The position numbers and the translations under genes were made by a program. Positions 1 to 64,000 of a DNA stretch of 64,000 nucleotides are shown here, piece by piece. Every line of letters begins with the position of its first letter. Positions within the stretch are counted from its first letter, which is position 1. Source of the DNA: Olsenella timonensis (GTDB lineage: Bacteria; Actinomycetota; Coriobacteriia; Coriobacteriales; Atopobiaceae); contig NZ_LT635455.1 of assembly GCF_900119915.1 (NCBI RefSeq), forward strand, positions 248,001 to 312,000, given 5' to 3'. The notes beneath the pieces were generated by a model. That model saw only the letters and a list, made by a program, of their open reading frames with translations. It was not told the origin of the DNA and made no database searches.

Positions 1-3000
1 GAGGGCGCCAAGCCCGCCGACATCGCCGCCTCGATCTTCCAGGCGGTGGCAAACCAGACGGTCTCGGGTCTGGCGTGCGGCCACCCCATCCGCGGCCACG
101 TGGCGTTCCTCGGCGGCCCGCTCCAGTACCTCTCCGAGCTGCGCAAGCGCTTCTACCTCACGCTCGACCTCGACGACGAGCACATCATCGTGCCCGAGAA
201 CGCGCACCTCTTCGTGGCGACGGGCGCCGCGCTCGCCGGCGAGTCCGAGAAGTACGTCACCTTCGACGAGGTCATCCGGCTGCTGGAGAACCTGCGCGAC
301 GTCCAGGGCTCCGAGGTCGCGCGCCTCGAGCCGCTCTTCGAGTCGGAGGAGGACTACCGGGAGTTCAAGGAGCGACACGACGCCCAGGTCGTGCCCAAGG
401 GCGACCTGGCCAGCTACCAGGGCCGCGTCTTCATCGGCATCGACGCCGGCTCGACCACGATGAAGTGCGCCGTGGTCGGGGAGGGCGGGGAGCTGCTCTA
501 CACCTGGTACGGCAACAACAACGGAGACGTGCTCGGCACCGCCCGCTCCATCATGGACGGCATCTACGACCGCCTGCCCGAGGGGTGCACGATCGGTCAC
601 GTGACCACCACCGGCTACGGCGAGCAGATCCTCATCGAGGCGCTGCGCGCCGACTCCGGCGAGATCGAGACCGTGGCGCACCTGCGCGGCGCCAAGGCCT
701 TCGTCCCCGACGTCCAGTTCATCCTCGACATCGGCGGCCAGGACATGAAGTGCCTGCAGGTGAGGAACGGCGTCATCGAGCACATCATGCTCAACGAGGC
801 GTGCTCGTCCGGCTGCGGCAGCTTCATCGAGAGCTTCGCCGTGTCCATGAACATGTCCGTTCAGGAGTTCGCGCAGGCGGCGGTGGGCGCCAAGAGCCCC
901 GTCGACCTCGGCAGCCGCTGCACCGTCTTCATGAACTCCCGCGTCAAGCAGGCGCAGAAGGAGGGTGCGACCATCGGCGACGTCGCCGCGGGCCTCTCCT
1001 ACTCCGTCATCAAGAACGCCCTCTTCAAGGTCATCAAGCTGCGCGACTTCGATGAGATCGGCCAGTGGTGCGTCGTGCAGGGTGGCACGTTCATGTCCGA
1101 CGCCACGCTGCGCGCCTTCGAGCTGCTCACCGGGCGCGACGTGATCAGGCCCGACATCGCGGGCTGCATGGGCGCCTACGGCGCGGCGCTTCTCGCCCGC
1201 GACCGTGCGGGGGCGGGCGGAACCTCGGAGGTCCTCTCGCGCGAGGAGATCGACAACCTGCAGGTCAGGCACACCAACGTCCACTGCGGTCGCTGCTCCA
1301 ACAACTGCCTGCTCACGATCAACGACTTTGGCGGCGGCCGTCGCTTCATCACGGGCAACCGCTGCGAGAAGGGCGCGGGCGGCAGCCATGCCAAGAGGAA
1401 CGACGCGCCCAACCTCTTCGAGTTCAAGAACAAGCTGCTCTTTGACCGCCCGGTTCTGGACCCCGATGAGGCGCCGCGCGGCACGGTGGGCATCCCGCGC
1501 GCGCTCAACATGTACGAGAACTACCCGTTCTGGCACGCGTTCTTCACCAGGCTCGGCTTCTCGGTCGTGCTCTCCGACCAGACGTCGGCCAAGACATACG
1601 ACGCCGGCATCGAGTCCATGCCGTCCGAGAGCGTGTGCTACCCGGCCAAGCTCTCCCACGGCCACATCATGAACCTCATCTCCAAGGACCCGGACTTCAT
1701 CTGGATGCCCTGCATCCGCTGGGAGCGCCAGGAGGACGACGGGGCGACGAACCACTACAACTGCCCGATCGTCATGAGCTACCCGCAGGCGCTGGGGCTC
1801 AACGTCGACGAGCTCGGCTCTGGCTCCAAGATCGAGTTCCTCTCGCCGTTCATTCCCTACGACAAGAAGAAGGAGCTGAAGCGCCGCCTCTACGAGCTCG
1901 TCTCCGAGCAGCGCGAGAAGGACGCGGCGGCCGGCCGCGGGCGAGTTCGCGGCGCCCACATCACCCGCTCCGAGATAGACGAGGCGGTGAACGCCGCCTG
2001 GGAGGCCGACCTCGCGTTCAAGGACGCGATGCACCGCGCCGGCGACGAGGCCCTGCGCTGGATCGAGGAGCACGACGCGCACGGCATCGTGCTCGCCGGT
2101 CGTCCCTACCACAACGACCCGGAGATTAACCACGCGATTCCCGAGCTCGTGCACTCGTTCGGCTTTGCCGTGCTCACCGAGGACTCCGTGGCGCACAAGA
2201 TGAAGCCCGAGCGCCCCATCCGCGTGATTGACCAGTGGATGTTCCACAGCCGCCTCTATCGCGCGGCGCGCTTCGTGGCCTCCCGCAACGACCTCGACCT
2301 CATCCAGCTCTTCTCGTTCGGCTGCGGCCTCGACGCCCTCACCACCGACCAGGTCCAGGAGATTCTGGAGGCCTCGGGCAAGATCTACACCGTCCTCAAG
2401 ATCGACCAGGTCTCCAACCTGGGCGCGGCGCGCATCCGCATCCGGTCGCTCATGGCCGCCCTCACCGAGCAGCGCGACGAGCTGCGCCGCGCCGCGAGCC
2501 GCGGCGAGGTCCGCGAGGTCGAGCCCGTGGGCGTCCGCAACGCCGACGGCTCCGTCGAGCGCGCCCGCGCGACGCAGGAGGGCCGCACGCCGGTCTACCG
2601 CGAGGCCGCCAGCGCCGCCTTCGAGAAGGTCCGCTACACCGAGGACATGCAGAAGGCGGGCTACACGATCCTCGTGCCGCAGATGGCGCCGATCCACTTC
2701 GAGCTGCTCGAGGAGCTGCTCAAGAGCGCCGGGTACAACGTCGTTCTGCTCCCCTCCGTCGACCAGGGCGCCGTGGAGGCCGGCCTCAAGTACGTCAACA
2801 ACGACATCTGCTACCCGTCGATCCTGGTCACGGGCCAGATCATGGAGGCGGTGCTCTCCGGCGAGTACGACCTCACGCGCCTGGCGGTCATCATCACCCA
2901 GACCGGTGGCGGCTGCCGTGCCACCAACTACATCGCGCTCATCCGCAAGGCGCTCAAGGACTCCGGCCACCCGGAGATCCCGGTGATATCCCTCACCGCG

Positions 3001-3996
3001 GCGTCCGGCCTGGACGAGAAGAACCCCGGCTTCAACATCCTCAGGGATCCCGGCCTGCTCCTCAAGGCCGTCAACGCCCTGCTCTACGGCGACCTCATCA
3101 TGCAGCTGCTCTACCGCGTGCGCCCCTACGAGGCCGAGGCCGGCGCCGCCGACGCCCTCTACGACCGCCTCATGGCCGAGGCCAAGGGCGTGATCGTCTC
3201 CGGCGGGCGCGGGCGCTTCTACGACCTCTGCCAGCGCACCGTTGACGCCTTCGAGGCGCTGCCGCTCGTGAACGACCGCTCCAAGCCGCGCGTGGGCGTC
3301 GTGGGGGAGATTCTCGTCAAGTTCCACCCCACGGCCAACAACCAGGTGGTCAAGGTCATCGAGCAGGAGGGCTGCGAGGCCAACGTGCCGGGTCTGGTGG
3401 ACTTCTTCCTCTTCGGCATGACCAACGCGATCAACACCAACGCCGAGCTCGGCACCAAGGCGACGAGCCGCCTCTCGCACATGGCGGGCATCAAGCTCGT
3501 CGAGGGGATGCGCGAGCCCATCAACAGGATGCTCGAGAAGAGCGCGCGCTTCCAGCCCTATCCCGACATCTTCGAGCTCGCCGGCAAGGCGGAGCAGGTG
3601 CTCTCCCTCTGCAACACGATGGGCGAGGGGTGGCTGCTCACGGCAGAGATGTGCGACCTGATCGAGACGGGCACGCCCAACATCGTGTGCTGCTCTCCGT
3701 TTGCCTGCCTGCCCAACCACGTGGTGGGCAAGTCCGTGATCAAGCGCCTGCGCCAGATGCACCCTGAGAGCAACATCGTGGCCGTTGACTACGACCCCGG
3801 CGCCTCCGAGGTGAACCAGCTCAACCGCATCAAGCTGATGATCAGCGTGGCCAAGGAGAACTTCCGCGAGAACCGCGGCGGATTCAGGCTGGAGAACCCC
3901 GACGACCCGACGCTCGGCGAGGACTACGGCATACCGCTCTCGGCCGAGCAGCGCGCCCGCCTTGCGGAGATCCGCGCCCACGCCGGCGTCGACTAG
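1..3996 (+). CDS. 2-hydroxyacyl-CoA dehydratase activase-like fusion protein (5' partial)
   Basis: This is the C-terminal 1331 residues of a giant protein. The frame is open back to base 1, so the true start lies upstream. An ASKHA-type ATPase module with GIDAGSTTMKCAVV (about bases 433-475), GGQDMKCL and ACSSGCGSF is typical of the BcrA/BadF/HgdC activase family, whose cysteines bind a 4Fe-4S cluster. It is followed by a DUF2229-like region and a second dehydratase-like portion with more cysteines (SESVCYPAKL, NDICYPS, TGGGCRATNY). Family members of about 1400-1500 residues combine activase and dehydratase-like parts and are common in anaerobic Firmicutes and Coriobacteriia. The substrate is not known. 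The likely role is ATP-driven low-potential electron transfer to a CoA-linked or similar substrate in the cytoplasm. The next gene starts 10 bases downstream. Confidence 0.85.
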   Translation, partial: EGAKPADIAASIFQAVANQTVSGLACGHPIRGHVAFLGGPLQYLSELRKRFYLTLDLDDEHIIVPENAHLFVATGAALAGESEKYVTFDEVIRLLENLRDVQGSEVARLEPLFESEEDYREFKERHDAQVVPKGDLASYQGRVFIGIDAGSTTMKCAVVGEGGELLYTWYGNNNGDVLGTARSIMDGIYDRLPEGCTIGHVTTTGYGEQILIEALRADSGEIETVAHLRGAKAFVPDVQFILDIGGQDMKCLQVRNGVIEHIMLNEACSSGCGSFIESFAVSMNMSVQEFAQAAVGAKSPVDLGSRCTVFMNSRVKQAQKEGATIGDVAAGLSYSVIKNALFKVIKLRDFDEIGQWCVVQGGTFMSDATLRAFELLTGRDVIRPDIAGCMGAYGAALLARDRAGAGGTSEVLSREEIDNLQVRHTNVHCGRCSNNCLLTINDFGGGRRFITGNRCEKGAGGSHAKRNDAPNLFEFKNKLLFDRPVLDPDEAPRGTVGIPRALNMYENYPFWHAFFTRLGFSVVLSDQTSAKTYDAGIESMPSESVCYPAKLSHGHIMNLISKDPDFIWMPCIRWERQEDDGATNHYNCPIVMSYPQALGLNVDELGSGSKIEFLSPFIPYDKKKELKRRLYELVSEQREKDAAAGRGRVRGAHITRSEIDEAVNAAWEADLAFKDAMHRAGDEALRWIEEHDAHGIVLAGRPYHNDPEINHAIPELVHSFGFAVLTEDSVAHKMKPERPIRVIDQWMFHSRLYRAARFVASRNDLDLIQLFSFGCGLDALTTDQVQEILEASGKIYTVLKIDQVSNLGAARIRIRSLMAALTEQRDELRRAASRGEVREVEPVGVRNADGSVERARATQEGRTPVYREAASAAFEKVRYTEDMQKAGYTILVPQMAPIHFELLEELLKSAGYNVVLLPSVDQGAVEAGLKYVNNDICYPSILVTGQIMEAVLSGEYDLTRLAVIITQTGGGCRATNYIALIRKALKDSGHPEIPVISLTAASGLDEKNPGFNILRDPGLLLKAVNALLYGDLIMQLLYRVRPYEAEAGAADALYDRLMAEAKGVIVSGGRGRFYDLCQRTVDAFEALPLVNDRSKPRVGVVGEILVKFHPTANNQVVKVIEQEGCEANVPGLVDFFLFGMTNAINTNAELGTKATSRLSHMAGIKLVEGMREPINRMLEKSARFQPYPDIFELAGKAEQVLSLCNTMGEGWLLTAEMCDLIETGTPNIVCCSPFACLPNHVVGKSVIKRLRQMHPESNIVAVDYDPGASEVNQLNRIKLMISVAKENFRENRGGFRLENPDDPTLGEDYGIPLSAEQRARLAEIRAHAGVD

Positions 3997-4006
3997 GGGA
4001 GAACGC

Positions 4007-4834
4007 ATGCTCAGGGCGGTCTTCGTGGACATGGACGACACGTTCGTCGCGCCCGACAAGACGATTCCGGCGGGCAACCTGCGCGTCCTCGACCTCGCGC
4101 ACGAGAGGGGCGTCCAGGTCGTGCCGTGCACGGGCCGCAGCGTCGCCGGCCTGCCGCCCGAGCTCGTGGCGCACCCCAGCGTGCGCTACGCCGTCTGCGG
4201 CGGCGGCGCCATCGTCTACGACGTCCGCGAGGACCGTCTCGTGAGCGAGGAGGTCATCGGCGCGAGGACGGTCCGCGCGCTCTATGAGGACCTTCGCGAC
4301 CTGCGGGTCACCTTCGACCTCTTTGCGGACGACCGCATCTTCACCGGTGCCGACCGCTGGGCGGTGCTCGGCGAGATGGACGTCAGTGAGGAGCTGAGGC
4401 GCATGCTCGTGTCCCTGCGCACGCGCTTCGAGCCCGACACCGACGCGCTCATCGACTCCATGGGGGAGCGCGCGTGTCGCATCAACGTCTTCTGCGCCGA
4501 CGAGCGGGACCGTGAGACCGTGCGCGACATCGCGCGGGCCCACTCGGAGCTCACCTGCGTCTCATCGCTGCCCTGCAACGCGGAGCTCACCCGGGCGGGC
4601 GTCGACAAGGGCTCGGGGCTGCGGCGCGTGTGCGAGCTCATGGGCGTGGACGCGGCTGACGTCGTGGCCTTTGGCGACTCCGGCAACGACGTCCCCATGC
4701 TCAGGGCGGCGGGCGACGGCGTCGCCATGGCGGGCGCGGCGCCCGAGGTCCGCGCGGCGGCAGATCACGTGGCCCTGCGCTGCGAGGACGCCGGCGTGGC
4801 GCGCTACCTGGAGCCCCTTCTCGCCACCTCCTGA
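4007..4834 (+). CDS. Cof-type HAD-superfamily hydrolase
   Basis: This 275-residue protein has the HAD phosphatase motif I DMDDTF near the N-terminus, motif II-like CTGRS around residue 44, and motif III/IV GDSGNDVPML near residue 225, with the C2-type cap of the Cof/YbiV/YidA class. These enzymes dephosphorylate sugar phosphates or small phosphorylated metabolites in the cytoplasm; the substrate here cannot be read from sequence. The chosen ATG follows AGGGGAGAA and lies 10 bases after the upstream stop, so it may be cotranscribed with the activase gene. Two more Cof-type genes lie at 11-12.7 kb. Confidence 0.88.
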   Translation: MLRAVFVDMDDTFVAPDKTIPAGNLRVLDLAHERGVQVVPCTGRSVAGLPPELVAHPSVRYAVCGGGAIVYDVREDRLVSEEVIGARTVRALYEDLRDLRVTFDLFADDRIFTGADRWAVLGEMDVSEELRRMLVSLRTRFEPDTDALIDSMGERACRINVFCADERDRETVRDIARAHSELTCVSSLPCNAELTRAGVDKGSGLRRVCELMGVDAADVVAFGDSGNDVPMLRAAGDGVAMAGAAPEVRAAADHVALRCEDAGVARYLEPLLATS

Positions 4835-4911
4835 CGGGTCGGCTCGTGCCCGGCCGGCGGTATGGGTAACCTGTCGGTGCGTGACGGCGCGCCGGCCTCT
4901 AGTGCGAGAGA

Positions 4912-4937
4912 GGCCGCCCGAGCAAGCTCGGGCGGCC
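4912..4937. terminator. GC-rich hairpin between convergent genes
   Basis: GGCCGCCCGAG, the loop CAAG and CTCGGGCGGCC form a perfect 11-bp stem between the plus-strand HAD gene and the minus-strand PTS operon. There is no clear U-tract on either side, so it may be a weak bidirectional terminator or a transcript-end stabiliser. Confidence 0.5.
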
Positions 4938-4962
4938 AGGGAGAGGCATATCCGCGTGGCTC

Positions 4963-5790
4963 CTAGAGCAGCGACCCAATCCAGCAGGCGCCGATGCAGA
5001 CGACGATCGTGGCAACGAGCACCCATACGGTCTTGACGCCCTTGCGGCCCAAGATCCAGTACATCAGCGCAAAGAGCAGGATTTGAGTGAGACAGGGCAT
5101 AATCATGTCAAAGTAGTCGGTGAGCGGCTGGGCGAAGTCTCCCGACCCCACAATGATGGGGAGGTCGAGCGAGACATAGCTCGCAACCATTCCTCCGATG
5201 GCCATGAGTCCGACGATGCTCGCGGCGAGCGTCACCTTCTCCATGACGCCATCCTTTGCCGCGTTCTTGATGAAGGACTGGCCGTAGTGATAGCCGAACT
5301 TGAGCCCCAGATAGCGAATCGCAAAGCCGGGGATGTTGAAGATGAGCAGCAGCAGAATCGGGCCTAGCAGGCTGCCCTGCTGAGAGAACCCGATGGCGAC
5401 GCCCGTGGCGATGATGCGAAGCGTCGCAGCGATGAGCGAGTCCCCGATTCCGGCGAGCGGCCCCATGAGCGAGGTCTTAACGGCGACGATGGTGGAATCG
5501 TCGAAGTCCTCGTTGTTGGCGTTCTCCTCCTCCATGGCGGCGTTGATGCCCATGAGCAGCGTCGAGAGCTGCGGAGTGACGGCCATGAAATCAAGACCGC
5601 GGGCATAGGCGCGCCGCTGCTTCTCCGAACCGTCCTCGTGGAGCTTCTTCACCACGGGCGTCATGGCATAGGAGTAGCCGATGTTCTGCTGGCGCTCGTA
5701 GTTCCATGAGCTGTCGAGCATGCAGGAGCGCCAGAAAACCTGACGGAGCTCCTTCTTGGTGAGCTTCTTCTCGCTAGAACTCGTTGTCAT
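4963..5790 (-). CDS. PTS system mannose/fructose/sorbose family IID component
   Basis: A 275-residue membrane protein of the EIID-Man family. The N-terminal LTKKELRQVFWRS and SWNYERQQNIGY are the usual opening of this family, and GPLAGIGDSL is the conserved family core motif. Hydrophobic segments cluster in the C-terminal half. With IIC it forms the membrane channel through which IIB-bound phosphate is passed to incoming sugar. The start at ATG 5790 has GGAGGGAG upstream and overlaps the end of the IIC gene by 17 bases, as expected in a translationally coupled operon. Sugar specificity is not evident. Confidence 0.93.
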   Translation of the reverse strand: MTTSSSEKKLTKKELRQVFWRSCMLDSSWNYERQQNIGYSYAMTPVVKKLHEDGSEKQRRAYARGLDFMAVTPQLSTLLMGINAAMEEENANNEDFDDSTIVAVKTSLMGPLAGIGDSLIAATLRIIATGVAIGFSQQGSLLGPILLLLIFNIPGFAIRYLGLKFGYHYGQSFIKNAAKDGVMEKVTLAASIVGLMAIGGMVASYVSLDLPIIVGSGDFAQPLTDYFDMIMPCLTQILLFALMYWILGRKGVKTVWVLVATIVVCIGACWIGSLL

Positions 5791-6550
5791 CTTCGGCTCC
5801 CTCCGCCGTGACCCGACCGGACGTGTTGACGTTGAGGACGAGAATCGCTGCGACGACGGCAGCCGCCGCCGTGACGCCAACGATGTTCATGCCGCCGTAG
5901 GCGACGAGCAGAAAACCAAGGAACAGGAAGCAGGCAAGCTTCTTGTTCATGATCATGCGTGCGAGCAGGGCGAAGCCGATGGCCGGGATGATGCCCATGG
6001 CATAGCTGAACCCATCGGTGACGAACGTCGGGATGGAGTCGACGATTCCCTGGATGGCACTAGCGCCCGCGTAGAAGCCGGCAGCACAAAGGCCGGAGAG
6101 GGTCAGCAGCTGCAGGCCCGTGAAGAGGTAGTGCACCATATCGATGCCACGTTGGTTGCACTGCTGGGCGTACGCGTCCGCCTTGGATGCGGCAAGGGGC
6201 CCGAGGATGGCTCGAAACAGGGACTCCCATACCATGGACATGAGCAGGGACACCGGGATTGCGATGGCGACCGATGACGCGACGTCGGCGCCCGTGGTGA
6301 TGACGTATGCGGTGCCGATGATGGTGCCAGAGATCATATCGGGCGGGTTGCTCGCTCCGATGGCCTGAGATCCCAGGTAGACGAGCTCGAGCGCGGCACC
6401 CGCCATGCACCCTGTGGGGATGTCTCCTAGGGCGATGCCAACGAGTGCCCCTGTCACGAGCGGGCGGTTGAGCAGTCCGCTCGAAAGAGAGTTGTAGAGA
6501 TAGCCGATGATGGATACGACAAAGATCGCCAATGTCTGGCTTAGTAGCAT
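5774..6550 (-). CDS. PTS system mannose/fructose/sorbose family IIC component
   Basis: A 258-residue polytopic membrane protein of the EIIC-Man/sorbose family. It shows ALGDIPTGCMAGAALELVYLG, close to the GD-x-xTG and G-x-x-E-L motifs of the family, and several hydrophobic helices. It is the sugar-translocating subunit together with IID. The ATG at 6550 is preceded by GGAAAGGAG, and the gene starts 17 bases after the IIB stop. The order IIA, BtpA-like, IIB, IIC, IID on one strand is a single operon. Confidence 0.93.
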   Translation of the reverse strand: MLLSQTLAIFVVSIIGYLYNSLSSGLLNRPLVTGALVGIALGDIPTGCMAGAALELVYLGSQAIGASNPPDMISGTIIGTAYVITTGADVASSVAIAIPVSLLMSMVWESLFRAILGPLAASKADAYAQQCNQRGIDMVHYLFTGLQLLTLSGLCAAGFYAGASAIQGIVDSIPTFVTDGFSYAMGIIPAIGFALLARMIMNKKLACFLFLGFLLVAYGGMNIVGVTAAAAVVAAILVLNVNTSGRVTAEGAEDDNEF

Positions 6551-6567
6551 GGCCTGCTCCTTTCCGG

Positions 6568-7038
6568 CTAGATGAGTTCGCTGACGTCGGTCGGTGTCTC
6601 GCTGGGCACCTGCTGGACATAGCAGTGCACCCCCGCCGACTCGAGCTCTCTGAGTTGCTCGCACTCGCGCTCCGAGACGCAGACAGCCCGAGAGATTCTG
6701 CGCTTTCCCTCCTCGTTCTTTACGCCCCCAAGGTCGATCTCGTTGATTTTTGAGGTCGCCTGCGCGAGACGATATGCGTCGTCGATTGTTTCGCAGATGA
6801 TCATCAGGTCGTACTTGTCGGTGACTCCGCTCTCGATTGCCGCCGCGGAGTCGGCAACGCTTTTCATAACGAGCTTCACTCCGGCTGGCTTGGCTATCCT
6901 GAGCGCTGCCATGCGCAGTTCGTCGGAGGCGACCGCGTCGCTGGAGATGAGGATGCAGTTGACGCTCAACGACTGCATCCAGGCGTAGGCGACCTGCCCG
7001 TGAAACAGGCGGTGGTCAACGCGACAGAGCCTGATCAT
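6568..7038 (-). CDS. PTS system mannose/fructose/sorbose family IIB component
   Basis: A 156-residue cytoplasmic phosphocarrier. The N-terminal VDHRLFHGQVAYAW contains the phosphorylatable histidine of the EIIB-Man family (His13 here, in RLFHGQV). It takes phosphate from IIA and donates it to sugar at IIC/IID. The start ATG lies inside the BtpA-like stop region (ATGA overlap at 7035-7038), which indicates translational coupling. Length and motif match the family, and no key residue is missing. Confidence 0.94.
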   Translation of the reverse strand: MIRLCRVDHRLFHGQVAYAWMQSLSVNCILISSDAVASDELRMAALRIAKPAGVKLVMKSVADSAAAIESGVTDKYDLMIICETIDDAYRLAQATSKINEIDLGGVKNEEGKRRISRAVCVSERECEQLRELESAGVHCYVQQVPSETPTDVSELI

Positions 7039-7784
7039 GACGGGCTCACCTCGATTCTGGCCACCGCGTCTACGAGCTCGCGGACATGGGCTAGGCACAC
7101 CTCGCCGTTTGCCTCGTAGGTGTCCTTGAAGTAGCTTCCGGCGATGATGCCATCTGCGTGCGCGAGGCCTCGTGCCACGTTTTCTGGTGTCGCCCCTGCC
7201 GAAACAAGGAGGGGGAAGCTACCCAGTCCCTCTCGAAACTCCCTGATCTTCTCGACGGAGGTCTCCTGGCCCGTTCGGTCCTGCGTGACGCACACCGCGT
7301 CGCAGCGACTCGTTGCGATGGCCAGATCCTCGGAAAGGGGCCTGTCGGAGAGGACTGGCTGCTTTTTGAACCGCACTCCGCCGAGTACGTAGCCACTGTA
7401 TCGCCTGCGCCAGAGCCTGAAGAAAGCCGACAGAGTTGGCTCGTCGCGAGGCTCGACGTGGCCGACGACCGAGTCGAGCTGGACAAAGTCTGTGTCAAAC
7501 TCGAGTGCGAGCTCGAGCCCCATGCTCTCGCTGCGCAGGCAGTTGACGCCGAGGGCGACCGGACCGTGCAACGGTGCCAGGTACTCAAGGGCGAGACGGA
7601 TGCTGTCGAAGGTGTTGAAGTAGTTCTCCACCACTACGCCGTCAACCCCGCCGGTGACATAGGCGTCGTATTCGCGCTTGACGCGCTCCATGATTTCGAT
7701 GTCGCTCTCACCCTTGAGGTGAAGCATGCCCATCACGATCTTTTTCTTTTTCAGGCGTGTGAGGATGTCGCTGCGGTGCGTCAT
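7035..7784 (-). CDS. BtpA/SgcQ family TIM-barrel protein
   Basis: A 249-residue protein of the BtpA/SgcQ family, recognised from the opening KKIVMGMLHL, the GGVDGVVVENYF motif, and the C-terminal ATPENVARGLAHADGIIAGS, which resembles a phosphate-binding loop of TIM barrels. BtpA was linked to photosystem I stability in cyanobacteria; SgcQ is encoded in the E. coli sgc PTS operon. The catalytic role is not established. Its place between IIA and IIB, with a 4-base overlap to IIB, suggests it acts on the phosphorylated product of this PTS. The ATG at 7784 has GGAAAGGAAGG upstream. Confidence 0.85.
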   Translation of the reverse strand: MTHRSDILTRLKKKKIVMGMLHLKGESDIEIMERVKREYDAYVTGGVDGVVVENYFNTFDSIRLALEYLAPLHGPVALGVNCLRSESMGLELALEFDTDFVQLDSVVGHVEPRDEPTLSAFFRLWRRRYSGYVLGGVRFKKQPVLSDRPLSEDLAIATSRCDAVCVTQDRTGQETSVEKIREFREGLGSFPLLVSAGATPENVARGLAHADGIIAGSYFKDTYEANGEVCLAHVRELVDAVARIEVSPS

Positions 7785-7805
7785 GTCCCTTCCTTTCCGT
7801 TGATG

Positions 7806-8219
7806 TCAGAAGTCGTTCCTGTCGTTCGCTTCTGCCTGGAGTGCCTCGCGACACCCCCTGATACCTGCCATGCCCCAACGCGAGAGCGAGCGCTCGCTCG
7901 AGGCGTCCTCCTCAGTTAGGGCCGCAAGGGCGAGCGACACGTTCATCCCCGCCACGATTACGGCGTTGTCGAGCGGGGAGAGACGGCACAGGGAAGTGAA
8001 GACGCTCGCACCGAACAAGTCGACGAGGATAATGAAGCGCGTTTCGGGATGCTCCCTCACCTCGTGTTCAAGCTCCCGTGCGAGCAAGTCGGGGCTCTCG
8101 CCGGGAAGCAGGCAGAGAGCGCGCGTGGGGTGCGGCAGCTCACCTAGAATCATCGTGAGGGTGTCGAGCAGGCCCTCTGCCAGGTGCCCATGAGAGGCAA
8201 GTACAATCTCTCTTCTCAT
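7806..8219 (-). CDS. PTS system mannose-type IIA component
   Basis: A 137-residue cytoplasmic EIIA-Man domain. The N-terminal REIVLASHGHLAEGLLDTL has the conserved SHG signature, with His10 as the likely phosphorylation site accepting phosphate from HPr. LVDLFGASVFTSL is the usual second conserved segment. It is the first gene of the minus-strand PTS operon. The start at 8219 is chosen because GGAGGAG lies 4 bases upstream. Longer reading would run into the operator repeats. Confidence 0.92.
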   Translation of the reverse strand: MRREIVLASHGHLAEGLLDTLTMILGELPHPTRALCLLPGESPDLLARELEHEVREHPETRFIILVDLFGASVFTSLCRLSPLDNAVIVAGMNVSLALAALTEEDASSERSLSRWGMAGIRGCREALQAEANDRNDF

Positions 8220-8232
8220 GTTCTCCTCCATA

Positions 8233-8291
8233 TAATACAAGTTAATACAACTTGGTCTGACGCTGATAATACAGGCTAATACAACTTTGGT
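8233..8291. promoter_or_regulatory. Phased TAATACA operator repeats in the PTS/GntR intergenic region
   Basis: TAATACA occurs four times (8233, 8243, 8267, 8277). The two pairs have 10-base internal spacing and are 34 bases apart. Each pair continues into ACAACTTGGT or ACAACTTTGGT, so the unit is a duplicated 23-24-bp site that contains the inverted repeat AAGTT/AACTT. It sits just upstream of the IIA start and faces the GntR gene, which makes it the probable operator of that regulator. Confidence 0.7.
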
Positions 8292-8419
8292 ATCATGGAG
8301 ACGGGCGGGCGGACGCAAAAGAGCGGTGGGCGGCTTCCGGGAAACCGAGAGGGAAAGGGCTACCGTTTCAGCTGACGTCGGTCGCGCTACGATTCCCACA
8401 AGCGGGCGTTCTGGGACGG

Positions 8420-9160
8420 ATGGTTGGTATGCCTGGTGAATCGAGTCGAGCACTAACGCTGCACGAGCGACTGAGGGATGACCTAAGGGCGAAGATTGAC
8501 TCCGGAATATATGGACCGGGAGAGCGGATCCCTTCTGAGAACGAGCTCTCGCAGATCTACGGGATGAGCCGAGTGACCGTTCGTTCCGCGCTCAACGAGC
8601 TGGTGAGCGAAGGGCTTCTGGTTAGGAGGAAGGGATCGGGCACGTACGTGAGCCCACGCGCAAAGGGCACGAGCGCCTATCTCACCGGCAGCTTTTCGGA
8701 AAACTGTCGGAGAAAGGGTATGGTCCCCTCGACTCGCGTGCTCCGGCATGTCCGCGCGATTCCCCCCAGCGACGTGGTCGAGATGCTGGACGGGGCTGAT
8801 GACGAGGTGTGGGAAGTTCGTCGCGTGCGTCTCGCCGACGGCCTGCCGTGTGTCCTTGAGATTGACTACCTGCCTCGGGCGTGTGACGCGCTCGTCGGCA
8901 GAATATCCGATGACGTCTCTCTCTTCGAGCTGCTCAAGCAGGAGGGAATTGGTCCAGTCGTCGGGTTTGACGACCGCTTCGGCGCTCGCGCGGCAGGCCC
9001 GCGTCTTGCTCAGGTGCTCGCCTGTTCGGAGCAGACGCCGCTTCTCGAGGTGCTGGAGCGGCTGAGCAACCCTGCCGGTCAGGTCATTTACGTCAACCGG
9101 CAGTACATCGTCCCCGAGCGATACACGCATGAGGTGGGCACCTCGCGCAGCTATCTATAA
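8420..9160 (+). CDS. GntR family (HutC subfamily) transcriptional regulator
   Basis: A 246-residue regulator with an N-terminal winged helix typical of GntR proteins (GERIPSENELSQIYGMSRVTV, then VRRKGSGTYV) and a C-terminal UTRA/HutC effector-binding domain starting near residue 95. UTRA domains usually bind sugars, sugar phosphates or related small molecules. It is divergent from the PTS operon and probably controls it through the TAATACA repeats. An alternative ATG at 8429 is possible; neither start has a strong ribosome binding site. Confidence 0.9.
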   Translation: MVGMPGESSRALTLHERLRDDLRAKIDSGIYGPGERIPSENELSQIYGMSRVTVRSALNELVSEGLLVRRKGSGTYVSPRAKGTSAYLTGSFSENCRRKGMVPSTRVLRHVRAIPPSDVVEMLDGADDEVWEVRRVRLADGLPCVLEIDYLPRACDALVGRISDDVSLFELLKQEGIGPVVGFDDRFGARAAGPRLAQVLACSEQTPLLEVLERLSNPAGQVIYVNRQYIVPERYTHEVGTSRSYL

Positions 9161-9252
9161 GAGCTGCGCAGGTCTTCCCAAACAAAAACAAGACCGCTCC
9201 CGAACATGGCTGCGATAGACTAGCAGGCGAGAAAACCGTCAGAGGAGGCACC

Positions 9253-10509
9253 ATGTCCGACGTCCTTGAGCGCTTCCTGCGCTACGTGCAGGTGGACTCG
9301 CAGTCCGATCCCGACAACATGGACGTGACCCCGTCCACCCCGCGCCAGCATGAGATGGCGCGCTTCATGGGCGACGAGCTGCGCGAGATTGGCTGCGAGG
9401 ACGTCGTCGTCGACGAGCACGCCTACGTCACCGCCTCGCTGCCCGCCTCCGCCGGTGCCGAGGACCGCCCGGCGCTCCTGCTCTGCGCCCACATCGACTC
9501 CTCGCCCGACGCCCCCGCCGCTGGCGTCCGGCCGCACGTGGTCCGCTACGAGGGAGGCCCACTCGTCGCCGGCGTCGTCGACGGCGAGCCCGTCCAGACC
9601 ACGCCTGACCAGGTCCCCGACCTCGCCCAGTTCGTCGGCCAGGACATCGTCTGCACGGACGGTACCACGCTGCTCTCCGCCGACGACAAGGCGGGCGTGG
9701 CAGAGATCTGCGCCCTTCTCGCCCGCCTCGCGGCCGACCCCTCGCTGCCGCATCCCACAATCAAGGTTGCCTTTGTCCCCGACGAGGAGATCGGCCACGG
9801 CGCAGCGCTGCTCGACCTCGAGGCGCTCGGCGCGCGCTGGGGCTACACCGTGGACGGGGAGACCCTCGGCGAGTTCAACTACGAGTGCTTCTCGGCCTGC
9901 GAGGCCACCGTGCGGGTGCGCGGCGTGATGGTGCACCCGGGCTCCGCCAAGGACGTGATGGTCAACGCCATCACCGTCGCCTCTGAGTTCCAGCGGCTCG
10001 TCCCCGCGGCGGAGCGGCCGGAGCACACCTGCGGGCGCGAGGGCTTCTACCACCCGACCGACATCGAGGGCACCGCCGACGCCCTCACGCTCTCCTACAT
10101 CCTGCGCGACTTTGACGCGGCGGCGTTTGACGCGCGCAAGGAAACCTTCCGCAGGATCGCCGCCTTCCTGAACGACCGGTACGGCGCGGGCACCGTCGAG
10201 GTCTCCTTCCGCGAGCAGTATCGCAACATGGCCGAGAAGTTCGGGCCTGCCGAGCGGTGCCTGATCGACTACGCGCTCGAGGCCAACCGCGAGGTCGGGA
10301 TCGAGCCCACGCTCGTGCCCGCGCGCGGCGGCACCGACGGCGCCCAGCTCACGTTCCGCGGGCTGCCCTGCCCCAACATCGCGACCGGCGGCTACAACGC
10401 CCACTCCGTGCGCGAGTTCGTGCCCGTCCGCAGCCTCGAGCTCACGGTCGACCTGCTCGAGCGCCTCGTCGCCAAGTTTGCCGCGGCTCCCGCGCCCGCA
10501 GGGGCGTAG
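9253..10509 (+). CDS. pepT: Peptidase T (tripeptide aminopeptidase, M20 family)
   Basis: A 418-residue M20 metallopeptidase. The opening MSDVLERFLRYVQVDSQS is characteristic of PepT. Metal-site motifs are present: CAHIDSSPDAP (His-x-Asp), SADDKAG, PDEEIGHG, and the late ARGGTDGAQLTFRGLPCPN. It removes N-terminal residues from tripeptides in the cytoplasm. AGAGGAGG precedes the ATG. Length agrees with the family (about 410 residues). The next gene starts 4 bases after its stop. Confidence 0.93.
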   Translation: MSDVLERFLRYVQVDSQSDPDNMDVTPSTPRQHEMARFMGDELREIGCEDVVVDEHAYVTASLPASAGAEDRPALLLCAHIDSSPDAPAAGVRPHVVRYEGGPLVAGVVDGEPVQTTPDQVPDLAQFVGQDIVCTDGTTLLSADDKAGVAEICALLARLAADPSLPHPTIKVAFVPDEEIGHGAALLDLEALGARWGYTVDGETLGEFNYECFSACEATVRVRGVMVHPGSAKDVMVNAITVASEFQRLVPAAERPEHTCGREGFYHPTDIEGTADALTLSYILRDFDAAAFDARKETFRRIAAFLNDRYGAGTVEVSFREQYRNMAEKFGPAERCLIDYALEANREVGIEPTLVPARGGTDGAQLTFRGLPCPNIATGGYNAHSVREFVPVRSLELTVDLLERLVAKFAAAPAPAGA

Positions 10510-10512
10510 ACG

Positions 10513-11049
10513 ATGGGGGAGACGCTGCTCGTCGTCGTCGCGGCGGTCGTGCCGCTCGTCGCTCTCGTGGTCGAGCACGTGGGCAACGTGCGCATCACGG
10601 AGCGCCACCACAGCCATCACGACACCTACGTCGTCTCGGCCGAGTTCACGCGCTCGCTCGTGCTGGCGATGGCGTTCATGGCCGCGCTCGGCCTGCTCGT
10701 CGCCTGGCTCTGCGAGCGGGACGTGTTCGTCGCCAGCGCGACCACGGTGCTCGGCTTCTTCGACGCGTTTCTCGTCACGTGCTTCGTCATGTGGAGCCTC
10801 ATCTGCCGCTACCGGGTCTCGGTCTTCGGCGACAGCATGGCCGTCACGCCGCTCGTCGGCCCCAAGGTGTGGGTGCGCTACGACCAGATCGAGCGCCTGG
10901 AGTGGACGGGCCTGCGTGCGGGCTCGGGCTTTCGCAGCCTCGTCGTGTGGGTGGGCGGCAGGCGGGCCGTGACGCTGCTCGGCATCGTCGACGTCGAGCA
11001 GATCATCATGAGCATCGACCGCTTTGACCTGCTGCCTCGGACGCGCTAG
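10513..11049 (+). CDS. Hypothetical membrane protein with C-terminal PH-like segment
   Basis: A 178-residue protein I do not recognise as a named family. Hydrophobic segments lie at about residues 4-22, 47-66 and 77-98. A short soluble C-terminus (SMAVTPLVGPKVWVRYDQIE and following) looks like a bacterial PH-type beta domain that follows membrane anchors in small membrane proteins. It is packed between pepT and a Cof-type HAD gene, so it is likely in the same transcript. Confidence 0.6.
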   Translation: MGETLLVVVAAVVPLVALVVEHVGNVRITERHHSHHDTYVVSAEFTRSLVLAMAFMAALGLLVAWLCERDVFVASATTVLGFFDAFLVTCFVMWSLICRYRVSVFGDSMAVTPLVGPKVWVRYDQIERLEWTGLRAGSGFRSLVVWVGGRRAVTLLGIVDVEQIIMSIDRFDLLPRTR

Positions 11050-11058
11050 GAGGATCGC

Positions 11059-11910
11059 GTGATCAGACTCGTCCTCTCGGACATGGACAACACCCTCATC
11101 CCCTTTGGCGCCGAGCACGTCTCCGAGCGCACCGTCCGCGCCATTCACGAGCTGCTCGACGCCGGCGTGCCCTTTGGCCCGGCGACCGGCCGCGACCACA
11201 TGGAGCTCATGCGCTTCTTCCAGGGGGACGAGGCGTGCTTCATGACGGGGATCTTCTCCAACGGCAAGCGCGTGCGCGCCGAGGGGCGCTACGTGCGCAC
11301 CGTCCTTCTCGACCACGGGGCGCTCGTGCGCATCGACGAGGCGCTGCGGGCCGAGAGGGGGATGTTCCTCGTCTGCTACCCCAACAGTACTGACGCCAGC
11401 AACCCCGCCTACTGCGTGCGCGCCACCAAGGAGGAGTCGGCGCCCTTCGAGCGCCGCTCGGCGTTCACGGGCATCTGCGTGGACGCCGTGCCCGACGAGG
11501 AGATGATCGCCGCCACGATCGCCTGCCCGGGTCCCCCCGAGCGCATGGACCGCTGCCGTGCGCTCGTGGCCGAGGCGGTGCCCGAGGTGCGGATCGTCTC
11601 CCCGTTCGCGGAGTGGTTCGACGTGCTGCCGGCAGGCGTCTCCAAGGCCGACGGGCTCGAGGTCCTGCTCGACGCGCTGGGCGTGGGCCTTGACGAGGTG
11701 GTCGTGTTCGGCGACGCGGAAAACGACCTCGCGATCATGAGAAAGGTCCCGCACTCCGTGGCGGTGGCAAACGCGACCGACGAGGTGCTGCGCGTCGCGC
11801 GCCATCGCGTGGGCGCATGTGAGAGCGAGGGCGTGGCGGACGCGCTGCTGGAGGTGGCGCGAGCGACAAGGGCGGGCGAGCAGCCCGCGTTTCTGGAGGA
11901 GGAATCGTGA
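11059..11910 (+). CDS. Cof-type HAD-superfamily hydrolase
   Basis: A 283-residue HAD phosphatase with motif I DMDNTLIPFG, motif II ATGRD, and C-terminal VFGDAENDLAIM. It belongs to the Cof class with a C2 cap. It starts with GTG at 11059, preceded by TAGGAGG. Its stop overlaps the GTG start of the next Cof-type gene (GTGA), so the two are translationally coupled and probably arose by duplication. Substrate unknown. Confidence 0.88.
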   Translation: MIRLVLSDMDNTLIPFGAEHVSERTVRAIHELLDAGVPFGPATGRDHMELMRFFQGDEACFMTGIFSNGKRVRAEGRYVRTVLLDHGALVRIDEALRAERGMFLVCYPNSTDASNPAYCVRATKEESAPFERRSAFTGICVDAVPDEEMIAATIACPGPPERMDRCRALVAEAVPEVRIVSPFAEWFDVLPAGVSKADGLEVLLDALGVGLDEVVVFGDAENDLAIMRKVPHSVAVANATDEVLRVARHRVGACESEGVADALLEVARATRAGEQPAFLEEES

Positions 11911-12701
11911 TCAAGCTCATCGCATCCGACATGGACGGAACCCTGCTCGACGACGACTCCCGGGTTCCCGAGGAGACCTTCGAGCTCATTCACCGGCTGG
12001 CGGAGAAGGGCGTGCGCTTCGTGGCCAGCTCCGGGCGCCGCTACGACACGCTGCGGTGGTTCTTCGAGCCCGTCGCCGACGAGATGGACTACGTCGCCTC
12101 GCTCGGCACGCAGGTCTACGCGGACGGCCGCCTGCTCGACCGCGAGGTCTTCTCCACGCTCTCGGTGATGCGCCTCTTTGAGACCTGCCAGATGTTCGAC
12201 TGCCTCCACCTGGCACTCTACGACGCGGGTCACGCCTACCTGCTCAACGACCAGAGCTCCTACATCCGCGAGCTGGACAAGGACCTGCCCGACGCGGTCT
12301 GCGTCTTCGACCCGCCCTCGCCCGACGTCAGCATCATCAAGGCAGCCGTCTGCTGCGACCGCCCCGAGCAGATCATGGACATGGCCTACGTGCTCGAGCG
12401 CGAGCTCTCCGAGTGGTTCACGTTCCTGCCGAGCGGCTCGAGCTGGATCGACGTCACCCCGCGCCACGTGAGCAAGGCGACGGGCCTCGAGCAGGTCATG
12501 CGCTACTGGGGCATCGAGCCGGACGAGGTCATGGCCTTCGGTGACTCGATGAACGACTACGCGATGCTGCGCTACGTGGGGCACCCCTGCGTGATGGAGA
12601 ACGCCCGCTACGCGGTGAAGCAGGTCGCGCAGCGCGTGATCGGGACCAACGCCGAGCACGCCGTCCAGGCGACGATGCGCGAGCTGCTGGAGAGCCTGTA
12701 G
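11907..12701 (+). CDS. Cof-type HAD-superfamily hydrolase
   Basis: A 264-residue Cof-type phosphatase with motif I SDMDGTLLDDD, SSGRRY for motif II, and AFGDSMNDYAML for motif IV. It starts with GTG at 11907, with GGAGGAGG just upstream inside the preceding gene, and overlaps that gene by four bases. Substrate is not predictable. It ends the run of genes that begins at pepT. Confidence 0.88.
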   Translation: MIKLIASDMDGTLLDDDSRVPEETFELIHRLAEKGVRFVASSGRRYDTLRWFFEPVADEMDYVASLGTQVYADGRLLDREVFSTLSVMRLFETCQMFDCLHLALYDAGHAYLLNDQSSYIRELDKDLPDAVCVFDPPSPDVSIIKAAVCCDRPEQIMDMAYVLERELSEWFTFLPSGSSWIDVTPRHVSKATGLEQVMRYWGIEPDEVMAFGDSMNDYAMLRYVGHPCVMENARYAVKQVAQRVIGTNAEHAVQATMRELLESL

Positions 12702-12753
12702 CGGCGGACGCTCGCCGCTCCCGGCGACGCGTCAGACACGGAGGAAAAACTCG

Positions 12754-12782
12754 TTGCGTCCCGTGGCGCGATGGGGTATAAC
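12754..12782 (+). promoter_or_regulatory. Sigma-70-type promoter for a leader or small RNA
   Basis: TTGCGT (12754-12759) and TATAAC (12777-12782) are separated by exactly 17 bases, a good match to the vegetative promoter consensus. The predicted start near 12789 leaves about 240 bases before the first gene of the cassette, much of it occupied by hairpins and a terminator. Confidence 0.6.
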
Positions 12783-12788
12783 TCTCAC

Positions 12789-12908
12789 CACACTCCGCTG
12801 AGGGTGCGACTGCCCGAGAACGGCGGCCATAGAATTTAGGGGAACTCGTGATCACAGCTTCCTAGGGACAGCTATGTCCCGACGAGCTGGGTCGCGGGTC
12901 TTTTTTTG
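12789..12908 (+). ncRNA. Structured leader or small RNA, unknown class
   Basis: About 120 bases between a good promoter and a terminator. Visible pairings are a CCGC...GCGG helix enclosing GGG/CCC (about 12796-12828), an AGGGGAA/TTCCT helix (about 12838-12863), and GGGACA/TGTCCC (12865-12880). The last helix shares its CCC with the terminator stem, so the two cannot form together. I do not recognise a known riboswitch, 6S or SRP RNA signature. It could be an attenuator for the downstream operon or a free small RNA. Confidence 0.4.
12878..12907 (+). terminator. Rho-independent terminator before the 13-17 kb cassette
   Basis: CCCGAC pairs with GTCGCGGG (one bulged base) and is followed by TC and seven T residues. 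It overlaps the upstream GGGACA/TGTCCC helix. It lies about 120 bases before the ATG at 13030, in an attenuator-like position. Confidence 0.65.
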
Positions 12909-13029
12909 TGCCGCGGGCCCGTCGTTCTCTGACAGTCGCATACCACCTTCCCGGGAAAGGGTCGAGCGCGCCACGCGAAGACGCCCTCGGAGGGAAGGTG
13001 GCCCAACAGCCTCAGCGAAAGGAGTGCCC

Positions 13030-13902
13030 ATGGCAAACGACATCGCACGCGTTCCCCTCGAGCGGCGTCTCGGGGACGCGCGGGACGGCAACGTCTCCAC
13101 TGTCCTGGCCGAACGGATTCTCGCCGAGCTCTCGCTGCTGCCCGTCAGCGGCGTCTGCGCGGCGCACCCCGGGTCGGCCGGCCGGCTCGAGCGAATGACG
13201 GAGAACGCCGTCATGGACAGAATCAACCCCGCCGTGACGGGCGAATGGGGGCTGGAGCGCACCTGCTACGCATCGGTCGCCTGGTACACGGAGACAGCGT
13301 TCAGGGCGCTCGAGGCCACCGGCAACCCCGACAGCCGCAGGATACTTGCCCGCGTGACCGAGAAGGCGACGAAAAGCCTCGCGGACGCCTTTGGCCATCT
13401 GGCCACGGAGCTGACCTGCCACGACATCGTGGACCCCTATCTGCGCGACCATCTGCCCGGCTGCGTCACCAGCCACGCTGAGTGGGTCGAGCGTCACGGA
13501 TCCGACATGGCTCTCAAGGCCTTGCGCTGGCGGGAGCGGGGTCTCGGCGAGAAGTGCCTCCCGGCCGGATTCCTCTGCCTTCCCATCGAGAGCCTCGGCG
13601 ACGCCGCGGGGCAGTTGATCGCCTCGTCTCCCAAGGCCGGGCCCTCTGCCCCCGACAGGCTTGCGAGCCTCATGGGCCGGCTGCTCGAGCGGGGCCCGCA
13701 GGAGCGGTGGGTCATGACGTACCTGTGCGCCGCGCTCGACGGGGACCGTCGCGCCCGCCTCGCCGACGTGCTGCGCCCCATCCTCGTGGCCCCCTTCGCG
13801 GCCATCTGGGAGTCGGGCGCGCTGCTGGGGGCGGCCGAGCCCGCCATGACGTCCGGCTCCCGCTGCCCCGAGCTCGAGCGCCGCCTCAGGTTCGAGCGGT
13901 AG
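13030..13902 (+). CDS. Hypothetical protein, first gene of the protease/VirD4-like cassette
   Basis: A 290-residue protein of no family I recognise. It looks soluble and mainly helical, with no signal peptide and no membrane segment. Cysteines and histidines are scattered (for example LTCHDIVDPYLRDHLPGC around residues 125-145) without a clear zinc pattern. The start ATG follows GAAAGGAGTG. It lies 75 bases before the ClpP-like gene and follows the leader/terminator region, so it is probably the first gene of a four-gene operon. Function is unknown; context suggests a partner or substrate of the protease or ATPase. Confidence 0.7.
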   Translation: MANDIARVPLERRLGDARDGNVSTVLAERILAELSLLPVSGVCAAHPGSAGRLERMTENAVMDRINPAVTGEWGLERTCYASVAWYTETAFRALEATGNPDSRRILARVTEKATKSLADAFGHLATELTCHDIVDPYLRDHLPGCVTSHAEWVERHGSDMALKALRWRERGLGEKCLPAGFLCLPIESLGDAAGQLIASSPKAGPSAPDRLASLMGRLLERGPQERWVMTYLCAALDGDRRARLADVLRPILVAPFAAIWESGALLGAAEPAMTSGSRCPELERRLRFER

Positions 13903-13976
13903 CCGGTCGCCGAGAGGCGCGCCCCGCTCTCCCGCCCTCGTTCCCCATCCCATTCAACCCAGACGAAGGGAGTCCC

Positions 13977-14576
13977 ATGTCCATCATCTCATCCGTTCCG
14001 CACGTCCTGCGCGAGACCAGCCACGGCGTCGCGTGCGTCTCCGTCTATGACGAGATGCTCCAGCACCGCGAGCTGTCCCTTGCGGGCGAGGTGGAGCCCG
14101 TTGGCATCCATGCGCTCTGCCAGCATGTTCGCCGGCTGGAGGCGCTTGACCCCACCGCGCCGATCACCCTGTTCGTCGACAGTCCCGGTGGCGAGGTCGG
14201 CTCCGGCCTCGCCCTGTATGACCTGCTGCGCTCCGTGAGCTGTCCGGTGCGCACGGTGTGTCTCGCCCGCGCCGCCTCCATGGGGGCCGTGATCTTCATG
14301 GCCGGGGACGAGCGCGAGATGAGCCCCCACGCCGAGCTCATGGTCCACGACCCGCTCATCCCCACGGGCGCCGGGGGGAACGCGCTCTCCGTCCAGGAGA
14401 CGAGCCGCCGCCTCATGGCCACCCGCAAGACCCTCACCACGCTGCTCTCGGAGCGCAGCGGCCTCTCGCTCGCCCGCGTCCGGCGCCTCACCGCCAAGGA
14501 CACCTATTTGAGCGCGGAGCGGGCCCTCGAGCTCGGCTTCGCGACAACCATCACCCCCTCACGAAAGGAGCGCTAG
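13977..14576 (+). CDS. ClpP-like serine protease
   Basis: A 199-residue ClpP/crotonase-fold peptidase. FVDSPGGEVGSGLALYD (about 67-83) is the ClpP glycine-rich segment. The catalytic triad can be placed at Ser101 (RAASMGAV), His124 (ELMVHDP) and Asp175 (TAKDTYLSAERAL). All three residues are present, so it is probably an active peptidase. ClpP normally works with a hexameric AAA+ unfoldase; none is adjacent, and the next gene is a VirD4-like ATPase instead. The ATG at 13977 has GAAGGGAG upstream; the stop abuts the next ATG. It may also resemble phage prohead ClpP proteases, but no phage structural genes are nearby. Confidence 0.8.
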   Translation: MSIISSVPHVLRETSHGVACVSVYDEMLQHRELSLAGEVEPVGIHALCQHVRRLEALDPTAPITLFVDSPGGEVGSGLALYDLLRSVSCPVRTVCLARAASMGAVIFMAGDEREMSPHAELMVHDPLIPTGAGGNALSVQETSRRLMATRKTLTTLLSERSGLSLARVRRLTAKDTYLSAERALELGFATTITPSRKER

Positions 14577-15908
14577 ATGAACGACCTTCTCGCCAGTGCG
14601 CCCGTGACCCTGCTCGCCGAGGGGCGCGCCCTCTCCTGCGACACGCGTGCCACGGGGCTCAACAACAACCTGCTCGTGCTCGGGCCGTCCGGCGCGGGCA
14701 AGACGCGCCACGTCCTCAAGCCCAACCTTCTGGAGATGGGCTCGAGCTTCCTGGTGCTGGACACCAAGGGGCTTCTGCACCGCGAGGTGGGGCCGCTGCT
14801 TGCCTGCCACGGCTACGACGTGCAGTGCGTCAACTTCGCCAACCTCGAGTCCCCCGACGCGGGAGGCGGTCGCGAGAGGGACGCCGTGGGCTACAATCCC
14901 CTGGCACACATCCGCCGCGACGCGGGTGCCGGTCGCGTCAACCAGCAGGACGTCATCTCCGTGGCAAAGGCCATGTGCCCGATCTCGATGGGGGACGACC
15001 CCTTCTGGGAGCAGGCGGCGGCCAACTACCTCACCTGCCTCATCGCCTACGTGCTCGAGGAGCTGCCCGCCTCCGAGCAGCACCTCGGCTCCGTGGCGCG
15101 GCTGGTGGAGGAGATGGACACCGGCGGTACCGTGCGCCTCATGAGGGAGCTCGAGCTCACCAACCCGCAGAGCTACGCGCTCGCGGTCTGGCGGCGCATC
15201 GACAAGACCCGCACGGCCGACAAGACCCATGCCTCGATCATGGCGATTATTGCCGAGCGGCTGATGTGCCTGGCGTTCGACGGTGCCGTGGAGCTCTACA
15301 CGATGCCCCGGCAGGCGGACTTCGCCCGCATGGGCCACGAGCGCGTGGCGCTCTTCGTGACCGTGAGCGACGTCGACCACTCGCTCGCCCCGCTTACGAA
15401 CCTCTTTGTGACGCAGGCGCTCCAGGGGCTGCTGCGCGAGGCGGACCGCTGCCCCGAGGGGCGTCTGCCCATGCCCGTTCGCCTCATGCTGGACGACTTC
15501 TCGAACCTCACCATCCCCGACTTCACTGAGGCGATCGCGGTCCTGCGCAGCCGGGAGATCTGGTGCACCGTGCTGCTCCAGACGGTCTCGCAGCTCGTCT
15601 GGCGCTACGGCGAGGCGGGTGCCGCCACGATCACGGGCAACTGCGACGCGCAGCTCGTCCTCGCGTTCCAGGACGCGGAGACGGCAGCTCGCTACGCCGA
15701 CCGCGCGGACCGGCTGCCCTCGACGCTGCTGGCCACGCCGCTCGACCGCTCGTGGCTGTTCGTGCGGGGCCGTCCGGGCGAGGAGGTGCGTCGGTGCCGC
15801 CTGGAGGGCCACCCGCGCTATCGGGAGATGCTCGAGGCGGCGGCGTCCCGCGACGAAGCGTCGGCGCCTCACCCCGGCATGTCGGGCGCGGATGGGCCAT
15901 CATGGTAG
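14577..15908 (+). CDS. VirD4/TraG-like P-loop ATPase lacking membrane segments
   Basis: A 443-residue ATPase with Walker A GPSGAGKT (residues 36-43), FLVLDTKG soon after, Walker B LMLDDF (303-308) and a late LLQTVSQLVWRYG segment. These are the hallmarks of type IV coupling proteins of the VirD4/TraG/TraD group. The N-terminal transmembrane anchor of true coupling proteins is absent, and there is no relaxase or conjugation gene nearby. It begins one base after the ClpP-like stop, with AAAGGAG before the ATG. A role as an oligomeric NTPase working with the protease is an inference from adjacency. Confidence 0.78.
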   Translation: MNDLLASAPVTLLAEGRALSCDTRATGLNNNLLVLGPSGAGKTRHVLKPNLLEMGSSFLVLDTKGLLHREVGPLLACHGYDVQCVNFANLESPDAGGGRERDAVGYNPLAHIRRDAGAGRVNQQDVISVAKAMCPISMGDDPFWEQAAANYLTCLIAYVLEELPASEQHLGSVARLVEEMDTGGTVRLMRELELTNPQSYALAVWRRIDKTRTADKTHASIMAIIAERLMCLAFDGAVELYTMPRQADFARMGHERVALFVTVSDVDHSLAPLTNLFVTQALQGLLREADRCPEGRLPMPVRLMLDDFSNLTIPDFTEAIAVLRSREIWCTVLLQTVSQLVWRYGEAGAATITGNCDAQLVLAFQDAETAARYADRADRLPSTLLATPLDRSWLFVRGRPGEEVRRCRLEGHPRYREMLEAAASRDEASAPHPGMSGADGPSW

Positions 15909-15934
15909 GAGGCGACGACGAGAGGGGGCACGGG

Positions 15935-17248
15935 ATGGCTGACGAGGTTGCACGGCTGGCGGGGATGGTCTCGTCCCTGCGCAAGGCCGGCCGCCTGGAC
16001 GAGGCCCGCGCCGTCGGCCGCCGCGAGCGCGGGCGGCACCCGGACGACGCACGGCTTGCCCGCGCGCTCGCGTGGGTGCTGTGCGACCTCGTGCGCCGCG
16101 ACGGCACGCGCCCTGAGCTGCTCGAGGCTCACCTCGGCGAGCTCGCGGAGCTCCTCCGGGACGAGAAGGACGGCGAGCTCCTCTGCGGGAGCCTCCTGCG
16201 GCGCCTGACCGACGCCGCCTGGGAGCTGCGCCGCGCGCACGACGACCGCGGCCTGCGGGCGCTCCTCGACGTGCTGCGCCAGGGCGTGCGCATCGTGCCA
16301 GATGCGGAGTGGCTCGCGACCGGCCGCGCCCGCTCGGACGGCGCGCGCATCGAGGTCCCCACCTCCGAGGCAAAGCCGCTGCTGCGCCCGTTCTTCTCGG
16401 CCTTTGGCACCTCGCCGCGGGACCTCGACGCGCTGGTGTCGTGGTGCGGGCCGGAGCCGTTCGTCCTGACGGAGGACCTGCGTCGCGGCAGCTGGGACGC
16501 GCCGGGCGAGAAGGGAGACGCCCCCGCGGACGCCCTCTCGAGGCTGCCTCGCACGCCGTTCTACGTGGAGTGGGCGAGTCCGCGCCGCGGCTCTGTGGGG
16601 ATCACGGCCTACCGGCGCTCCGCCGTGCGCGAGTACGGCGCGCCGGAGCTGAGCATCGAGCGCAGCGTGGTGCGCGACGCCCGGCTGGCGCACGAGCTCA
16701 GGACCCACGAGGTCTACGACGCGGTTCTTTCGCCGGACGGCCGCGCCATACTGGGCGAGCCCGCCCTCTGCACGGACCCGGCCGTTCGCGCGACCTTCGT
16801 GCGCCGCTTCGAGGGGCGCTTTGAGCGCGTGGGCTCCTACGGCTTTGTCCGGCTGCCGGGCGGCACGGCGGCGGGAAACGATATCCTGGTGCCTGAGCGC
16901 CTGGTCAGGGGCCACGCGATAGGGGACCTGTCCGTGGTGGCCGGCGTGGCCGCGGCGAGCTACCGCGAGGGAGAGGGGGGCGACGAGGGCTCGTGGGGCT
17001 TCGTCGCCGATGCCGTGGAGCGCGTGGAGCCGCCCCGGCGGGAGGACGTGGAGCGCCTGGCGACGGGAGAGCTGAGGGTCTCCTCCGGAGGCGCGGCCTT
17101 CGTGGGCGAGTGTCTCGTCCCCGCGCGCATGGTCGCGGATCACGGCCTGCGCGCCGGGGATCGAATCGACGCGAGGGCCCGCCTGCGCTGGGACAGGCGA
17201 CGGCGCTCCTGGGGCTGGATCGCCGTCTCGGTGGAGACGCGAGATTGA
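15935..17248 (+). CDS. Protein with helical TPR-like N-terminus and OB-fold-like C-terminus
   Basis: A 437-residue protein, last gene of the cassette. The N-terminus (LRKAGRLDEARAVGR, then RLARALAWVLCDL) reads as helical repeats. The C-terminal 140 residues hold two OB/cold-shock-like segments: YGFVRLPGG...DILVPERLV, and SSGGAAFVGECLVPARMVADHGL followed by RWDRRRRSWGWI. This combination suggests nucleic-acid binding, probably RNA, but I cannot name the family. The start at 15935 is chosen for the GAGGGGG upstream. An in-frame ATG at 15902 overlaps the previous gene and has no ribosome binding site. Confidence 0.65.
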   Translation: MADEVARLAGMVSSLRKAGRLDEARAVGRRERGRHPDDARLARALAWVLCDLVRRDGTRPELLEAHLGELAELLRDEKDGELLCGSLLRRLTDAAWELRRAHDDRGLRALLDVLRQGVRIVPDAEWLATGRARSDGARIEVPTSEAKPLLRPFFSAFGTSPRDLDALVSWCGPEPFVLTEDLRRGSWDAPGEKGDAPADALSRLPRTPFYVEWASPRRGSVGITAYRRSAVREYGAPELSIERSVVRDARLAHELRTHEVYDAVLSPDGRAILGEPALCTDPAVRATFVRRFEGRFERVGSYGFVRLPGGTAAGNDILVPERLVRGHAIGDLSVVAGVAAASYREGEGGDEGSWGFVADAVERVEPPRREDVERLATGELRVSSGGAAFVGECLVPARMVADHGLRAGDRIDARARLRWDRRRRSWGWIAVSVETRD

Positions 17249-17291
17249 TGACGAGCGGCGCGCGAACGGGCGCACGTGACGGGAGGACGCC

Positions 17292-18368
17292 ATGTCAGAC
17301 GTGAAGAACGGCAAGAGGCTCACGTACTTCTCGCGGCGGACGCTGATGGACGCCGTCGAGAGGGCGCGGGATGAGATCGAGCGCCTCTGCGCCTCCGATG
17401 AGTACGACCAAGAGGGGCACCGTCCCTGCGACCTCGTCCCCGACTTCGGCACGGACGACGAGGGCATCCAGCGCGACGTGGACTACACCGACCCGCTCAC
17501 CCAGGCGTTCTACGTCTGGCGCTACACCCTCGGCTACGGCTACGAGTACTTCCGCGCGTACCAGGAGATCCTCGAGCGCGAGATCCCCCGCAAGGAGCTC
17601 AGCGTGGTCTCCGTTGGCTGCGGCACGGGCATCGACTACTGGGCCCTGGACTACGCCCTGAGGTGCGCCGAGGACTGGGACCGCTCCGAGACGCGCATCA
17701 GCTATGTGGGCATCGACCTGATCGACTGGAGCGCCCATGCGTTCAGGCTGCTCAAGAATGACAGGCTGGCGGGATCGAGGTACGTCTACGGGCGGGATGC
17801 CGTCGAGTACCTCTGCGGGGGAGAGGGCGGAGACCCGCTCTCCGGCGCGGACGTCGTCATGTTCCCCAAGTCCATCCTGGAGATCGACGCGGAGAGCCTT
17901 GCGCGACTGGCCGACGCGATGGCGAGGAGAACGGGCGGATGGATGTATGCGGTCATCTGCCCGCCGCAGGACACGGTCGGCGCGGACCGAATCTGGGCGA
18001 GCGGCGGCAAGCCCACGAACAGGGCGGTCTGGCAGCCGGGCGTCGAGGGGCACGTGGAGGCGTTCGTCTCGCGCCTGAGGCGCTCCTATGACGTGCACCC
18101 CGGCATTCCCGGCATCCCGCAGAACGAGACGCTGGGAGCGCTGGACAAGCTGTTCGGGGTTCCTCGGGAGATTGGGGACCGCAAGAGGCGGGGCTTCCAC
18201 GAGCTCTGCCCCCGCTGGGACGCGTGCGACCAGAAGCGGTCGTCCCGTTTCATCGACTGCGGGTGGGAGTGCCGGGCGATGGACCATTCGCCCATCGGCA
18301 CGGCCAAGTACGTCTGCTACGAGGTGCTGACGCTCGTGCGTATGGGCGACGAGGGGGTTGCGCGATGA
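17292..18368 (+). CDS. SAM-dependent methyltransferase-like protein
   Basis: A 358-residue cytoplasmic protein. VVSVGCGTGIDYWALDYAL is a Rossmann-fold SAM-binding loop (about residues 104-122), followed by YVGIDLIDW as the acidic second strand. The C-terminus is cysteine-rich (HELCPRWDACDQKR, then FIDCGWEC). I do not recognise a closer family. GGGAGGACG precedes the ATG. Its stop overlaps the DUF1848 start by four bases (ATGA), so the pair is translationally coupled and likely acts together. Confidence 0.7.
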   Translation: MSDVKNGKRLTYFSRRTLMDAVERARDEIERLCASDEYDQEGHRPCDLVPDFGTDDEGIQRDVDYTDPLTQAFYVWRYTLGYGYEYFRAYQEILEREIPRKELSVVSVGCGTGIDYWALDYALRCAEDWDRSETRISYVGIDLIDWSAHAFRLLKNDRLAGSRYVYGRDAVEYLCGGEGGDPLSGADVVMFPKSILEIDAESLARLADAMARRTGGWMYAVICPPQDTVGADRIWASGGKPTNRAVWQPGVEGHVEAFVSRLRRSYDVHPGIPGIPQNETLGALDKLFGVPREIGDRKRRGFHELCPRWDACDQKRSSRFIDCGWECRAMDHSPIGTAKYVCYEVLTLVRMGDEGVAR

Positions 18369-19300
18369 TCATCTCGGCAAGCCGGCGCACCGACATCCCC
18401 GCCTTCTATGCGGACTGGTTCTGCAACCGCGTGAGGGAGGGCTTCCTCTACGTGCGCAACCCCATGAACGCGCACCAGATCAGCCGCATCAGCCTGGACC
18501 CCGAGGTCGTGGACTGCATCGTCTTCTGGACCAACAACCCCGCCCCGCTCACGCGACGCCTCGGCGAGCTCGCTGCCTATGCCTACTACTTCCAGGTGAC
18601 GCTCACGGGCTACGGGCGCGACGTCGAGCCGCGCGTGCCGGACAAGCGCGCGGCCCTGATTCCGGCGTTCCTCGAGCTCTCCCAGGCCATCGGGCCCGAG
18701 CGCGCGGTCTGGCGCTACGATCCGATTCTCTTCAACGACACCTACACGCCCGCCTATCATCTGCGTGCCTTCCGCGCCATAGCCGAGGCCCTGGACGGCG
18801 CAACCGAGAGGTGCGTGATCAGCTTTGTGGACACCTACGCCAGGAACCGCGCCAGCATGGAGCGCCTGCACGCGCGGGAGCTGCCGGCGGGGGAGCTCGC
18901 GGCGTTTGCCGCGGAGCTCGCGGGGATTGCGCGCGAGCACGGGATGACGGTCGGCTCGTGCGCCGAGAAGATCGACCTCGCCGCCTGCGGGATCGAGCAC
19001 AACAGCTGCATCGACCGTGCGCTGATTGAGCGGCTGGTCGGCGCCCCGCTCAAGGTGGGCAAGGACAAGGCCCAGCGCGCCGAGTGCGGCTGCTGCGCGA
19101 GCGTGGAGGTGGGGACGTACAACACATGCCGTCACGGGTGCGTCTACTGCTACGCCAACTACAGCCCCGAGGCCGTGGAGCGTGCCTGCGCGGCCTACGA
19201 CCCCACCTCGCCGCTGCTGTGTGGCCGGGTGGGACCAGATGACGTGATCACCGAGCGTAAGATGGTCTCTCTCGTGCAGCGCCAGGGCACGCTCTGGTAG
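18365..19300 (+). CDS. DUF1848 family protein, putative radical SAM-like enzyme
   Basis: A 311-residue DUF1848 protein. The start MIISASRRTDIPAFYADWF and the inner VFWTNNPAPL and WRYDPILFND motifs are diagnostic. The C-terminal segment TCRHGCVYCYANY carries a Cys-x3-Cys-x2-Cys pattern that suggests an Fe-S cluster as in radical SAM enzymes; other cysteines (AECGCCASVEVG) precede it. The biochemical function of the family is not established. Coupling to the upstream methyltransferase-like gene suggests a joint modification reaction. It is the last chromosomal gene before the integrated element. Confidence 0.82.
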   Translation: MIISASRRTDIPAFYADWFCNRVREGFLYVRNPMNAHQISRISLDPEVVDCIVFWTNNPAPLTRRLGELAAYAYYFQVTLTGYGRDVEPRVPDKRAALIPAFLELSQAIGPERAVWRYDPILFNDTYTPAYHLRAFRAIAEALDGATERCVISFVDTYARNRASMERLHARELPAGELAAFAAELAGIAREHGMTVGSCAEKIDLAACGIEHNSCIDRALIERLVGAPLKVGKDKAQRAECGCCASVEVGTYNTCRHGCVYCYANYSPEAVERACAAYDPTSPLLCGRVGPDDVITERKMVSLVQRQGTLW

Positions 19301-19317
19301 ACGGGTCGGGTGCTTGA

Positions 19318-19355
19318 CAAAAGAAAACCTCCTAGCTGATTTCCCAGCTAGGAGG
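19318..19355 (-). terminator. Original terminator of the tRNA-fMet gene (left copy)
   Basis: CCTCCTAGCTG (19328-19338) pairs with CAGCTAGGAGG (19345-19355). On the minus strand the hairpin is followed by a TTTTCTTTT run. It is a near copy of the terminator at 28140-28177. Before insertion of the element it would have ended the tRNA-fMet transcript. Confidence 0.8.
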
Positions 19356-19360
19356 GCAAA

Positions 19361-19402
<42 letters not shown>

Positions 19403-19500
19403 CAAGCGAATGGCGCTTCTCGTATCACGAGGTCAACCTTTATATCCTCCCAGCTCACGGTGCGTATTTTGCGGTAATCGGATGCGCTCTGTGGCCATAT

Positions 19501-19544
19501 AAATCACCGTAAATCACGTTGATACTCATTACCTTACTCATTAC
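19501..19544. repeat. Arm-type direct repeats at the left end
   Basis: Two pairs of short direct repeats lie between the att core and the integrase stop. AAATCAC occurs at 19501 and 19511 (10-base period). TACTCATTAC occurs at 19523 and 19535 (12-base period). The second pair has a counterpart with the same 12-base period at the right end (28096 and 28108). They are probable binding sites for integrase arms or for the excisionase. Confidence 0.6.
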
Positions 19545-20773
19545 TTTGCGCCTTCAGGACGTCGAAGCATCTCCACTAGAGACGAGATGTCGGTGAGGTC
19601 GGTATAGTAGCTTCTGTTGACCTCCGGGCTGTGGCCGAAGTATGCCGCGCGCTGGATTTCCGGAACTCCCTTATTCAGCCACTCGGTATTGAGCGTGGCT
19701 CGCCATACGTGAGTAGACACCTTGTTCAAGAGGGGAATGCCCAAAGCATCGGCAAGTTCGCGGTACAGCTTCTTGATGGCATGCTCGGCGTTGTTCAAGT
19801 CCCATTCTTTACCGGGGGCGGCGGGAGCGGGGAACAGGAGCGCATCCGGTGCCTTCCCTGCCTCCTCTATGCGTTTCCGTACGCGCTCAGCAACGCGCTC
19901 GTCCAGCACGGGGATGGTGCGGCCCTTGTGCGTCTTCGAGGTCTCTTCGGTGACGGTGATGGTGAGCAGGCCGTCCTTCTCGCCCACGTTCCCCCGTGTG
20001 AGTGTCCTCGCCTCGTTGATGCGGAGGCCAGTTGCTGCCTGAAGCAACGTGATCTCCGTAACAGCGCGGCGCAGGTTGCTCCTATCCTCAACGGAATAGC
20101 GGCCCCTTTTAGGCGGGGCAATGTCGGTGGGGTCGATGGAGAGCAGGTAGACAATGACCCGCTCGCGCTCGCTGGGACTGAGCGCCTGACCGCCCGGAGC
20201 CTTGTTTGTGGCACGGTGTTCCGGCAGTCGCGGCTTGAAGCTCTTGAGCGGGTTGTACGCAATCACTTCGTCACGCACGAGCGGTTCCAAAACGTATTTG
20301 CTCATCGTCTTGGAGCACTGGCGCGCGGTAGCGGTCCCGTTCCGGCTCGCGATGCCCGCAAGCGCTTCCTTGAGGGTGCGCGGGCGCACGGCATCCGCGA
20401 TTCGGAATCCCTTGAGCGCGTCTGCGGAAAGCTCGAGGACGCGCTTGTAGCTGCTTTTCGTCCGGGGGCGCAGAACCGAATCGTCGGTCGCGGCGATGCC
20501 CGGCAAGACTTCCTGACGGATAAAGTCACTCATGGAAGAGGAGCCCCTCCAAGCGGAGACGCTCCCTCCAGACGTGGCGATGAGCTCTTGAGCCTTGGCG
20601 TGCGCGCGCCTACGAAGCTCGCCTTTCGAACACTTCCCTTTGGTGGTCCTGTTTAGAATGCGCCCGTTCATGAGGCGTACGCTCCACTGCATCCGGTAGC
20701 CGCCATCGTCGGTCTTGACGATTGCGGCGCGCTCGATGCTGTTTTGGCCCGGTTCGAGTGCAACGCGCGGCAT
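19541..20773 (-). CDS. int: Tyrosine-type site-specific integrase
   Basis: A 410-residue phage-type integrase. It has an N-terminal arm-binding region, a SAM-like core-binding domain (about 95-190), and a catalytic domain with Arg in TGLRINEARTL, the HVWRAT box (His-x-x-Arg), GHSPEVNRSYY with the second His and the nucleophilic Tyr. All catalytic residues are present. It integrates the element into the 3' end of tRNA-fMet. The ATG at 20773 is preceded by GAAAGGAG. It starts 31 bases after the stop of the excisionase-like gene, with which it is probably cotranscribed. Confidence 0.93.
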   Translation of the reverse strand: MPRVALEPGQNSIERAAIVKTDDGGYRMQWSVRLMNGRILNRTTKGKCSKGELRRRAHAKAQELIATSGGSVSAWRGSSSMSDFIRQEVLPGIAATDDSVLRPRTKSSYKRVLELSADALKGFRIADAVRPRTLKEALAGIASRNGTATARQCSKTMSKYVLEPLVRDEVIAYNPLKSFKPRLPEHRATNKAPGGQALSPSERERVIVYLLSIDPTDIAPPKRGRYSVEDRSNLRRAVTEITLLQAATGLRINEARTLTRGNVGEKDGLLTITVTEETSKTHKGRTIPVLDERVAERVRKRIEEAGKAPDALLFPAPAAPGKEWDLNNAEHAIKKLYRELADALGIPLLNKVSTHVWRATLNTEWLNKGVPEIQRAAYFGHSPEVNRSYYTDLTDISSLVEMLRRPEGAK

Positions 20774-20804
20774 GGGGTCTCCTTTCTCTTTGGCTGCGCG
20801 TTGT

Positions 20805-21071
20805 CTACCGACGAGCGCCTGCGCTCGTCTTGCCGTCGCCCTCAACCAGATGGGAGTCGAGCCAAGCCTCGATATCGCATACGCGGTACAGCACCGGAGA
20901 GCGGTGGGAGCCGACCTTTATGTACTTGGGACCGCGACCCTGCACGCGCCAATTGGAGAGCGTGCGGGGGCTGATGCCGAGCATCCGTGCGGCCGCTCCG
21001 TTGGTGACCGCGATTTGCTTCTCGGGAAGGATTCCCTTGTCGTGATTCTGAACGTACACAACCCTTGTCAT
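20805..21071 (-). CDS. Excisionase-like helix-turn-helix protein
   Basis: An 88-residue MerR-like/HTH_17 protein. TNGAAARMLGISPRTLSNWR is the helix-turn-helix, followed by GRGPKYIKVGSHRSPVLYRV and DIEAWLDSH, the wing and dimer helix common to excisionases and small DNA-binding proteins of integrative elements. It lies immediately upstream of the integrase on the same strand, so it probably directs excision and regulates integration. The ATG at 21071 is supported by homology-like length. Confidence 0.8.
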   Translation of the reverse strand: MTRVVYVQNHDKGILPEKQIAVTNGAAARMLGISPRTLSNWRVQGRGPKYIKVGSHRSPVLYRVCDIEAWLDSHLVEGDGKTSAGARR

Positions 21072-22001
21072 GAAAACGCCTCCCAGCGTCAGGCACGCCG
21101 ACGATTGCGGCGTGCGGCCGAGCTGGGAGACGCGCCCATCGGGCGCGATACGCGCGCCCGCGCTCCTCAGCGTGCGGAGCTCGTGGCTCCGCGAGCCGAC
21201 CTGTGGCAGTCAAATGGCCCTGCGTGGCCCGCGCGGGTTTGGTGCGCCGGACGCGGCGTGGGGTGGCTCTGTTCCCCGGGCAATCTCTTAAGAGGCCATG
21301 GGCGGCCTCACATGTATCCCGTGATAACGCGTCGAGGCGTCATTGCACGCGGCCATAAACGGCTGATACGAACGTATCCCGACGGGCGGCGGGGGTCAAA
21401 CGGCGCTCAATCCGCAAAGATTGATCGGCGTTTGCCGGGGAGGCCGACGGGCAGGGCAAGGCCGGGCACCCCGCCCTCTCCGAGCCTGCTTTTGGGGAAA
21501 AATGTACACGGAAGCTACATGAAGACCTGGATTCTGTGGCGAGAGCGCCCAGTCGGGGTCTGGTTGCCGCTGTGGCTGCTCGCTTGCCGCCATGCCCACA
21601 GAACGGGCGGCACTCTTTTCGCCTGAGACTTGGGGACTCAGAGCTGTCCCGGTAGTCTTGGTAGCCCCTCCCGCCAAGGCATTACAGATGAAGTACACGG
21701 TGGGATTGCCTATTTCCTTCGCTCTCGTCTTATCTGGAAAGAGGCCTACCAACCCTACCGCCTGTCTCTCACTCTGCCTGTACGGCAGATTTAGAGGGCA
21801 AGAGACGGAAAGATGGTGGAGCGGCGAAGCCCCTCCCGGCCTCTCGGGCTCCGAGCGTCACGGAAAACACATAGGGCCATATCTGTTCATATATGAACAG
21901 ATATGGCCCTGACCTGCTGTTTTGCGCAAATTCACCCCTTTACGCACCTGTTTTCGGGCGGTACAAATCCCGTAATCAGCATTCGATTCAAGGAGGCAAG
22001 A
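21072..22001. other. Long non-coding region of the element
   Basis: About 930 bases without a convincing gene lie between the divergently oriented excisionase-like and helicase genes. It contains GATACG-AA-CGTATC (21365-21378), GTATCCCG twice (about 21313 and 21374), and the 38-bp palindrome at 21873-21910. These suggest promoters, operators and possibly a replication origin. Confidence 0.5.
21873..21910. repeat. Perfect 38-bp palindrome upstream of the helicase gene
   Basis: The 19-base arm AGGGCCATATCTGTTCATA is followed at once by its exact reverse complement. It is centred about 110 bases before the helicase ATG. The AT-rich centre (TTCATATATGAA) and lack of a loop fit a DNA operator or origin element better than a terminator. 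Confidence 0.85.
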
Positions 22002-23708
22002 ATGGAGCTAACCCCGAACGAACTGTACCGCACCGTGAGCGAGGACCACCTCTCCGGGCTCGACGCGGACTGTCCGCCGCCGTTCTTCACCGTCGAGCGA
22101 GAGCTGCTCTCGGCGACGAACAACGCAATCGAGGCATGGAACCTCGGCCCGCGCGACCCGAGCGCTCCGGTGGGAGCACCGAAGAAGGAGGCCTATCCTG
22201 AGCAGAAGCCGCCGAGCGAGCGCCTCTCCAAGCTCAAGACGCTGCTGCCGCTTCAGGTCGCGCTCGCCATCAAGCACGTCCACCACGCCAAGCTCATCTG
22301 CCTTTCGGACAGGGAGGAGGATGGCAACTACGAGATTGGCGTGTACCAGACCGAGGGGCGGCTCGCCGGATGCTACGACATAAGGCGCGACAACCTCCGG
22401 GCCCTCATCCGCCGCTATAACGTAACGATCACAAAACGAGGCATCGATGAGGTCGTCACGATCTTGCGGACGGAGTGCCCGAGGGTGATGCGCTGTCAGG
22501 ATGCGGACCTCGTCCCCGTGAAAAACGGTGTGTTCGACTACGGGAACAAGATGCTGCTGGGCTTCGACCCGGATTTCGTTTTCACCACGAAGATAGACGT
22601 CGACTACGTGGACGGGGCGCGCAACCCCGTTATCCACAACGACGAGGACGGAACCGATTGGGACGTGGTGTCTTGGATGGACTCCCTCTCTGATGACCCC
22701 GAGACGGTTCACCTCCTCTGGCAGCTGCTCGGGGCGGTCATCCGTCCGAATGTCCGCTGGAACAAGAGCGCCTGGCTGTACTCCACGAGGGGAAACAACG
22801 GCAAGGGCACGTTCTGCACGCTCGCCCGCAACCTTTGCGGGCCGGAGGCGTGCGCCTCCATCAAGCTCAAGGACTTCGGGCACAACTTCATGCTCGAGCC
22901 GCTAACCCGCGTCTCCGCCATCATCACCGACGAGAACGACACGGGCACCTACCTCGACGATGCCGCCGCCCTGAAGTCAATCATCACGGGTGACCCGTTT
23001 CTCGTCGACCGGAAGTTCAAGGACGCGGTGTCGCTCAAGTTCAACGGGTTCATGATTCAGTGCATCAACGAGCTTCCCAAGCTCCGCGACAAGACCGATT
23101 CCATGTACCGGCGCCTGCTGGTCGTTCCTATGAACAAGTCGTTCGAGGGGCGCGAGCGCAAGTACATCAAGAGCGATTACCTCAACAGGCGGGATGTGCT
23201 CGAATATGTGCTGTACCACGTTCTCGCGGAGACGGACTACTACGAGCTGGACGAGCCGAAGGCATGCCGTGAGCTTCTCGCCGACTTCAAGGGGTACAAC
23301 GATGCCGTCCGTCAGTTCCTCGAGGACGTGTTGCCCGAGGCGTCGTGGGACCTGCTTCCGTGGCAGTTCCTGTACGACCTGTACCGGCGCTGGATGGAGA
23401 GGTTCAATCCCTCCGGTAGGCCGGAGTCCAAGAACGCCTTCGTCAAGGACGTGAAGCTGCTCGAGGCGGAGCTGGGCGAATGGGAGGTCACGCCCAATAC
23501 CGTGCGCAGCGCGAACAAGATGGAATGGCCCGAGCCCCTCATCCTCGAGTACAACGTGCGCGAGTGGATGAACATGGCGTATCGCGGCTCCGACCCCGGA
23601 CGCATCGCCATGCCCGACCTGAAGGAGCGCTATCTCGGGCTTCTCCGCAACCCTCCCCACGGCGCTCCGAATTGTCCGACGAGCGGCGCTGCGGGCGCGA
23701 GCGATTAG
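22002..23708 (+). CDS. D5/P4-type primase-helicase (SF3 helicase)
   Basis: A 568-residue protein of the phage/plasmid primase C-terminal (P4/D5) type. It has the family segment VPVKNGVFDYGNKMLLGFDP (about 171-190), Walker A GNNGKGT (264-270), acidic Walker B IITDEND (307-313) and a later FMIQCINELPKL sensor. The first 160 residues show no zinc finger or recognisable primase catalytic motif, so the primase function is uncertain. It probably unwinds the element's own origin. AGGAGG lies 5 bases before the ATG at 22002. It is the only plus-strand gene in the left and centre of the element. Confidence 0.85.
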   Translation: MELTPNELYRTVSEDHLSGLDADCPPPFFTVERELLSATNNAIEAWNLGPRDPSAPVGAPKKEAYPEQKPPSERLSKLKTLLPLQVALAIKHVHHAKLICLSDREEDGNYEIGVYQTEGRLAGCYDIRRDNLRALIRRYNVTITKRGIDEVVTILRTECPRVMRCQDADLVPVKNGVFDYGNKMLLGFDPDFVFTTKIDVDYVDGARNPVIHNDEDGTDWDVVSWMDSLSDDPETVHLLWQLLGAVIRPNVRWNKSAWLYSTRGNNGKGTFCTLARNLCGPEACASIKLKDFGHNFMLEPLTRVSAIITDENDTGTYLDDAAALKSIITGDPFLVDRKFKDAVSLKFNGFMIQCINELPKLRDKTDSMYRRLLVVPMNKSFEGRERKYIKSDYLNRRDVLEYVLYHVLAETDYYELDEPKACRELLADFKGYNDAVRQFLEDVLPEASWDLLPWQFLYDLYRRWMERFNPSGRPESKNAFVKDVKLLEAELGEWEVTPNTVRSANKMEWPEPLILEYNVREWMNMAYRGSDPGRIAMPDLKERYLGLLRNPPHGAPNCPTSGAAGASD

Positions 23709-23791
23709 GGCTGTGCCGCGAGGTCACAAAGATCGGTCGCGCCATGCGCGACAAGTCTTTGCGATCTGCGCGGGGACGTCGTGCCGAAAGG

Positions 23792-23820
23792 GCGGGCTGC
23801 CTCTGGGTGCCCGCTCTTTT
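23792..23820 (+). terminator. Probable terminator after the helicase gene
   Basis: GCGGGC (23792-23797) pairs with GCCCGC (23809-23814), followed by TCTTTT. It lies 84 bases after the helicase stop. Confidence 0.5.
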
Positions 23821-24212
23821 CGTGTACGGCCTCTCTCTATGGCGGGGCGGCTCGCCGCCCCGCCGGGGCCTCTGCCGAGCGCGCGGCGCTCGGCAGGATT
23901 GCGGCGTGCGCGCCGCAACCGGGGACTGTCGGCTATGCCGACCGCAGCACAAGCTGCGTCAGTCCCCCTTATGCCCTTTTGCTTTTTTGCCCCGAAGCGT
24001 ACAGCGGAGGAGGCTAAGGCAGTTTCGCCTGATAAATGCCGCGAAGCGGCTGCGAAAAATGAAGCGGGAATCCCGTGTTTGGTTTTCGCCGTTCGCGCAA
24101 CTTGCGAAAACGCATCCGAATCCCCTCGTTTGCAAGCCGAGAGTCAGCGCTGTTTTTCGCTGGCAAATGCCCTGCGATGACGACGTTTCGCAGGGCCCTT
24201 TAGCGAGCGGCT
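23821..24212. other. Non-coding stretch with repeated GCGAAAA/TTTTCGC motifs
   Basis: No credible gene. GCGAAAA occurs at 24052 and 24104, and its complement TTTTCGC at 24083 and 24154. There is also the inverted repeat CCCTGCGA/TCGCAGGG (24170-24177 and 24188-24195). The cluster lies downstream of the helicase gene and could be an iteron-like origin or a set of regulator sites. Confidence 0.4.
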
Positions 24213-24216
24213 GAGT

Positions 24217-24252
24217 GAAAAAAATAGGGTGCGGCGATTTCTCGCCGCACCC
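24217..24252 (-). terminator. Terminator of the right-hand minus-strand small-gene pair
   Basis: GGGTGCGGCGA (24227-24237) pairs with TCGCCGCACCC (24242-24252). On the minus strand it is followed by TATTTTTTTT. It lies 15 bases after the stop of the gene at 24268. Confidence 0.85.
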
Positions 24253-24267
24253 ATGGGGCACGAATGG

Positions 24268-24546
24268 CTAGTGAATCTCGGGGGCGGACAGGACGGACCA
24301 GCTCGTGCCGAAGGTTTTCAATCCCCACACGTACAGGCAGAGCTCGCCGTCGTAGAACACCGGCTCGTCGGTGTGGTTCATGAGGAAGCTCGGGTCCTGC
24401 ACGATGTACCACTGGAAGATTTCCTCCCAAGGCGCCCAGTCGCCGCTCATCAATTCCATCGGGCGGTAGGCCATCTCGTTGGCGAGCACCATGCCGCCGC
24501 AGGTCTCCGCGAGGTCGGCGTACGTCTCTATTCCGTAGTCGCTCAC
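24268..24546 (-). CDS. Small hypothetical protein of the element
   Basis: A 92-residue acidic, aromatic-rich protein starting with GTG at 24546. The start overlaps the stop of the upstream gene by four bases (GTGA), which shows translational coupling. Motifs seen are TYADLAETCGGMVLANEM and DWAPWEEIFQWYIVQDPSF. No signal peptide or membrane segment. I do not recognise the family. It ends just before a strong minus-strand terminator. Confidence 0.6.
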   Translation of the reverse strand: MSDYGIETYADLAETCGGMVLANEMAYRPMELMSGDWAPWEEIFQWYIVQDPSFLMNHTDEPVFYDGELCLYVWGLKTFGTSWSVLSAPEIH

Positions 24547-24881
24547 CGTGCGCCTCCCTCCAGCTCCTCGATTGCTCGCACGACGCAGGCGCGGATGAAC
24601 CGCAGCTCCCTGACCGTGATGTGCATGGAGAGCATGTCCGCGTCGAGCTCCACGCGCCCGAACTCGTCCACGAAGCGCCACTCCATCACGCTGTCGATGC
24701 ACCTCAGGGTGTCCTCGAGCCCCTCCCTGTCCTCGAGGGGCTCCTTCCTGCGCATCGCGTTCCTCTCGCGCTCGAGCTGCTTTGCCTTCGCCGCGCTGAT
24801 GCGCGCCGTGCGCTTGAGCACCCGAATGCGCCACTCTGCCTCTTCCTCGATGCTGAATTTCCTCTTGTCCTCGTTTTTCAT
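24543..24881 (-). CDS. Small charged, coiled-coil-like hypothetical protein
   Basis: A 112-residue protein, highly charged and helical (EEEAEWRIRVLKRTARISAA, then KAKQLERERNAMRRKEPLED). It lacks signals for export. Its stop overlaps the GTG start of the next gene, so the two form a small operon. The ATG at 24881 is preceded by GGGAGGTGC. Probable adaptor or DNA/protein-binding factor of the element; no known family recognised. Confidence 0.6.
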   Translation of the reverse strand: MKNEDKRKFSIEEEAEWRIRVLKRTARISAAKAKQLERERNAMRRKEPLEDREGLEDTLRCIDSVMEWRFVDEFGRVELDADMLSMHITVRELRFIRACVVRAIEELEGGAR

Positions 24882-24988
24882 GCTCAGCACCTCCCTTCGC
24901 GCGACCTCCCCGATGCCGCAGGCATACTCACGGCGCGAGACGTAATCCGCTGCGGAATCGGGGATCAGGCGCGACGGGATGAGGCTCG

Positions 24989-25023
24989 AAAAGAAAAGGC
25001 CGCGCCCGAAATCGGGCGCGGCC
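24989..25023 (-). terminator. Terminator of the exported-protein operon
   Basis: GGCCGCGCCCG and CGGGCGCGGCC form an 11-bp stem, followed on the minus strand by TTTTCTTTT. It lies about 25 bases after the stop of the gene at 25049. Confidence 0.85.
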
Positions 25024-25048
25024 TCGAGTGGGGGGCATGTCCGCTCGG

Positions 25049-25765
25049 CTACTTTCGAGCACCGCAGTCGCAGTACTGGTAGTCGACATAGGTCTCGGTT
25101 TCGTACCAGCCTTGGTCCTCCTGATGCGAACCGACCTGCACCTGTTCCGTCTTGGTTCGGTTCACGTAGTTTCCTATATAGCCTTCGGTCTTCATCTTCT
25201 CCTTGATGATTGCCGCAAGGTCGCTGCTCGTGAAACCGTTCTCGAACCAGTAGACGGCACCATCGCTGTACCATTGGCCGTCCGAGTGTTGCGTGTAGAG
25301 CTGCGCTCCGTATATGGTCCGCGTTTCGTAGTCGGGCACCGTTACCATGTTGGATACCCATACCTGCCGCGTGGCGGTGTGGTCCTTCCATGTGTGCGTG
25401 TGGGCGGATACTTGACCGCCGCTTGTGCCCCCGCCGCTCTCTGTGGGGCTTTCCGACTTGCTTGTTGCCGGGGGCTCGGTTGCGGAATTGCTGGGCTCGG
25501 TCGATGGGGCAGCGCTCTCGCCCTGGTTCCCGCCCTCGGTCTCGGCTTCGACATCTCCCGCCTCAGGTTCCTCGTCGGGCTCCGGGCTTTCCGTTTTGCC
25601 GGGTTCGCTCGAGCCTCCCTCCGTCTCCTGCGCGGGCTGCTGAGTCAGCGCCGTGGTCGAGCACGACACGCCCGCGACCGCAAGACAGATCGCGGCGAGC
25701 AACGCCGCGATCAGCGCGGTGGCATGCCGCTTGTGGGTCTTGACCCAATCGCTAACTCGGCCCAC
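25049..25765 (-). CDS. Exported protein with Pro/Glu/Ser linker and C-terminal HTHTW/CxCG domain
   Basis: A 238-residue protein with an N-terminal hydrophobic segment (about 16-35, ending AGVSC, a weak lipobox). A low-complexity acidic linker follows at about 40-115 and a globular C-terminus from HTHTWKDHTATRQVWV to QYCDCGARK. The C-terminal pattern of His-x-His-x-Trp and a final Cys-x-Cys-Gly resembles a repeat domain found in secreted proteins of gut Firmicutes and Actinobacteria; its function is unknown. It starts with GTG directly after the TAG of the upstream lipoprotein gene. An extracellular role on the host cell surface is likely. Confidence 0.65.
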   Translation of the reverse strand: MGRVSDWVKTHKRHATALIAALLAAICLAVAGVSCSTTALTQQPAQETEGGSSEPGKTESPEPDEEPEAGDVEAETEGGNQGESAAPSTEPSNSATEPPATSKSESPTESGGGTSGGQVSAHTHTWKDHTATRQVWVSNMVTVPDYETRTIYGAQLYTQHSDGQWYSDGAVYWFENGFTSSDLAAIIKEKMKTEGYIGNYVNRTKTEQVQVGSHQEDQGWYETETYVDYQYCDCGARK

Positions 25766-26611
25766 CTAGTCCACCTCGATGCCCTCGGTATCAGGTGCGT
25801 CCAGCTCGTAGATTGAGTCCCATCCGTCAACGACGGTGTACAGACCCGTGTAGCCGCCGAAGAGCGTGTCGTAGACGGTCTGGGTGCCCGTGACCTTGAG
25901 CTCGATGGACACCTCTTTCTCTTCGTGGAGCGCGCCGTCCAGGACCGAATCGGGGGCGCTTCCTATGGCCGACCCGGAATAGAAGTATCCGGCGTTCAGC
26001 GTCTTCGAATCGAAGCTGAGCGTCTCGGACTGCGTATTGTTTCCGGTTCCGTCCGTCTCGACGGCGAGCGAGTAGGGGACGGCCTCCGGCTCCTCGTATT
26101 CGGCCGCCTCGTTAATCTTCTGGCCCTCGGTCGCGTTGGCGATGTCATCCTGATAGAACCCGGCATCCTGCTCGTAGTACTCAAGGGATTCGGTCGTTTC
26201 GTCGATGGCGGACTGCTTCGTCGCGTCGAACCGTTCGCGATTCTTCTGGGCGGCGAGTTCCGCAATCTCGTCGTTCGAGAGCCCGTCGAGGTCGCCGAAC
26301 GTAAGCGACTTGTAGGACGTGCCCCCGTTCATCGCAACGCTGTCCGTTTCGTAGCAGGTTACGTTGCCGCTTCCGTCGAATACGAGGACGGCCGAGACGG
26401 TCGTGTCCTTCTGCGGGAAGTCATCCGAGCGGCACTGCATCCAGACGCCTTGCTGAGCAAACGCCTGCGATGCGCCCATGGACTCGCTTGGGGCCTCGGA
26501 GGCTCCCGCGCCGTCCCCTGCGCCGTTGCATCCCGCAAGCCCGAGGCCCGCCACAGCAACCGCCCCGAAGCCGAACAGCTTCAGAGCGCCTCTCCTCGTG
26601 TATTGTTTCAT
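25766..26611 (-). CDS. Putative Tat/Sec-exported lipoprotein
   Basis: A 281-residue protein. The N-terminus has TRRGALKLFG, a twin-arginine-like motif, a hydrophobic stretch and the lipobox LAGC at about residues 25-28, so it is probably a lipoprotein. The mature part is acidic, with no recognised domain. GAAAGGAACG precedes the ATG. It is directly followed by the second exported protein gene (no gap), so the two form an operon ending at the 25.0-kb terminator. Function unknown. Confidence 0.7.
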   Translation of the reverse strand: MKQYTRRGALKLFGFGAVAVAGLGLAGCNGAGDGAGASEAPSESMGASQAFAQQGVWMQCRSDDFPQKDTTVSAVLVFDGSGNVTCYETDSVAMNGGTSYKSLTFGDLDGLSNDEIAELAAQKNRERFDATKQSAIDETTESLEYYEQDAGFYQDDIANATEGQKINEAAEYEEPEAVPYSLAVETDGTGNNTQSETLSFDSKTLNAGYFYSGSAIGSAPDSVLDGALHEEKEVSIELKVTGTQTVYDTLFGGYTGLYTVVDGWDSIYELDAPDTEGIEVD

Positions 26612-26715
26612 GGCTCGTTCCTTTCTATATATCGACTCCGCTTCCCTTTTCCGGCGGGATGCGCCTGCGCATGCTTGTCGAACGATCGTGGAGGCGTCTC
26701 CACGCCCGTTCGGGT

Positions 26716-26759
26716 GGCCGCTGAGTCCGTGGCGGCTTCGCCACGGATCTGAAACGGCC
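26716..26759. repeat. Nested inverted repeat between two element genes
   Basis: TCCGTGGCG (26726-26734), GCTT and CGCCACGGA (26739-26747) form a hairpin enclosed by GGCCG (26716-26720) and CGGCC (26755-26759). There is no U-tract. It may end transcripts from the membrane-protein gene or hold regulatory sites. Confidence 0.4.
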
Positions 26760-26775
26760 GCTCTGCGTACGCCCC

Positions 26776-27567
26776 TTATCGCCTTCCCATGGCGTTGCTT
26801 ATCCAGTCGAGGCTGCTGCTCGCGCTGGCGGTGTTGGCGTTAATCTGCTGCGCCTGATTGAGAATCTGGCCCTGCATGAAGAGGTTGCCGAGCTGGAGCA
26901 TGTTGCCGATGCGCTGCTGTTGGAGAATTTGCTGCTGGCCCTGTTCCATGCGCCGCTGGTGACGCTCGGTCTCGTAGAGGTTGACCATCTCCTGCACCGT
27001 GCTCGCGCGGTGGTTGCGCACGGCCGTAAGGAAGAAGTCCACGGCGTCGATGCTGTCGTAGTCCATCGGGTACCATGGCGCGACCTCCGCGGCCCAGCGC
27101 TGCTGCGTGGCGAAGATTTCCCGCTTCGTCTGCTCGATGCTCTGCGCAAGGGCTTGGTTGTTCGCTTCGACTTGGGCGTTGCTTCGGTCAATGGCGGCGT
27201 TCTTCTGGGCGCGGCTCTTGTCGGCGGACTTCGCGATGACCTTGTAGAGGACCGCGCCGATGACGGCGGAGACGGCGAGGTTGATGACGTTCCACACGGT
27301 CACCTGAAGCTCCATGCCGCCCGTCGTGAAGAAGGGGATGGTGAGCGGGTAGGTAACCGCTTTCAGCGGGGTGCTCGTGATGAGCGCGAACGCGATGAGG
27401 AAGCCCGCGATTGCGTAGAGCACGGGGTGGCGCTTCGACTTCTTCTCCGTCTTGGCAGCGAACTGCGTGGTGAGCTGGTTGATGCGGTTCTGGAGGTCGA
27501 CCACGCGGTGCATCAGCTCGTGCGCAGTTGCGACGCGTGGCAGCAAGTCGGCTGTCTGCTCGTTCAT
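26776..27567 (-). CDS. Membrane coiled-coil protein of the element
   Basis: A 263-residue protein. The N-terminal ~45 residues look like a coiled coil (VVDLQNRINQLTTQFAAKTE). Two hydrophobic segments follow at about 48-65 and 84-108. A long glutamine-rich helical region then follows (QGQQQILQQQRIGNMLQLGN near residue 215). It is predicted to be anchored in the membrane with the Gln-rich tail in the cytoplasm. Family not recognised. ATG 27567 is chosen for AAAGG upstream; an ATG at 27588 is possible. Confidence 0.6.
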   Translation of the reverse strand: MNEQTADLLPRVATAHELMHRVVDLQNRINQLTTQFAAKTEKKSKRHPVLYAIAGFLIAFALITSTPLKAVTYPLTIPFFTTGGMELQVTVWNVINLAVSAVIGAVLYKVIAKSADKSRAQKNAAIDRSNAQVEANNQALAQSIEQTKREIFATQQRWAAEVAPWYPMDYDSIDAVDFFLTAVRNHRASTVQEMVNLYETERHQRRMEQGQQQILQQQRIGNMLQLGNLFMQGQILNQAQQINANTASASSSLDWISNAMGRR

Positions 27568-27614
27568 TCGTCTAGCCTTTCTTCTCATATACTGCCCTGC
27601 CCGGCGGTCACCCA

Positions 27615-27671
27615 GCGCATCCTCGATGCGCATGCGCCGAACTTTAACTATATAGGCATAAAACAGCCTAT
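27615..27671. promoter_or_regulatory. Inverted repeats between divergent element genes
   Basis: GCGCATC-CTC-GATGCGC (27615-27631) and ATAGGC-8-GCCTAT (27652-27657 and 27666-27671) lie in the gap between the membrane-protein gene and the XRE gene. The region is AT-rich (27640-27700), consistent with divergent promoters controlled by the XRE protein. Confidence 0.45.
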
Positions 27672-27742
27672 CACGGCTATTATAGACAAGAAAAATCGCT
27701 CATAGGATTCAAGGTGACTTGATTCCGATGGGCGGTGATTGC

Positions 27743-28078
27743 ATGAAGTACTTCGAGATAGGCCAACGTATCAGGCGGTACCGCAAGGCGTGCGGGTTGT
27801 CGCAGGAGGCGCTGGCGGGAAGGGTCGGCATCTCCGTCACGCACATGAGCCACATCGAAACCGGAAACACCAAGCTGAGCCTGCCCGTGCTCGCGAGGAT
27901 TGCCGAAGGACTCTCGGTGGGAACGGATGCGCTCCTGTCCGATAGGCCGAAACCCGACAAGGCCGCGCTCTCGGAGGAGGTGCAAGAGATTCTAGCCTCG
28001 TTCGAGGCGGACGAGCTTCCCGTGGCGATTGAGGTGCTCCGAGCGCTGAGGGATTCGCTTGCCAAGCGCAGGGGGTAG
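27743..28078 (+). CDS. XRE-family helix-turn-helix regulator
   Basis: A 111-residue regulator. The Cro/C1-type helix-turn-helix spans about residues 5-60 (IGQRIRRYRKACGLSQEALA, then GISVTHMSHIETGNTKLSL). A short C-terminal helix region follows. It probably represses element genes from the inverted repeats just upstream, as master regulator. ATG 27743 is chosen because homologous proteins start near MKYFEIGQRI; an upstream ATG at 27728 is possible. It ends 17 bases before the right arm repeats. Confidence 0.85.
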   Translation: MKYFEIGQRIRRYRKACGLSQEALAGRVGISVTHMSHIETGNTKLSLPVLARIAEGLSVGTDALLSDRPKPDKAALSEEVQEILASFEADELPVAIEVLRALRDSLAKRRG

Positions 28079-28095
28079 GTCACGTCCTCAGGCGA

Positions 28096-28118
28096 TACCC
28101 ATTACCATACCTATTACC
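28096..28118. repeat. Arm-type direct repeats at the right end
   Basis: TACCCATTACC (28096-28106) and TACCTATTACC (28108-28118) have a 12-base period and are preceded by GA, as are the left-end repeats at 19523-19544. Probable integrase arm sites on the other side of the attachment core. Confidence 0.6.
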
Positions 28119-28139
28119 TTGGCTATCTCGGGCGCTTGA

Positions 28140-28177
28140 TAAAAGAAAACCTCCTAGCTGGTTTCCCAGCTAGGAGG
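28140..28177 (-). terminator. Element-borne terminator of tRNA-fMet (right copy)
   Basis: CCTCCTAGCTG (28150-28160) pairs with CAGCTAGGAGG (28167-28177), followed on the minus strand by TTTTCTTTT. It now ends the tRNA-fMet transcript and lies inside the element side of the junction. Confidence 0.85.
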
Positions 28178-28182
28178 GCAAG

Positions 28183-28263
<81 letters not shown>

Positions 28264-28321
28264 CTGTGTGCACCTCGCGTGTGCAAGGAATAACTATACT
28301 CACTGTCCTTCTCGCTCGCAA

Positions 28322-28360
28322 GGGAAAATCTCGAATGTGGACGCGTCTCCACATTCGAGA
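28322..28360 (-). terminator. Terminator of the NADH oxidase gene
   Basis: TCTCGAATGTGGA (28329-28341) and TCCACATTCGAGA (28348-28360) form a 13-bp stem. On the minus strand it is followed by TTTTCC. It lies 11 bases after the stop codon of the oxidase gene. Confidence 0.8.
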
Positions 28361-28370
28361 CCCGGGCGAA

Positions 28371-29705
28371 CTACTTTGCGCCGAGGGCGCACATCGTGAT
28401 GTAGTTGTACGGCTGGTTGAAGTGGGGGAGGAAGAAGATGTCGAGCAGCTTGAGCCTGTCGACGGTCACGCCCTCCTCGATGGCGAGCGAGAACATGTGG
28501 ATCGCCATCGAGACGTCGTACTCGCTCGCAAGCTGGGCGCCCACGACGCGACGGCTGTCCCTCTCGTAGACGATGCGAATCTTGACCTCGGCGTTCTCGC
28601 GCATGAAGCCGGGACGCTGCAGGTCGGAGAAGTCGGACCAGTCGACGTCCATGCCCGCCTTCTCGGCCGCCGCCGCGGAGAGGCCCGTCGAGCAGAGGTT
28701 GAGCCCAAAGACCGAGATGGCGTTGGAGCCCTGGACGCCGATGGCCTCGAGCGGGGTGCCGCCGACGTTGTGCCCCGCCACGATGCCCGAGCGCACGGCA
28801 TTGGTTGCCAGCGCGATGTAGGTCTCGGCACGCAGGGCGTTGGAGTAGATCGTGGCGCAGTCGCCGACGGCGTAGACGTCGGGGTCGCTCGTCTGCTGGT
28901 GGGCGTCCACGCGGTAGGCCCCCTTGGCGCCGAGCTCCAGGTGGTCGCGGCCGAGCTCCACGTTGGGCACGAAGCCGATCGCGTTGATGACGAGGTCGGC
29001 GGGGTAGGTGCCCTTCTCGGTGGCGACGGAGCGCACGTGGCCGGCATCGTCGCCGCCGTAGGAGGTCACGGCCTCGCCGAAGTGGCACTCGATGCCGCCC
29101 TGGGCAAGGCGCTCGTCCATGAGGCGGGCGAACTCGGGGTCGTAGTAGCTGGCGAGCGAAGTGGGCGCAATGTCGAAGATGCGCACCTCCTTGCCGCGGC
29201 GCCTGGCGGCCTCGGCGATCTCCACACCGATGTAGCCGGCGCCGATGACGGCAACGGAGCGCACGGCCTCGTCGGAGACCTGGCGGTCCACCTCCTGGCC
29301 CTCCTGGAAGAGCTTGAGGAAGCTGATGCCGTCGAGGTCGGCGCCGGGAAGCCTGGGCGAGATGGGCAGCGACCCCGTGGCGAGGATCAGCTTGTCATAG
29401 GGCACCTCGAAGGAGGAGCCGTCGGCCGCCGAGCATCCCACCAGGTGCCCGTCGAAGTCGATTCCGGTGACGCTCGTCTCCATGTGGACCTGCGCGCCCT
29501 TGGCGACGAAGGCCTCCTCGTTGGTGTAGAAGAGCTTCTCGTACGAGTCGATCTGGCGGCCGACCCACAGCGCGGTGCCGCACCCGAGGTAGCTCAGGTT
29601 GGTGTTGCGGTCAATCATGGTGACGCGCGCGTCCGGATAGTTGTCGAGCAGGGTGTTTGCCGCGGCGATTCCGGCGTGGTTGGCCCCGACGATGACGACG
29701 TTCAT
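28371..29705 (-). CDS. nox: FAD-dependent NADH oxidase / CoA-disulfide reductase family protein
   Basis: A 444-residue flavoprotein. The FAD-binding loop VGANHAGIAAANTLL is at the N-terminus. The redox-active cysteine is Cys42 (LSYLGCGTALW), the single-cysteine arrangement of water-forming NADH oxidases. The NAD-binding loop VAVIGAGYIGVEIAEA is near residue 155, VYAVGDCA is the second FAD contact, and a pyridine-nucleotide disulfide dimerisation domain ends the protein. It probably reduces oxygen to water at NADH expense, protecting an anaerobe. GGAGAGGAG precedes the ATG. Confidence 0.88.
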   Translation of the reverse strand: MNVVIVGANHAGIAAANTLLDNYPDARVTMIDRNTNLSYLGCGTALWVGRQIDSYEKLFYTNEEAFVAKGAQVHMETSVTGIDFDGHLVGCSAADGSSFEVPYDKLILATGSLPISPRLPGADLDGISFLKLFQEGQEVDRQVSDEAVRSVAVIGAGYIGVEIAEAARRRGKEVRIFDIAPTSLASYYDPEFARLMDERLAQGGIECHFGEAVTSYGGDDAGHVRSVATEKGTYPADLVINAIGFVPNVELGRDHLELGAKGAYRVDAHQQTSDPDVYAVGDCATIYSNALRAETYIALATNAVRSGIVAGHNVGGTPLEAIGVQGSNAISVFGLNLCSTGLSAAAAEKAGMDVDWSDFSDLQRPGFMRENAEVKIRIVYERDSRRVVGAQLASEYDVSMAIHMFSLAIEEGVTVDRLKLLDIFFLPHFNQPYNYITMCALGAK

Positions 29706-29794
29706 GACTCTCCTCTCTCCGCTGGTGCCTGAATTGTAACTACATAGGTAGCATATCGGCGCGAGGGAGGGGGCGGAGTCGGCGAGCGGGCGTG

Positions 29795-30997
29795 CTAGAG
29801 GTCGTGCGCGGTGAGGATCTCCTGGGGGATGAGGCGGGCGTCCTCCACGACCGCGCGCAGGTAGGCCATCTCGTCCTTGTCCAGGGCGCCCTCCATGAGC
29901 TCGATGCCGTCCAGGCGCACGCCGCCCTGGTCCGTCTCCTCGTTCATGAGCGGGTCGGGGAAGCGCCGCATGGCGCGGCGGACCATCTTGCGATAGGCGG
30001 GCGCAAACGGCTCCACGGAGAAGCGCCCGTCTGCCATGTCGGAGAGCTTGGACAGGATGGAGAGGCCGGCGCGGTCGATGTCTCCCCAGTAGAGGATTCG
30101 CACGTCGTCGGCATGCAGCGTGTCGAGAAGATCGGGGAGCTTGTGCGGGTCGTCCACGAGGTAGCCGTTGCCAAACACGACGCCGTGGACGCGCTCCCCG
30201 AGAATCTTCTTTCGGCCGTCGATGAACATCGCGTTGCGCATGTTGACCCAGGGGTCGAGGTTCTCGGACACGACGAGCCGCATGTGCCGGTGGCGCTTGG
30301 GGATGTGGTGCAGCAGCTCGAGCCTCATCTGCGGGCGGCTGTTCACGACGTCGGTGATGCCCATGAGGTGCAGGAGCTTGCGGCCGTCGGCCTCGACGGC
30401 GAGGAACTTCTCGTCGCCGAAGAGCTGGTAGGAGAGCTCGCGCAGGCTGAGCGTTCCGTCTCCCAGCGTGGCCCCTCCCGCGAGCGCGGCGTCGAGGGCC
30501 CGCAGCTCGCGCTCGTAGCGCAGGAAGGCGTCGGGGGTGCTGAGCAGCCAGCCGTTGATCCACAGGCGCGGGTCGAGGCCGATGATCTGGCGGCGCACGT
30601 CGTTGAGCTCGGGCGTCTGCTTGCGGATGGTGTCCAGCCCGGCGAGTCCCCGCCCGCCGCGTCGCGCGGGCGGACGGGGCGTCTCGGTGCGGGCGATCGA
30701 GCGCTCTCCCTTCTCGGCGGGTGCCTCCTCGTCGCGCGGAGCGTGCAGCAGGTAGCCTCCCTCGGCGGGCTCGAGCACGCCGGCGTCGAGCAGGGCCCTG
30801 AGCGCCGTCTCGTCCGCCCCGTACTTCTCCAGGACCGATGCCACGTCCGCCGCGGGAAGCGGGCTCTTGCGCGAGCGAACGAGCCCGCTCGCGATGCCGC
30901 CCGCCACGCTGCGGAACTGCGAGGGAAGCTGCCTGCCCAGGGTCTTTGCAAGCGTGAGCACCGTGTCGTGCTCCTGCTCGGTGAGTCTGTGCGCCAT
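29795..30997 (-). CDS. Solitary JetD-like (DUF3322/DUF2220) protein
   Basis: A 400-residue protein. The C-terminal half has LVVSENLDPWVNMR, VVFGNGYLVD and ILYWGDIDRAGLSIL, the TOPRIM-like motifs of JetD, the nuclease subunit of Wadjet plasmid-defence systems (YWGDID is diagnostic). The N-terminal third has a winged-helix-like part and a basic linker. JetA, JetB and JetC (the SMC-like complex) are not present in the neighbourhood, so it may be an orphan nuclease with another partner. AAGGA precedes the ATG at 30997. The substrate is probably DNA, by analogy. Confidence 0.75.
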   Translation of the reverse strand: MAHRLTEQEHDTVLTLAKTLGRQLPSQFRSVAGGIASGLVRSRKSPLPAADVASVLEKYGADETALRALLDAGVLEPAEGGYLLHAPRDEEAPAEKGERSIARTETPRPPARRGGRGLAGLDTIRKQTPELNDVRRQIIGLDPRLWINGWLLSTPDAFLRYERELRALDAALAGGATLGDGTLSLRELSYQLFGDEKFLAVEADGRKLLHLMGITDVVNSRPQMRLELLHHIPKRHRHMRLVVSENLDPWVNMRNAMFIDGRKKILGERVHGVVFGNGYLVDDPHKLPDLLDTLHADDVRILYWGDIDRAGLSILSKLSDMADGRFSVEPFAPAYRKMVRRAMRRFPDPLMNEETDQGGVRLDGIELMEGALDKDEMAYLRAVVEDARLIPQEILTAHDL

Positions 30998-31213
30998 GTG
31001 GGGTCCTTGTCTCTTGGTTGCCCCCACAGCATAGCGCGTGACGTGCGGAGCCGCTCTGGCGAGCGTGCTTGCCTACTTGCGTGCGGTGTGGCAGGCGTCG
31101 CCCTTCTCGGCCGTCTGCGCTTAGCTCCCAGCTAATGAAACGTCAGTTGAATATCCGTATCGTCGAGGATGCCGACGAAAGGTGCCCTGTGGGGCGTGAG
31201 GAAAGGAACGGAC

Positions 31214-31651
31214 ATGGCAGCAAAAGAAGGCAAGAGAGGCGTTGGGAAGATCGTCCTCATCGTGGTGGTCGCGCTCGTCGTGATCGGCGCGATTGGCTCG
31301 ATGGGCGGTAACGGTGGGGCAAACCAGGCACCTGCGGGTGACGAGACACAGACGAGTGAGCAGCAGCCTGCCGAGCAGACGGAGCCGTATACCATTTCCG
31401 ACGAGCAGCTCGACACCTCGAACGGGTTTGCGGTCTACATCAATGGTACGCTGACCAACAACACGGAGAACGAGGTGAGCTACATCCAGGTCGAGTACAA
31501 CCTCTACGACGCCGACGGCGCGCAGGTGGGCACGGCACTCGCCAACACCAACAATCTCAAGGCCGGTGGCACGTGAAAGTTCGAGGCGGTTGGAACTGCG
31601 TCGCCCGATGAGGTGGCGTCCTACGAGCGCGTTGACGTTACCGGCTTCTAG
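31214..31651 (+). pseudogene. FxLYD-domain protein interrupted by an in-frame TGA
   Basis: The reading frame encodes an N-terminal membrane anchor (GKIVLIVVVALVVIGAIGSM), a polar linker and an FxLYD-type domain (IQVEYNLYDADGAQVGTAL). TGA at 31574-31576 stops it after 120 residues. The same frame then continues for 24 codons (KFEAVGTASPDEVASYERV and the end DVTGF) to a TAG at 31649. The TGA sits where FxLYD proteins usually have Trp before Lys-Phe, so TGG has probably become TGA. The shorter product lacks the last strands. AAAGGA precedes the ATG. Confidence 0.75.
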
Positions 31652-31672
31652 CACGAGAGGGGAGGGGCCCGT

Positions 31673-32092
31673 ATGAGCGAACCGCTGACCGAGGAGCTGC
31701 TCGACGAGCTCCTCTCCACGTCGAGCATCGACGCGTATCTCGAGGAGCATGAGCCGCACGCCCTGAGCCTGGCCGAGTACCTCCAGCGGCTCCTGGACGA
31801 GAAGGGACTCGAGCGCTCTCGCGTGGTGCGCATGGCCAACCTGAACGACACCTTCGGCTACCAGTTTTTCCAGGGGACGCGCCATCCCAGCCGGGACAAG
31901 GTGCTCCAGATCGCCTTCGCCATGGCGCTCTCCCTGAGGGAGACCAACCGTGCGCTCACGGCCGCCGGCGTGAGTGAGCTGTACTGCAAGGACAGGCGCG
32001 ACGCCATCATCATCTTCTGCATCGACCGCGGATGCTCGCTCCAGAAGGTTAACGAGGAGCTCTATCGCTTTGGCGAGAGGACCATCTGCTAG
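31673..32092 (+). CDS. XRE-like helix-turn-helix protein paired with a kinase gene
   Basis: A 139-residue protein with an XRE-type helix-turn-helix (EYLQRLLDEKGLERSRVVRM and ANLNDTFGYQFFQGTRHPSR). It resembles small regulators found next to Ser/Thr kinase genes in Firmicutes and Actinobacteria. The C-terminal part is helical and contains Cys residues (FCIDRGCS). It lies 21 bases after the FxLYD frame and 129 bases before the kinase gene, separated from it by an inverted repeat. It probably binds DNA and is controlled by the kinase, which is an inference. Confidence 0.75.
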   Translation: MSEPLTEELLDELLSTSSIDAYLEEHEPHALSLAEYLQRLLDEKGLERSRVVRMANLNDTFGYQFFQGTRHPSRDKVLQIAFAMALSLRETNRALTAAGVSELYCKDRRDAIIIFCIDRGCSLQKVNEELYRFGERTIC

Positions 32093-32103
32093 CAGGGGTC
32101 GCC

Positions 32104-32183
32104 AAAAAGTACCCAGATAATGCCCCTTCGACGGCGTTTTCCCAGTTGACGTCTGCCGAACCGCCATTGTCTGGGTACTTTTT
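32104..32183. repeat. 80-bp inverted-repeat element between XRE and kinase genes
   Basis: AAAAAGTACCCAGATAATG (32104-32122) is the reverse complement, with one mismatch, of 32165-32183. The interior of 42 bases has no obvious gene. The outer ends are AAAAAGT and ACTTTTT, so transcription of either strand would give a hairpin flanked by a U run. It could be a bidirectional terminator or a small MITE-like element. Confidence 0.6.
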
Positions 32184-32221
32184 CGTGGGGTCGCGAAGTA
32201 GCCCTCTGCTAGGATGGGCAC

Positions 32222-33424
32222 ATGGAAGATGAGCTCTCAAACTACCTCGCCGCGCTCGACCGCGACGGCTGCTACCGGGCGGACGCGGTGCTCAAGCGGG
32301 GTGACCTCGAGACGACCGAGCGCGTCTACTTCGTGGGCGAGAACGGCGCCGAGCTGGGGCCGTTCGTGCGCAAGCGTCTCGCCGAGGGCCTGGGAGGGGC
32401 GTACGAGCGCGTCTTCGAGGCGCAGCGACATGGCGCGCGCCTGCCGCACCTGCCCCGCATCGTCGAGTGCCATCGTCGGGACGACCAGCTGGTGGTGGTC
32501 ATGGAGCACGTCGCGGGCGAGACGCTCGCCGACGCGGTGGGGCACGCGGGTAGCGCGTCCTCGCGGCTCGACCTCGTGCGTCGCATCTTTCCCGACCTCT
32601 GCGACGCAGTGAGCGAGCTTCACGAGCGCTTCGATCCCCCGCTCATCCACCGGGACCTCAAGCCGGGCAACGTCATGGTCTCGCTCGGAGGCGTCACCCT
32701 TATCGATCTGGGCATCGCGCGCAGCTGGCACGAGGGCGCGGAGCGCGACACCACGCGCTTCGGCACACGCGCCTACGCTCCGCCGGAGCAGTTCGGCTTT
32801 GGGCAGACCGACGTGACGAGCGACGTCTATGCCCTCGGCATGCTTCTTTTCTTCTGCCTCACGGGGTGTGACCCCTCCCCGGCGGATCGCGAGAGGGGCT
32901 TTGCTCGCGATGACGTGCCGGAGCGCCTGCGCGTGGTCATAGCGCAGGCCACGGAGCTCGATCCCGCACACCGTCTCCCGTCCGCCCGCTCGCTCAAGGA
33001 TGCCCTGGTCTCCGCCCTGCCCGACGCCTCGGGCGAGAAGGGCGCGCCGCTCGAGCCCCCTACGCTCGCGTCGACTCGCCCGGCGCTCCTCTCTCGCGTC
33101 CCGGGCTGGCTGGGCATCGCATGGGACGCCTGCGTGCTGGGCGCGCTCGTGCTCATGGTCGCGGGCTGCGTCGTGGCGATCGTCGACCCGACACCCGAGA
33201 ACGCCGCCTGGCCCACGTGGTACCTCGTCTACTCGTACCTGGCCTTTGTGGCGCCGATCGTTGTCATCGTCTGCTATCTGATGCTCGATCGCCGGCCGCT
33301 GCGTCGCGCCGTCCCCGCGCTCGCGCGCCTTACCGTGCGACAGGAGATGCGTGTGGGGCTGCGCGCGCTGCTCGTCCTGTTTGCCGCGTGGGTCGTTGCC
33401 ACGGTGGCGATGCAGGCCCTCTAG
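32222..33424 (+). CDS. Membrane-anchored Ser/Thr protein kinase (Hanks type)
   Basis: A 400-residue protein with an N-terminal kinase domain. It has LIHRDLKPGNVMV (catalytic loop), IDLGIARSW (DFG replaced by DLG, as in many bacterial kinases), GTRAYAPPEQFGF (activation segment) and DVYALGMLLFF. The ATP lysine is probably in FVRKRLAEGL. Three hydrophobic segments close the C-terminus (about residues 305-325, 335-358, 378-398). It is predicted to be a membrane kinase facing the cytoplasm, probably signalling to the adjacent XRE-like regulator. No sensor domain such as PASTA is seen. Confidence 0.88.
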   Translation: MEDELSNYLAALDRDGCYRADAVLKRGDLETTERVYFVGENGAELGPFVRKRLAEGLGGAYERVFEAQRHGARLPHLPRIVECHRRDDQLVVVMEHVAGETLADAVGHAGSASSRLDLVRRIFPDLCDAVSELHERFDPPLIHRDLKPGNVMVSLGGVTLIDLGIARSWHEGAERDTTRFGTRAYAPPEQFGFGQTDVTSDVYALGMLLFFCLTGCDPSPADRERGFARDDVPERLRVVIAQATELDPAHRLPSARSLKDALVSALPDASGEKGAPLEPPTLASTRPALLSRVPGWLGIAWDACVLGALVLMVAGCVVAIVDPTPENAAWPTWYLVYSYLAFVAPIVVIVCYLMLDRRPLRRAVPALARLTVRQEMRVGLRALLVLFAAWVVATVAMQAL

Positions 33425-33442
33425 CCAGCCGCGCGCCGCGGG

Positions 33443-34582
33443 CTAGAGCTCCTCGAAGGTCAGGTAGACGTACGAGCTGCTGTACTCGTTGTACTCGTCT
33501 TCCGGGTCGGTCTCGTAGCTCACCGTGCCGCGCAGTCCGCCCTCCGTCTCAAAGCGCACGATGAGGTCGTCGTAGTACGAGCCGGACACAAAGCTCTCCA
33601 CGAACTCTGCGGGGAAGGTGGGGTCGGCCGCGAGCAGGCCGTCCGTCGCGACGGGGACGTCGAGCCCGGAGACCATTCCCGCGAGCCGCGCGAAGTCGCT
33701 CTCCGCGCGAGCGAGGTTCTCCTCTGGGGTGAGGGAGAGGTCGAACTCCGTGTGGTAGTCGAGCGCCTCCACCACGCCGTCCTCGTTGGTGCTCACGCAC
33801 AGGCTCGACGTCTGCGGGTCGCCGATGTCGAGCGTGTAGCCAAAGACGCGGTAGCCGTAGCTCTGGTAGCCCTCCTGCGGGTCGTCGGCGGAGACGTAGC
33901 CGCAGCCGCCGTCCTCGAACGCCGATGCGACGACGTCAATGGTCTCCGCCGCCGCCTGCTGCGCCTCCGACATGGCCGACGCCGACGCCGCAAAGCGCGG
34001 CGCGAACACGATCGCGAGCGCGACTATCGGGGCGAGAAAAACCACGAGGCGCCGTAGGGCGAGCCCAGGCATGGAAAGGCGATACCCCTCGGCGATGCGC
34101 CGGGCCGCCTCGTGCAGGCTGCGCATGAGCTGCCACATGCCGAAGAGGCCGAGCGCCCCGGCCGCCACCTGGGCGGTCTCGCCGAGACCCTCGAGGTTCC
34201 TGTCGCCGCGAGCGTCGCCGACGGCCTCGGCAACGCGACCGGCCGAGGCGAGCCCGAGGGCGGCGTGAAGCTCACCGGGGGTGCTCGCGTCCACGTGCGG
34301 GGTGAGCGCGACGCGCTCGACGCGGGCCCACTCGTCGGAGCCGGCGAGGGAGCGCGAGCGTACCAGCAGGACCATGGAAACGACCAGGTAGATGAGCACG
34401 ATGGGAATCAGGGCAAAGATGCCCGCCTCGTAGGTGCCCCGCGACTCCAGCGCGATGTCATCAATCATGATGAGAATCACCCACGCGGCGAGCGTGGGGA
34501 AGATCGCGAAGAGGAAGTAGGTCCCCAGCTTGGGCCAGAGATAGAGGCGGCGGATGAGCTTTGTGTCCTCGTCGGTGAACAT
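33443..34582 (-). CDS. Hypothetical membrane protein with large C-terminal domain
   Basis: A 379-residue protein not recognised as a named family. Hydrophobic segments occur at about 22-40, 53-74 and 182-200, with a soluble domain of about 110 residues between the second and third. The C-terminal 180 residues are acidic and rich in Tyr/Ser (SYETDPEDEYNEYSSSYVYL), probably outside the cell. AAAGGAG precedes the ATG. It follows the HAD gene closely on the same strand and converges on the kinase gene. Confidence 0.6.
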   Translation of the reverse strand: MFTDEDTKLIRRLYLWPKLGTYFLFAIFPTLAAWVILIMIDDIALESRGTYEAGIFALIPIVLIYLVVSMVLLVRSRSLAGSDEWARVERVALTPHVDASTPGELHAALGLASAGRVAEAVGDARGDRNLEGLGETAQVAAGALGLFGMWQLMRSLHEAARRIAEGYRLSMPGLALRRLVVFLAPIVALAIVFAPRFAASASAMSEAQQAAAETIDVVASAFEDGGCGYVSADDPQEGYQSYGYRVFGYTLDIGDPQTSSLCVSTNEDGVVEALDYHTEFDLSLTPEENLARAESDFARLAGMVSGLDVPVATDGLLAADPTFPAEFVESFVSGSYYDDLIVRFETEGGLRGTVSYETDPEDEYNEYSSSYVYLTFEEL

Positions 34583-34606
34583 GGTTTCCCCGGCTCCTTT
34601 CGGTGT

Positions 34607-35215
34607 CTAGCCCAGCTGCCGAACGCGTGCCTCGAGCTCGCCGACGTTGCCGGTGAAGTGGTGGGCGTGCATTCCCGCCACCCGCGCGCCCTCGCAGTTG
34701 TCCGCATTGTCGTCCACGAAGAGGCACGAGGCGGGGTCGAGGTGGTAGCGGTCGCAGAGCAGGCGGAAGATCGCCGGGTCCGGCTTCATGATGCGCTCCT
34801 GCGCCGAGACCACGCACCCGTCCAGGTGCGGCGCGATGGGCGCGTGCCCGAGCTGGTCCATGATGCGGGTGTTGGCGTTTGATAGCACGTAGACGCCATA
34901 CCCCTCCCGCTTGAGCCTGATGCCGAGCTCGTTTGTCGCCTCGATGGGCCGAGACCTCTCCGGCCAGTGCTCGAGGCACTCGTCGAGACTGGGGTGCAGG
35001 CGCTCCGGCAGGTGCGCGAGCGCGTAGCGGCGCATCGTCTCGTGGGAGATGGTGCCGGAGTCGAGCAGCGTCCAGAGCGGGCTGCCAAAGAGCGCTCCGT
35101 CGAGCATCGCGGCGTCCTCGGGCGTGTCGGTGAAGCATGAGGAGAAGTACGGCCCGTCAAACGTCATGAGCACGTTGCCCATGTCAAAGATGACGGCACG
35201 CAGGTTGCGGTCCAT
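34607..35215 (-). CDS. HAD-superfamily hydrolase, subfamily IA (YihX-like)
   Basis: A 202-residue protein with motif I VIFDMGNVLMTFD, motif II YVLSNANTRIM, motif III Lys in MKPDPAIFRLLCDRY, and motif IV FVDDNADNCEGA. The layout is that of YihX-like sugar-phosphate phosphatases. Cytoplasmic; substrate not predicted. It lies upstream of the membrane-protein gene and divergent from the Sau3AI-like gene. Confidence 0.87.
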   Translation of the reverse strand: MDRNLRAVIFDMGNVLMTFDGPYFSSCFTDTPEDAAMLDGALFGSPLWTLLDSGTISHETMRRYALAHLPERLHPSLDECLEHWPERSRPIEATNELGIRLKREGYGVYVLSNANTRIMDQLGHAPIAPHLDGCVVSAQERIMKPDPAIFRLLCDRYHLDPASCLFVDDNADNCEGARVAGMHAHHFTGNVGELEARVRQLG

Positions 35216-35395
35216 GGCGGCCTCCTCTCGACTGGTAGTGAGTATAGCTGCAAGAGCGTCGCCTCGCGCAATCTGCCCTCGCGTTCAGTTCCCGCTCTGC
35301 TCGTTCGTAGACATACCGCGCGATGAGAAGAACAACATGTTTAATCGCATATGAGGTAAAGTCAGGTCATCGGTCAACTTATGGGGGCGTTTCAG

Positions 35396-36730
35396 ATGGG
35401 TGAGATTTGGCTCGGCTATGACCCAAATAGTCCAGAGTCGATTCTGGAGTATGCCGGACAGCTGACCGGCAAGACTCTGCGCGAGGCTGCGAACCTAACC
35501 CAAATTGACGACCCCCACAGGCGACGTGGAGCCTTTGGCAATGCGCTTGAGGAGCACTACTTCCACATTGAGCCAAACAGTCGTCCAACGGCCGACTTTG
35601 ATGGAGCGGGCCTAGAGCTCAAGTCAACTCCGCTCAAGAAGAACAGCAAAGGGGAGCTCTCTGCAAAGGAACGCCTCGTCATCTCGCAGATTAACTACAT
35701 GACCGTGGTCAACGAGGACTTTGAGCACAGCCATCTCATGGAGAAGGCAAAGAACATACTGCTGGTTTCATATCTATATGAGCCCGACAAGAGTCCACTG
35801 GATTATCAGATCCAGTCTGCAGTTCAGTGGAGCTTTCCCGTTGAGGACCTTCCCCAGATTAAGCGGGACTGGGAGATGGTTGTAAACAAGGTTCGAGCGG
35901 GACATGCCGAGGATATCTCCGGTAGTGACACGTTGTATCTTGAGGCGTGCACCAAGGCCAAGGACTCGTCGGTCCGAACAGGACAGCCCTTCTCGGACGT
36001 TCCGGCAAAGCCACGCGCTTGGGCGCTGAAAGCCTCGTACATGACTGCGATTCAGCGTCGGATTCTTGATGAGCTGAGAAGCATCCCGAGGGAGATCGGC
36101 GAGAAGAACCTCGATCTTCTCGAGCTTCTCAGGAAGAGGTTTTCTCCGTACTTCGGGATGGCCGAAGAGGAGTTAGCAATGCAATTCGGTGTCTCCAAGT
36201 CTAAAAACCGCTGCGCACGTATCACCAAGAAGATTTTGGGTGTTGCCGAGGATGCGGAGGTTGAGGAGTTCGCCAAAGCAGGCATCGTTCCCAAGACCAT
36301 ACGTCTTAGGAAGAATGGTCGTCCAAAGGAGGCGCTGTCCTTTCCGGCGTTTAGCTACTTCGATCTTGCCAAGCGGAACTTTGAGGACTCCGATTTTCTG
36401 GGCTATCTTCAGCAGAAATACCTGTTTGTGCTCTATCGCGAAGACGATGCGGGTGTATATCGCCTTCAGGATATCTGCTTCTGGCAGATGCCCGAGGATG
36501 ACCTCAAAGATGCGAGCCAATGCTATGACCAGATGCGCGACAACGTGCTCAAGGGCCGAGCCGATATTTCGGTGCGGTCGAGTGAGAACCGGTGCTGCCA
36601 CGTGAGGCCGCATGGACGCGACTCGCGTGATACGCGTCCGCAACCGTTTGGCCCGCCCGTCGTCAAGAAGTGCTTCTGGCTGAACCAGGGTTACCTGCAG
36701 GAAGAGATTGGGCGAGTTCTCTCGAGTTGA
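35396..36730 (+). CDS. Sau3AI-like type II restriction endonuclease (MutH family)
   Basis: A 444-residue protein (449 if an ATG at 35381 is used) that I recognise as Sau3AI-like. The active-site region is DFDGAGLELKSTPLKK (about residues 67-82), giving Asp67, Glu74 and Lys76 of the MutH D...E-x-K motif. SAKERLVISQINY and the later KPRAWALKASYM, CHVRPHGRDSRDT and VKKCFWLNQGY also follow Sau3AI. By analogy it cuts GATC. The second half is a MutH-like duplicated allosteric domain. It is followed 63 bases later by its cognate cytosine methylase. Lower GC than flanks fits acquisition by transfer. Confidence 0.88.
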   Translation: MGEIWLGYDPNSPESILEYAGQLTGKTLREAANLTQIDDPHRRRGAFGNALEEHYFHIEPNSRPTADFDGAGLELKSTPLKKNSKGELSAKERLVISQINYMTVVNEDFEHSHLMEKAKNILLVSYLYEPDKSPLDYQIQSAVQWSFPVEDLPQIKRDWEMVVNKVRAGHAEDISGSDTLYLEACTKAKDSSVRTGQPFSDVPAKPRAWALKASYMTAIQRRILDELRSIPREIGEKNLDLLELLRKRFSPYFGMAEEELAMQFGVSKSKNRCARITKKILGVAEDAEVEEFAKAGIVPKTIRLRKNGRPKEALSFPAFSYFDLAKRNFEDSDFLGYLQQKYLFVLYREDDAGVYRLQDICFWQMPEDDLKDASQCYDQMRDNVLKGRADISVRSSENRCCHVRPHGRDSRDTRPQPFGPPVVKKCFWLNQGYLQEEIGRVLSS

Positions 36731-36793
36731 TCTCGTCCGGTTGATCGGCTATGATGATCGGGAAGTAACGACACAGAAAGCGAACGGAGAAAC

Positions 36794-38077
36794 GTGTCGT
36801 CCAAGAAGACCATCAGAGTGGCCGAGCTCTTTGCGGGTGTCGGTGGGTTTAGGCTGGGGCTTGAGGGGTATCACAACCCCGATGAGCCTGACATGGAGTT
36901 ACCTGCCGCGGGTCCTTTCAAGACCGTTTGGGCCAACCAGTGGGAGCCACCTGGAACAGAGGCCAAGCAGTTCGCGGCGCGTTGCTATCGCGCTCGCTTT
37001 GGCGAGAAGTCCGTTGTGAATGAGGACATTCACGAGGTTCTCGACAAGTTCGAGCGCGGCGAGATGGACATTCCCAACGTGGACATGGTGGTGGGGGGCT
37101 TCCCGTGCCAGGATTACTCCGTTGCCAAGCCTCTTTCCCAGGCAGGCGGCATCGAGGGCAAGAAGGGCGTCCTTTGGTGGGACATCTATCGGTTTCTCAA
37201 GCTGAAGAAGACCCCTCGCTACGTCCTGCTTGAAAACGTTGACCGTCTACTCAAAAGTCCCGCTTCGCAGCGAGGCCGCGACTTCGCAATCATCCTGTCT
37301 TGCCTTAATGACCTTGGGTACTCGGTTGAGTGGCGCGTCGTGAACAGCGCGGAGTATGGGTTCCCGCAGCGTCGCAAGCGCACGTATATTCTTGCGTACC
37401 TGACGGGGGAGGAATGGGATCTCGACGCTCGGATTTCCCAGGGACTGATGGCTCGGGCATTTCCGATTGTCGCGCCTGAAGTCGAGATGATTCAGCATGT
37501 GGAAATCCCTGCTGACCCCTATATTGCGACCCGTGACTTCAACAAGACCGGAAAGGCCTCTCCCTTCATGGACACGGGCGTCATGCAGGACGGTCACGTT
37601 GCAACCTGCAAGGTGACCGAGGCGTATGAGGGCTCTCGACGCGTGCTTGGGGATGTCCTTGTCGACGAGTCCGACGTGCCGGATGAGTTCTTCATTGAGC
37701 CGTCGCAGCTCCCCAAATGGGAGTATCTCAAAGGCTCGAAGAGCGAGGACCGTGTCAACAAAAAGACGGGGTTCACGTACAAGTATTCCGAGGGATCGAT
37801 GGCGTTTCCTGATGCGCTTGACCGACCCTCTCGTACGATTCTTACCGGCGAGGGGGGCCGGGGTGCCTCTCGATTCAAGCATGTCATCAAAACCGAGGAC
37901 GGACGATACCGTAGGCTTGTTCCGGACGAGCTCGATCAGCTCCAGGGCTTTCCCCGGGGATGGACAGATACCGGAATGACTGATGGGCAGCGTGCGTTTT
38001 GCATGGGAAATGCCCTAGTGGTTGGCGTGCCGCATGCAATAGGGAGGCTAATCGCCGAATTCGAAGAAAAGTGCTAA
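36794..38077 (+). CDS. DNA (cytosine-5)-methyltransferase, partner of the Sau3AI-like enzyme
   Basis: A 427-residue m5C methylase. Motif I is VAELFAGVGGFRLGLEG, motif IV GGFPCQDYSVA with the catalytic Cys, motif VI VLLENVDRLL, motif VIII PQRRKRTYILA, and motif X near the end (CMGNALVVGVP). The target recognition region lies between about 235 and 370. It should methylate the same GATC-like site as the upstream endonuclease and protect host DNA. The start is GTG at 36794 with CGGAGA upstream. Its stop shares bases with the stop of the convergent GmrSD gene. Confidence 0.92.
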   Translation: MSSKKTIRVAELFAGVGGFRLGLEGYHNPDEPDMELPAAGPFKTVWANQWEPPGTEAKQFAARCYRARFGEKSVVNEDIHEVLDKFERGEMDIPNVDMVVGGFPCQDYSVAKPLSQAGGIEGKKGVLWWDIYRFLKLKKTPRYVLLENVDRLLKSPASQRGRDFAIILSCLNDLGYSVEWRVVNSAEYGFPQRRKRTYILAYLTGEEWDLDARISQGLMARAFPIVAPEVEMIQHVEIPADPYIATRDFNKTGKASPFMDTGVMQDGHVATCKVTEAYEGSRRVLGDVLVDESDVPDEFFIEPSQLPKWEYLKGSKSEDRVNKKTGFTYKYSEGSMAFPDALDRPSRTILTGEGGRGASRFKHVIKTEDGRYRRLVPDELDQLQGFPRGWTDTGMTDGQRAFCMGNALVVGVPHAIGRLIAEFEEKC

Positions 38078-39879
38078 GTGGCGCAGCTCTGCTCCTTTTT
38101 CCATATTACAGGAGCCCACACAGAGAATAATCTTGCTCGTTCGAGTACCTGAGTATGGGTAAACTCGGTGGGGTAGTCGGTTAGGAGCTCCTTGATAAGG
38201 TAGAAGGTGTCCGCCGGTCGTCCATAGTCATGAACATGGGTTGACCCGTATTCGTAGATGTGCTTCTTCTCTGCATAGTTTTTGTTGCTGGCAGCGCTGT
38301 TGTCCGATTTAAAAATCAATGCCATATTTCCGATAGAATTGATGTAATCCTCTCGATAGCTGTCTAGGACGACGGAGTCTGGGACGTTGTCTTTTCCGTA
38401 CCAATCAACATAGTTAATCCTTCGTGGAATAATGTGTTCGAGAGTCAGATTCCTTGGAACCTGATTGCCATCTCCGCTTTTGATTCGACAAAAGCGCTCT
38501 AGCTCTTCAAGCAAATAATGGGCAAAGCCGGTATTTGTTGTACTAAATTCTGAAAAGTCATTCCTAAAGATTTCGTCATCTTCCATTCGACTAATTATGT
38601 AGTCGCAGACATTCTGACACGATTTTTCCCTGATGATACTAATCATCTTAGAAAACTCTGTATCCAGCGTATTAGTTGGTTTTCCGCAAACGCTGAAGCG
38701 AACAGTGTAGTTCAACAGTATTCTGGCTACTTTATAGAACTCCGAACTGTCAATATGATATCGCTTTGCAGCGGAATAAAGGGGTACATAGATTTGTTCC
38801 TGACCGAGGCCTCCAATCATTTGTAATAGGTGGTCGGTTTTCGGAAGACCGGAAGAATTGGAGGAAGGATCTCGTAGGGTGCCATAAGTTCTGATTGCAG
38901 AGTAAAGGTCCGCCTTTAGGCCTCCGAAGGACTGGTAGCCCTCATTGGCCAATTCCTTGAACTTAGACGGTAGTTGGACCTTGTTGAAGCGCTTGCCCTC
39001 GCGATCAAAAAAGAGGGTGATGAAGAAGTGCAGTAGCTGGTCGTCTTTGCCGCCGACCAGCGCATAGAGTTCTTGCCACGATGAGGCTCCGTCAGCATTG
39101 TTTTCAGCCGCCTTGGAAAGAAAAATGCTTCTAATGCGATCGACAGCGGTCAGGTTAAGCCCTTTGCCATTTAATGATTCAAAAACCTGGAACTCATTCA
39201 TGCTTTCTTTGCAATGGATGTCAACAACTTGGACACGGTTCTGAATCGTATTGCAGAGCGCCTTGTATCGGTTCAGGCGATTATCAGGTTCAGTGTGCCG
39301 AACCCATTCGCGAACGCAGTCTTTGTAGGTAGAAAAAGCCAATCGCATGTTTTTAACTGCTTTAGATTTGGGGTTAGGAGAGTCACAGAGATTTAGCTCC
39401 AGAACAGTCTGGTAGTAGTATTTTCCAGAATTCTCTTTTAGGAATAGTCTGGGAGTCGCACCCAATCCTTCGTCAGCATCCTCATCATTAAATAGCAACT
39501 TAAACAGTTCATTATCAATAAGTTTTTTATTGATAGTGTCCAGTGAGCTGTCCTCGGAAAGCGTTGTTCGAATTGCGGCAACAAGCAGCGAAATCGATGT
39601 CAGACGCTGCTGACCATCGAGGAGCTGTGACACCTCATCAGGATTAAGATTGAATTCCGCTGGTTTAATTGGCGCAAGTACGGAATCTTGGGGCTGATAG
39701 TCAGAGGTAACTAGGGCACCAAGAAAATGCTTCTGCTTCTTTTGTCCGACCAGTTCAACAATATCGTTCCATAGTGTTTGGTTCTCGGTTTTCCCCCAGG
39801 AGTATTCGCGCTGATAGTCAGGAATTATGAAGTGGTTTTGAGCAGACAGCAGTGTGCCGATATTAATGAAATTGTCCAT
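38074..39879 (-). CDS. GmrSD-type modification-dependent restriction enzyme (DUF262-DUF1524)
   Basis: A 601-residue protein. The N-terminal DUF262 part has IPDYQREYSWGK and SQLLDGQQRLTSI, the NTP-dependent ParB-like GmrS motifs. The C-terminal DUF1524 part has LTLEHIIPRRI and the SIGNMALIFKSDNSAASNKN segment, the HNH-type nuclease of GmrD. Fusions like this restrict modified phage DNA. Base composition is clearly AT-richer than neighbouring genes, so it was probably acquired recently. It converges on the methylase gene, with the stop codons overlapping. The ATG at 39879 follows GGAACGGG. Confidence 0.88.
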   Translation of the reverse strand: MDNFINIGTLLSAQNHFIIPDYQREYSWGKTENQTLWNDIVELVGQKKQKHFLGALVTSDYQPQDSVLAPIKPAEFNLNPDEVSQLLDGQQRLTSISLLVAAIRTTLSEDSSLDTINKKLIDNELFKLLFNDEDADEGLGATPRLFLKENSGKYYYQTVLELNLCDSPNPKSKAVKNMRLAFSTYKDCVREWVRHTEPDNRLNRYKALCNTIQNRVQVVDIHCKESMNEFQVFESLNGKGLNLTAVDRIRSIFLSKAAENNADGASSWQELYALVGGKDDQLLHFFITLFFDREGKRFNKVQLPSKFKELANEGYQSFGGLKADLYSAIRTYGTLRDPSSNSSGLPKTDHLLQMIGGLGQEQIYVPLYSAAKRYHIDSSEFYKVARILLNYTVRFSVCGKPTNTLDTEFSKMISIIREKSCQNVCDYIISRMEDDEIFRNDFSEFSTTNTGFAHYLLEELERFCRIKSGDGNQVPRNLTLEHIIPRRINYVDWYGKDNVPDSVVLDSYREDYINSIGNMALIFKSDNSAASNKNYAEKKHIYEYGSTHVHDYGRPADTFYLIKELLTDYPTEFTHTQVLERARLFSVWAPVIWKKEQSCAT

Positions 39880-40261
39880 CGCCCGTTCCCGTCTGTAACG
39901 TGACTTGACATAGAGGCAGGTTACGCCACTCTTCATTCAAATTGGCTAAAGGTTCAGTGAGTGTCAGAAACAATGGGACGAATGGATGGCGGATATGCCT
40001 TCAATGGCCGATTACTTTTCTTCGAGACATTGGGGTTGTGGCAAACGATTGCAGAGAATTCCGAGTGAATGTCTTTGCCCTGCCATCTCATAAAGAGCCA
40101 AGTTCTTTTTTTATACGATGTTTATTCGGCGCAGCTACTTACGAATAGGTTTCGAAGGTGGGTGACACAAGAAAGGCCCGGAAACAATGATGCAAACGGA
40201 GCCCAGGTCGCTTGCGGAGCTTGCTACACTTGGAGTTGCTGATCGCGAGAAAGGACCCGCC
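39880..40261. other. AT-rich intergenic stretch
   Basis: About 380 bases between the GmrSD promoter side and the ArsC-like gene. A T-run (TTCTTTTTTTATACG near 40105) and low GC suggest the edge of the transferred block. No credible gene is seen. Confidence 0.4.
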
Positions 40262-40624
40262 ATGGCTGACGTGCTGTTTGTTGAGTATCCGAAGTGCAGT
40301 ACCTGCAAGCGCGCGAAGGCGTGGCTTGATGCGCACGGCGTCTCTTACACGGACCGCCACATCGTCGAGGACAACCCGACGGCCGAGGAGCTCGCCGCCT
40401 GGCAGGCTCGCTCCGGCCTGCCCGTGCGCCGCTTCTTCAACACGAGCGGGCGCCTCTACCGAGAGCGCAACGTTAAGGCTCTTCTCGACGCCGGTATGGC
40501 GGACGCCGACGCATTCGCGCTACTCGCCGAGGACGGCATGCTGGTCAAGCGGCCGATCGTGGTCGGGGACGACTTCGTGCTCGTGGGCTTTCGCGAGGCC
40601 GAGTGGGAGGCTGCGCTGCTGTAG
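40262..40624 (+). CDS. ArsC/Spx-family thioredoxin-like protein
   Basis: A 120-residue thioredoxin-fold protein. The N-terminal VEYPKCSTCKRAKAWLDAHG contains a Cys-x-x-Cys motif as in Spx/MgsR and the ArsC-like family YffB. It may be an arsenate reductase-like enzyme or a redox regulator of RNA polymerase; sequence alone does not decide. AGAAAGGA precedes the ATG. It starts the block of chromosomal genes after the restriction island. Confidence 0.82.
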   Translation: MADVLFVEYPKCSTCKRAKAWLDAHGVSYTDRHIVEDNPTAEELAAWQARSGLPVRRFFNTSGRLYRERNVKALLDAGMADADAFALLAEDGMLVKRPIVVGDDFVLVGFREAEWEAALL

Positions 40625-40837
40625 CCCGCTGTCGCGACGACGGTCCTCTAGTTGCGCCAGAATCACAAATCGGGGTCCGGGGACGGGCCCCGTTTTGTTG
40701 TCGGTGCCGTTTACCTGCGGATTTTATCGAAAGTGCTGCACAGTTCTAGTTGCCTCTTAGTTATCAAACCGGCTTGGGGCGGCTTCTGCGCGGGACCCGT
40801 GGCATACTGGGCGAGAGGAAACAGAAGGGGAGGGGTC

Positions 40838-41476
40838 ATGCTGACGCGCGAGTTCTGCGCTGAGAACATGGAGCTTGTGCCGGCGGCGGTCGCCGCGGGA
40901 GCCGCGCGCGTCGAGCTCTGCGACAACCTGTCGGTTGGCGGGACCACGCCCAGCTACGGGGTCATTCGTGCTGCCGTTGCCCTCGCTGGCGAGAGGGGCG
41001 TGGGCGTGATGTGCATGATCCGCCCGCGCGGCGGCGGCTTCGAGTACACGCCGGACGAGGCGGCCATGATGCGCGACGACCTGGCCATGGCCAAGCGCCT
41101 GGGCGTCACCGGCGTGGTCTTTGGCTGCCTGCGGGACGGACATCTCGACCGCGCGCTCACCTCCGAGCTTGTGGAGCTCGCGGATGGCGTCGACGTGACC
41201 TTCCACATGGCATTCGACGCGCTGCCGGCAGACGAGCAGCTCGGCGCAATCGACTGGCTCGCCGGGCAGGGCGTGTCGCGCATCCTCACGCATGGCGGTC
41301 CCGCGGGCACGCCGATCGAGGACAACCTCGGCCGTCTGCGCGCCTACGTCGATCGCGCGGCCGGACGCGTCACCATCCTCCCCGGAGGGGGCATCACCTG
41401 GGAGAATGCCGAGCGCATTGCCTCCGAGCTGGGCGTCTGCGAGGTTCATGGCACCAAGATCGTGAGGCTCGCGTAA
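40838..41476 (+). CDS. cutC: CutC family protein
   Basis: A 212-residue CutC TIM-barrel protein. RVELCDNLSVGGTTPSYGVI, MIRPRGGGFEYT, VTFHMAFDALP and LTHGGPAGTPIED are the family signatures. It was first linked to copper tolerance; the biochemical activity is not firmly known. GGGGAGGGG precedes the ATG. Its stop overlaps the start of the next gene (TAATG), so the genes form an operon. Confidence 0.92.
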   Translation: MLTREFCAENMELVPAAVAAGAARVELCDNLSVGGTTPSYGVIRAAVALAGERGVGVMCMIRPRGGGFEYTPDEAAMMRDDLAMAKRLGVTGVVFGCLRDGHLDRALTSELVELADGVDVTFHMAFDALPADEQLGAIDWLAGQGVSRILTHGGPAGTPIEDNLGRLRAYVDRAAGRVTILPGGGITWENAERIASELGVCEVHGTKIVRLA

Positions 41477-42162
41477 TGGCGCGGACCCGGCAGGCGGGGC
41501 GCTTCGCGCAGGTTCGTGACGACCTGGGCTGCCACCTGGGCAAGGGGGAGCTCCTCGCCGCGCTGTCTGCCCCAGACGCGCACGTCACCAACACCGCGTT
41601 CTCCGACCTGGAGCTCGCGGGTGCCTCCGCCGACGGCACGGTCTTCGAGAACGTCGTCTTCCGCGGGTGCGCCTTCGAGCGCGTCAACCTCTCCAACTGC
41701 ACGTTTACCGACGTGCTCTTCTCGGGCTGTCGCTTCGTGCGCTGCGACATGGGGCGCAGCTGGCTCAACCGCGTGGACTTCAGGTCGTGCTCGGCGCCCG
41801 GGCTCTCCTTCCTGAAGAGCCGCCTCACCGGCGTGTCCTTCTCGGACAGCCAGCTCGCCTACGCGGACCTCTCGGAGGCGACGGTCGAGCAGCTCGTTGC
41901 CAGCGAGACCAAGCTCACCGAGGCGAGCTTCCACGCCACCCGGCTGCGTCGCGTGTCGCTGCGCGGCTGCGACCTCGCGCGATCGACGTTCTTCCGTACC
42001 AGCCTCTCGGGCGTGGACCTCTCCACGTGCGACATCTCCGGGCTGCGCATCTCCTCGGACCTGCGAGAACTGCGCGGCGCCGTCATCGACCCCGAGCAGG
42101 CGGCGGAGCTCATCGGGCTTCTCGGCATCAAGATCAAGGAGGAGGACGACACATGGCGATAA
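41476..42162 (+). CDS. Pentapeptide-repeat protein
   Basis: A 228-residue protein with at least twenty pentapeptide-like units from about residue 35 to 195 (for example FENVVFRGCAFERVNLSNC, SFLKSRLTGVSFSDSQLAYA). Such proteins form a right-handed quadrilateral beta helix and often mimic DNA or act as scaffolds. No other domain is seen. It overlaps CutC at its start and the thioesterase gene by 10 bases at its end. A role as a gyrase-protecting factor is possible but not shown. Confidence 0.85.
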   Translation: MARTRQAGRFAQVRDDLGCHLGKGELLAALSAPDAHVTNTAFSDLELAGASADGTVFENVVFRGCAFERVNLSNCTFTDVLFSGCRFVRCDMGRSWLNRVDFRSCSAPGLSFLKSRLTGVSFSDSQLAYADLSEATVEQLVASETKLTEASFHATRLRRVSLRGCDLARSTFFRTSLSGVDLSTCDISGLRISSDLRELRGAVIDPEQAAELIGLLGIKIKEEDDTWR

Positions 42163-42569
42163 TCGACGAGAACGCCACCCTCGAGGAGGTGCAGGCGGTC
42201 TTTAGGAACGACCGCTTCGCGACGGACGCCTGCGGCTGCCGCGTGGTGGAGGCCGCGCGCGGGCACGCGGTCACCGAGTTTGACATCACGCCGGGGCACC
42301 GCAACGAGAAGGGCGGCGTGATGGGCGGCGCCATCTTCACGGTGGCCGACCTTGCCTTTGCCGTGGCGTCCAACGTGGGCGAGAGCGTGACCGTCTCGGT
42401 CGCGAGCTCGATCGAGTTCATGAGCGCGGCCAAGGGCGAGAGGCTCATCGCCACGGCGGACGTCGACAAGAACGGTCGCACGCTGGCGTTCTACACCTGC
42501 TACGTGACCGACGAGCTGGGCACGCCCGTCGCGCGCGCCACGCAGACCTGCATGCACCTGCAGAAGTAG
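42153..42569 (+). CDS. PaaI-family thioesterase
   Basis: A 138-residue hot-dog-fold thioesterase. ITPGHRNEKGGVMGGAIFTV is the PaaI/YbgC-like catalytic region, followed by ADLAFAVASN, and SSIEFMSAAKGERL is the second conserved strand. It hydrolyses acyl- or aryl-CoA thioesters. GGAGGAGGAC precedes the ATG, inside the end of the pentapeptide gene. It ends 7 bases before the stop of the convergent phosphofructokinase gene. Confidence 0.85.
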   Translation: MAIIDENATLEEVQAVFRNDRFATDACGCRVVEAARGHAVTEFDITPGHRNEKGGVMGGAIFTVADLAFAVASNVGESVTVSVASSIEFMSAAKGERLIATADVDKNGRTLAFYTCYVTDELGTPVARATQTCMHLQK

Positions 42570-42576
42570 GTGGGAG

Positions 42577-43770
42577 TCAGTCGAGAGACGCGAGCTCGAT
42601 GGGAATCCAGTCCACGAGCGGGCGGACATAGGTCAGCAGCTCCTCGGTGACGCCCATGCCGTCGTCGCTGATCCAGGTGCGGGGAACGTGCTTGACCTGG
42701 TTGGCCACGGAGAGAACGTCCACGAGCTTGGTGCGGACCTCGTAGGGGTCGTCGCTCACGCGCTCCAGGGCGCACATCTTGGTGGTCTCGCCGGCGAGCG
42801 CCGCACGGACTCCGGCGCGCCCCAGCTCAAAGGCCTCGTCGAGGTCGACCTGACTGGCGACGTAGCTTGCGCAGCGCTGCAGCGTGGAGAGCTCGACGGC
42901 GCGCGTCTTGCAGTGGAGGTGCTCCTTGGCGAGCGCGGCGAGGTAGCGCGCGGCGCCCGAGAGGGCTGCCAGGTGGCCAAACTCGTCAACCCCCACGCCC
43001 TCGGCGAGGGCGGCCGCCTCGCAGACCAGGCGGCCGTCGGGGGTGCGCACGCCCTCGCTCACGCCCACCATCACGGTGTTCTTCTCGGCAAGCAGCCCTG
43101 CGATGCGCGCCAGCAGCGCGGCCTCGTCGAGCGGCGCCTCGGGCAGCAGGATGAGGTCGGGGTTGGCCAGCGCCGACGACGCGGCGAGCCAGCCGGCGTC
43201 GCGGCCCATGATCTCCACGAAGGTGACGCTCTTGAGGTCGTAGACGTTGGCGTCGCAGGCGATCTCGCGCATGGCGGTGGCCACGAAGCGAGCCGCGCAG
43301 CCGTAGCCGGGGGTGTGGTCGGTCTGCACGAGGTCGTTGTCGATGGTCTTGGGGACGCCGATGAAGCGGATCGGGCTTCCATACTCGCGGCCGTAGGCGC
43401 CGAGCTTGGCGATCGTGTCCATGGAGTCGTTGCCGCCGATGTAGAGGACGGCGTCGGCGCCGACCTCGCGGAAGCGGTCAAAGAGACGCTGGTAGGTCGC
43501 CTCGTCGTCTGCGGGGTCGGGAAGTTTGTAGCGACAGCTGCCGAGCCAGCTCGAGGGGGTGTCGCGCAGGAGCTCGAGGTCGCGCGGGTCGCCGAAGGAG
43601 CGACTCAGCTCGACGGAGCGCCCGTCGAGAAACCCCTGGATGCCGTAGCGCATGCCCACGACGCGCGCGCCGGCGTCCATGCCCGCGCTGATCACGCCCG
43701 CGAGGCTCGCGTTGATGGCGGAGGTGGGCCCGCCCGACTGTCCGACCAGCACGCACTTCTCGTCCGTCAT
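42577..43770 (-). CDS. Pyrophosphate-dependent 6-phosphofructokinase
   Basis: A 397-residue enzyme of the PFK family. LYIGGNDSMDT has Asp where ATP-PFKs have Gly, and PKTIDNDL has the Lys that favours pyrophosphate, so it is assigned to the PPi-dependent group. VGQSGGPTSAINASL and EIMGRDAGWL are the phosphate and fructose-6-phosphate contacts. It converts fructose 6-phosphate and PPi reversibly into fructose 1,6-bisphosphate. Start ATG 43770 has GGAGGAAGC upstream. Enolase lies just upstream on the same strand, so both may form a glycolytic operon. Confidence 0.9.
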   Translation of the reverse strand: MTDEKCVLVGQSGGPTSAINASLAGVISAGMDAGARVVGMRYGIQGFLDGRSVELSRSFGDPRDLELLRDTPSSWLGSCRYKLPDPADDEATYQRLFDRFREVGADAVLYIGGNDSMDTIAKLGAYGREYGSPIRFIGVPKTIDNDLVQTDHTPGYGCAARFVATAMREIACDANVYDLKSVTFVEIMGRDAGWLAASSALANPDLILLPEAPLDEAALLARIAGLLAEKNTVMVGVSEGVRTPDGRLVCEAAALAEGVGVDEFGHLAALSGAARYLAALAKEHLHCKTRAVELSTLQRCASYVASQVDLDEAFELGRAGVRAALAGETTKMCALERVSDDPYEVRTKLVDVLSVANQVKHVPRTWISDDGMGVTEELLTYVRPLVDWIPIELASLD

Positions 43771-43859
43771 GCTTCCTCCCGTTCGACGCCTCCCCCAAGC
43801 ATAGCGCAAGAGGTCGCCCCGGGCCCTGGCCCGGGGCGACGCACGGCGGGGGGAGTGGG

Positions 43860-45173
<1,314 letters not shown>

Positions 45174-45327
45174 CTAACTTTCTGCCATGAATAAGTATAC
45201 CCATTCTAACTTATCTCAGACGTCTGTGAGAAAAGCGACGGGCGTGTTTCGGAAGCCCGGGCGTTGCGATGCGCGAGTATACTCATGAGGTCAAGCGCGC
45301 GGCCATGCCGCAGGGAACGGAGGTACC

Positions 45328-46749
45328 ATGGGGGCATTCTTCGGCGCCGTCTCTCATCGTGACGTTGCACTCGACGTGTTCTTTGGCGTCGACTATCACT
45401 CTCACCTCGGAACGCGCCGTGCCGGCATGGTCACCTGCCGCGAGGGCGGCGGCTTCAACCGCCAGATCCACTCCATCGAGAACACGCCGTTCCGGACCAA
45501 GTTCGAGCATGACCTGCCCGGGCTCTCGGGCACCTGCGGCATGGGCTGCATCTCGGACAACGACCCGCAGCCGCTGCTCGTCCGCTCGCACCTGGGGCTC
45601 TACGCCATCTCGACGGTGGGCGCCATCGCGAACCAGGACGCGCTCGTCGCGCGCTTCGAGGAGGAGGGCCACCAGTTCATGGCGATGGGCTCGGGCGGCG
45701 TCAACGTCAACGAGCTCGTCGCCGCGCTGATTAACACCCAGGGGAGCATCGTCGAGGGCATCCGCTACGCGCAGGACGAGGTCGAGGGGTCGCTCACGCT
45801 GCTCATCATGACCGAGGGTGGGGAGCTCGTCGCCGCGCGTGACAAGATGGGCCGCCTGCCCGTCCTCATCGGCCATGACGACGACGGCTACTGCGTGACC
45901 TTCGAGTCGTTCGCCTACGGGAAGCTCGGCTACGTGGACGAGTACGAGCTCGGCTCGGCGGAGATCGTGCGCATCACGGCCGACGGCTACGAGACCCTCT
46001 CCCCGGCGCGCGACGAGATGCGCATCTGCGCGTTCCTGTGGGTCTACTACGGCTACCCCAACTCGACCTACGAGGGCGTCAACGTGGAGTGCATGCGCTA
46101 CCGCAACGGCGCCATCATGGCCCGCGACGAGCGCGAGGCAGGCCTGCTCCCCGAGGTGGACTTCGTCGCCGGCATGCCCGACTCGGGCCTGCCGCACGGC
46201 ATCGGCTACGCCAACGAGTCCGGGGTGCCGCTCGCCCGCCCCTTCGTCAAGTACACCCCCACGTGGCCGCGCTCGTTCATGCCGGCGAACCAGGAGGTCC
46301 GCAACCGCGTCGCCAAGATGAAGCAGATCCCGGTGCCCGAGCTCATCCGCGACAAGCGCCTGCTGCTCGTCGACGACTCCATCGTCCGCGGCACGCAGAT
46401 GCGCGAGACGATCGACTTCCTGCGCGACACCGGCGCGGCCGAGGTCCACATGCGCCCGGCCTGCCCGCCGATCATGTACGGCTGCAAGTTCCTCTCGTTC
46501 TCGCGCAGCCGCTCCGAGTACGAGCTCATCGCACGGCGCAAGGTCCGCGAGCTCGAGGGCGACGAGGGCGAGAAGCACCTCGACGAGTACGCCGACGGCC
46601 GCAGCGAGCGCGGTCGCTGCCTCCTGCGCTCCATCTGCGAGGAGATGGGCTTCGACTCCCTGGAGTACCAGAGCCTCGACGGCATGCTCGAGGCCATCGG
46701 CATCGACCGCAGGAAGGTCTGTACCTACTGCTGGAACGGCCGCGACTAG
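45328..46749 (+). CDS. Amidophosphoribosyltransferase-like protein lacking the N-terminal Cys
   Basis: A 473-residue PurF-like protein. The C-terminal phosphoribosyltransferase domain is intact, with the PRPP motif LLLVDDSIVRGTQM (around residue 347) and PDSGLPHGIGYANESG. The N-terminal class II glutaminase domain is also recognisable (DYHSHLGTRRAGM, GTCGMGCISD). It starts with Met-Gly, not Met-Cys, so the nucleophile that releases ammonia from glutamine is missing. It is probably a paralogue of PurF with another or ammonia-dependent activity. AGGGAACGGAGG precedes the ATG, so the start is secure. Confidence 0.85.
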   Translation: MGAFFGAVSHRDVALDVFFGVDYHSHLGTRRAGMVTCREGGGFNRQIHSIENTPFRTKFEHDLPGLSGTCGMGCISDNDPQPLLVRSHLGLYAISTVGAIANQDALVARFEEEGHQFMAMGSGGVNVNELVAALINTQGSIVEGIRYAQDEVEGSLTLLIMTEGGELVAARDKMGRLPVLIGHDDDGYCVTFESFAYGKLGYVDEYELGSAEIVRITADGYETLSPARDEMRICAFLWVYYGYPNSTYEGVNVECMRYRNGAIMARDEREAGLLPEVDFVAGMPDSGLPHGIGYANESGVPLARPFVKYTPTWPRSFMPANQEVRNRVAKMKQIPVPELIRDKRLLLVDDSIVRGTQMRETIDFLRDTGAAEVHMRPACPPIMYGCKFLSFSRSRSEYELIARRKVRELEGDEGEKHLDEYADGRSERGRCLLRSICEEMGFDSLEYQSLDGMLEAIGIDRRKVCTYCWNGRD

Positions 46750-46771
46750 CCCGGGGCGCTCTGCCGCGCCC

Positions 46772-47653
46772 CTAGCAGTTGCCCACGTAGACGTGGGAGA
46801 GGTGACGCCGCGCGACGTCGGCGAGGCGGCGCACGACGCCCACGGGGGTGGGCGGGCGGTCCGTCATGCGCCAGCGCGGGAAGAAGCGCGTCACGTGGTA
46901 GGTGACGTCTCCGAGGCCGGAGAGCCACTCGGCCATGGCGCCGACCTCGTCGTCGGAGTCGTTCATGCCGGGCACGACGAGGGTGGTCACCTCGAGATGG
47001 CAGCGCGGGTCGGCGGAGAGCCGCTCGATCGTGGCGCGCACGGCCCCGAGCGAACCGGGTGCCCCGCCGCAGGCGTCGTAGAGCTCGTCCGAGAAGCCCT
47101 TGAGGTCGATGTTCGCCGCGTCGAGAAGCCCCTCGAGCCCGTCGACGACGGCGGGCCCCACGCACCCGTTGGACACGAGGACGTTGACGAGGCCCGCCTC
47201 ATGGGCGAGCCGCGCGCAGTCGCGGACGTACTCCCAGCACACGAGCGGCTCGTTGTAGGTATAGGCGATCCCGGAGACGCGGGCGTCCCGGCGGCGCGCG
47301 TCGAGCGCCAGCGCAACCAGCCCCTCGGGCGAGATCTCGCGCCATCGGGCGTCCTTCTCGCCCGCCTGCGATATCTCCCAGTTCTGGCAGAAGGGGCAGC
47401 GCAGGTTGCAGCCGTAGCTGCCTGCCGAGAGCACGTACGTGCCGGGCATGAAGCGGGCGAGGGGCTTCTTCTCGATCGGGTCGAGCGCGAGCGACGTGAG
47501 GCGCCCGTAGCCCTCCGGGACGGCCACGCCGTCGAGGTTGCGCCTGGCGCCGCAGGAGCCGAGCGCGCCGGGCGACAGGCGGCAGCGGCGCGGGCACACG
47601 TCGCAGACGGCGGCGGGGCCTGCGATGCCGCGGCCCCTCTCGTCCGCGCTCAC
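46772..47653 (-). CDS. amrS: AmmeMemoRadiSam system radical SAM enzyme
   Basis: A 293-residue radical SAM protein. SYGCNLRCPFCQNW gives the Cys82-x3-Cys86-x2-Cys89 cluster motif. Extra N-terminal cysteines (CDVCPRRC, then GSCGARR) and YTYNEPLVCWEY, DLKGFSDELY are typical of the AmrS family that partners MEMO1 and AMMECR1. It starts with GTG at 47653, overlapping the stop of the MEMO1-AMMECR1 gene by four bases, so the two are coupled. The reaction is not known; a modified tRNA or small-molecule target has been proposed for the family. Confidence 0.88.
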   Translation of the reverse strand: MSADERGRGIAGPAAVCDVCPRRCRLSPGALGSCGARRNLDGVAVPEGYGRLTSLALDPIEKKPLARFMPGTYVLSAGSYGCNLRCPFCQNWEISQAGEKDARWREISPEGLVALALDARRRDARVSGIAYTYNEPLVCWEYVRDCARLAHEAGLVNVLVSNGCVGPAVVDGLEGLLDAANIDLKGFSDELYDACGGAPGSLGAVRATIERLSADPRCHLEVTTLVVPGMNDSDDEVGAMAEWLSGLGDVTYHVTRFFPRWRMTDRPPTPVGVVRRLADVARRHLSHVYVGNC

Positions 47654-49080
47654 GCGTGACGCTCCACGACGAAGCGCTCCACGGCGACGCCCTCCTCCGA
47701 GAGTGCGATGCCGCCCTTGCGCGCCGCGATGCGCAACTGCTCGTCGACGGTGTCGATGCCGTCGAGGTCGGGGAGCAGCAGGCCGCGGCGGCCGTCGGGC
47801 GCGCTCACAATCACGCCGTAGCGCCTGGGGTCCAGCCCCTCGCGGACCTCCACGGGCTCCGGGTCGCCGAGGACGTCGACGTCGTAGACGAGCTCGGGGA
47901 GCTCGTCGGGCGTGACGGGAGGGAAGCGCGGGTCGTGGAGGCCGGCGGACACCGCGTTTGCCGCGATTTCCTCGGCGAGGTTCCCGCGCGTGGGCGCGAT
48001 GGTTCCGATGCAGCCTCTGAGCTGCCCGTTCTTCTTGATCGAGACGAACGTGCCGGCACGACGGGAGAGCAGCTCCTCGGGGAGGTCGTCGGGCAGGGGC
48101 AGCCTGCGGCCGGTGCGCACGCGACGCTCGAGCGCGGCACGGGCGAGCGAGACGAGGCAGTCCTCCTCGCCGCGCCGGCGCTCCATGTCCGCGGCGTGCC
48201 ATGCCTCGTACTTCTCGCCGAAGGCCCGGTCGGGGTCGGAGCCCGCCTCCCCTGCGGGCGAGAAGCACGCGACGCCGTAGCCCACGCCGAAGGGTCCCTC
48301 GTAGGAGAGCAGCTCTGCCGAGACAGGAGTGCGATCCAGGGCGCCCGCCATGATCTGGAAGGACCGCAGACCGCACTCCGCCGCGCGCTCGCAGAGGCCG
48401 GGGTCCGCGGAGAGCAGCGGGAGGAAGTCCCCGCTCGAGAACGCGTCGCAGGCCAGACGGTCGAAGACGGGGCCGTCGGGCGAGAAGCCGTATGGCCCGT
48501 CCTCTGCCAGCTTGTGCGAGAGGTCGCCGGATGCGACGTAGGCCACCCGGCGGCCGAGATGCTCCGCGGCGCGCGCCACGAGCTGGCCCATGCGGTAGTG
48601 CTGAAGCGGGGAGAGGCCGGAGACCCCCATGCGGACCACGCGATACGGCTCGACCTCGTCACCCGCGGCGCGGCGCTCGTCGTAGGCCTCCTGGAGGAAG
48701 TGGAGCGGCACGAGCACGCCCCAGTCAAGGCCGGGGTCTCGCTCGCCCCTGGTTCCGGCGGGGAGGCCCTCCTTGCGGGCGAGACGGCAGAGCTCGGCGA
48801 CGAGCTCCTCGTCGTAGGTGACGCGCGACCCGTCCGCGGCGTCCCCGAACCGCGCGAACGTTCCCCGGGCGCCTGACCCGGGGGCTATGTGCAGGTAGTC
48901 GAGGTACATCGCGGCGTGCGGGCTGGAGACCACGACCGTGTCGGGGCCGAGCGCCGCAATGCGCCTCGCGACCTCGCGATAGACGTCTGCGGTGGAGCGG
49001 ACCTCGCGCTCGCGCCCATGCCCGACGCCGGGGACGATGAGGGGCGGGTGCGGGACGGCGACTGCGATGACGACGGACAT
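47650..49080 (-). CDS. MEMO1-AMMECR1 fusion (AmmeMemoRadiSam proteins B and A)
   Basis: A 476-residue fusion. Residues about 1-265 are a MEMO1/LigB-type domain (VAVPHPPLIVPGVGHGRE, VVSSPHAAMYLDY, YVASGDLSHKL with metal-binding His residues). Residues about 300-476 are an AMMECR1 domain (KKNGQLRGCIGTIAPTRGN, NAVSAGLHDPRFPPVTPDEL). Together with the coupled radical SAM gene they form the complete AmmeMemoRadiSam set, whose role is unknown. GGGAGGTGG precedes the ATG. Confidence 0.9.
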   Translation of the reverse strand: MSVVIAVAVPHPPLIVPGVGHGREREVRSTADVYREVARRIAALGPDTVVVSSPHAAMYLDYLHIAPGSGARGTFARFGDAADGSRVTYDEELVAELCRLARKEGLPAGTRGERDPGLDWGVLVPLHFLQEAYDERRAAGDEVEPYRVVRMGVSGLSPLQHYRMGQLVARAAEHLGRRVAYVASGDLSHKLAEDGPYGFSPDGPVFDRLACDAFSSGDFLPLLSADPGLCERAAECGLRSFQIMAGALDRTPVSAELLSYEGPFGVGYGVACFSPAGEAGSDPDRAFGEKYEAWHAADMERRRGEEDCLVSLARAALERRVRTGRRLPLPDDLPEELLSRRAGTFVSIKKNGQLRGCIGTIAPTRGNLAEEIAANAVSAGLHDPRFPPVTPDELPELVYDVDVLGDPEPVEVREGLDPRRYGVIVSAPDGRRGLLLPDLDGIDTVDEQLRIAARKGGIALSEEGVAVERFVVERHA

Positions 49081-49189
49081 GCGACCACCTCCCGGTGCCC
49101 GACGTGACGATGTCGTCATGGTCGGTGGCCCGTCGGGCACGGCTAGTAGTATTGTTCCCAGAAGACGCTCCGAGAGAAGGGGAGATCGC

Positions 49190-49897
49190 ATGGCGGCAGT
49201 GCTTGCGGCGCTGGGCGTGATCTCGATTGCGTACGGCCTCCTCATGGCGGTGCTCTATCCCGCGGGCGGGTTCTTCCTCGTGTGGGTCGTCCTGGGCGCG
49301 GCGCTGATCGCGGCGTGGCGCATCCCGCGCGTCCGGATGGCGACGTGTGTCGTCTGCCTGGTCGGACTTCTCGCCGTGGGTGCGCTCTCCGCGCTCATAG
49401 GGACCGCGGCGGCCAAGACGCCCCCTGCGGGCCTGGACGACCTCGTGGTGCTGGGTGCCGGCCTTCGGCCCGACGGCACGCCGAGCGAGGCCCTGCGCTA
49501 TCGCCTGGACGCGGCGCTCGCCTACCTGGAGGAGAATCCCGAGACCGACTGCGTCGTCTCGGGCGGCCAGGGTTTCGGCGAGGTGCGCACCGAGGCAGAC
49601 GCCATGGCGGAGTACCTGGTCGAGCACGGGCTTGACGAGGGTCGCATCACGAAGGAGGAGCGCTCGAGCACGACGGCGGAGAACCTGCGCTTCTCCTCCG
49701 CGCTCCTTGAGCCGGGCGCCGAGGTGGGCGTCGTCACCAACGACTTCCACCTCTACCGGGCGCTTCGCATCGCCGAGAGGAACGGGCTGCCCGGCGCCCA
49801 TGGCCTGGCTGCGCCGTCCAACCCGCTCTATCTACCCCAGTCCATGCTGCGCGAGTGTGCCGCGGTGGTGAAGGACGCCCTCTTCGGCAACATGTAA
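49190..49897 (+). CDS. YdcF-like DUF218 membrane protein
   Basis: A 235-residue protein with two or three N-terminal hydrophobic segments (about 1-70), then a DUF218 domain: DDLVVLGAGLRPDGTPSEAL, CVVSGGQGFGEVRTEADAM, SSTTAENLRFSS and VTNDFHLYRALRIA. DUF218 proteins (YdcF, SanA, ElyC) act on or bind cell-envelope components. AGAAGGGGAG precedes the ATG. It is divergent from the MEMO1 gene. Confidence 0.85.
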   Translation: MAAVLAALGVISIAYGLLMAVLYPAGGFFLVWVVLGAALIAAWRIPRVRMATCVVCLVGLLAVGALSALIGTAAAKTPPAGLDDLVVLGAGLRPDGTPSEALRYRLDAALAYLEENPETDCVVSGGQGFGEVRTEADAMAEYLVEHGLDEGRITKEERSSTTAENLRFSSALLEPGAEVGVVTNDFHLYRALRIAERNGLPGAHGLAAPSNPLYLPQSMLRECAAVVKDALFGNM

Positions 49898-49930
49898 GGG
49901 GGACGCGCTGGTTTTAGCCGACGGAGAGGG

Positions 49931-49959
49931 ACAGGCCCCGGAACCGTGCCGGGGCCTGT
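49931..49959. terminator. GC-rich hairpin between convergent genes
   Basis: ACAGGCCCCGG (49931-49941) pairs with CCGGGGCCTGT (49949-49959). No U-tract on either side, so the role as terminator is likely but not certain. It lies between the DUF218 and isocitrate dehydrogenase genes. Confidence 0.55.
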
Positions 49960-49997
49960 CGGAACTCCCTGGGAAAAGAGCGCACTTCCCTTAGCCG

Positions 49998-51212
49998 CTA
50001 CGCGGTCGCCTCTGCGTCGAGGGTCTCGCGGACGGCAAGAATGAACTCGCGTGTGCCGAGCGCCTGCGGGCTCTCGAGCGTGGTGATGCGCGCGAGGTCG
50101 CCGGTCATCCTGCCGGACTCGATCGTGTGGACGGTGGCCGCCTCGAGGCGGTCGGCAAAGTCCACGAGCTCGGGAAGCTCGTCGAGCTCGCCGCGCTTGC
50201 GCAGGGCGCCGGTCCAGGCGAAGATCGTGGCGACGGAGTTGGTCGAGGTGGGCTCGCCCTTGAGATGCTTGTAGTAGTGGCGCTGGACGGTCCCGTGCGC
50301 CGCCTCGTACTCGAAGTAGCCGTGCGGGCTGACGAGCACCGAGGTCATCATGGCGAGGCTGCCGAACGCCGAGGAGAGCATGTCGCTCATGACGTCTCCG
50401 TCGTAGTTCTTGCACGCCCAGATGAAGCCGCCCTCGGACTTGACCACGCGTGCCACGGCGTCGTCGATGAGCGTGTAGAAGTACTCGATGCCCGCCGCCT
50501 CGAACCGCTCGCGGTACTCGGTGTCGTAGATCTCCGCAAAGACGTCCTTGAAGCGGTGGTCGTAGGTCTTGGAGATGGTGTCCTTGGTGGCGAACCACAG
50601 GTCCTGGCCCGTTGAGAGGGCGTACTCGAAGCAGCTGCGCGCAAAGCTCTCGATGGAGGCGTCGAGGTTGTGCTGGCCCTGGACCACGCCTGGTCCGTCG
50701 AAGACGTGGACGAGCTCGCGGCGCTCGGTGCCGTCGGCGGCGGTGTAGACGAGCTCCACCTTGCCGGGGCCGTCCACGCGCATCTCGGCGTTCTTGTAGA
50801 CGTCGCCATAGGCGTGGCGCGCGATGGTGATTGGTCGCTTCCAGGTGGTCACCGTAGGCTCGATGCCCTTGACCACGATGGGCGCGCGGAAGACCGTGCC
50901 GTCGAGCAGCGCGCGGATGGTACCGTTGGGACTCTTCCACATCTGCTTGAGCCCGTACTCCTCCACGCGGGCGGCGTTGGGGGTGATGGTGGCGCACTTG
51001 ACGGCCACGCCCAGACGCTTGGTCGCCTCGGCGGAGTCCACGGTGACCTGGTCGTCGGTCCTGTCGCGGTTCTCGAGGCCGAGGTCGTAGTACTCGGTCT
51101 TGAGGTCGACGTACGGGCAGACGAGCTCGTCTTTGATGATCTGCCAGATGATGCGGGTCATCTCGTCGCCGTCCATCTCGACGAGCGGGGTCTTCATCGC
51201 TATCTTGGCCAT
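49998..51212 (-). CDS. icd: NADP-dependent isocitrate dehydrogenase
   Basis: A 404-residue enzyme of the eukaryotic-like class ([20 protein letters not shown] opening, [11 protein letters not shown] and [11 protein letters not shown] later). It converts isocitrate to 2-oxoglutarate in the partial citric acid cycle, providing NADPH and glutamate precursor. Length matches the class. ATG 51212 is preceded by GGGAGGAC. Its upstream region holds the four-copy repeat cluster at 51318-51543. Confidence 0.94.
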
Positions 51213-51317
51213 GTTGTCCTCCCGGATCGGTCGAATTCCGGGGAGAAATGTAGCACGTTGGGCGGCGTTGGCCGCTTCCGACGCGGAAGAAGAGACGTTC
51301 CGGACATATGGAGCTAT

Positions 51318-51543
51318 GCAAAACGCTCCCTTGTGTGATGCTCGGGGCTCTATCGAGACAAAAGCGGTTCTCGTGTGATGACTTTTCAGCACTTTTTTGC
51401 CCGCTGTTGGTCCTGCGCGCGGAAAGGACCAGGATCTAAAATTGAAAGTCGAATCAAATTCGAGAATCCGGCCAAAATCCCATCACACGAACGGACCTTT
51501 TGCTCTCGCGAGGGCAAAAGCATCACACGAACGCAGGTTTTGC
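51318..51543. repeat. Four-copy 23-bp intergenic repeat cluster
   Basis: A 23-base unit (CAAAA, about seven variable bases, then T-N-GTGTGATG) occurs at 51318-51340 and 51358-51380 on the plus strand, and at 51481-51503 and 51521-51543 on the minus strand. The pair between the minus copies is joined by a near-perfect palindrome CTTTTGCTCTCGCGAG/GGCAAAAG (51497-51520). The 360-base gap has no gene. It may be a REP-like repeat or a regulator-binding array. Confidence 0.65.
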
Positions 51544-51572
51544 AGCATGGGACTCCTGCGCTGGCCCTGCGG

Positions 51573-53168
51573 CTATCCGATGAGCCAGCTGGGCTGCTCG
51601 GAACTGACGACGCGGGCACAGACGTAGGCATCCTCGCGGGACAGCGACGTCACGACCTCATAGCCCCGCTCCGTGACGGAGAGCGCGAGCGCCCCCTCGC
51701 CTTCAGGGACAAGCAGCCTGACCTTGTCGGAGACGGGGTCGTAGGCCGAGGTCGCCAGGCGCGGGTTTCTGAGGAGGGCCTCTCGTCGGGCGAGCTCGGG
51801 GGCGGGCAGACCGGGATCGAACGTCGCCTCGGCAAGCGTTGAGACGTAGCGAGCCGGGAGCGCCCGGCCGACGGTGGAGAACCCATCCAATGACCAGGGG
51901 ATGTCTCCGGATGTGCCGGAGAGGTTGGCGTAGATCGGAAGCGCGTCCGGGGTGAGCAGGCCCGTGTCAAAGTCGGCGCTCGCGCCGTCGTCCGAGACGA
52001 AGAGCTTGCCCTCGGCCCTGACGCGGGCGAACGTCATGGTGAGATAGCCACGCAGCACGCGATGGCCCTCGCCCCAGTTTTCCGGCGCGGCAAGCCTGGC
52101 GAGTCGCTCCAGGGCCTCCCCCCAAGACCCGATTGACACGACCTGGGCGAAGGAGCGCTCGGGATCGAAGGACTCGCCGTGTCGGATGAACGCGGACCAT
52201 GGTCCACAATCGGCCTCGTCGAGGCCCTCGAGACCGACCTCGTCGTCCCGTCCGGCATCGACGGCGACGATCGCCCAGCGCTTCCCGGCGACCGTCCTGG
52301 CAGAGCGTCGCAGCGTGACCGCTACCGGGTCGGTGCCGCCGGCGCGCAGATAGCGGAGCGGGTAGGTCACGTTGCTGCGCGTTCCTCCGAGTGTGCCGGT
52401 CGAGCGGGCGACACGGAAGTCCTCTTCCAGCGTCGTCACGGGATCGACGTCAGGGGGGAGAACCTGATAGAGCCTGCTGAGCAGGTCGTCTGGGCAGCGG
52501 ACGTCTCGGTGGAAGTCCTGCGGGAGGTCACTCGCGGCCTTGCCCCCGTGCGGCCGCTCCGATGCCTGCTCAGGAACATAGGTGATGGTGAGGGAAATCG
52601 AAGGCCGAGGCTCGGGTTCCGGCTCCGGCTCCACTTCGATTGTGGGTTCAGGATCGGGCTCGGCGACGGGCTCCGGGTCGGAGTTCGCCTGCGGCTCCGG
52701 CGATTCCACCGGCTCTGGTCCTGATTCGGCGAAGGGCTCGGGCTCCGGCTCGGGTACGGGTTCGGGCTCCGGCTCGGGCACCGGCACCGGCTCTGGCTCC
52801 GATTCCGCGGCCCTCTCGGCGTGCCTCGGCTTCACGGGGCGCAGCGCCTTGGCGCCGCGCCGCTTCCAGGGCTTGCCGCCGGACCGCTTCTCCGTGCCAC
52901 GCCCCAGCTGCTCGAGGGCGCGGTCGTACTCCTCGTTGGCGAGCACCGTGGCGTAGACGTAGCCCTTCTTGAAGACGGTCAGCTTGATGAACTCGCCAAG
53001 CTCCTCGCAGAGTTCGCGCATGCTCGAGCATCCCAGGTCCTCGACGCAGAGCCCGTCGGCGACGAGTGCCTCCTCGGCCCGCGGCAGCAGCGTCTGCCGT
53101 CCCACGCCGAGTTCGCGCGAGAGCAGCTGGTACAGGTACAGGCGGTTGCCTGGGTTGATTTTCGGCAT
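51573..53168 (-). CDS. Protein with N-terminal LOTUS-like domain, Pro-Glu repeats and DUF3825-like domain
   Basis: A 531-residue protein. Residues 1-90 ([20 protein letters not shown], then [16 protein letters not shown]) read like an OST-HTH/LOTUS or related winged helix. Residues about 118-190 are a Pro-Glu repeat. The C-terminal 330 residues resemble DUF3825 ([19 protein letters not shown] is the diagnostic segment; KLFVSDDG precedes it). DUF3825 proteins are associated with RNA-related or nucleotide-related functions, not fully known. Start ATG has CCAAGAGAGG upstream. No membrane segment. Confidence 0.7.
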
Positions 53169-53212
53169 TGTGACCTCTCTTGGGGCGTCCGTTGGTACGG
53201 CGTGACCCTACC

Positions 53213-54058
53213 TTACTCCCCAATTGTGGAGGCGCTCTGCGCGCGCTCGCGGAGCGCCCGGTTGCGCAGGTTGGTGACCGTGGCCTCCATGCCGTGCGGC
53301 GCATAGGCCATCCCCTGCAGCGACGTGAGGTCGTGGGGCAGGTATGCCGCCAACGACAGCTCCGCCGTCTGCTCGACGTGCTCCGGGACCGGTCCGGGCG
53401 TCGCCGTGAGGGCGAGGACCCGTGCCCCCTTTGCCCCGAGCCTGCGCTCGTACTCGCTGGCGGGGTCGTCAGGCCGCTCGGCCCGTGCGTCGCGACTCTC
53501 CCAGAGCAGCTCATACCCTGCTAGGGGAACCTGCGTGAGCATGAAGTCAAAGAGCGGCTGGCTGTCGGTGCGCATGCGGACCTCGCCGCCCTCGGTCAGC
53601 ACGTCGCGGAAGTCCATGAGTCGCTCCATGCAGGCCATGCGCTTGTGGGCGTCGCGCTTGCGTGGGAACGGGGTCGGGAAGTTGAGGTGGATCACGGAGA
53701 GCTCCCCGGCCGAGAAGAGCTCTCGCACGCGCATGCCCGTGCCGGGAACGACGACCACGTTGGGCAGCCCGCTCTCGCAGACGCGCTGGGCGGCGTAGGC
53801 GACGCAGATCGGCTCCGAGTCCATGGCGACGAAGAGGACGTCGGGCTCTCGGCGCGCCGCTTCGACCACAAACCCGCCCTTTCCGCAGCCGAGGTCGAGG
53901 CGAGCCTCCCGGTAGGGGTCGGCGCCGATGGGCGAGCAGGCCTCGACCCAGCGGCCGCGCAGGCTCTCGGGCCGGAGCTCTATGGCACGACCGTAGCGCT
54001 CGAGGCGCTCCTCGAGCACGAAGTTCTTCGGAAGCCGGGCATGAAGCGCGTGAGGCAT
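53213..54058 (-). CDS. trmB: TrmB-like tRNA (guanine-N7)-methyltransferase
   Basis: A 281-residue protein with the TrmB layout. LDLGCGKGGFVVEAA (about 54-68) is the SAM loop and VIHLNFPTPFPRKRDAHKR (122-140) matches the FPDPW-type catalytic segment. The Asp of FPDPW is Thr129 here, so activity may differ from canonical TrmB. The C-terminus is longer than in E. coli TrmB. It is expected to act on tRNA G46. ATG 54058 lies downstream of the 35-bp hairpin. Confidence 0.8.
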   Translation of the reverse strand: MPHALHARLPKNFVLEERLERYGRAIELRPESLRGRWVEACSPIGADPYREARLDLGCGKGGFVVEAARREPDVLFVAMDSEPICVAYAAQRVCESGLPNVVVVPGTGMRVRELFSAGELSVIHLNFPTPFPRKRDAHKRMACMERLMDFRDVLTEGGEVRMRTDSQPLFDFMLTQVPLAGYELLWESRDARAERPDDPASEYERRLGAKGARVLALTATPGPVPEHVEQTAELSLAAYLPHDLTSLQGMAYAPHGMEATVTNLRNRALRERAQSASTIGE

Positions 54059-54083
54059 GGGGTGGGACTCCGATTCGTGTTGG

Positions 54084-54118
54084 GACCTACCAAAGGGGTC
54101 TGACCCCTTTGGTAGGTC
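54084..54118. repeat. Perfect 35-bp inverted repeat between yfbR and trmB
   Basis: GACCTACCAAAGGGGTC, one T, then the exact complement. The right arm overlaps the last codons and stop of the yfbR-like gene. It could be a terminator without a U-tract or a REP-like element that stabilises the message of the upstream genes. Confidence 0.75.
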
Positions 54119-54761
54119 AGAGGAGGTCGTCGAGGGTGGCGCCGTAGGAGGGGAGGAACTCGGACAGGAAGCTCGCGACCTCGGGCAGCTCGGAGGCCAT
54201 CTCGTCCACGGCCGCCCGGCAGCTCTCCTCGGCGCTCGCGAACTCCGTGTTGCCCGAGCGCGCCTCCTCGACGCACTTGATGAGTGCGGAGACCTTGTCG
54301 GCGGCCTTCACGAGGCGGCGCAGGTAGCGCTCGTCCTCGGACGCGTCGTCCGACACCCAGAGAACGTCCTCGAGCGCCGGTCGCAGGTCGGCGGGCAGGG
54401 TGTCGAGCAGCCGCTCCTCGGCGCTGCGCTCGACAGCCTTGTAGGCGTCGCGGATGGTGCCGTCGTGGTACTTGACGGGCGTGGGGAGGTCCCCGGTGAT
54501 GATCTCCGAGGCGTCGTGGTAGAGCGCCACGAGCGCGGCGCGCTCGGCGTCGAGCGCGCGGCCAAACCGCGCGTTGCCGATGACGCACAGCATGTGCGCG
54601 ATGAGCGCCACCTCGAGCGAGTGCTCGGAGAGGTTCTCGGGCCGCGAGCTGCGCATGAGCGACCACCGCTCGATGTACTTCATGCGCGAGAGGATGGCGA
54701 GGAAGTGGGACTCCCCCGGCGCCTGGGGTCCGCGCGACGACGCGACGTTCTTCTCGGCCAC
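54117..54761 (-). CDS. YfbR-like HD-domain 5'-nucleotidase
   Basis: A 214-residue HD protein. ESHFLAILSRMKYIERWSLM, ENLSEHSLEVALIAHML and LYHDASEIITGDLPTPVKYH match E. coli YfbR, including the metal-binding His and HD pair. It dephosphorylates deoxyribonucleoside monophosphates. It starts with GTG at 54761 sharing one base with the pyrophosphatase stop, so the genes are coupled. Confidence 0.88.
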   Translation of the reverse strand: MAEKNVASSRGPQAPGESHFLAILSRMKYIERWSLMRSSRPENLSEHSLEVALIAHMLCVIGNARFGRALDAERAALVALYHDASEIITGDLPTPVKYHDGTIRDAYKAVERSAEERLLDTLPADLRPALEDVLWVSDDASEDERYLRRLVKAADKVSALIKCVEEARSGNTEFASAEESCRAAVDEMASELPEVASFLSEFLPSYGATLDDLL

Positions 54762-56428
54762 TAGTCCTGGTCCTCCTGGATGCTCTGCAGCGTTGCCATG
54801 AGGGCGGGGATGACCTGCTTCTTGCGGCTCACCACGCCGGGCAGGAGGGCCATGCCGTCGTGCGGCTCCACGTCGAAGGCGCGCGCGACGATGCTCTCGG
54901 CGCCCTCGCCGTACCACAGGATCTCACTCGACGAGCTCTTGACGTCGGTGAACAGGTAGAAGACGAGCGGCAGCTCCTCCTCGCGCGCCGCCTCGGCGAG
55001 GTAGGGTCCCACGAGTGCCTCGGCCGCGGCGCGGCTCCTGTCGGTCATGTAGCTGCCCTGGCCCACGCCGAACTTGACGTTGCCGCGGGAGAAGACCTTG
55101 AAGTCGGCGCCGAAGACCTCCTCGGCGGTGCGGCCGGTGAGGTCGGCGCCTGCCTCGAACATGGCGTCGGCGTAGCTCTCAATGTCCACGCCCGCGATCT
55201 TGGCGAGTGCCTCGGCGGCGTCGCGGTCGACCTGGGTGCAGGTGGGGGAGCGGAACGCCAGCGTGTCGGAGAGGATCGCCGAGAGCATGAGCCCGGCGAT
55301 GTCGGCGGGAATCTCCACGCCGCTCTCGCGGTACATCATGTGGACGATCGTGCAGGTGCAGCCCACGGGCATGTTGCGGAAGTAGGCCGGCCCGCTCGTC
55401 TCGATCGACCCGATGCGGTGGTGGTCGATGATCTCCATGATTTCTGCCTGCTCAAGGCCCTCGACCGACTGCGAGCGCTCGTTGTGGTCGACGAGGATGA
55501 CGTGCTTGCGCTTGGCGGAGAGCAGGTTGGGGGAGCTCACCAGGCCCACGTACTTGCTGTCCTCGTCTATGACGGGGAAGAAGCGGTGGCGCGAGCGCGC
55601 CATCATCTTGCGCGCGTCGTCGATCGCGGTGTTGACGCTCACCTTGAGGATGCCCTCGGAGAGCATCTTGGCGCGCACGGGGATGGACATGGAGACGAGG
55701 CGCGCGGCCGCGTAGGTGTCATAGGGGGTGGTGATGATCGCGCAGCCGTGGCGCTCGGCGGAGGCGATGACGCGGTGCGAGATGTGGGCGCTGCAGCACA
55801 CGATCAGGCAGCGGGCGTCGCACTCGACGGCAAACTGCTGCGTCTCGTAGCGGTTGGTGGTGAGCACGATGTCGCCGGGCTCGACGGTGTCCTCCATGAG
55901 CTCGGGCGTGGTACCCACGCGGACGTGACCGCCGTCGACGCGAGCCGTGGGGTCGCCGAGGATCATCTCGCCCTTGAGCGTGTCGATGATGTTGGCGTAG
56001 CAGGTGTGCGACTCGCCGATCACGCTCGTGTCAAAGACGTCCATGTTGGCGTTGGCGATGTCCTTGACGGCGATGAGGCCCTCGAGGTTGTTCTCGTCGT
56101 CTGTGACGCAGAGGGTGTCGGTCTTTGCCTCGCGCATGAGGTTCCATGCCGAGAAGAGGCTCATCTCGCCGTCGATGCCGCCCTGGCGCTGAATCTCGGT
56201 GTCCTTGATCTGCGGTGTGACGGAGGTGATGAGCTGCGGCTCGTCGAAGCCAAAGTGGCGCAGCACGAACGCGGTCTCCCGGTTGACGGCGCCCGCGCGG
56301 CGCGGCTCGTAGATGTTGGTGTGCTCCACCTCGTTCTTGAGGTGGGCGTAGGCGATCGCCGAGCAGATGCTGTCGGTGTCGGGGTGGAGATGACCTATGA
56401 CGTTGATCTTGCGGATTCCCTCAGGCAT
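54761..56428 (-). CDS. Manganese-dependent inorganic pyrophosphatase with CBS-DRTGG insert
   Basis: A 555-residue family II pyrophosphatase. GHLHPDTDSICSAIAYAHL is the DHH-family motif, IMEIIDHHRIGSIETSGPAY the second half, and DVKSSSSEILWYGEGAE the DHHA2 substrate region. A large insert with CBS domains (about 75-140 and 280-330) and a DRTGG region between suggests nucleotide regulation. It hydrolyses PPi, so it influences the PPi-dependent glycolysis suggested by the PPi-PFK. ATG 56428 has GAGGAGCG upstream. Confidence 0.93.
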   Translation of the reverse strand: MPEGIRKINVIGHLHPDTDSICSAIAYAHLKNEVEHTNIYEPRRAGAVNRETAFVLRHFGFDEPQLITSVTPQIKDTEIQRQGGIDGEMSLFSAWNLMREAKTDTLCVTDDENNLEGLIAVKDIANANMDVFDTSVIGESHTCYANIIDTLKGEMILGDPTARVDGGHVRVGTTPELMEDTVEPGDIVLTTNRYETQQFAVECDARCLIVCCSAHISHRVIASAERHGCAIITTPYDTYAAARLVSMSIPVRAKMLSEGILKVSVNTAIDDARKMMARSRHRFFPVIDEDSKYVGLVSSPNLLSAKRKHVILVDHNERSQSVEGLEQAEIMEIIDHHRIGSIETSGPAYFRNMPVGCTCTIVHMMYRESGVEIPADIAGLMLSAILSDTLAFRSPTCTQVDRDAAEALAKIAGVDIESYADAMFEAGADLTGRTAEEVFGADFKVFSRGNVKFGVGQGSYMTDRSRAAAEALVGPYLAEAAREEELPLVFYLFTDVKSSSSEILWYGEGAESIVARAFDVEPHDGMALLPGVVSRKKQVIPALMATLQSIQEDQD

Positions 56429-56612
56429 GATCGCTCCTCGTGAGTGGGATGGTCCCTCCGATTGTGCCACGCGGGGCGGACGTTTTCAGCCGGTCCCGGC
56501 CGAACGGCGCCATTCGTGCAGGCCGTGTGAACTTGCCCAAAAGGTGCCCGTCCTGTTTCTGGCAAGTATGATGGGGGGACGAGAAGAACCCCGCGAGAAG
56601 GCGAGAGACCCC

Positions 56613-58292
56613 ATGGCAGAGTTCGTCTACATGTTCAACCGCGCCCGCAAGGCCGTGCACGACAAGGTCATCCTCGACGACGTCACGGTGGGCGTCTATC
56701 CCGGCGCCAAGATCGGAGTGGTGGGCCCCAACGGCGCGGGCAAGTCGACGCTGCTCAAGGTCATGGCCGGCCTCGAGGACGTCTCCAACGGCGAGGCGCG
56801 CCTCACCCCCGGCTACACCGTGGGCATCCTCCAGCAGGAGCCGCCGCTCGACGAGGACAAGACCGTGCGCGAGAACATCGAGCAGGCCTTCGCCGACCTG
56901 CTGGCGAAGATCGAGCGCTTCAACCAGGTGAGCGCCGAGATGGCCGACCCCGACGCGGACTTCGACGCCCTCATGGCGGAGATGGGTCAGCTCCAGGACG
57001 AGATCGACGCCGCCAACGGCTGGGACCTCGACTCCCAGCTCTCCCAGGCCATGGACGCGCTCCAGTGCCCCGACCCGGACGCGCCCGTCTCCGTTCTCTC
57101 CGGCGGCGAGCGTCGTCGCGTGGCCCTGTGCAGGCTGCTCCTCGAGGCGCCCGACCTGCTGCTCCTCGACGAGCCCACCAACCATCTGGATGCCGAGTCG
57201 GTGCTGTGGCTCGAGCAGTTCCTCCATCGCTACCCCGGCGCCGTCATGGCCGTCACGCACGACCGCTACTTCCTCGACGACGTGGCCGAGTGGATCTGCG
57301 AGGTCGACCGCGGCCAGCTCTACCCCTACGAGGGGAACTACTCGACCTACCTCGAGAAGAAGGCGGCGCGCCTGGAGGCCCAGAGCCAGCAGGACGCCCG
57401 CCGCGCGAAGAAGATGAAGTCCGAGCTCGCGTGGGTTCGCAGCTCCCCGAAGGCGCGCCAGGCCAAGAACCGCGCGCGCCTCGAGCGCTACGAGCAGATG
57501 GAGGCCGAGGCCCGCACCTCCAAGCGCGTCGACTTCACCGACATCCACATCCCCGTCGGGCCGCGCCTGGGCGCCAAGGTGCTCGAGGCCGACCACCTCT
57601 CGAAGAGCTTCGGCGACCGCGTGCTCATCGACGACCTGTCCTTCAGCCTGCCGCGCAACGGCATCGTGGGCGTGATCGGCCCCAACGGCGTGGGCAAGTC
57701 CACGCTGTTCAAGATGATCGTCGGCCAGGAGCGTCCCACCTCCGGCTCCCTGACGGTGGGGGAGACCGTGCAGCTCTCCTACGTCGACCAGATGCGCGAG
57801 GGTCTGGACGCCGACAAGACCCTCTGGGAGGTCGTGAGCGACGGCAACGACTACATCCGCGTGGGCGAGACCGAGATCCCGAGCCGCGCCTACGTGGCGG
57901 CCTTCGGCTTCAAGGGCTCCGACCAGCAAAAGCGCGCGGGCGTGCTCTCCGGCGGCGAGCGCAACCGCCTGAACCTCGCGCTCACGCTGCGCCAGGGAGG
58001 CAACCTCCTGCTGCTCGACGAGCCGACCAACGACCTCGACGTCGAGACGCTGGAGAGCCTGGAGGAGGCGCTCGAGGAGTTCCCGGGCTGCTCCGTGGTG
58101 ATCTCCCACGACCGCTGGTTCCTCGACCGCGTTGCCACGCACATCCTCGCCTGGGAGGGGGACGACGAGCATCCCGGCCGCTGGCACTGGTTCGAGGGCA
58201 ACTTCGAGGCCTACCAGGCCGACCGCGAGAGGCGCCTCGGCGCCGAGGCGTCGAAGCCCCACCGCCTGCATCGCAAGCTCACCCGCGACTAG
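56613..58292 (+). CDS. ettA: ABC-F ATPase, EttA-like
   Basis: A 559-residue duplicated ABC ATPase with no membrane domain. Both halves have Walker A (GPNGAGKST, GPNGVGKST), signature LSGGERRRVALCRLL and LSGGERNRLNLALTL, and Walker B with LLLDEPTNHLD and LLLDEPTNDLD. An arm-linker region (KKMKSELAWVRSSPKARQAK near residue 265) fits EttA, an energy-sensing translation throttle at the ribosome E site. Start chosen for length like EttA (about 555). A T-run terminator follows. Confidence 0.92.
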   Translation: MAEFVYMFNRARKAVHDKVILDDVTVGVYPGAKIGVVGPNGAGKSTLLKVMAGLEDVSNGEARLTPGYTVGILQQEPPLDEDKTVRENIEQAFADLLAKIERFNQVSAEMADPDADFDALMAEMGQLQDEIDAANGWDLDSQLSQAMDALQCPDPDAPVSVLSGGERRRVALCRLLLEAPDLLLLDEPTNHLDAESVLWLEQFLHRYPGAVMAVTHDRYFLDDVAEWICEVDRGQLYPYEGNYSTYLEKKAARLEAQSQQDARRAKKMKSELAWVRSSPKARQAKNRARLERYEQMEAEARTSKRVDFTDIHIPVGPRLGAKVLEADHLSKSFGDRVLIDDLSFSLPRNGIVGVIGPNGVGKSTLFKMIVGQERPTSGSLTVGETVQLSYVDQMREGLDADKTLWEVVSDGNDYIRVGETEIPSRAYVAAFGFKGSDQQKRAGVLSGGERNRLNLALTLRQGGNLLLLDEPTNDLDVETLESLEEALEEFPGCSVVISHDRWFLDRVATHILAWEGDDEHPGRWHWFEGNFEAYQADRERRLGAEASKPHRLHRKLTRD

Positions 58293-58346
58293 CGGAGAAC
58301 TTCTCGGCGAACGGCGTCACAGAACCTCCACAGGCGGCTAGAATGA

Positions 58347-58374
58347 AGGGGCGTCCCCAGAGGGCGCCCTTTTT
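58347..58374 (+). terminator. Terminator after the ABC-F gene
   Basis: GGGGCGTCC pairs with GGGCGCCC across CCAGA, followed by five T residues. It lies 55 bases after the stop. Confidence 0.7.
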
Positions 58375-58417
58375 GTAAGAAGCGGTGCCCGCGCGGCGCC
58401 ATGGCGATAGGAGCAGC

Positions 58418-59386
58418 ATGCACGGAGAAGACATTCGCACCCGCAAGGCGGTCATCATCGGCGCCGGTCGCGTCGGCAGCCACGTGGCCCTGTGCCTCAT
58501 GTTCCAGCACCTCGTGAACGAGATCGTGTTCCTGGACGTCAACGCCGAGGCGGCGCGCGCCCAGGCCCTCGACCTCGAGGACCTCGCCTCCGGCCTCGGC
58601 GACTCGTTCACCATCCGCGTCGGCGAGTACGCCGACTGCAAGGACGCCCACTTCGTGATCCTCACCGCGGGACGCAGCCGCCGCCCCGGCGAGACGCGCC
58701 TCCAGATGCTCGACGGCACGATCAAGGTGCTCGACGGCATCGTCGGGCCGCTCAAGGACTCCGGCTTCCACGGCATCCTGATCAGCGTCTCCAACCCGGC
58801 GGACATCGTCGTGGAGTACCTCTATCGCAAGATGGGGCTGCCCCGCAGCCAGGTCTTCGGCACCGGCACCTCGCTCGACTCCGCGCGCCTGCGCCGCGTG
58901 CTCTCCGAGACGATCGACGTTTCCAGCCACCAGATCCAGGCCTTCTGCATGGGCGAGCACGGCGACTCCATGTTCATCCCCACCTCGCGCATCTCCGTCG
59001 AGGGCATCGGCCTGCGCGAGTACCTCTCCCTGCGCAACGACGTCGTGGATTCCATTGACTTCGACGACGTCATGCGCCGCGTGCGCGAGTCCGGCGCCGC
59101 GATCATCTCCGGCAAGGGCTGCACGGAGTTCGGCATCGCCTCGGTGGTCGCCGACCTCGTTACCTCGATCCTGCACAACGAGCGCCGTGTGGTTCCGCTT
59201 TCCGCCCACCTCGACGGCGAGTACGGCGAGTCCGGCATCTCGGCCGGCGTTCCCTGCATCATCGGTGACACGGGTGTCGACGCCGTGCTCGAGATCGACC
59301 TTTCGTATGACGAGCGCCGCGCCATGCGCAAGTCCTGCTCGATCATTCGCGACTACTGCGAGAAGGCCCTTCCTGCCGAGGAGTAG
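58418..59386 (+). CDS. L-lactate/2-hydroxyacid dehydrogenase family protein
   Basis: A 322-residue LDH/MDH-family enzyme. VIIGAGRVGSHVAL is the NAD loop, HAHFV..TAGRSRRPGETR the mobile loop (about 83-94), VFGTGTSLDSARLRR the next segment, and FCMGEHGDSMF carries the catalytic His. The mobile loop has Arg88 where typical LDHs have Gln, so substrate preference may lean to dicarboxylic or other 2-oxoacids. It regenerates NAD in fermentation. GGAGC precedes the ATG. Confidence 0.85.
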   Translation: MHGEDIRTRKAVIIGAGRVGSHVALCLMFQHLVNEIVFLDVNAEAARAQALDLEDLASGLGDSFTIRVGEYADCKDAHFVILTAGRSRRPGETRLQMLDGTIKVLDGIVGPLKDSGFHGILISVSNPADIVVEYLYRKMGLPRSQVFGTGTSLDSARLRRVLSETIDVSSHQIQAFCMGEHGDSMFIPTSRISVEGIGLREYLSLRNDVVDSIDFDDVMRRVRESGAAIISGKGCTEFGIASVVADLVTSILHNERRVVPLSAHLDGEYGESGISAGVPCIIGDTGVDAVLEIDLSYDERRAMRKSCSIIRDYCEKALPAEE

Positions 59387-59427
59387 CGCCGGGGGCGAGG
59401 GCATCGGCGCGACAGGGCCGACCGACC

Positions 59428-59461
59428 GCGGGGCGGGGCGCCATCGGGTGCCCCGCCCCGC
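59428..59461. terminator. GC hairpin after the LDH-like gene
   Basis: GCGGGGCGGGGC (59428-59439) pairs with GCCCCGCCCCGC (59450-59461). There is no U-tract. Likely transcript end. Confidence 0.5.
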
Positions 59462-59550
59462 AGCATGACGAAACCGTAATCAATTGGTTGCCGGGGGGGG
59501 GTTACCCTGTCGTAGAATGGCCCGGTGGTTTTTCCGGACGAAGGAGACGC

Positions 59551-60303
59551 ATGATTCGAATCGACCACGTGAGCAAGTCCTATGACGGCGGCGCCACGCT
59601 CGCCGTGCGCGACCTCTCCCTGGAGATCCGCTCCGGCGAGATCTTCGGCCTGCTCGGCCCCAACGGCGCGGGCAAGTCCACGCTGCTCAACATGCTCGCC
59701 AGCGTGCTGGCGCCCACCTCGGGCACCATCGAGCTCGACGGCGTGAACGTGGTGACGGACCCGCTCGCCGCCAAGCGCAACCTCTGCTTCGTGAGCGACT
59801 CCCCCGACCACCTGCTGCGCCTCAAGGGCCACGAGTTCCTCCGCTTCATTGCCGACGTCTACGAGGTCCCGGATGCCGTCCGCGGCGCGCGCATCGCCGA
59901 GCTCGCGCGCGAGTACGGCATGGAGGGGGAGCTTGACAACCAGATCCAGTCCTACTCCCACGGCATGCGCCAGAAGATGATGATCATGGGGGCGCTCCTG
60001 CCCGACCCGGCGATCTGGATCCTCGACGAGCCCATGACCGGCCTCGACCCCAAGGCCTCGTGGCTGCTCAAGCAGTCCATGCGCCGCCACGCCGACGCGG
60101 GCAAGACCGTGCTCTTCTCGACGCACGTCCTCGACGTGGCCGAGAAGGTCGTGGACCGCGTGGGCATCATCGCCCACGGCGAGCTGCTCTTCGTGGGCAC
60201 CGTGACCGAGATGCGCGAGCACTTCCGCTCGAACGGCTCCCTCGAGGAGATGTTCCTCGAGCTCACCTCCGACGAGTCCCCGCTCTCCGGGGAGGCCGAG
60301 TGA
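59551..60303 (+). CDS. ABC transporter ATP-binding protein
   Basis: A 250-residue ATPase with Walker A LLGPNGAGKST, signature SYSHGMRQKMMIMGALL and Walker B IWILDEPMTGLDP. SHGMRQ replaces the classic SGG, as seen in exporters of the Nat/Bce-like type. It works with the 600-residue permease encoded directly downstream, with one-base stop-start overlap (TGATG). Probably a multidrug or peptide exporter. ATG 59551 has GAAGGAGAC upstream. Confidence 0.9.
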   Translation: MIRIDHVSKSYDGGATLAVRDLSLEIRSGEIFGLLGPNGAGKSTLLNMLASVLAPTSGTIELDGVNVVTDPLAAKRNLCFVSDSPDHLLRLKGHEFLRFIADVYEVPDAVRGARIAELAREYGMEGELDNQIQSYSHGMRQKMMIMGALLPDPAIWILDEPMTGLDPKASWLLKQSMRRHADAGKTVLFSTHVLDVAEKVVDRVGIIAHGELLFVGTVTEMREHFRSNGSLEEMFLELTSDESPLSGEAE

Positions 60304-62105
60304 TGGCGCGCGGCACCGCGGCCGCCCAGCCCCTCTCCTGGCACCAGCTCAAGGTGATGCTGCGCGTGATCGTCAAGGGCGAGCAGCACCTGGACAGCAC
60401 CGGCATGGGCATCGGCGGCGACGAGTCCGGCGAGGGCCGCAAGGGCCTGTGGGGCAGGCTCGGCTCGGGGGCGCGCAAGGTTGCGATGGGCCTCCTCTTC
60501 CTGCTCCTTGCCGCCATGTTCTTCATGATGGGCTACATGATGGGGGAGCTCGGCGTCACGCCCTACATGGCACTCAGCCTCTGCGTGGTGTGCCTCGTGG
60601 GCCTCACGGTGCTCACGGGTCTCTACCAGGCCGTGAACACCCTCTACTTCGTCCGCGACCTGGGCTACTACCTCACGCTCCCCATCTCGGCGACCACCGT
60701 CATGTGGGCGAAGCTCGTCCACTTCCTCGGAATGTCGCTGCTCGGCGACCTCATCATCCTGCCCGTGGGGCTGGGGTGCCTGCTCGCCGCCGGGGCGGCG
60801 CCGCTCACGTGGGTCGCCATGACGGTCTCGTTCGTGCTGTGCGCCGTCGCCGTGAACCTGGCGCTCGTGATCGTCTGCGTGCCCGTGATGCGCTTCTCGC
60901 GCCTCGCGCACGACAAGGACCGCTTCTCTCGCGTCTTCGGCGGCATCATCGTCGTCCTGGCCCTCGCCATCGGCGTGGGGAGCCAGTTCGTCCTCCAGGG
61001 CGACGGCCTCGCCTCGCTCGCCTCCGGCTCCGAGCAGCTGTTCTCGTCCGGGGCTCCCGCGGTCGTGATGGGCTTGCTGTGCCCGCCGTCCCTGCTGGCG
61101 CGCCCGGTCGTCTCGGGCGACGCGGTCGGCGTCGCCGCCGGGCTACTCGGGATGCTCGCGAGCGTGGTGGTCTACGCGGTCGTGCTCTCCGTGGTGGCGC
61201 GGCGCTGGTACTTCGAGGGCGTGCAGGCGCTCCAGGGCGCCGGGGGCCGGCGCGGCCGCCGCGTGGAGGGCGCCGAGCTCGCCCAGGCCACGCGCACGCG
61301 GGGCGCGTTCGCCGCGAACCTCGGCCGCGACTGGAAGATGATGGTGCGCGTGCCCGTCTTCTTCAACCAGTTCGTGCTCAGCTCGCTGCTCATGCCGCTC
61401 TACTTCATCGTCATCATGGCGGTCAGCGGCATCGTGGGCGTCTCGCAGGCGGCGGACGCGGGCATGGACCCGTCGACGCTGCTGGAGATGGCGCGCTCGC
61501 TCACGGTCCTGCTCACGTTCGACAGCGAGGCGCTGGTGTGGTGCGCGGTGGGCGTGCTCGTCTTTGGCCTCTTCCTGGGCTTCTCGTCCTACTCCTTCAC
61601 GATGGGCGTGAGCCGCGACGGCGAGGACTTCTTCTTCATGCGTGCCCTGCCCATGAACTGGTCCGCCTACCTGGCCGCCAAGTTCGTCTCGCCGTTTCTG
61701 CTCTCCACGGCGCCGCTGCTTGTGCTGATCGTGGCGGCGATCGCCGTCCTGGGCGTCCCGGTGGCGTCCGGCGCCTACCTCGTCGGGGTCTATCTTGGGG
61801 CGACGGTCTCGCTCGGGCTGCTCTCGCTCGGCCTGGGCGCGCTCTTCCCCCGTCTCGCGTGGGAGAACGAGGCTCAGCTCGTCAAGGGCGGCGGTGCCAC
61901 GCTGATGGTCTTCGCGGGACTTCTGGTGGGGATCGTCGTCATGGCGCTCCCGGCGCTCGCGCTCCTTGCGTGCACGCTGTGGGGCATGCTCGAGCCCCCG
62001 GTCTCCCTTGCGCTGACGCTGGCGATCTTCGTCGTCGAGTGTGCCGTGCTCGCGTGGTGGGTCCTCGGGCCCTGCGCGCGCAGCCTCTCCCGTCGCGAGC
62101 GCTGA
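60303..62105 (+). CDS. ABC transporter permease
   Basis: A 600-residue polytopic membrane protein with about a dozen hydrophobic segments in two halves. A basic linker lies between (GGRRGRRVEGAELAQATRTR near residue 315). It is the partner of the preceding ATPase in an ABC-2-like exporter. Substrate unknown. The start ATG overlaps the ATPase stop. Confidence 0.85.
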   Translation: MARGTAAAQPLSWHQLKVMLRVIVKGEQHLDSTGMGIGGDESGEGRKGLWGRLGSGARKVAMGLLFLLLAAMFFMMGYMMGELGVTPYMALSLCVVCLVGLTVLTGLYQAVNTLYFVRDLGYYLTLPISATTVMWAKLVHFLGMSLLGDLIILPVGLGCLLAAGAAPLTWVAMTVSFVLCAVAVNLALVIVCVPVMRFSRLAHDKDRFSRVFGGIIVVLALAIGVGSQFVLQGDGLASLASGSEQLFSSGAPAVVMGLLCPPSLLARPVVSGDAVGVAAGLLGMLASVVVYAVVLSVVARRWYFEGVQALQGAGGRRGRRVEGAELAQATRTRGAFAANLGRDWKMMVRVPVFFNQFVLSSLLMPLYFIVIMAVSGIVGVSQAADAGMDPSTLLEMARSLTVLLTFDSEALVWCAVGVLVFGLFLGFSSYSFTMGVSRDGEDFFFMRALPMNWSAYLAAKFVSPFLLSTAPLLVLIVAAIAVLGVPVASGAYLVGVYLGATVSLGLLSLGLGALFPRLAWENEAQLVKGGGATLMVFAGLLVGIVVMALPALALLACTLWGMLEPPVSLALTLAIFVVECAVLAWWVLGPCARSLSRRER

Positions 62106-62253
62106 GGGTGTGTGCGGCCGCGCCGAGGGTGTGTGCGACATCGCAGGATTGATGTTCTTCTCGACAATGCACCTAGCTGCGGTTTTATGATTGCATGGTA
62201 CCGTATTAAAAGTCGAATAGTGCACATACCCTGACGGAGGGCGCGCATACCCT
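62104..62253. repeat. Four-copy AGGGTRTGYGC repeats in inverted orientation
   Basis: GAGGGTGTGTGCG occurs at 62104 and 62125. Complements of AGGGTATGTGC and AGGGTATGCGC occur at 62222-62232 and 62243-62253. The AT-rich middle (62170-62215) has no gene. Two direct plus two inverted copies suggest regulator sites or REP-like DNA. Confidence 0.55.
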
Positions 62254-62287
62254 GGCGAGCGAGCGAGAGCGCCGACTGGCGAGAAGA

Positions 62288-62318
62288 GCGGCGCGGCCCC
62301 ACGAGGCGGCCGCGCCGC
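62288..62318. repeat. GC-rich hairpin upstream of the last gene
   Basis: GCGGCGCGGCC (62288-62298) pairs with GGCCGCGCCGC (62308-62318). No U-tract. It lies about 45 bases before the ATG at 62362 and could affect its translation or end the ABC transcript. Confidence 0.45.
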
Positions 62319-62361
62319 TTCGGGTAGAATCCTCTCGTCGCCCAATCGAGAAAGGACCCCG

Positions 62362-64000
62362 ATGACCAGCCAAGGCCCGAGCCTGAAGGACCTGTTCGAC
62401 CGCCTCGGGCGGCAGGGGGCGCCCGGCAACGCCCCGCGTCCCGGCAGCTCGTTCGTGGACCGCCTCGCCACGTGGAGCAGGCGGGCGCTCGTCCTCCTGG
62501 CGGTCGTGGCCGTCGTGGCACTCGTCGCCGCCTACTGGTGGTTCCATCCCGCCCTCAACGTTCAGAGCCCGATGGTCTGCACATGGATCGTCGGCATCTG
62601 CCTGCTCGGCCTCCTCGCGCTCGCCGTCGCGGCGGCGCGCAGGCCGCTTCGCGCCAAGGCCTATCGCAGGGTGATGATCGTGCCGGTGGCACCGATCGCG
62701 GCGATCGTGATTGGCGGCGTTCTCAGCCTGCCCCTCATTCCCGGCAACGCCGAGCGCTACGCCTCGGTCCTCGAGACCACCGACGGCGTCTTCGCCGAGG
62801 ATATCGAGGAGGTCGACTACTCGGAGGTCCCCGTCATCGACCGCGACTCCGCGATCCTGCTCGGGAATCGCGCCATGGGCTCCATCCCCGAGTACGTGAG
62901 CCAGTTCGAGATCGCGGACACCTACAGCATGATCAACTACCAGGGTCGTCCGGTGCGCGTGAGCCCGCTCGTCTACGCCGACCTCTTCAAGTGGCTCTCC
63001 AACCGCGACAGCGGCATCCCCGCCTACGTGCTCGTCGACATGGTGACGCAGGAGGCGGAGGTCGTGCGCCTGGAGCAGCCGATCCGTTACTCCGACTCCG
63101 AGCCCCTCGCGCGCAACGTCGACCGTCACGCGCAGCTCTCCTACCCCGACCTCATGTTCGACCAGAAGTCCTTCGAGCTGGACGAGGAGGGCCACCCCTG
63201 GTGGGTCTACCCCGTGCAGCGTCGCACGATCGGCCTCTTTGGGGGCACGGACATCTACGGGGTGGTGCTCGTGGACGCCTGCACCGGCGAGACGGACTTC
63301 TACGCCGTGGAGGACTGCCCGACGTGGGTGGACCGCGCCTACCCCTCCGACCTGCTGATCGAGCAGTACAACTGGAGCGGGATGTACGAGAACGGCTGGC
63401 TCAACTCGTGGCTCGGCCAGGAGGGCGTGGTGCGCACCACGCCGGGCACCAACGGCCAGCTCGGCTACAACTACATCGCCCAGGGGGAGGACATCTACCT
63501 CTACACCGGCGTGACGTCGGTCACCGCGGACGACTCGAGCGTGGGGTTCATCCTCGTGAACCAGCGGACCGGCGAGTCGCACTTCTACCCGGTGGCGGGC
63601 GCGACGGAGGCGTCGGCCATGGCGAGCGCCGAGGGCCAGCTGCAAAACCTGCGCTATCAGGCCACCTACCCGATCCTGCTCAACGTGGCCGGCCAGCCGA
63701 CCTACTTCGTGAGTCTCAAGGACGACGCCGGCCTGGTGAAGATGTTCGCGATGATCAACATCGAGCAGTACCAGAGCGTGGCGACGGGCTCCACGGTCGA
63801 GGAGTGCCAGGAGGCCTATCTCGCGCTGCTGGCGTCGGACGGGCTGCTCTCGGAGGAGGAGGCGGCCGAGAGCTCGGCGACGCAGGAGGTGTCCGGGCAG
63901 ATCGCCACGATCGCGCAGGCCGTGGTCGACGGCAACTCCCACTTCTACGTCACGCTCGCGGGTGACGCCACGGGCACGATCTACGACTTCGCCCTGCCCG
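62362..64000 (+). CDS. Large membrane protein of unknown function (3' partial)
   Basis: 546 complete codons run to the window end. Three hydrophobic segments occur at about 43-62, 72-92 and 108-128. A large extracellular-like domain follows, with TDGVFAEDIEEVDYSEVPVI, NQRTGESHFYPVAGATEASA and LNVAGQPTYFVSLKDDAGLV. The pattern matches a family of large membrane proteins in Firmicutes and Coriobacteriia whose function I do not know. AGAAAGGAC precedes the ATG. The stop lies outside the window. Confidence 0.7.
   Translation, partial: MTSQGPSLKDLFDRLGRQGAPGNAPRPGSSFVDRLATWSRRALVLLAVVAVVALVAAYWWFHPALNVQSPMVCTWIVGICLLGLLALAVAAARRPLRAKAYRRVMIVPVAPIAAIVIGGVLSLPLIPGNAERYASVLETTDGVFAEDIEEVDYSEVPVIDRDSAILLGNRAMGSIPEYVSQFEIADTYSMINYQGRPVRVSPLVYADLFKWLSNRDSGIPAYVLVDMVTQEAEVVRLEQPIRYSDSEPLARNVDRHAQLSYPDLMFDQKSFELDEEGHPWWVYPVQRRTIGLFGGTDIYGVVLVDACTGETDFYAVEDCPTWVDRAYPSDLLIEQYNWSGMYENGWLNSWLGQEGVVRTTPGTNGQLGYNYIAQGEDIYLYTGVTSVTADDSSVGFILVNQRTGESHFYPVAGATEASAMASAEGQLQNLRYQATYPILLNVAGQPTYFVSLKDDAGLVKMFAMINIEQYQSVATGSTVEECQEAYLALLASDGLLSEEEAAESSATQEVSGQIATIAQAVVDGNSHFYVTLAGDATGTIYDFALP

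Follow-up and report, generated by a model that had tools for sequence, protein, structure and literature searches.

A bacterial family of PurF-like proteins without a glutaminase site, proposed to aminate PRPP with free ammonia

By standard teaching, the committed step of purine synthesis depends on glutamine. It is assigned to the canonical amidophosphoribosyltransferase PurF (TIGR01134), exemplified by the enzymes of Bacillus subtilis (1ao0, 1gph) and Escherichia coli (1ecf). Homologues lacking the N-terminal cysteine are known from archaea: the accessible part of Brown et al. (2011; PMC3261824) describes a crenarchaeal PurF' that accompanies a PurF in every Crenarchaeon examined there, and raises ammonia-dependent amination of phosphoribosyl pyrophosphate (PRPP) as an untested possibility for it. 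The same portion of that paper mentions a second PurF copy with Ser replacing Cys in Methanocorpusculum labreanum (Mlab_0150) and, citing Mei and Zalkin (1989), E. coli PurF in which replacement of Cys1 by Ala or Ser abolished the use of glutamine while ammonia was still used. According to the accessible parts of two further papers, ammonia-dependent formation of phosphoribosylamine (PRA) in yeast depends on the ammonium in the medium (PMC12017579), and in Salmonella no PurF-independent route had yet given enough PRA for the purine need (PMC3485032).

Here we describe a bacterial family, termed X, starting from a gene in a stretch of 64,000 nucleotides of the Olsenella timonensis genome (the window). 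Like canonical PurF, X has both fold domains, the PRPP motif and the four cysteines at Fe-S positions, the last in common, as sequence positions, with the Fe-S type PurF of B. subtilis, and some Clostridia carry it within the pur operon. Judged by the published description in the accessible part of Brown et al. (2011; PMC3261824), X resembles crenarchaeal PurF' in being a PurF homologue without the N-terminal cysteine and with purine genes nearby, but it is bacterial and has Gly or Ser at a site that is Ala or Val in many PurF' proteins. Within that same description, PurF' is always accompanied by a normal PurF, whereas searches of 70 X-bearing Clostridia turned up no normal PurF in 21, although the window genome has one; Mlab_0150 is a recent duplication of its own PurF, whereas X is an old, separate clade; and the glutaminase-dead Cys1 mutants are engineered point changes, whereas X is a family found in nature whose site has been remodelled. 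A literature search, for which subscription journals lay mostly out of reach, found neither a bacterial X-like family nor a replacement of PurF, and the archaeal PurF' proposal was the one relevant item. What appears to be new is the family in bacteria, together with its spread and the recurring lack of PurF; the proposed function is anticipated, because the ammonia proposal for PurF' is already in print (PMC3261824, accessible part).

The Olsenella timonensis gene and the residues of its family

The features of the gene are collected in Table 1. The initial annotation had described a PurF paralogue that starts Met-Gly without the catalytic cysteine, has an intact PRPP motif and is preceded by a strong ribosome-binding site, and each of these points was borne out. 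The translated open reading frame begins MGAFFGAV, the alignment places Gly2 (initiator Met = 1) on Cys1 of the B. subtilis and canonical enzymes, and Gly or Ser stands there in 145/145 relatives; the motif LLVDDSIVRGTQ is whole, and GGAGG lies 4 nt before the ATG. Since the accessible part of PMC3261824 reports PurF annotations with wrong starts (3/58 archaeal cases), a wrong start codon, a frameshift or an assembly error might be suspected of hiding the cysteine. Upstream of the ATG, however, the frame reads stop-GQARGHAAGNGGT, with no Cys in the 13 codons, so no alternative start can expose one. The same type of N-terminus in 145 relatives likewise rules out such an artefact, to which we assign a negligible chance.

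Table 1. Features of the gene for X in the window (positions counted from the first nucleotide of the window).
Feature	Position	Strand	Basis
Gene for X (glutaminase-dead PurF-like protein, proposed PRPP aminase, 473 aa)	45328..46749	+	ORF, TIGR01134, AF2 model
GGAGG ribosome-binding site, 4 nt 5' of ATG	45319..45323	+	sequence
In-frame stop, 13 codons 5' of the X ATG; no Cys codon between	45286..45288	+	translation
Gly2 codon, position of PurF catalytic Cys1	45331..45333	+	alignments
Class II glutaminase-like domain without catalytic residues (approximate boundary, residue 230)	45328..46017	+	residue table
Phosphoribosyltransferase domain and C-terminal Fe-S segment (approximate boundary)	46018..46749	+	Pfam, alignments
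PRPP-binding motif LLVDDSIVRGTQ	46363..46398	+	residue table, 145 X and 25 PurF
Cys234, Fe-S ligand position	46027..46029	+	Cys in 145/145 X
Cys386, Fe-S ligand position	46483..46485	+	Cys in 145/145 X
Cys465-x-x-Cys468, Fe-S ligand positions	46720..46731	+	Cys in 145/145 X

In profile searches, Pfam GATase_7 matched at 33.5 bits, Pribosyltran stayed below threshold, and, unlike canonical PurF, the window protein scored below the cut-off of the NCBIfam purF equivalog TIGR01134 (179.9 against 350 bits). Among the matches listed, its closest organism-named relatives are from an uncultured Olsenella (94% identity) and Thermophilibacter mediterraneus (92%). A second purF encoding the cysteine, which the initial annotation had proposed to look for, is present in the same genome, a single contig of 2,176,737 bp. 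This canonical PurF (MSENLHEECGVFG...), with the expected Cys, is encoded at C1:1952313-1953641 (-) beside purM in its own pur region, and is 32% identical to the window protein.

The residue comparison covered 145 unique members of X, gathered partly via family motifs and partly via whole-protein search, and 25 canonical PurF proteins. Three of 148 rows first labelled X proved to be canonical PurF (L084, L103, L089) and were placed with PurF for both the tree and the residue table, and two wrong-frame PurF rows (L023, L119) were left out of the alignment. At the nucleophile position, X has Gly in 140 members, Ser in 5 and Cys in none. The differences from canonical PurF extend well beyond this position: all 145 members lack the Arg73-Tyr74 loop and have Leu for the Arg of the HRG motif, the oxyanion Asn is replaced by Val, Ile, Thr, Ser or Leu in all 145 (the adjoining Gly is kept in 142), and Asp127 has become Gly or Ser in 122. 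We take Arg73, the oxyanion Asn-Gly and Asp127 to be glutamine-site residues of PurF. In place of the glutamine site, X carries residues of its own (DYHSHLGT, with H24 in 143/145). The glutaminase site is thus gone in every X member collected (145/145), and the initial annotation, which named the missing cysteine, understated the loss.

The PRPP-binding and Fe-S-position residues, in contrast, are retained. Residues D349, D350, S351, R354 and G355 of the PRPP motif are invariant in 145/145 X and 25/25 PurF, and K308, R315 and K332 are kept in 145/145 X. So too are the four cysteines at positions 234, 386, 465 and 468, presumably the Fe-S cluster ligands of B. subtilis-type PurF. There are two departures in this region: Q357 occurs in 145/145 X where 25/25 PurF have T, and the PRPP flexible loop, K-N-R-Y in PurF, reads K-Y-T-P-T-W-P-R in the window protein, so that the chemistry of X could differ from that of PurF.

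An AlphaFold2 model of X built from 45 family sequences (pLDDT 89.5, pTM 0.88) matches the PurF structures of B. subtilis, E. coli and Arabidopsis over both domains, with TM-scores of 0.80-0.83 normalised by the query; its sole run of at least three residues with pLDDT below 50 (311-315) falls around the PRPP flexible loop. For six pairs of close relatives of the window protein, dN/dS was 0.06-0.23 in the N-terminal half and 0.06-0.25 in the C-terminal half. The mean ratio of N- to C-terminal identity was 0.886 for X (144 names) and 0.896 for PurF (26 names), counts that are keyed by name and so differ by one from those of the residue table (145, 25). Low dN/dS and the equal conservation of the halves indicate that the dead glutaminase half is kept and not decaying, and a decaying pseudogene is ruled out. 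In a quick tree with SH-aLRT as its only support measure (61 thinned X rows and 25 PurF rows), X and PurF were parted by one branch with a value of 100, and the Coriobacteriia X nested in a group that also holds Clostridia.

Distribution of X and genomes without a detectable normal PurF

Within the phylum sample, X was present in 15/198 genomes, 11 from the order of the window organism (71-100% identity) and 4 from one other family (40-42%). In the window's genus, 9/10 genomes have two PurF-like matches, and the remaining one (G524) has PurF only. X was also found, at E <= 1e-70, in 70 of 243 sampled genomes (completeness filter 95) from the class to which Frisingicoccus caecimuris belongs, which we treat as Clostridia. 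Four plasmid-collection records, from Peptoclostridium, Parabacteroides, Phocaeicola and Bacteroides, carry X, so that the Bacteroidota evidence consists of three records; two of the four closest plasmid-collection matches are annotated as amidophosphoribosyltransferase. A scan of genome contigs gave at least 592 stretches with an X-like match, at least 584 of them confirmed.

Two of the Bacteroidota 'plasmid' records contain genes that are usually chromosomal, rplU and rpmA in one (L114) and eno in the other (L115), and look like chromosome pieces. In the Peptoclostridium, Parabacteroides and Bacteroides records, pepT lies directly 3' of X (L113:8574-9800, L114:11464-13783, L115:13564-15904), and in the two Bacteroidota records gcvT comes next after pepT; a neighbour common to two phyla has no clear reason.

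A viral origin of X was considered and rejected. No relative of X was found in one scan of viral contigs, and the sole strong match in the phage collection, at 59% identity, lies on an unannotated human-faecal scaffold filed as 'Bacteriophage sp.' (L264, MT836108.1), which is probably bacterial DNA.

Canonical PurF was not found at E <= 1e-40 in 21 of the 70 X-bearing Clostridia (hereafter X-only) and is kept in the other 49. PurD was over the cut-off in 69 of the 70, the exception (G396) being one of the X-only genomes, which leaves PurD in 20/21 of these; PurM was over the cut-off in all 30 genomes tested, including all 21 X-only. The control consisted of 80 genomes from this sample that lack X: 63 had PurD over the cut-off, all 63 with canonical PurF, and a further 10 X-negative genomes all had PurF. 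The control was not entirely clean, as one X-negative genome (G245) combines a PurD piece below the cut-off with no PurF, and two others (G242, G268) have PurF without PurD. Among PurD-positive genomes, PurF was absent from 20/69 with X and from 0/63 without (Fisher p = 5.5e-7, a value that ignores relatedness). On the X tree the absence of PurF amounts to 12 changes of state, at least 7 of which are forced by well-supported branches; one X-only genome (G438) has a partial X match (residues 1-313) and was left out of this tree.

Other samples gave a similar picture. Six of 14 genomes reached via organism-named loci, Adlercreutzia equolifaciens DFI.6.87 (G199) among them, were X-only at E <= 0.001; apart from X, their matches score just 18-123 bits, lie in frames of 230-744 aa and appear to be relatives of glucosamine and asparagine synthases and one small phosphoribosyltransferase. 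In the window's order, 7/99 genomes had only X-like-scoring matches and no normal PurF was found in them; one of the seven (G066) has both PurD and PurM. The same two genes are present in a genome of the other family (G004) that has X and no second PurF-like match. A further one-contig genome of the window's order (G493) has a canonical PurF match at C1:2170454-2171209, covering model positions 190-432 in a 357-aa frame, apparently a PurF without the glutaminase half; an X-like match is also present there.

Several points bear on how these absences are read. The X-only set was defined at E <= 1e-40, and 17 of the 21 genomes contain 1-5 other, unlisted candidates weaker than this value; in the remaining four (G260, G303, G372, G449) X is the sole candidate in the genome. 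The PurF of a control, Bacteroides ihuae, was detected at E 0.001 and drops out at 1e-40, so the stricter threshold could overlook a divergent PurF of the Bacteroides kind, and some of the 21 could still contain a PurF that has diverged very far. Most genomes surveyed seem to be drafts. The absence in G367 is probably a gap, because its nearest relatives have PurF; in G402, the X-bearing contig comprises 1,671,491 bp of a 1.7 Mb genome (at least 95%), which makes a gap unlikely there. In a good share of the X-bearing genomes with both PurD and PurM, a normal PurF could not be detected.

These counts bear on the idea that X is a pseudoenzyme that regulates normal PurF or assembles with it. The two proteins are neighbours in the pur operon of G287 and G362, side by side in opposite orders, their coordinates adjoin in G201 and G207, and the window genome has both, all of which would suit a partnership. 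Such a partner, however, was not found in 21/70 X-bearing Clostridia and 7/99 genomes of the window's order, and the PRPP residues of X are invariant, so that we regard this role as very unlikely; in particular, X-only genomes that have PurD fit poorly with a role purely in regulating PurF.

Genomic context and the nitrogen donor

Gene names in the pur operons were assigned from sequence clusters, purV denoting an AICAR-transformylase-like gene. Six of the 21 X-only genomes (G224, G253, G276, G366, G396, G402) have X at the place of purF in their pur operon, as do five of the six X-only genomes from organism-named loci. The gene order is purE-(purC)-X-purM-purN-(purO)-purV-purD-purL, of which G396 shows only purE-X-purM-purN-purO. 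In 11 others of the 21 (G260, G303, G322, G290, G372, G331, G449, G409, G225, G252, G430) the slot is empty and X lies elsewhere: purE or purC is followed on contiguous DNA by purM, with 11-174 nt between the ORF bounds (an overlap in G260). The remaining four of the 21 (G219, G338, G367, G438) are counted in neither group. An expected link between residence in the operon and loss of PurF was not seen, PurF being absent from 6 of about 16 genomes with X in the operon and 15 of about 54 others; operon status was judged by hand, and a few contigs end too early to say.

In the Bacteroidota, in Peptoclostridium and in the window, X lies outside pur operons. Control of solo X by a riboswitch found no support: a search for purine-related riboswitches at gathering score gave none in seven solo-X loci, and a riboswitch search of window positions 40000-50000 gave one sub-threshold, unrelated match. 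Convergent with X in the window (46772-49245) are genes that encode a radical SAM protein and a protein with an AMMECR1/LigB domain, which we take to be an AmmeMemoRadiSam-type set. Elsewhere in the window (36794-39936), a C5 DNA methylase is encoded right next to a GmrSD-type restriction gene of the opposite strand, likely a restriction or defence pair.

The location of X in many genomes outside pur operons, and beside pepT in three records, is one of two grounds for supposing that X aminates PRPP with some other amine, or makes another product, and is no substitute for PurF; the altered flexible loop and the Gln in place of Thr in the PRPP motif (145/145) are the other. We consider this quite unlikely, given that X takes the purF slot in some genomes and that PurD, which needs PRA, is kept in 20/21 X-only Clostridia.

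Split glutaminase and synthase pairs such as CarA/CarB and PurQ/PurL are common. By analogy with such pairs elsewhere, X might be the synthase half of a two-protein amidotransferase, receiving ammonia by contact with a separate glutaminase (that of PurL, for example, or another of class I or II), for which its conserved N-terminal domain could be the docking surface. On the other side, there is no extra gene between purE and purL in the clearest X operons (G224, G253, G208), and even CarA was not found in G331 and G449. We therefore rate a two-protein arrangement as unlikely.

The carbamoyl phosphate genes were examined in 15 genomes, with a CarA threshold of E <= 1e-30. In G331 and G363, CarB immediately precedes X in the same orientation (about 30 and 15 bp apart, respectively); it lies 1.3 kb upstream with a small ORF between in G449, and within 3 kb of X in G384, G394 and G281. 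In G363, G384, G394 and G281 there is one CarA each, beside a second CarB elsewhere; in G331 and G449, both X-only, no CarA was found at this threshold and the sole CarB is the one near X. A glutaminase-less CarB near a glutaminase-dead PurF would fit the use of free ammonia by both. The loci L186:6092-9331, L212:5981-9211 and L195:4561-7797 show CarB, unaccompanied by CarA, upstream of X. An orphan CarB is found without X as well, in that the X-negative G213 has one CarB more than CarA, and neither CarA nor CarB was found in the X-only G402 and G066.

Taken together, we propose, with a probability of roughly three in four, that X is a PRPP aminase that uses free ammonia to convert PRPP into 5-phosphoribosylamine, and that its glutaminase domain is now non-catalytic and conserved for a structural or regulatory role. 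The initial annotation had left three readings side by side, namely free ammonia, another amine or a regulator. The first is now favoured, as the genome evidence (21/70 X-only, PurD in 20/21 of these, X in purF slots) points to an enzyme standing in for PurF. Points against the PRPP-aminase reading include the many genomes, that of the window among them, in which X accompanies a normal PurF. In the proposed mechanism, X would bind PRPP and the PRPP loop would close, free NH3 would enter via the former glutaminase side or from solvent, and the PRA formed would pass to PurD. For the window organism, with its normal PurF, we infer that X is a second, ammonia-using isozyme, which may offer another route under ammonia-rich conditions. 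Ammonia is high in the gut.

More broadly, and from genome comparison, we lean slightly towards the view that anaerobes across lineages begin purine synthesis glutamine-free, via an ammonia-using PRPP aminase that would have displaced PurF several times. G331 and G449 may likewise make carbamoyl phosphate via a CarB without CarA near X, so that both nucleotide pathways would start from free ammonia.

If the proposal is true, it would explain genomes in which purF seems to be missing and correct the records that name X an amidophosphoribosyltransferase. Organisms with X would be expected to be insensitive to glutamine analogues at the PRPP amination step, and the archaeal PurF' proposal would become testable in culturable bacteria. 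A natural, glutamine-independent replacement at the committed purine step would change the predicted nitrogen flow and auxotrophies of these bacteria.
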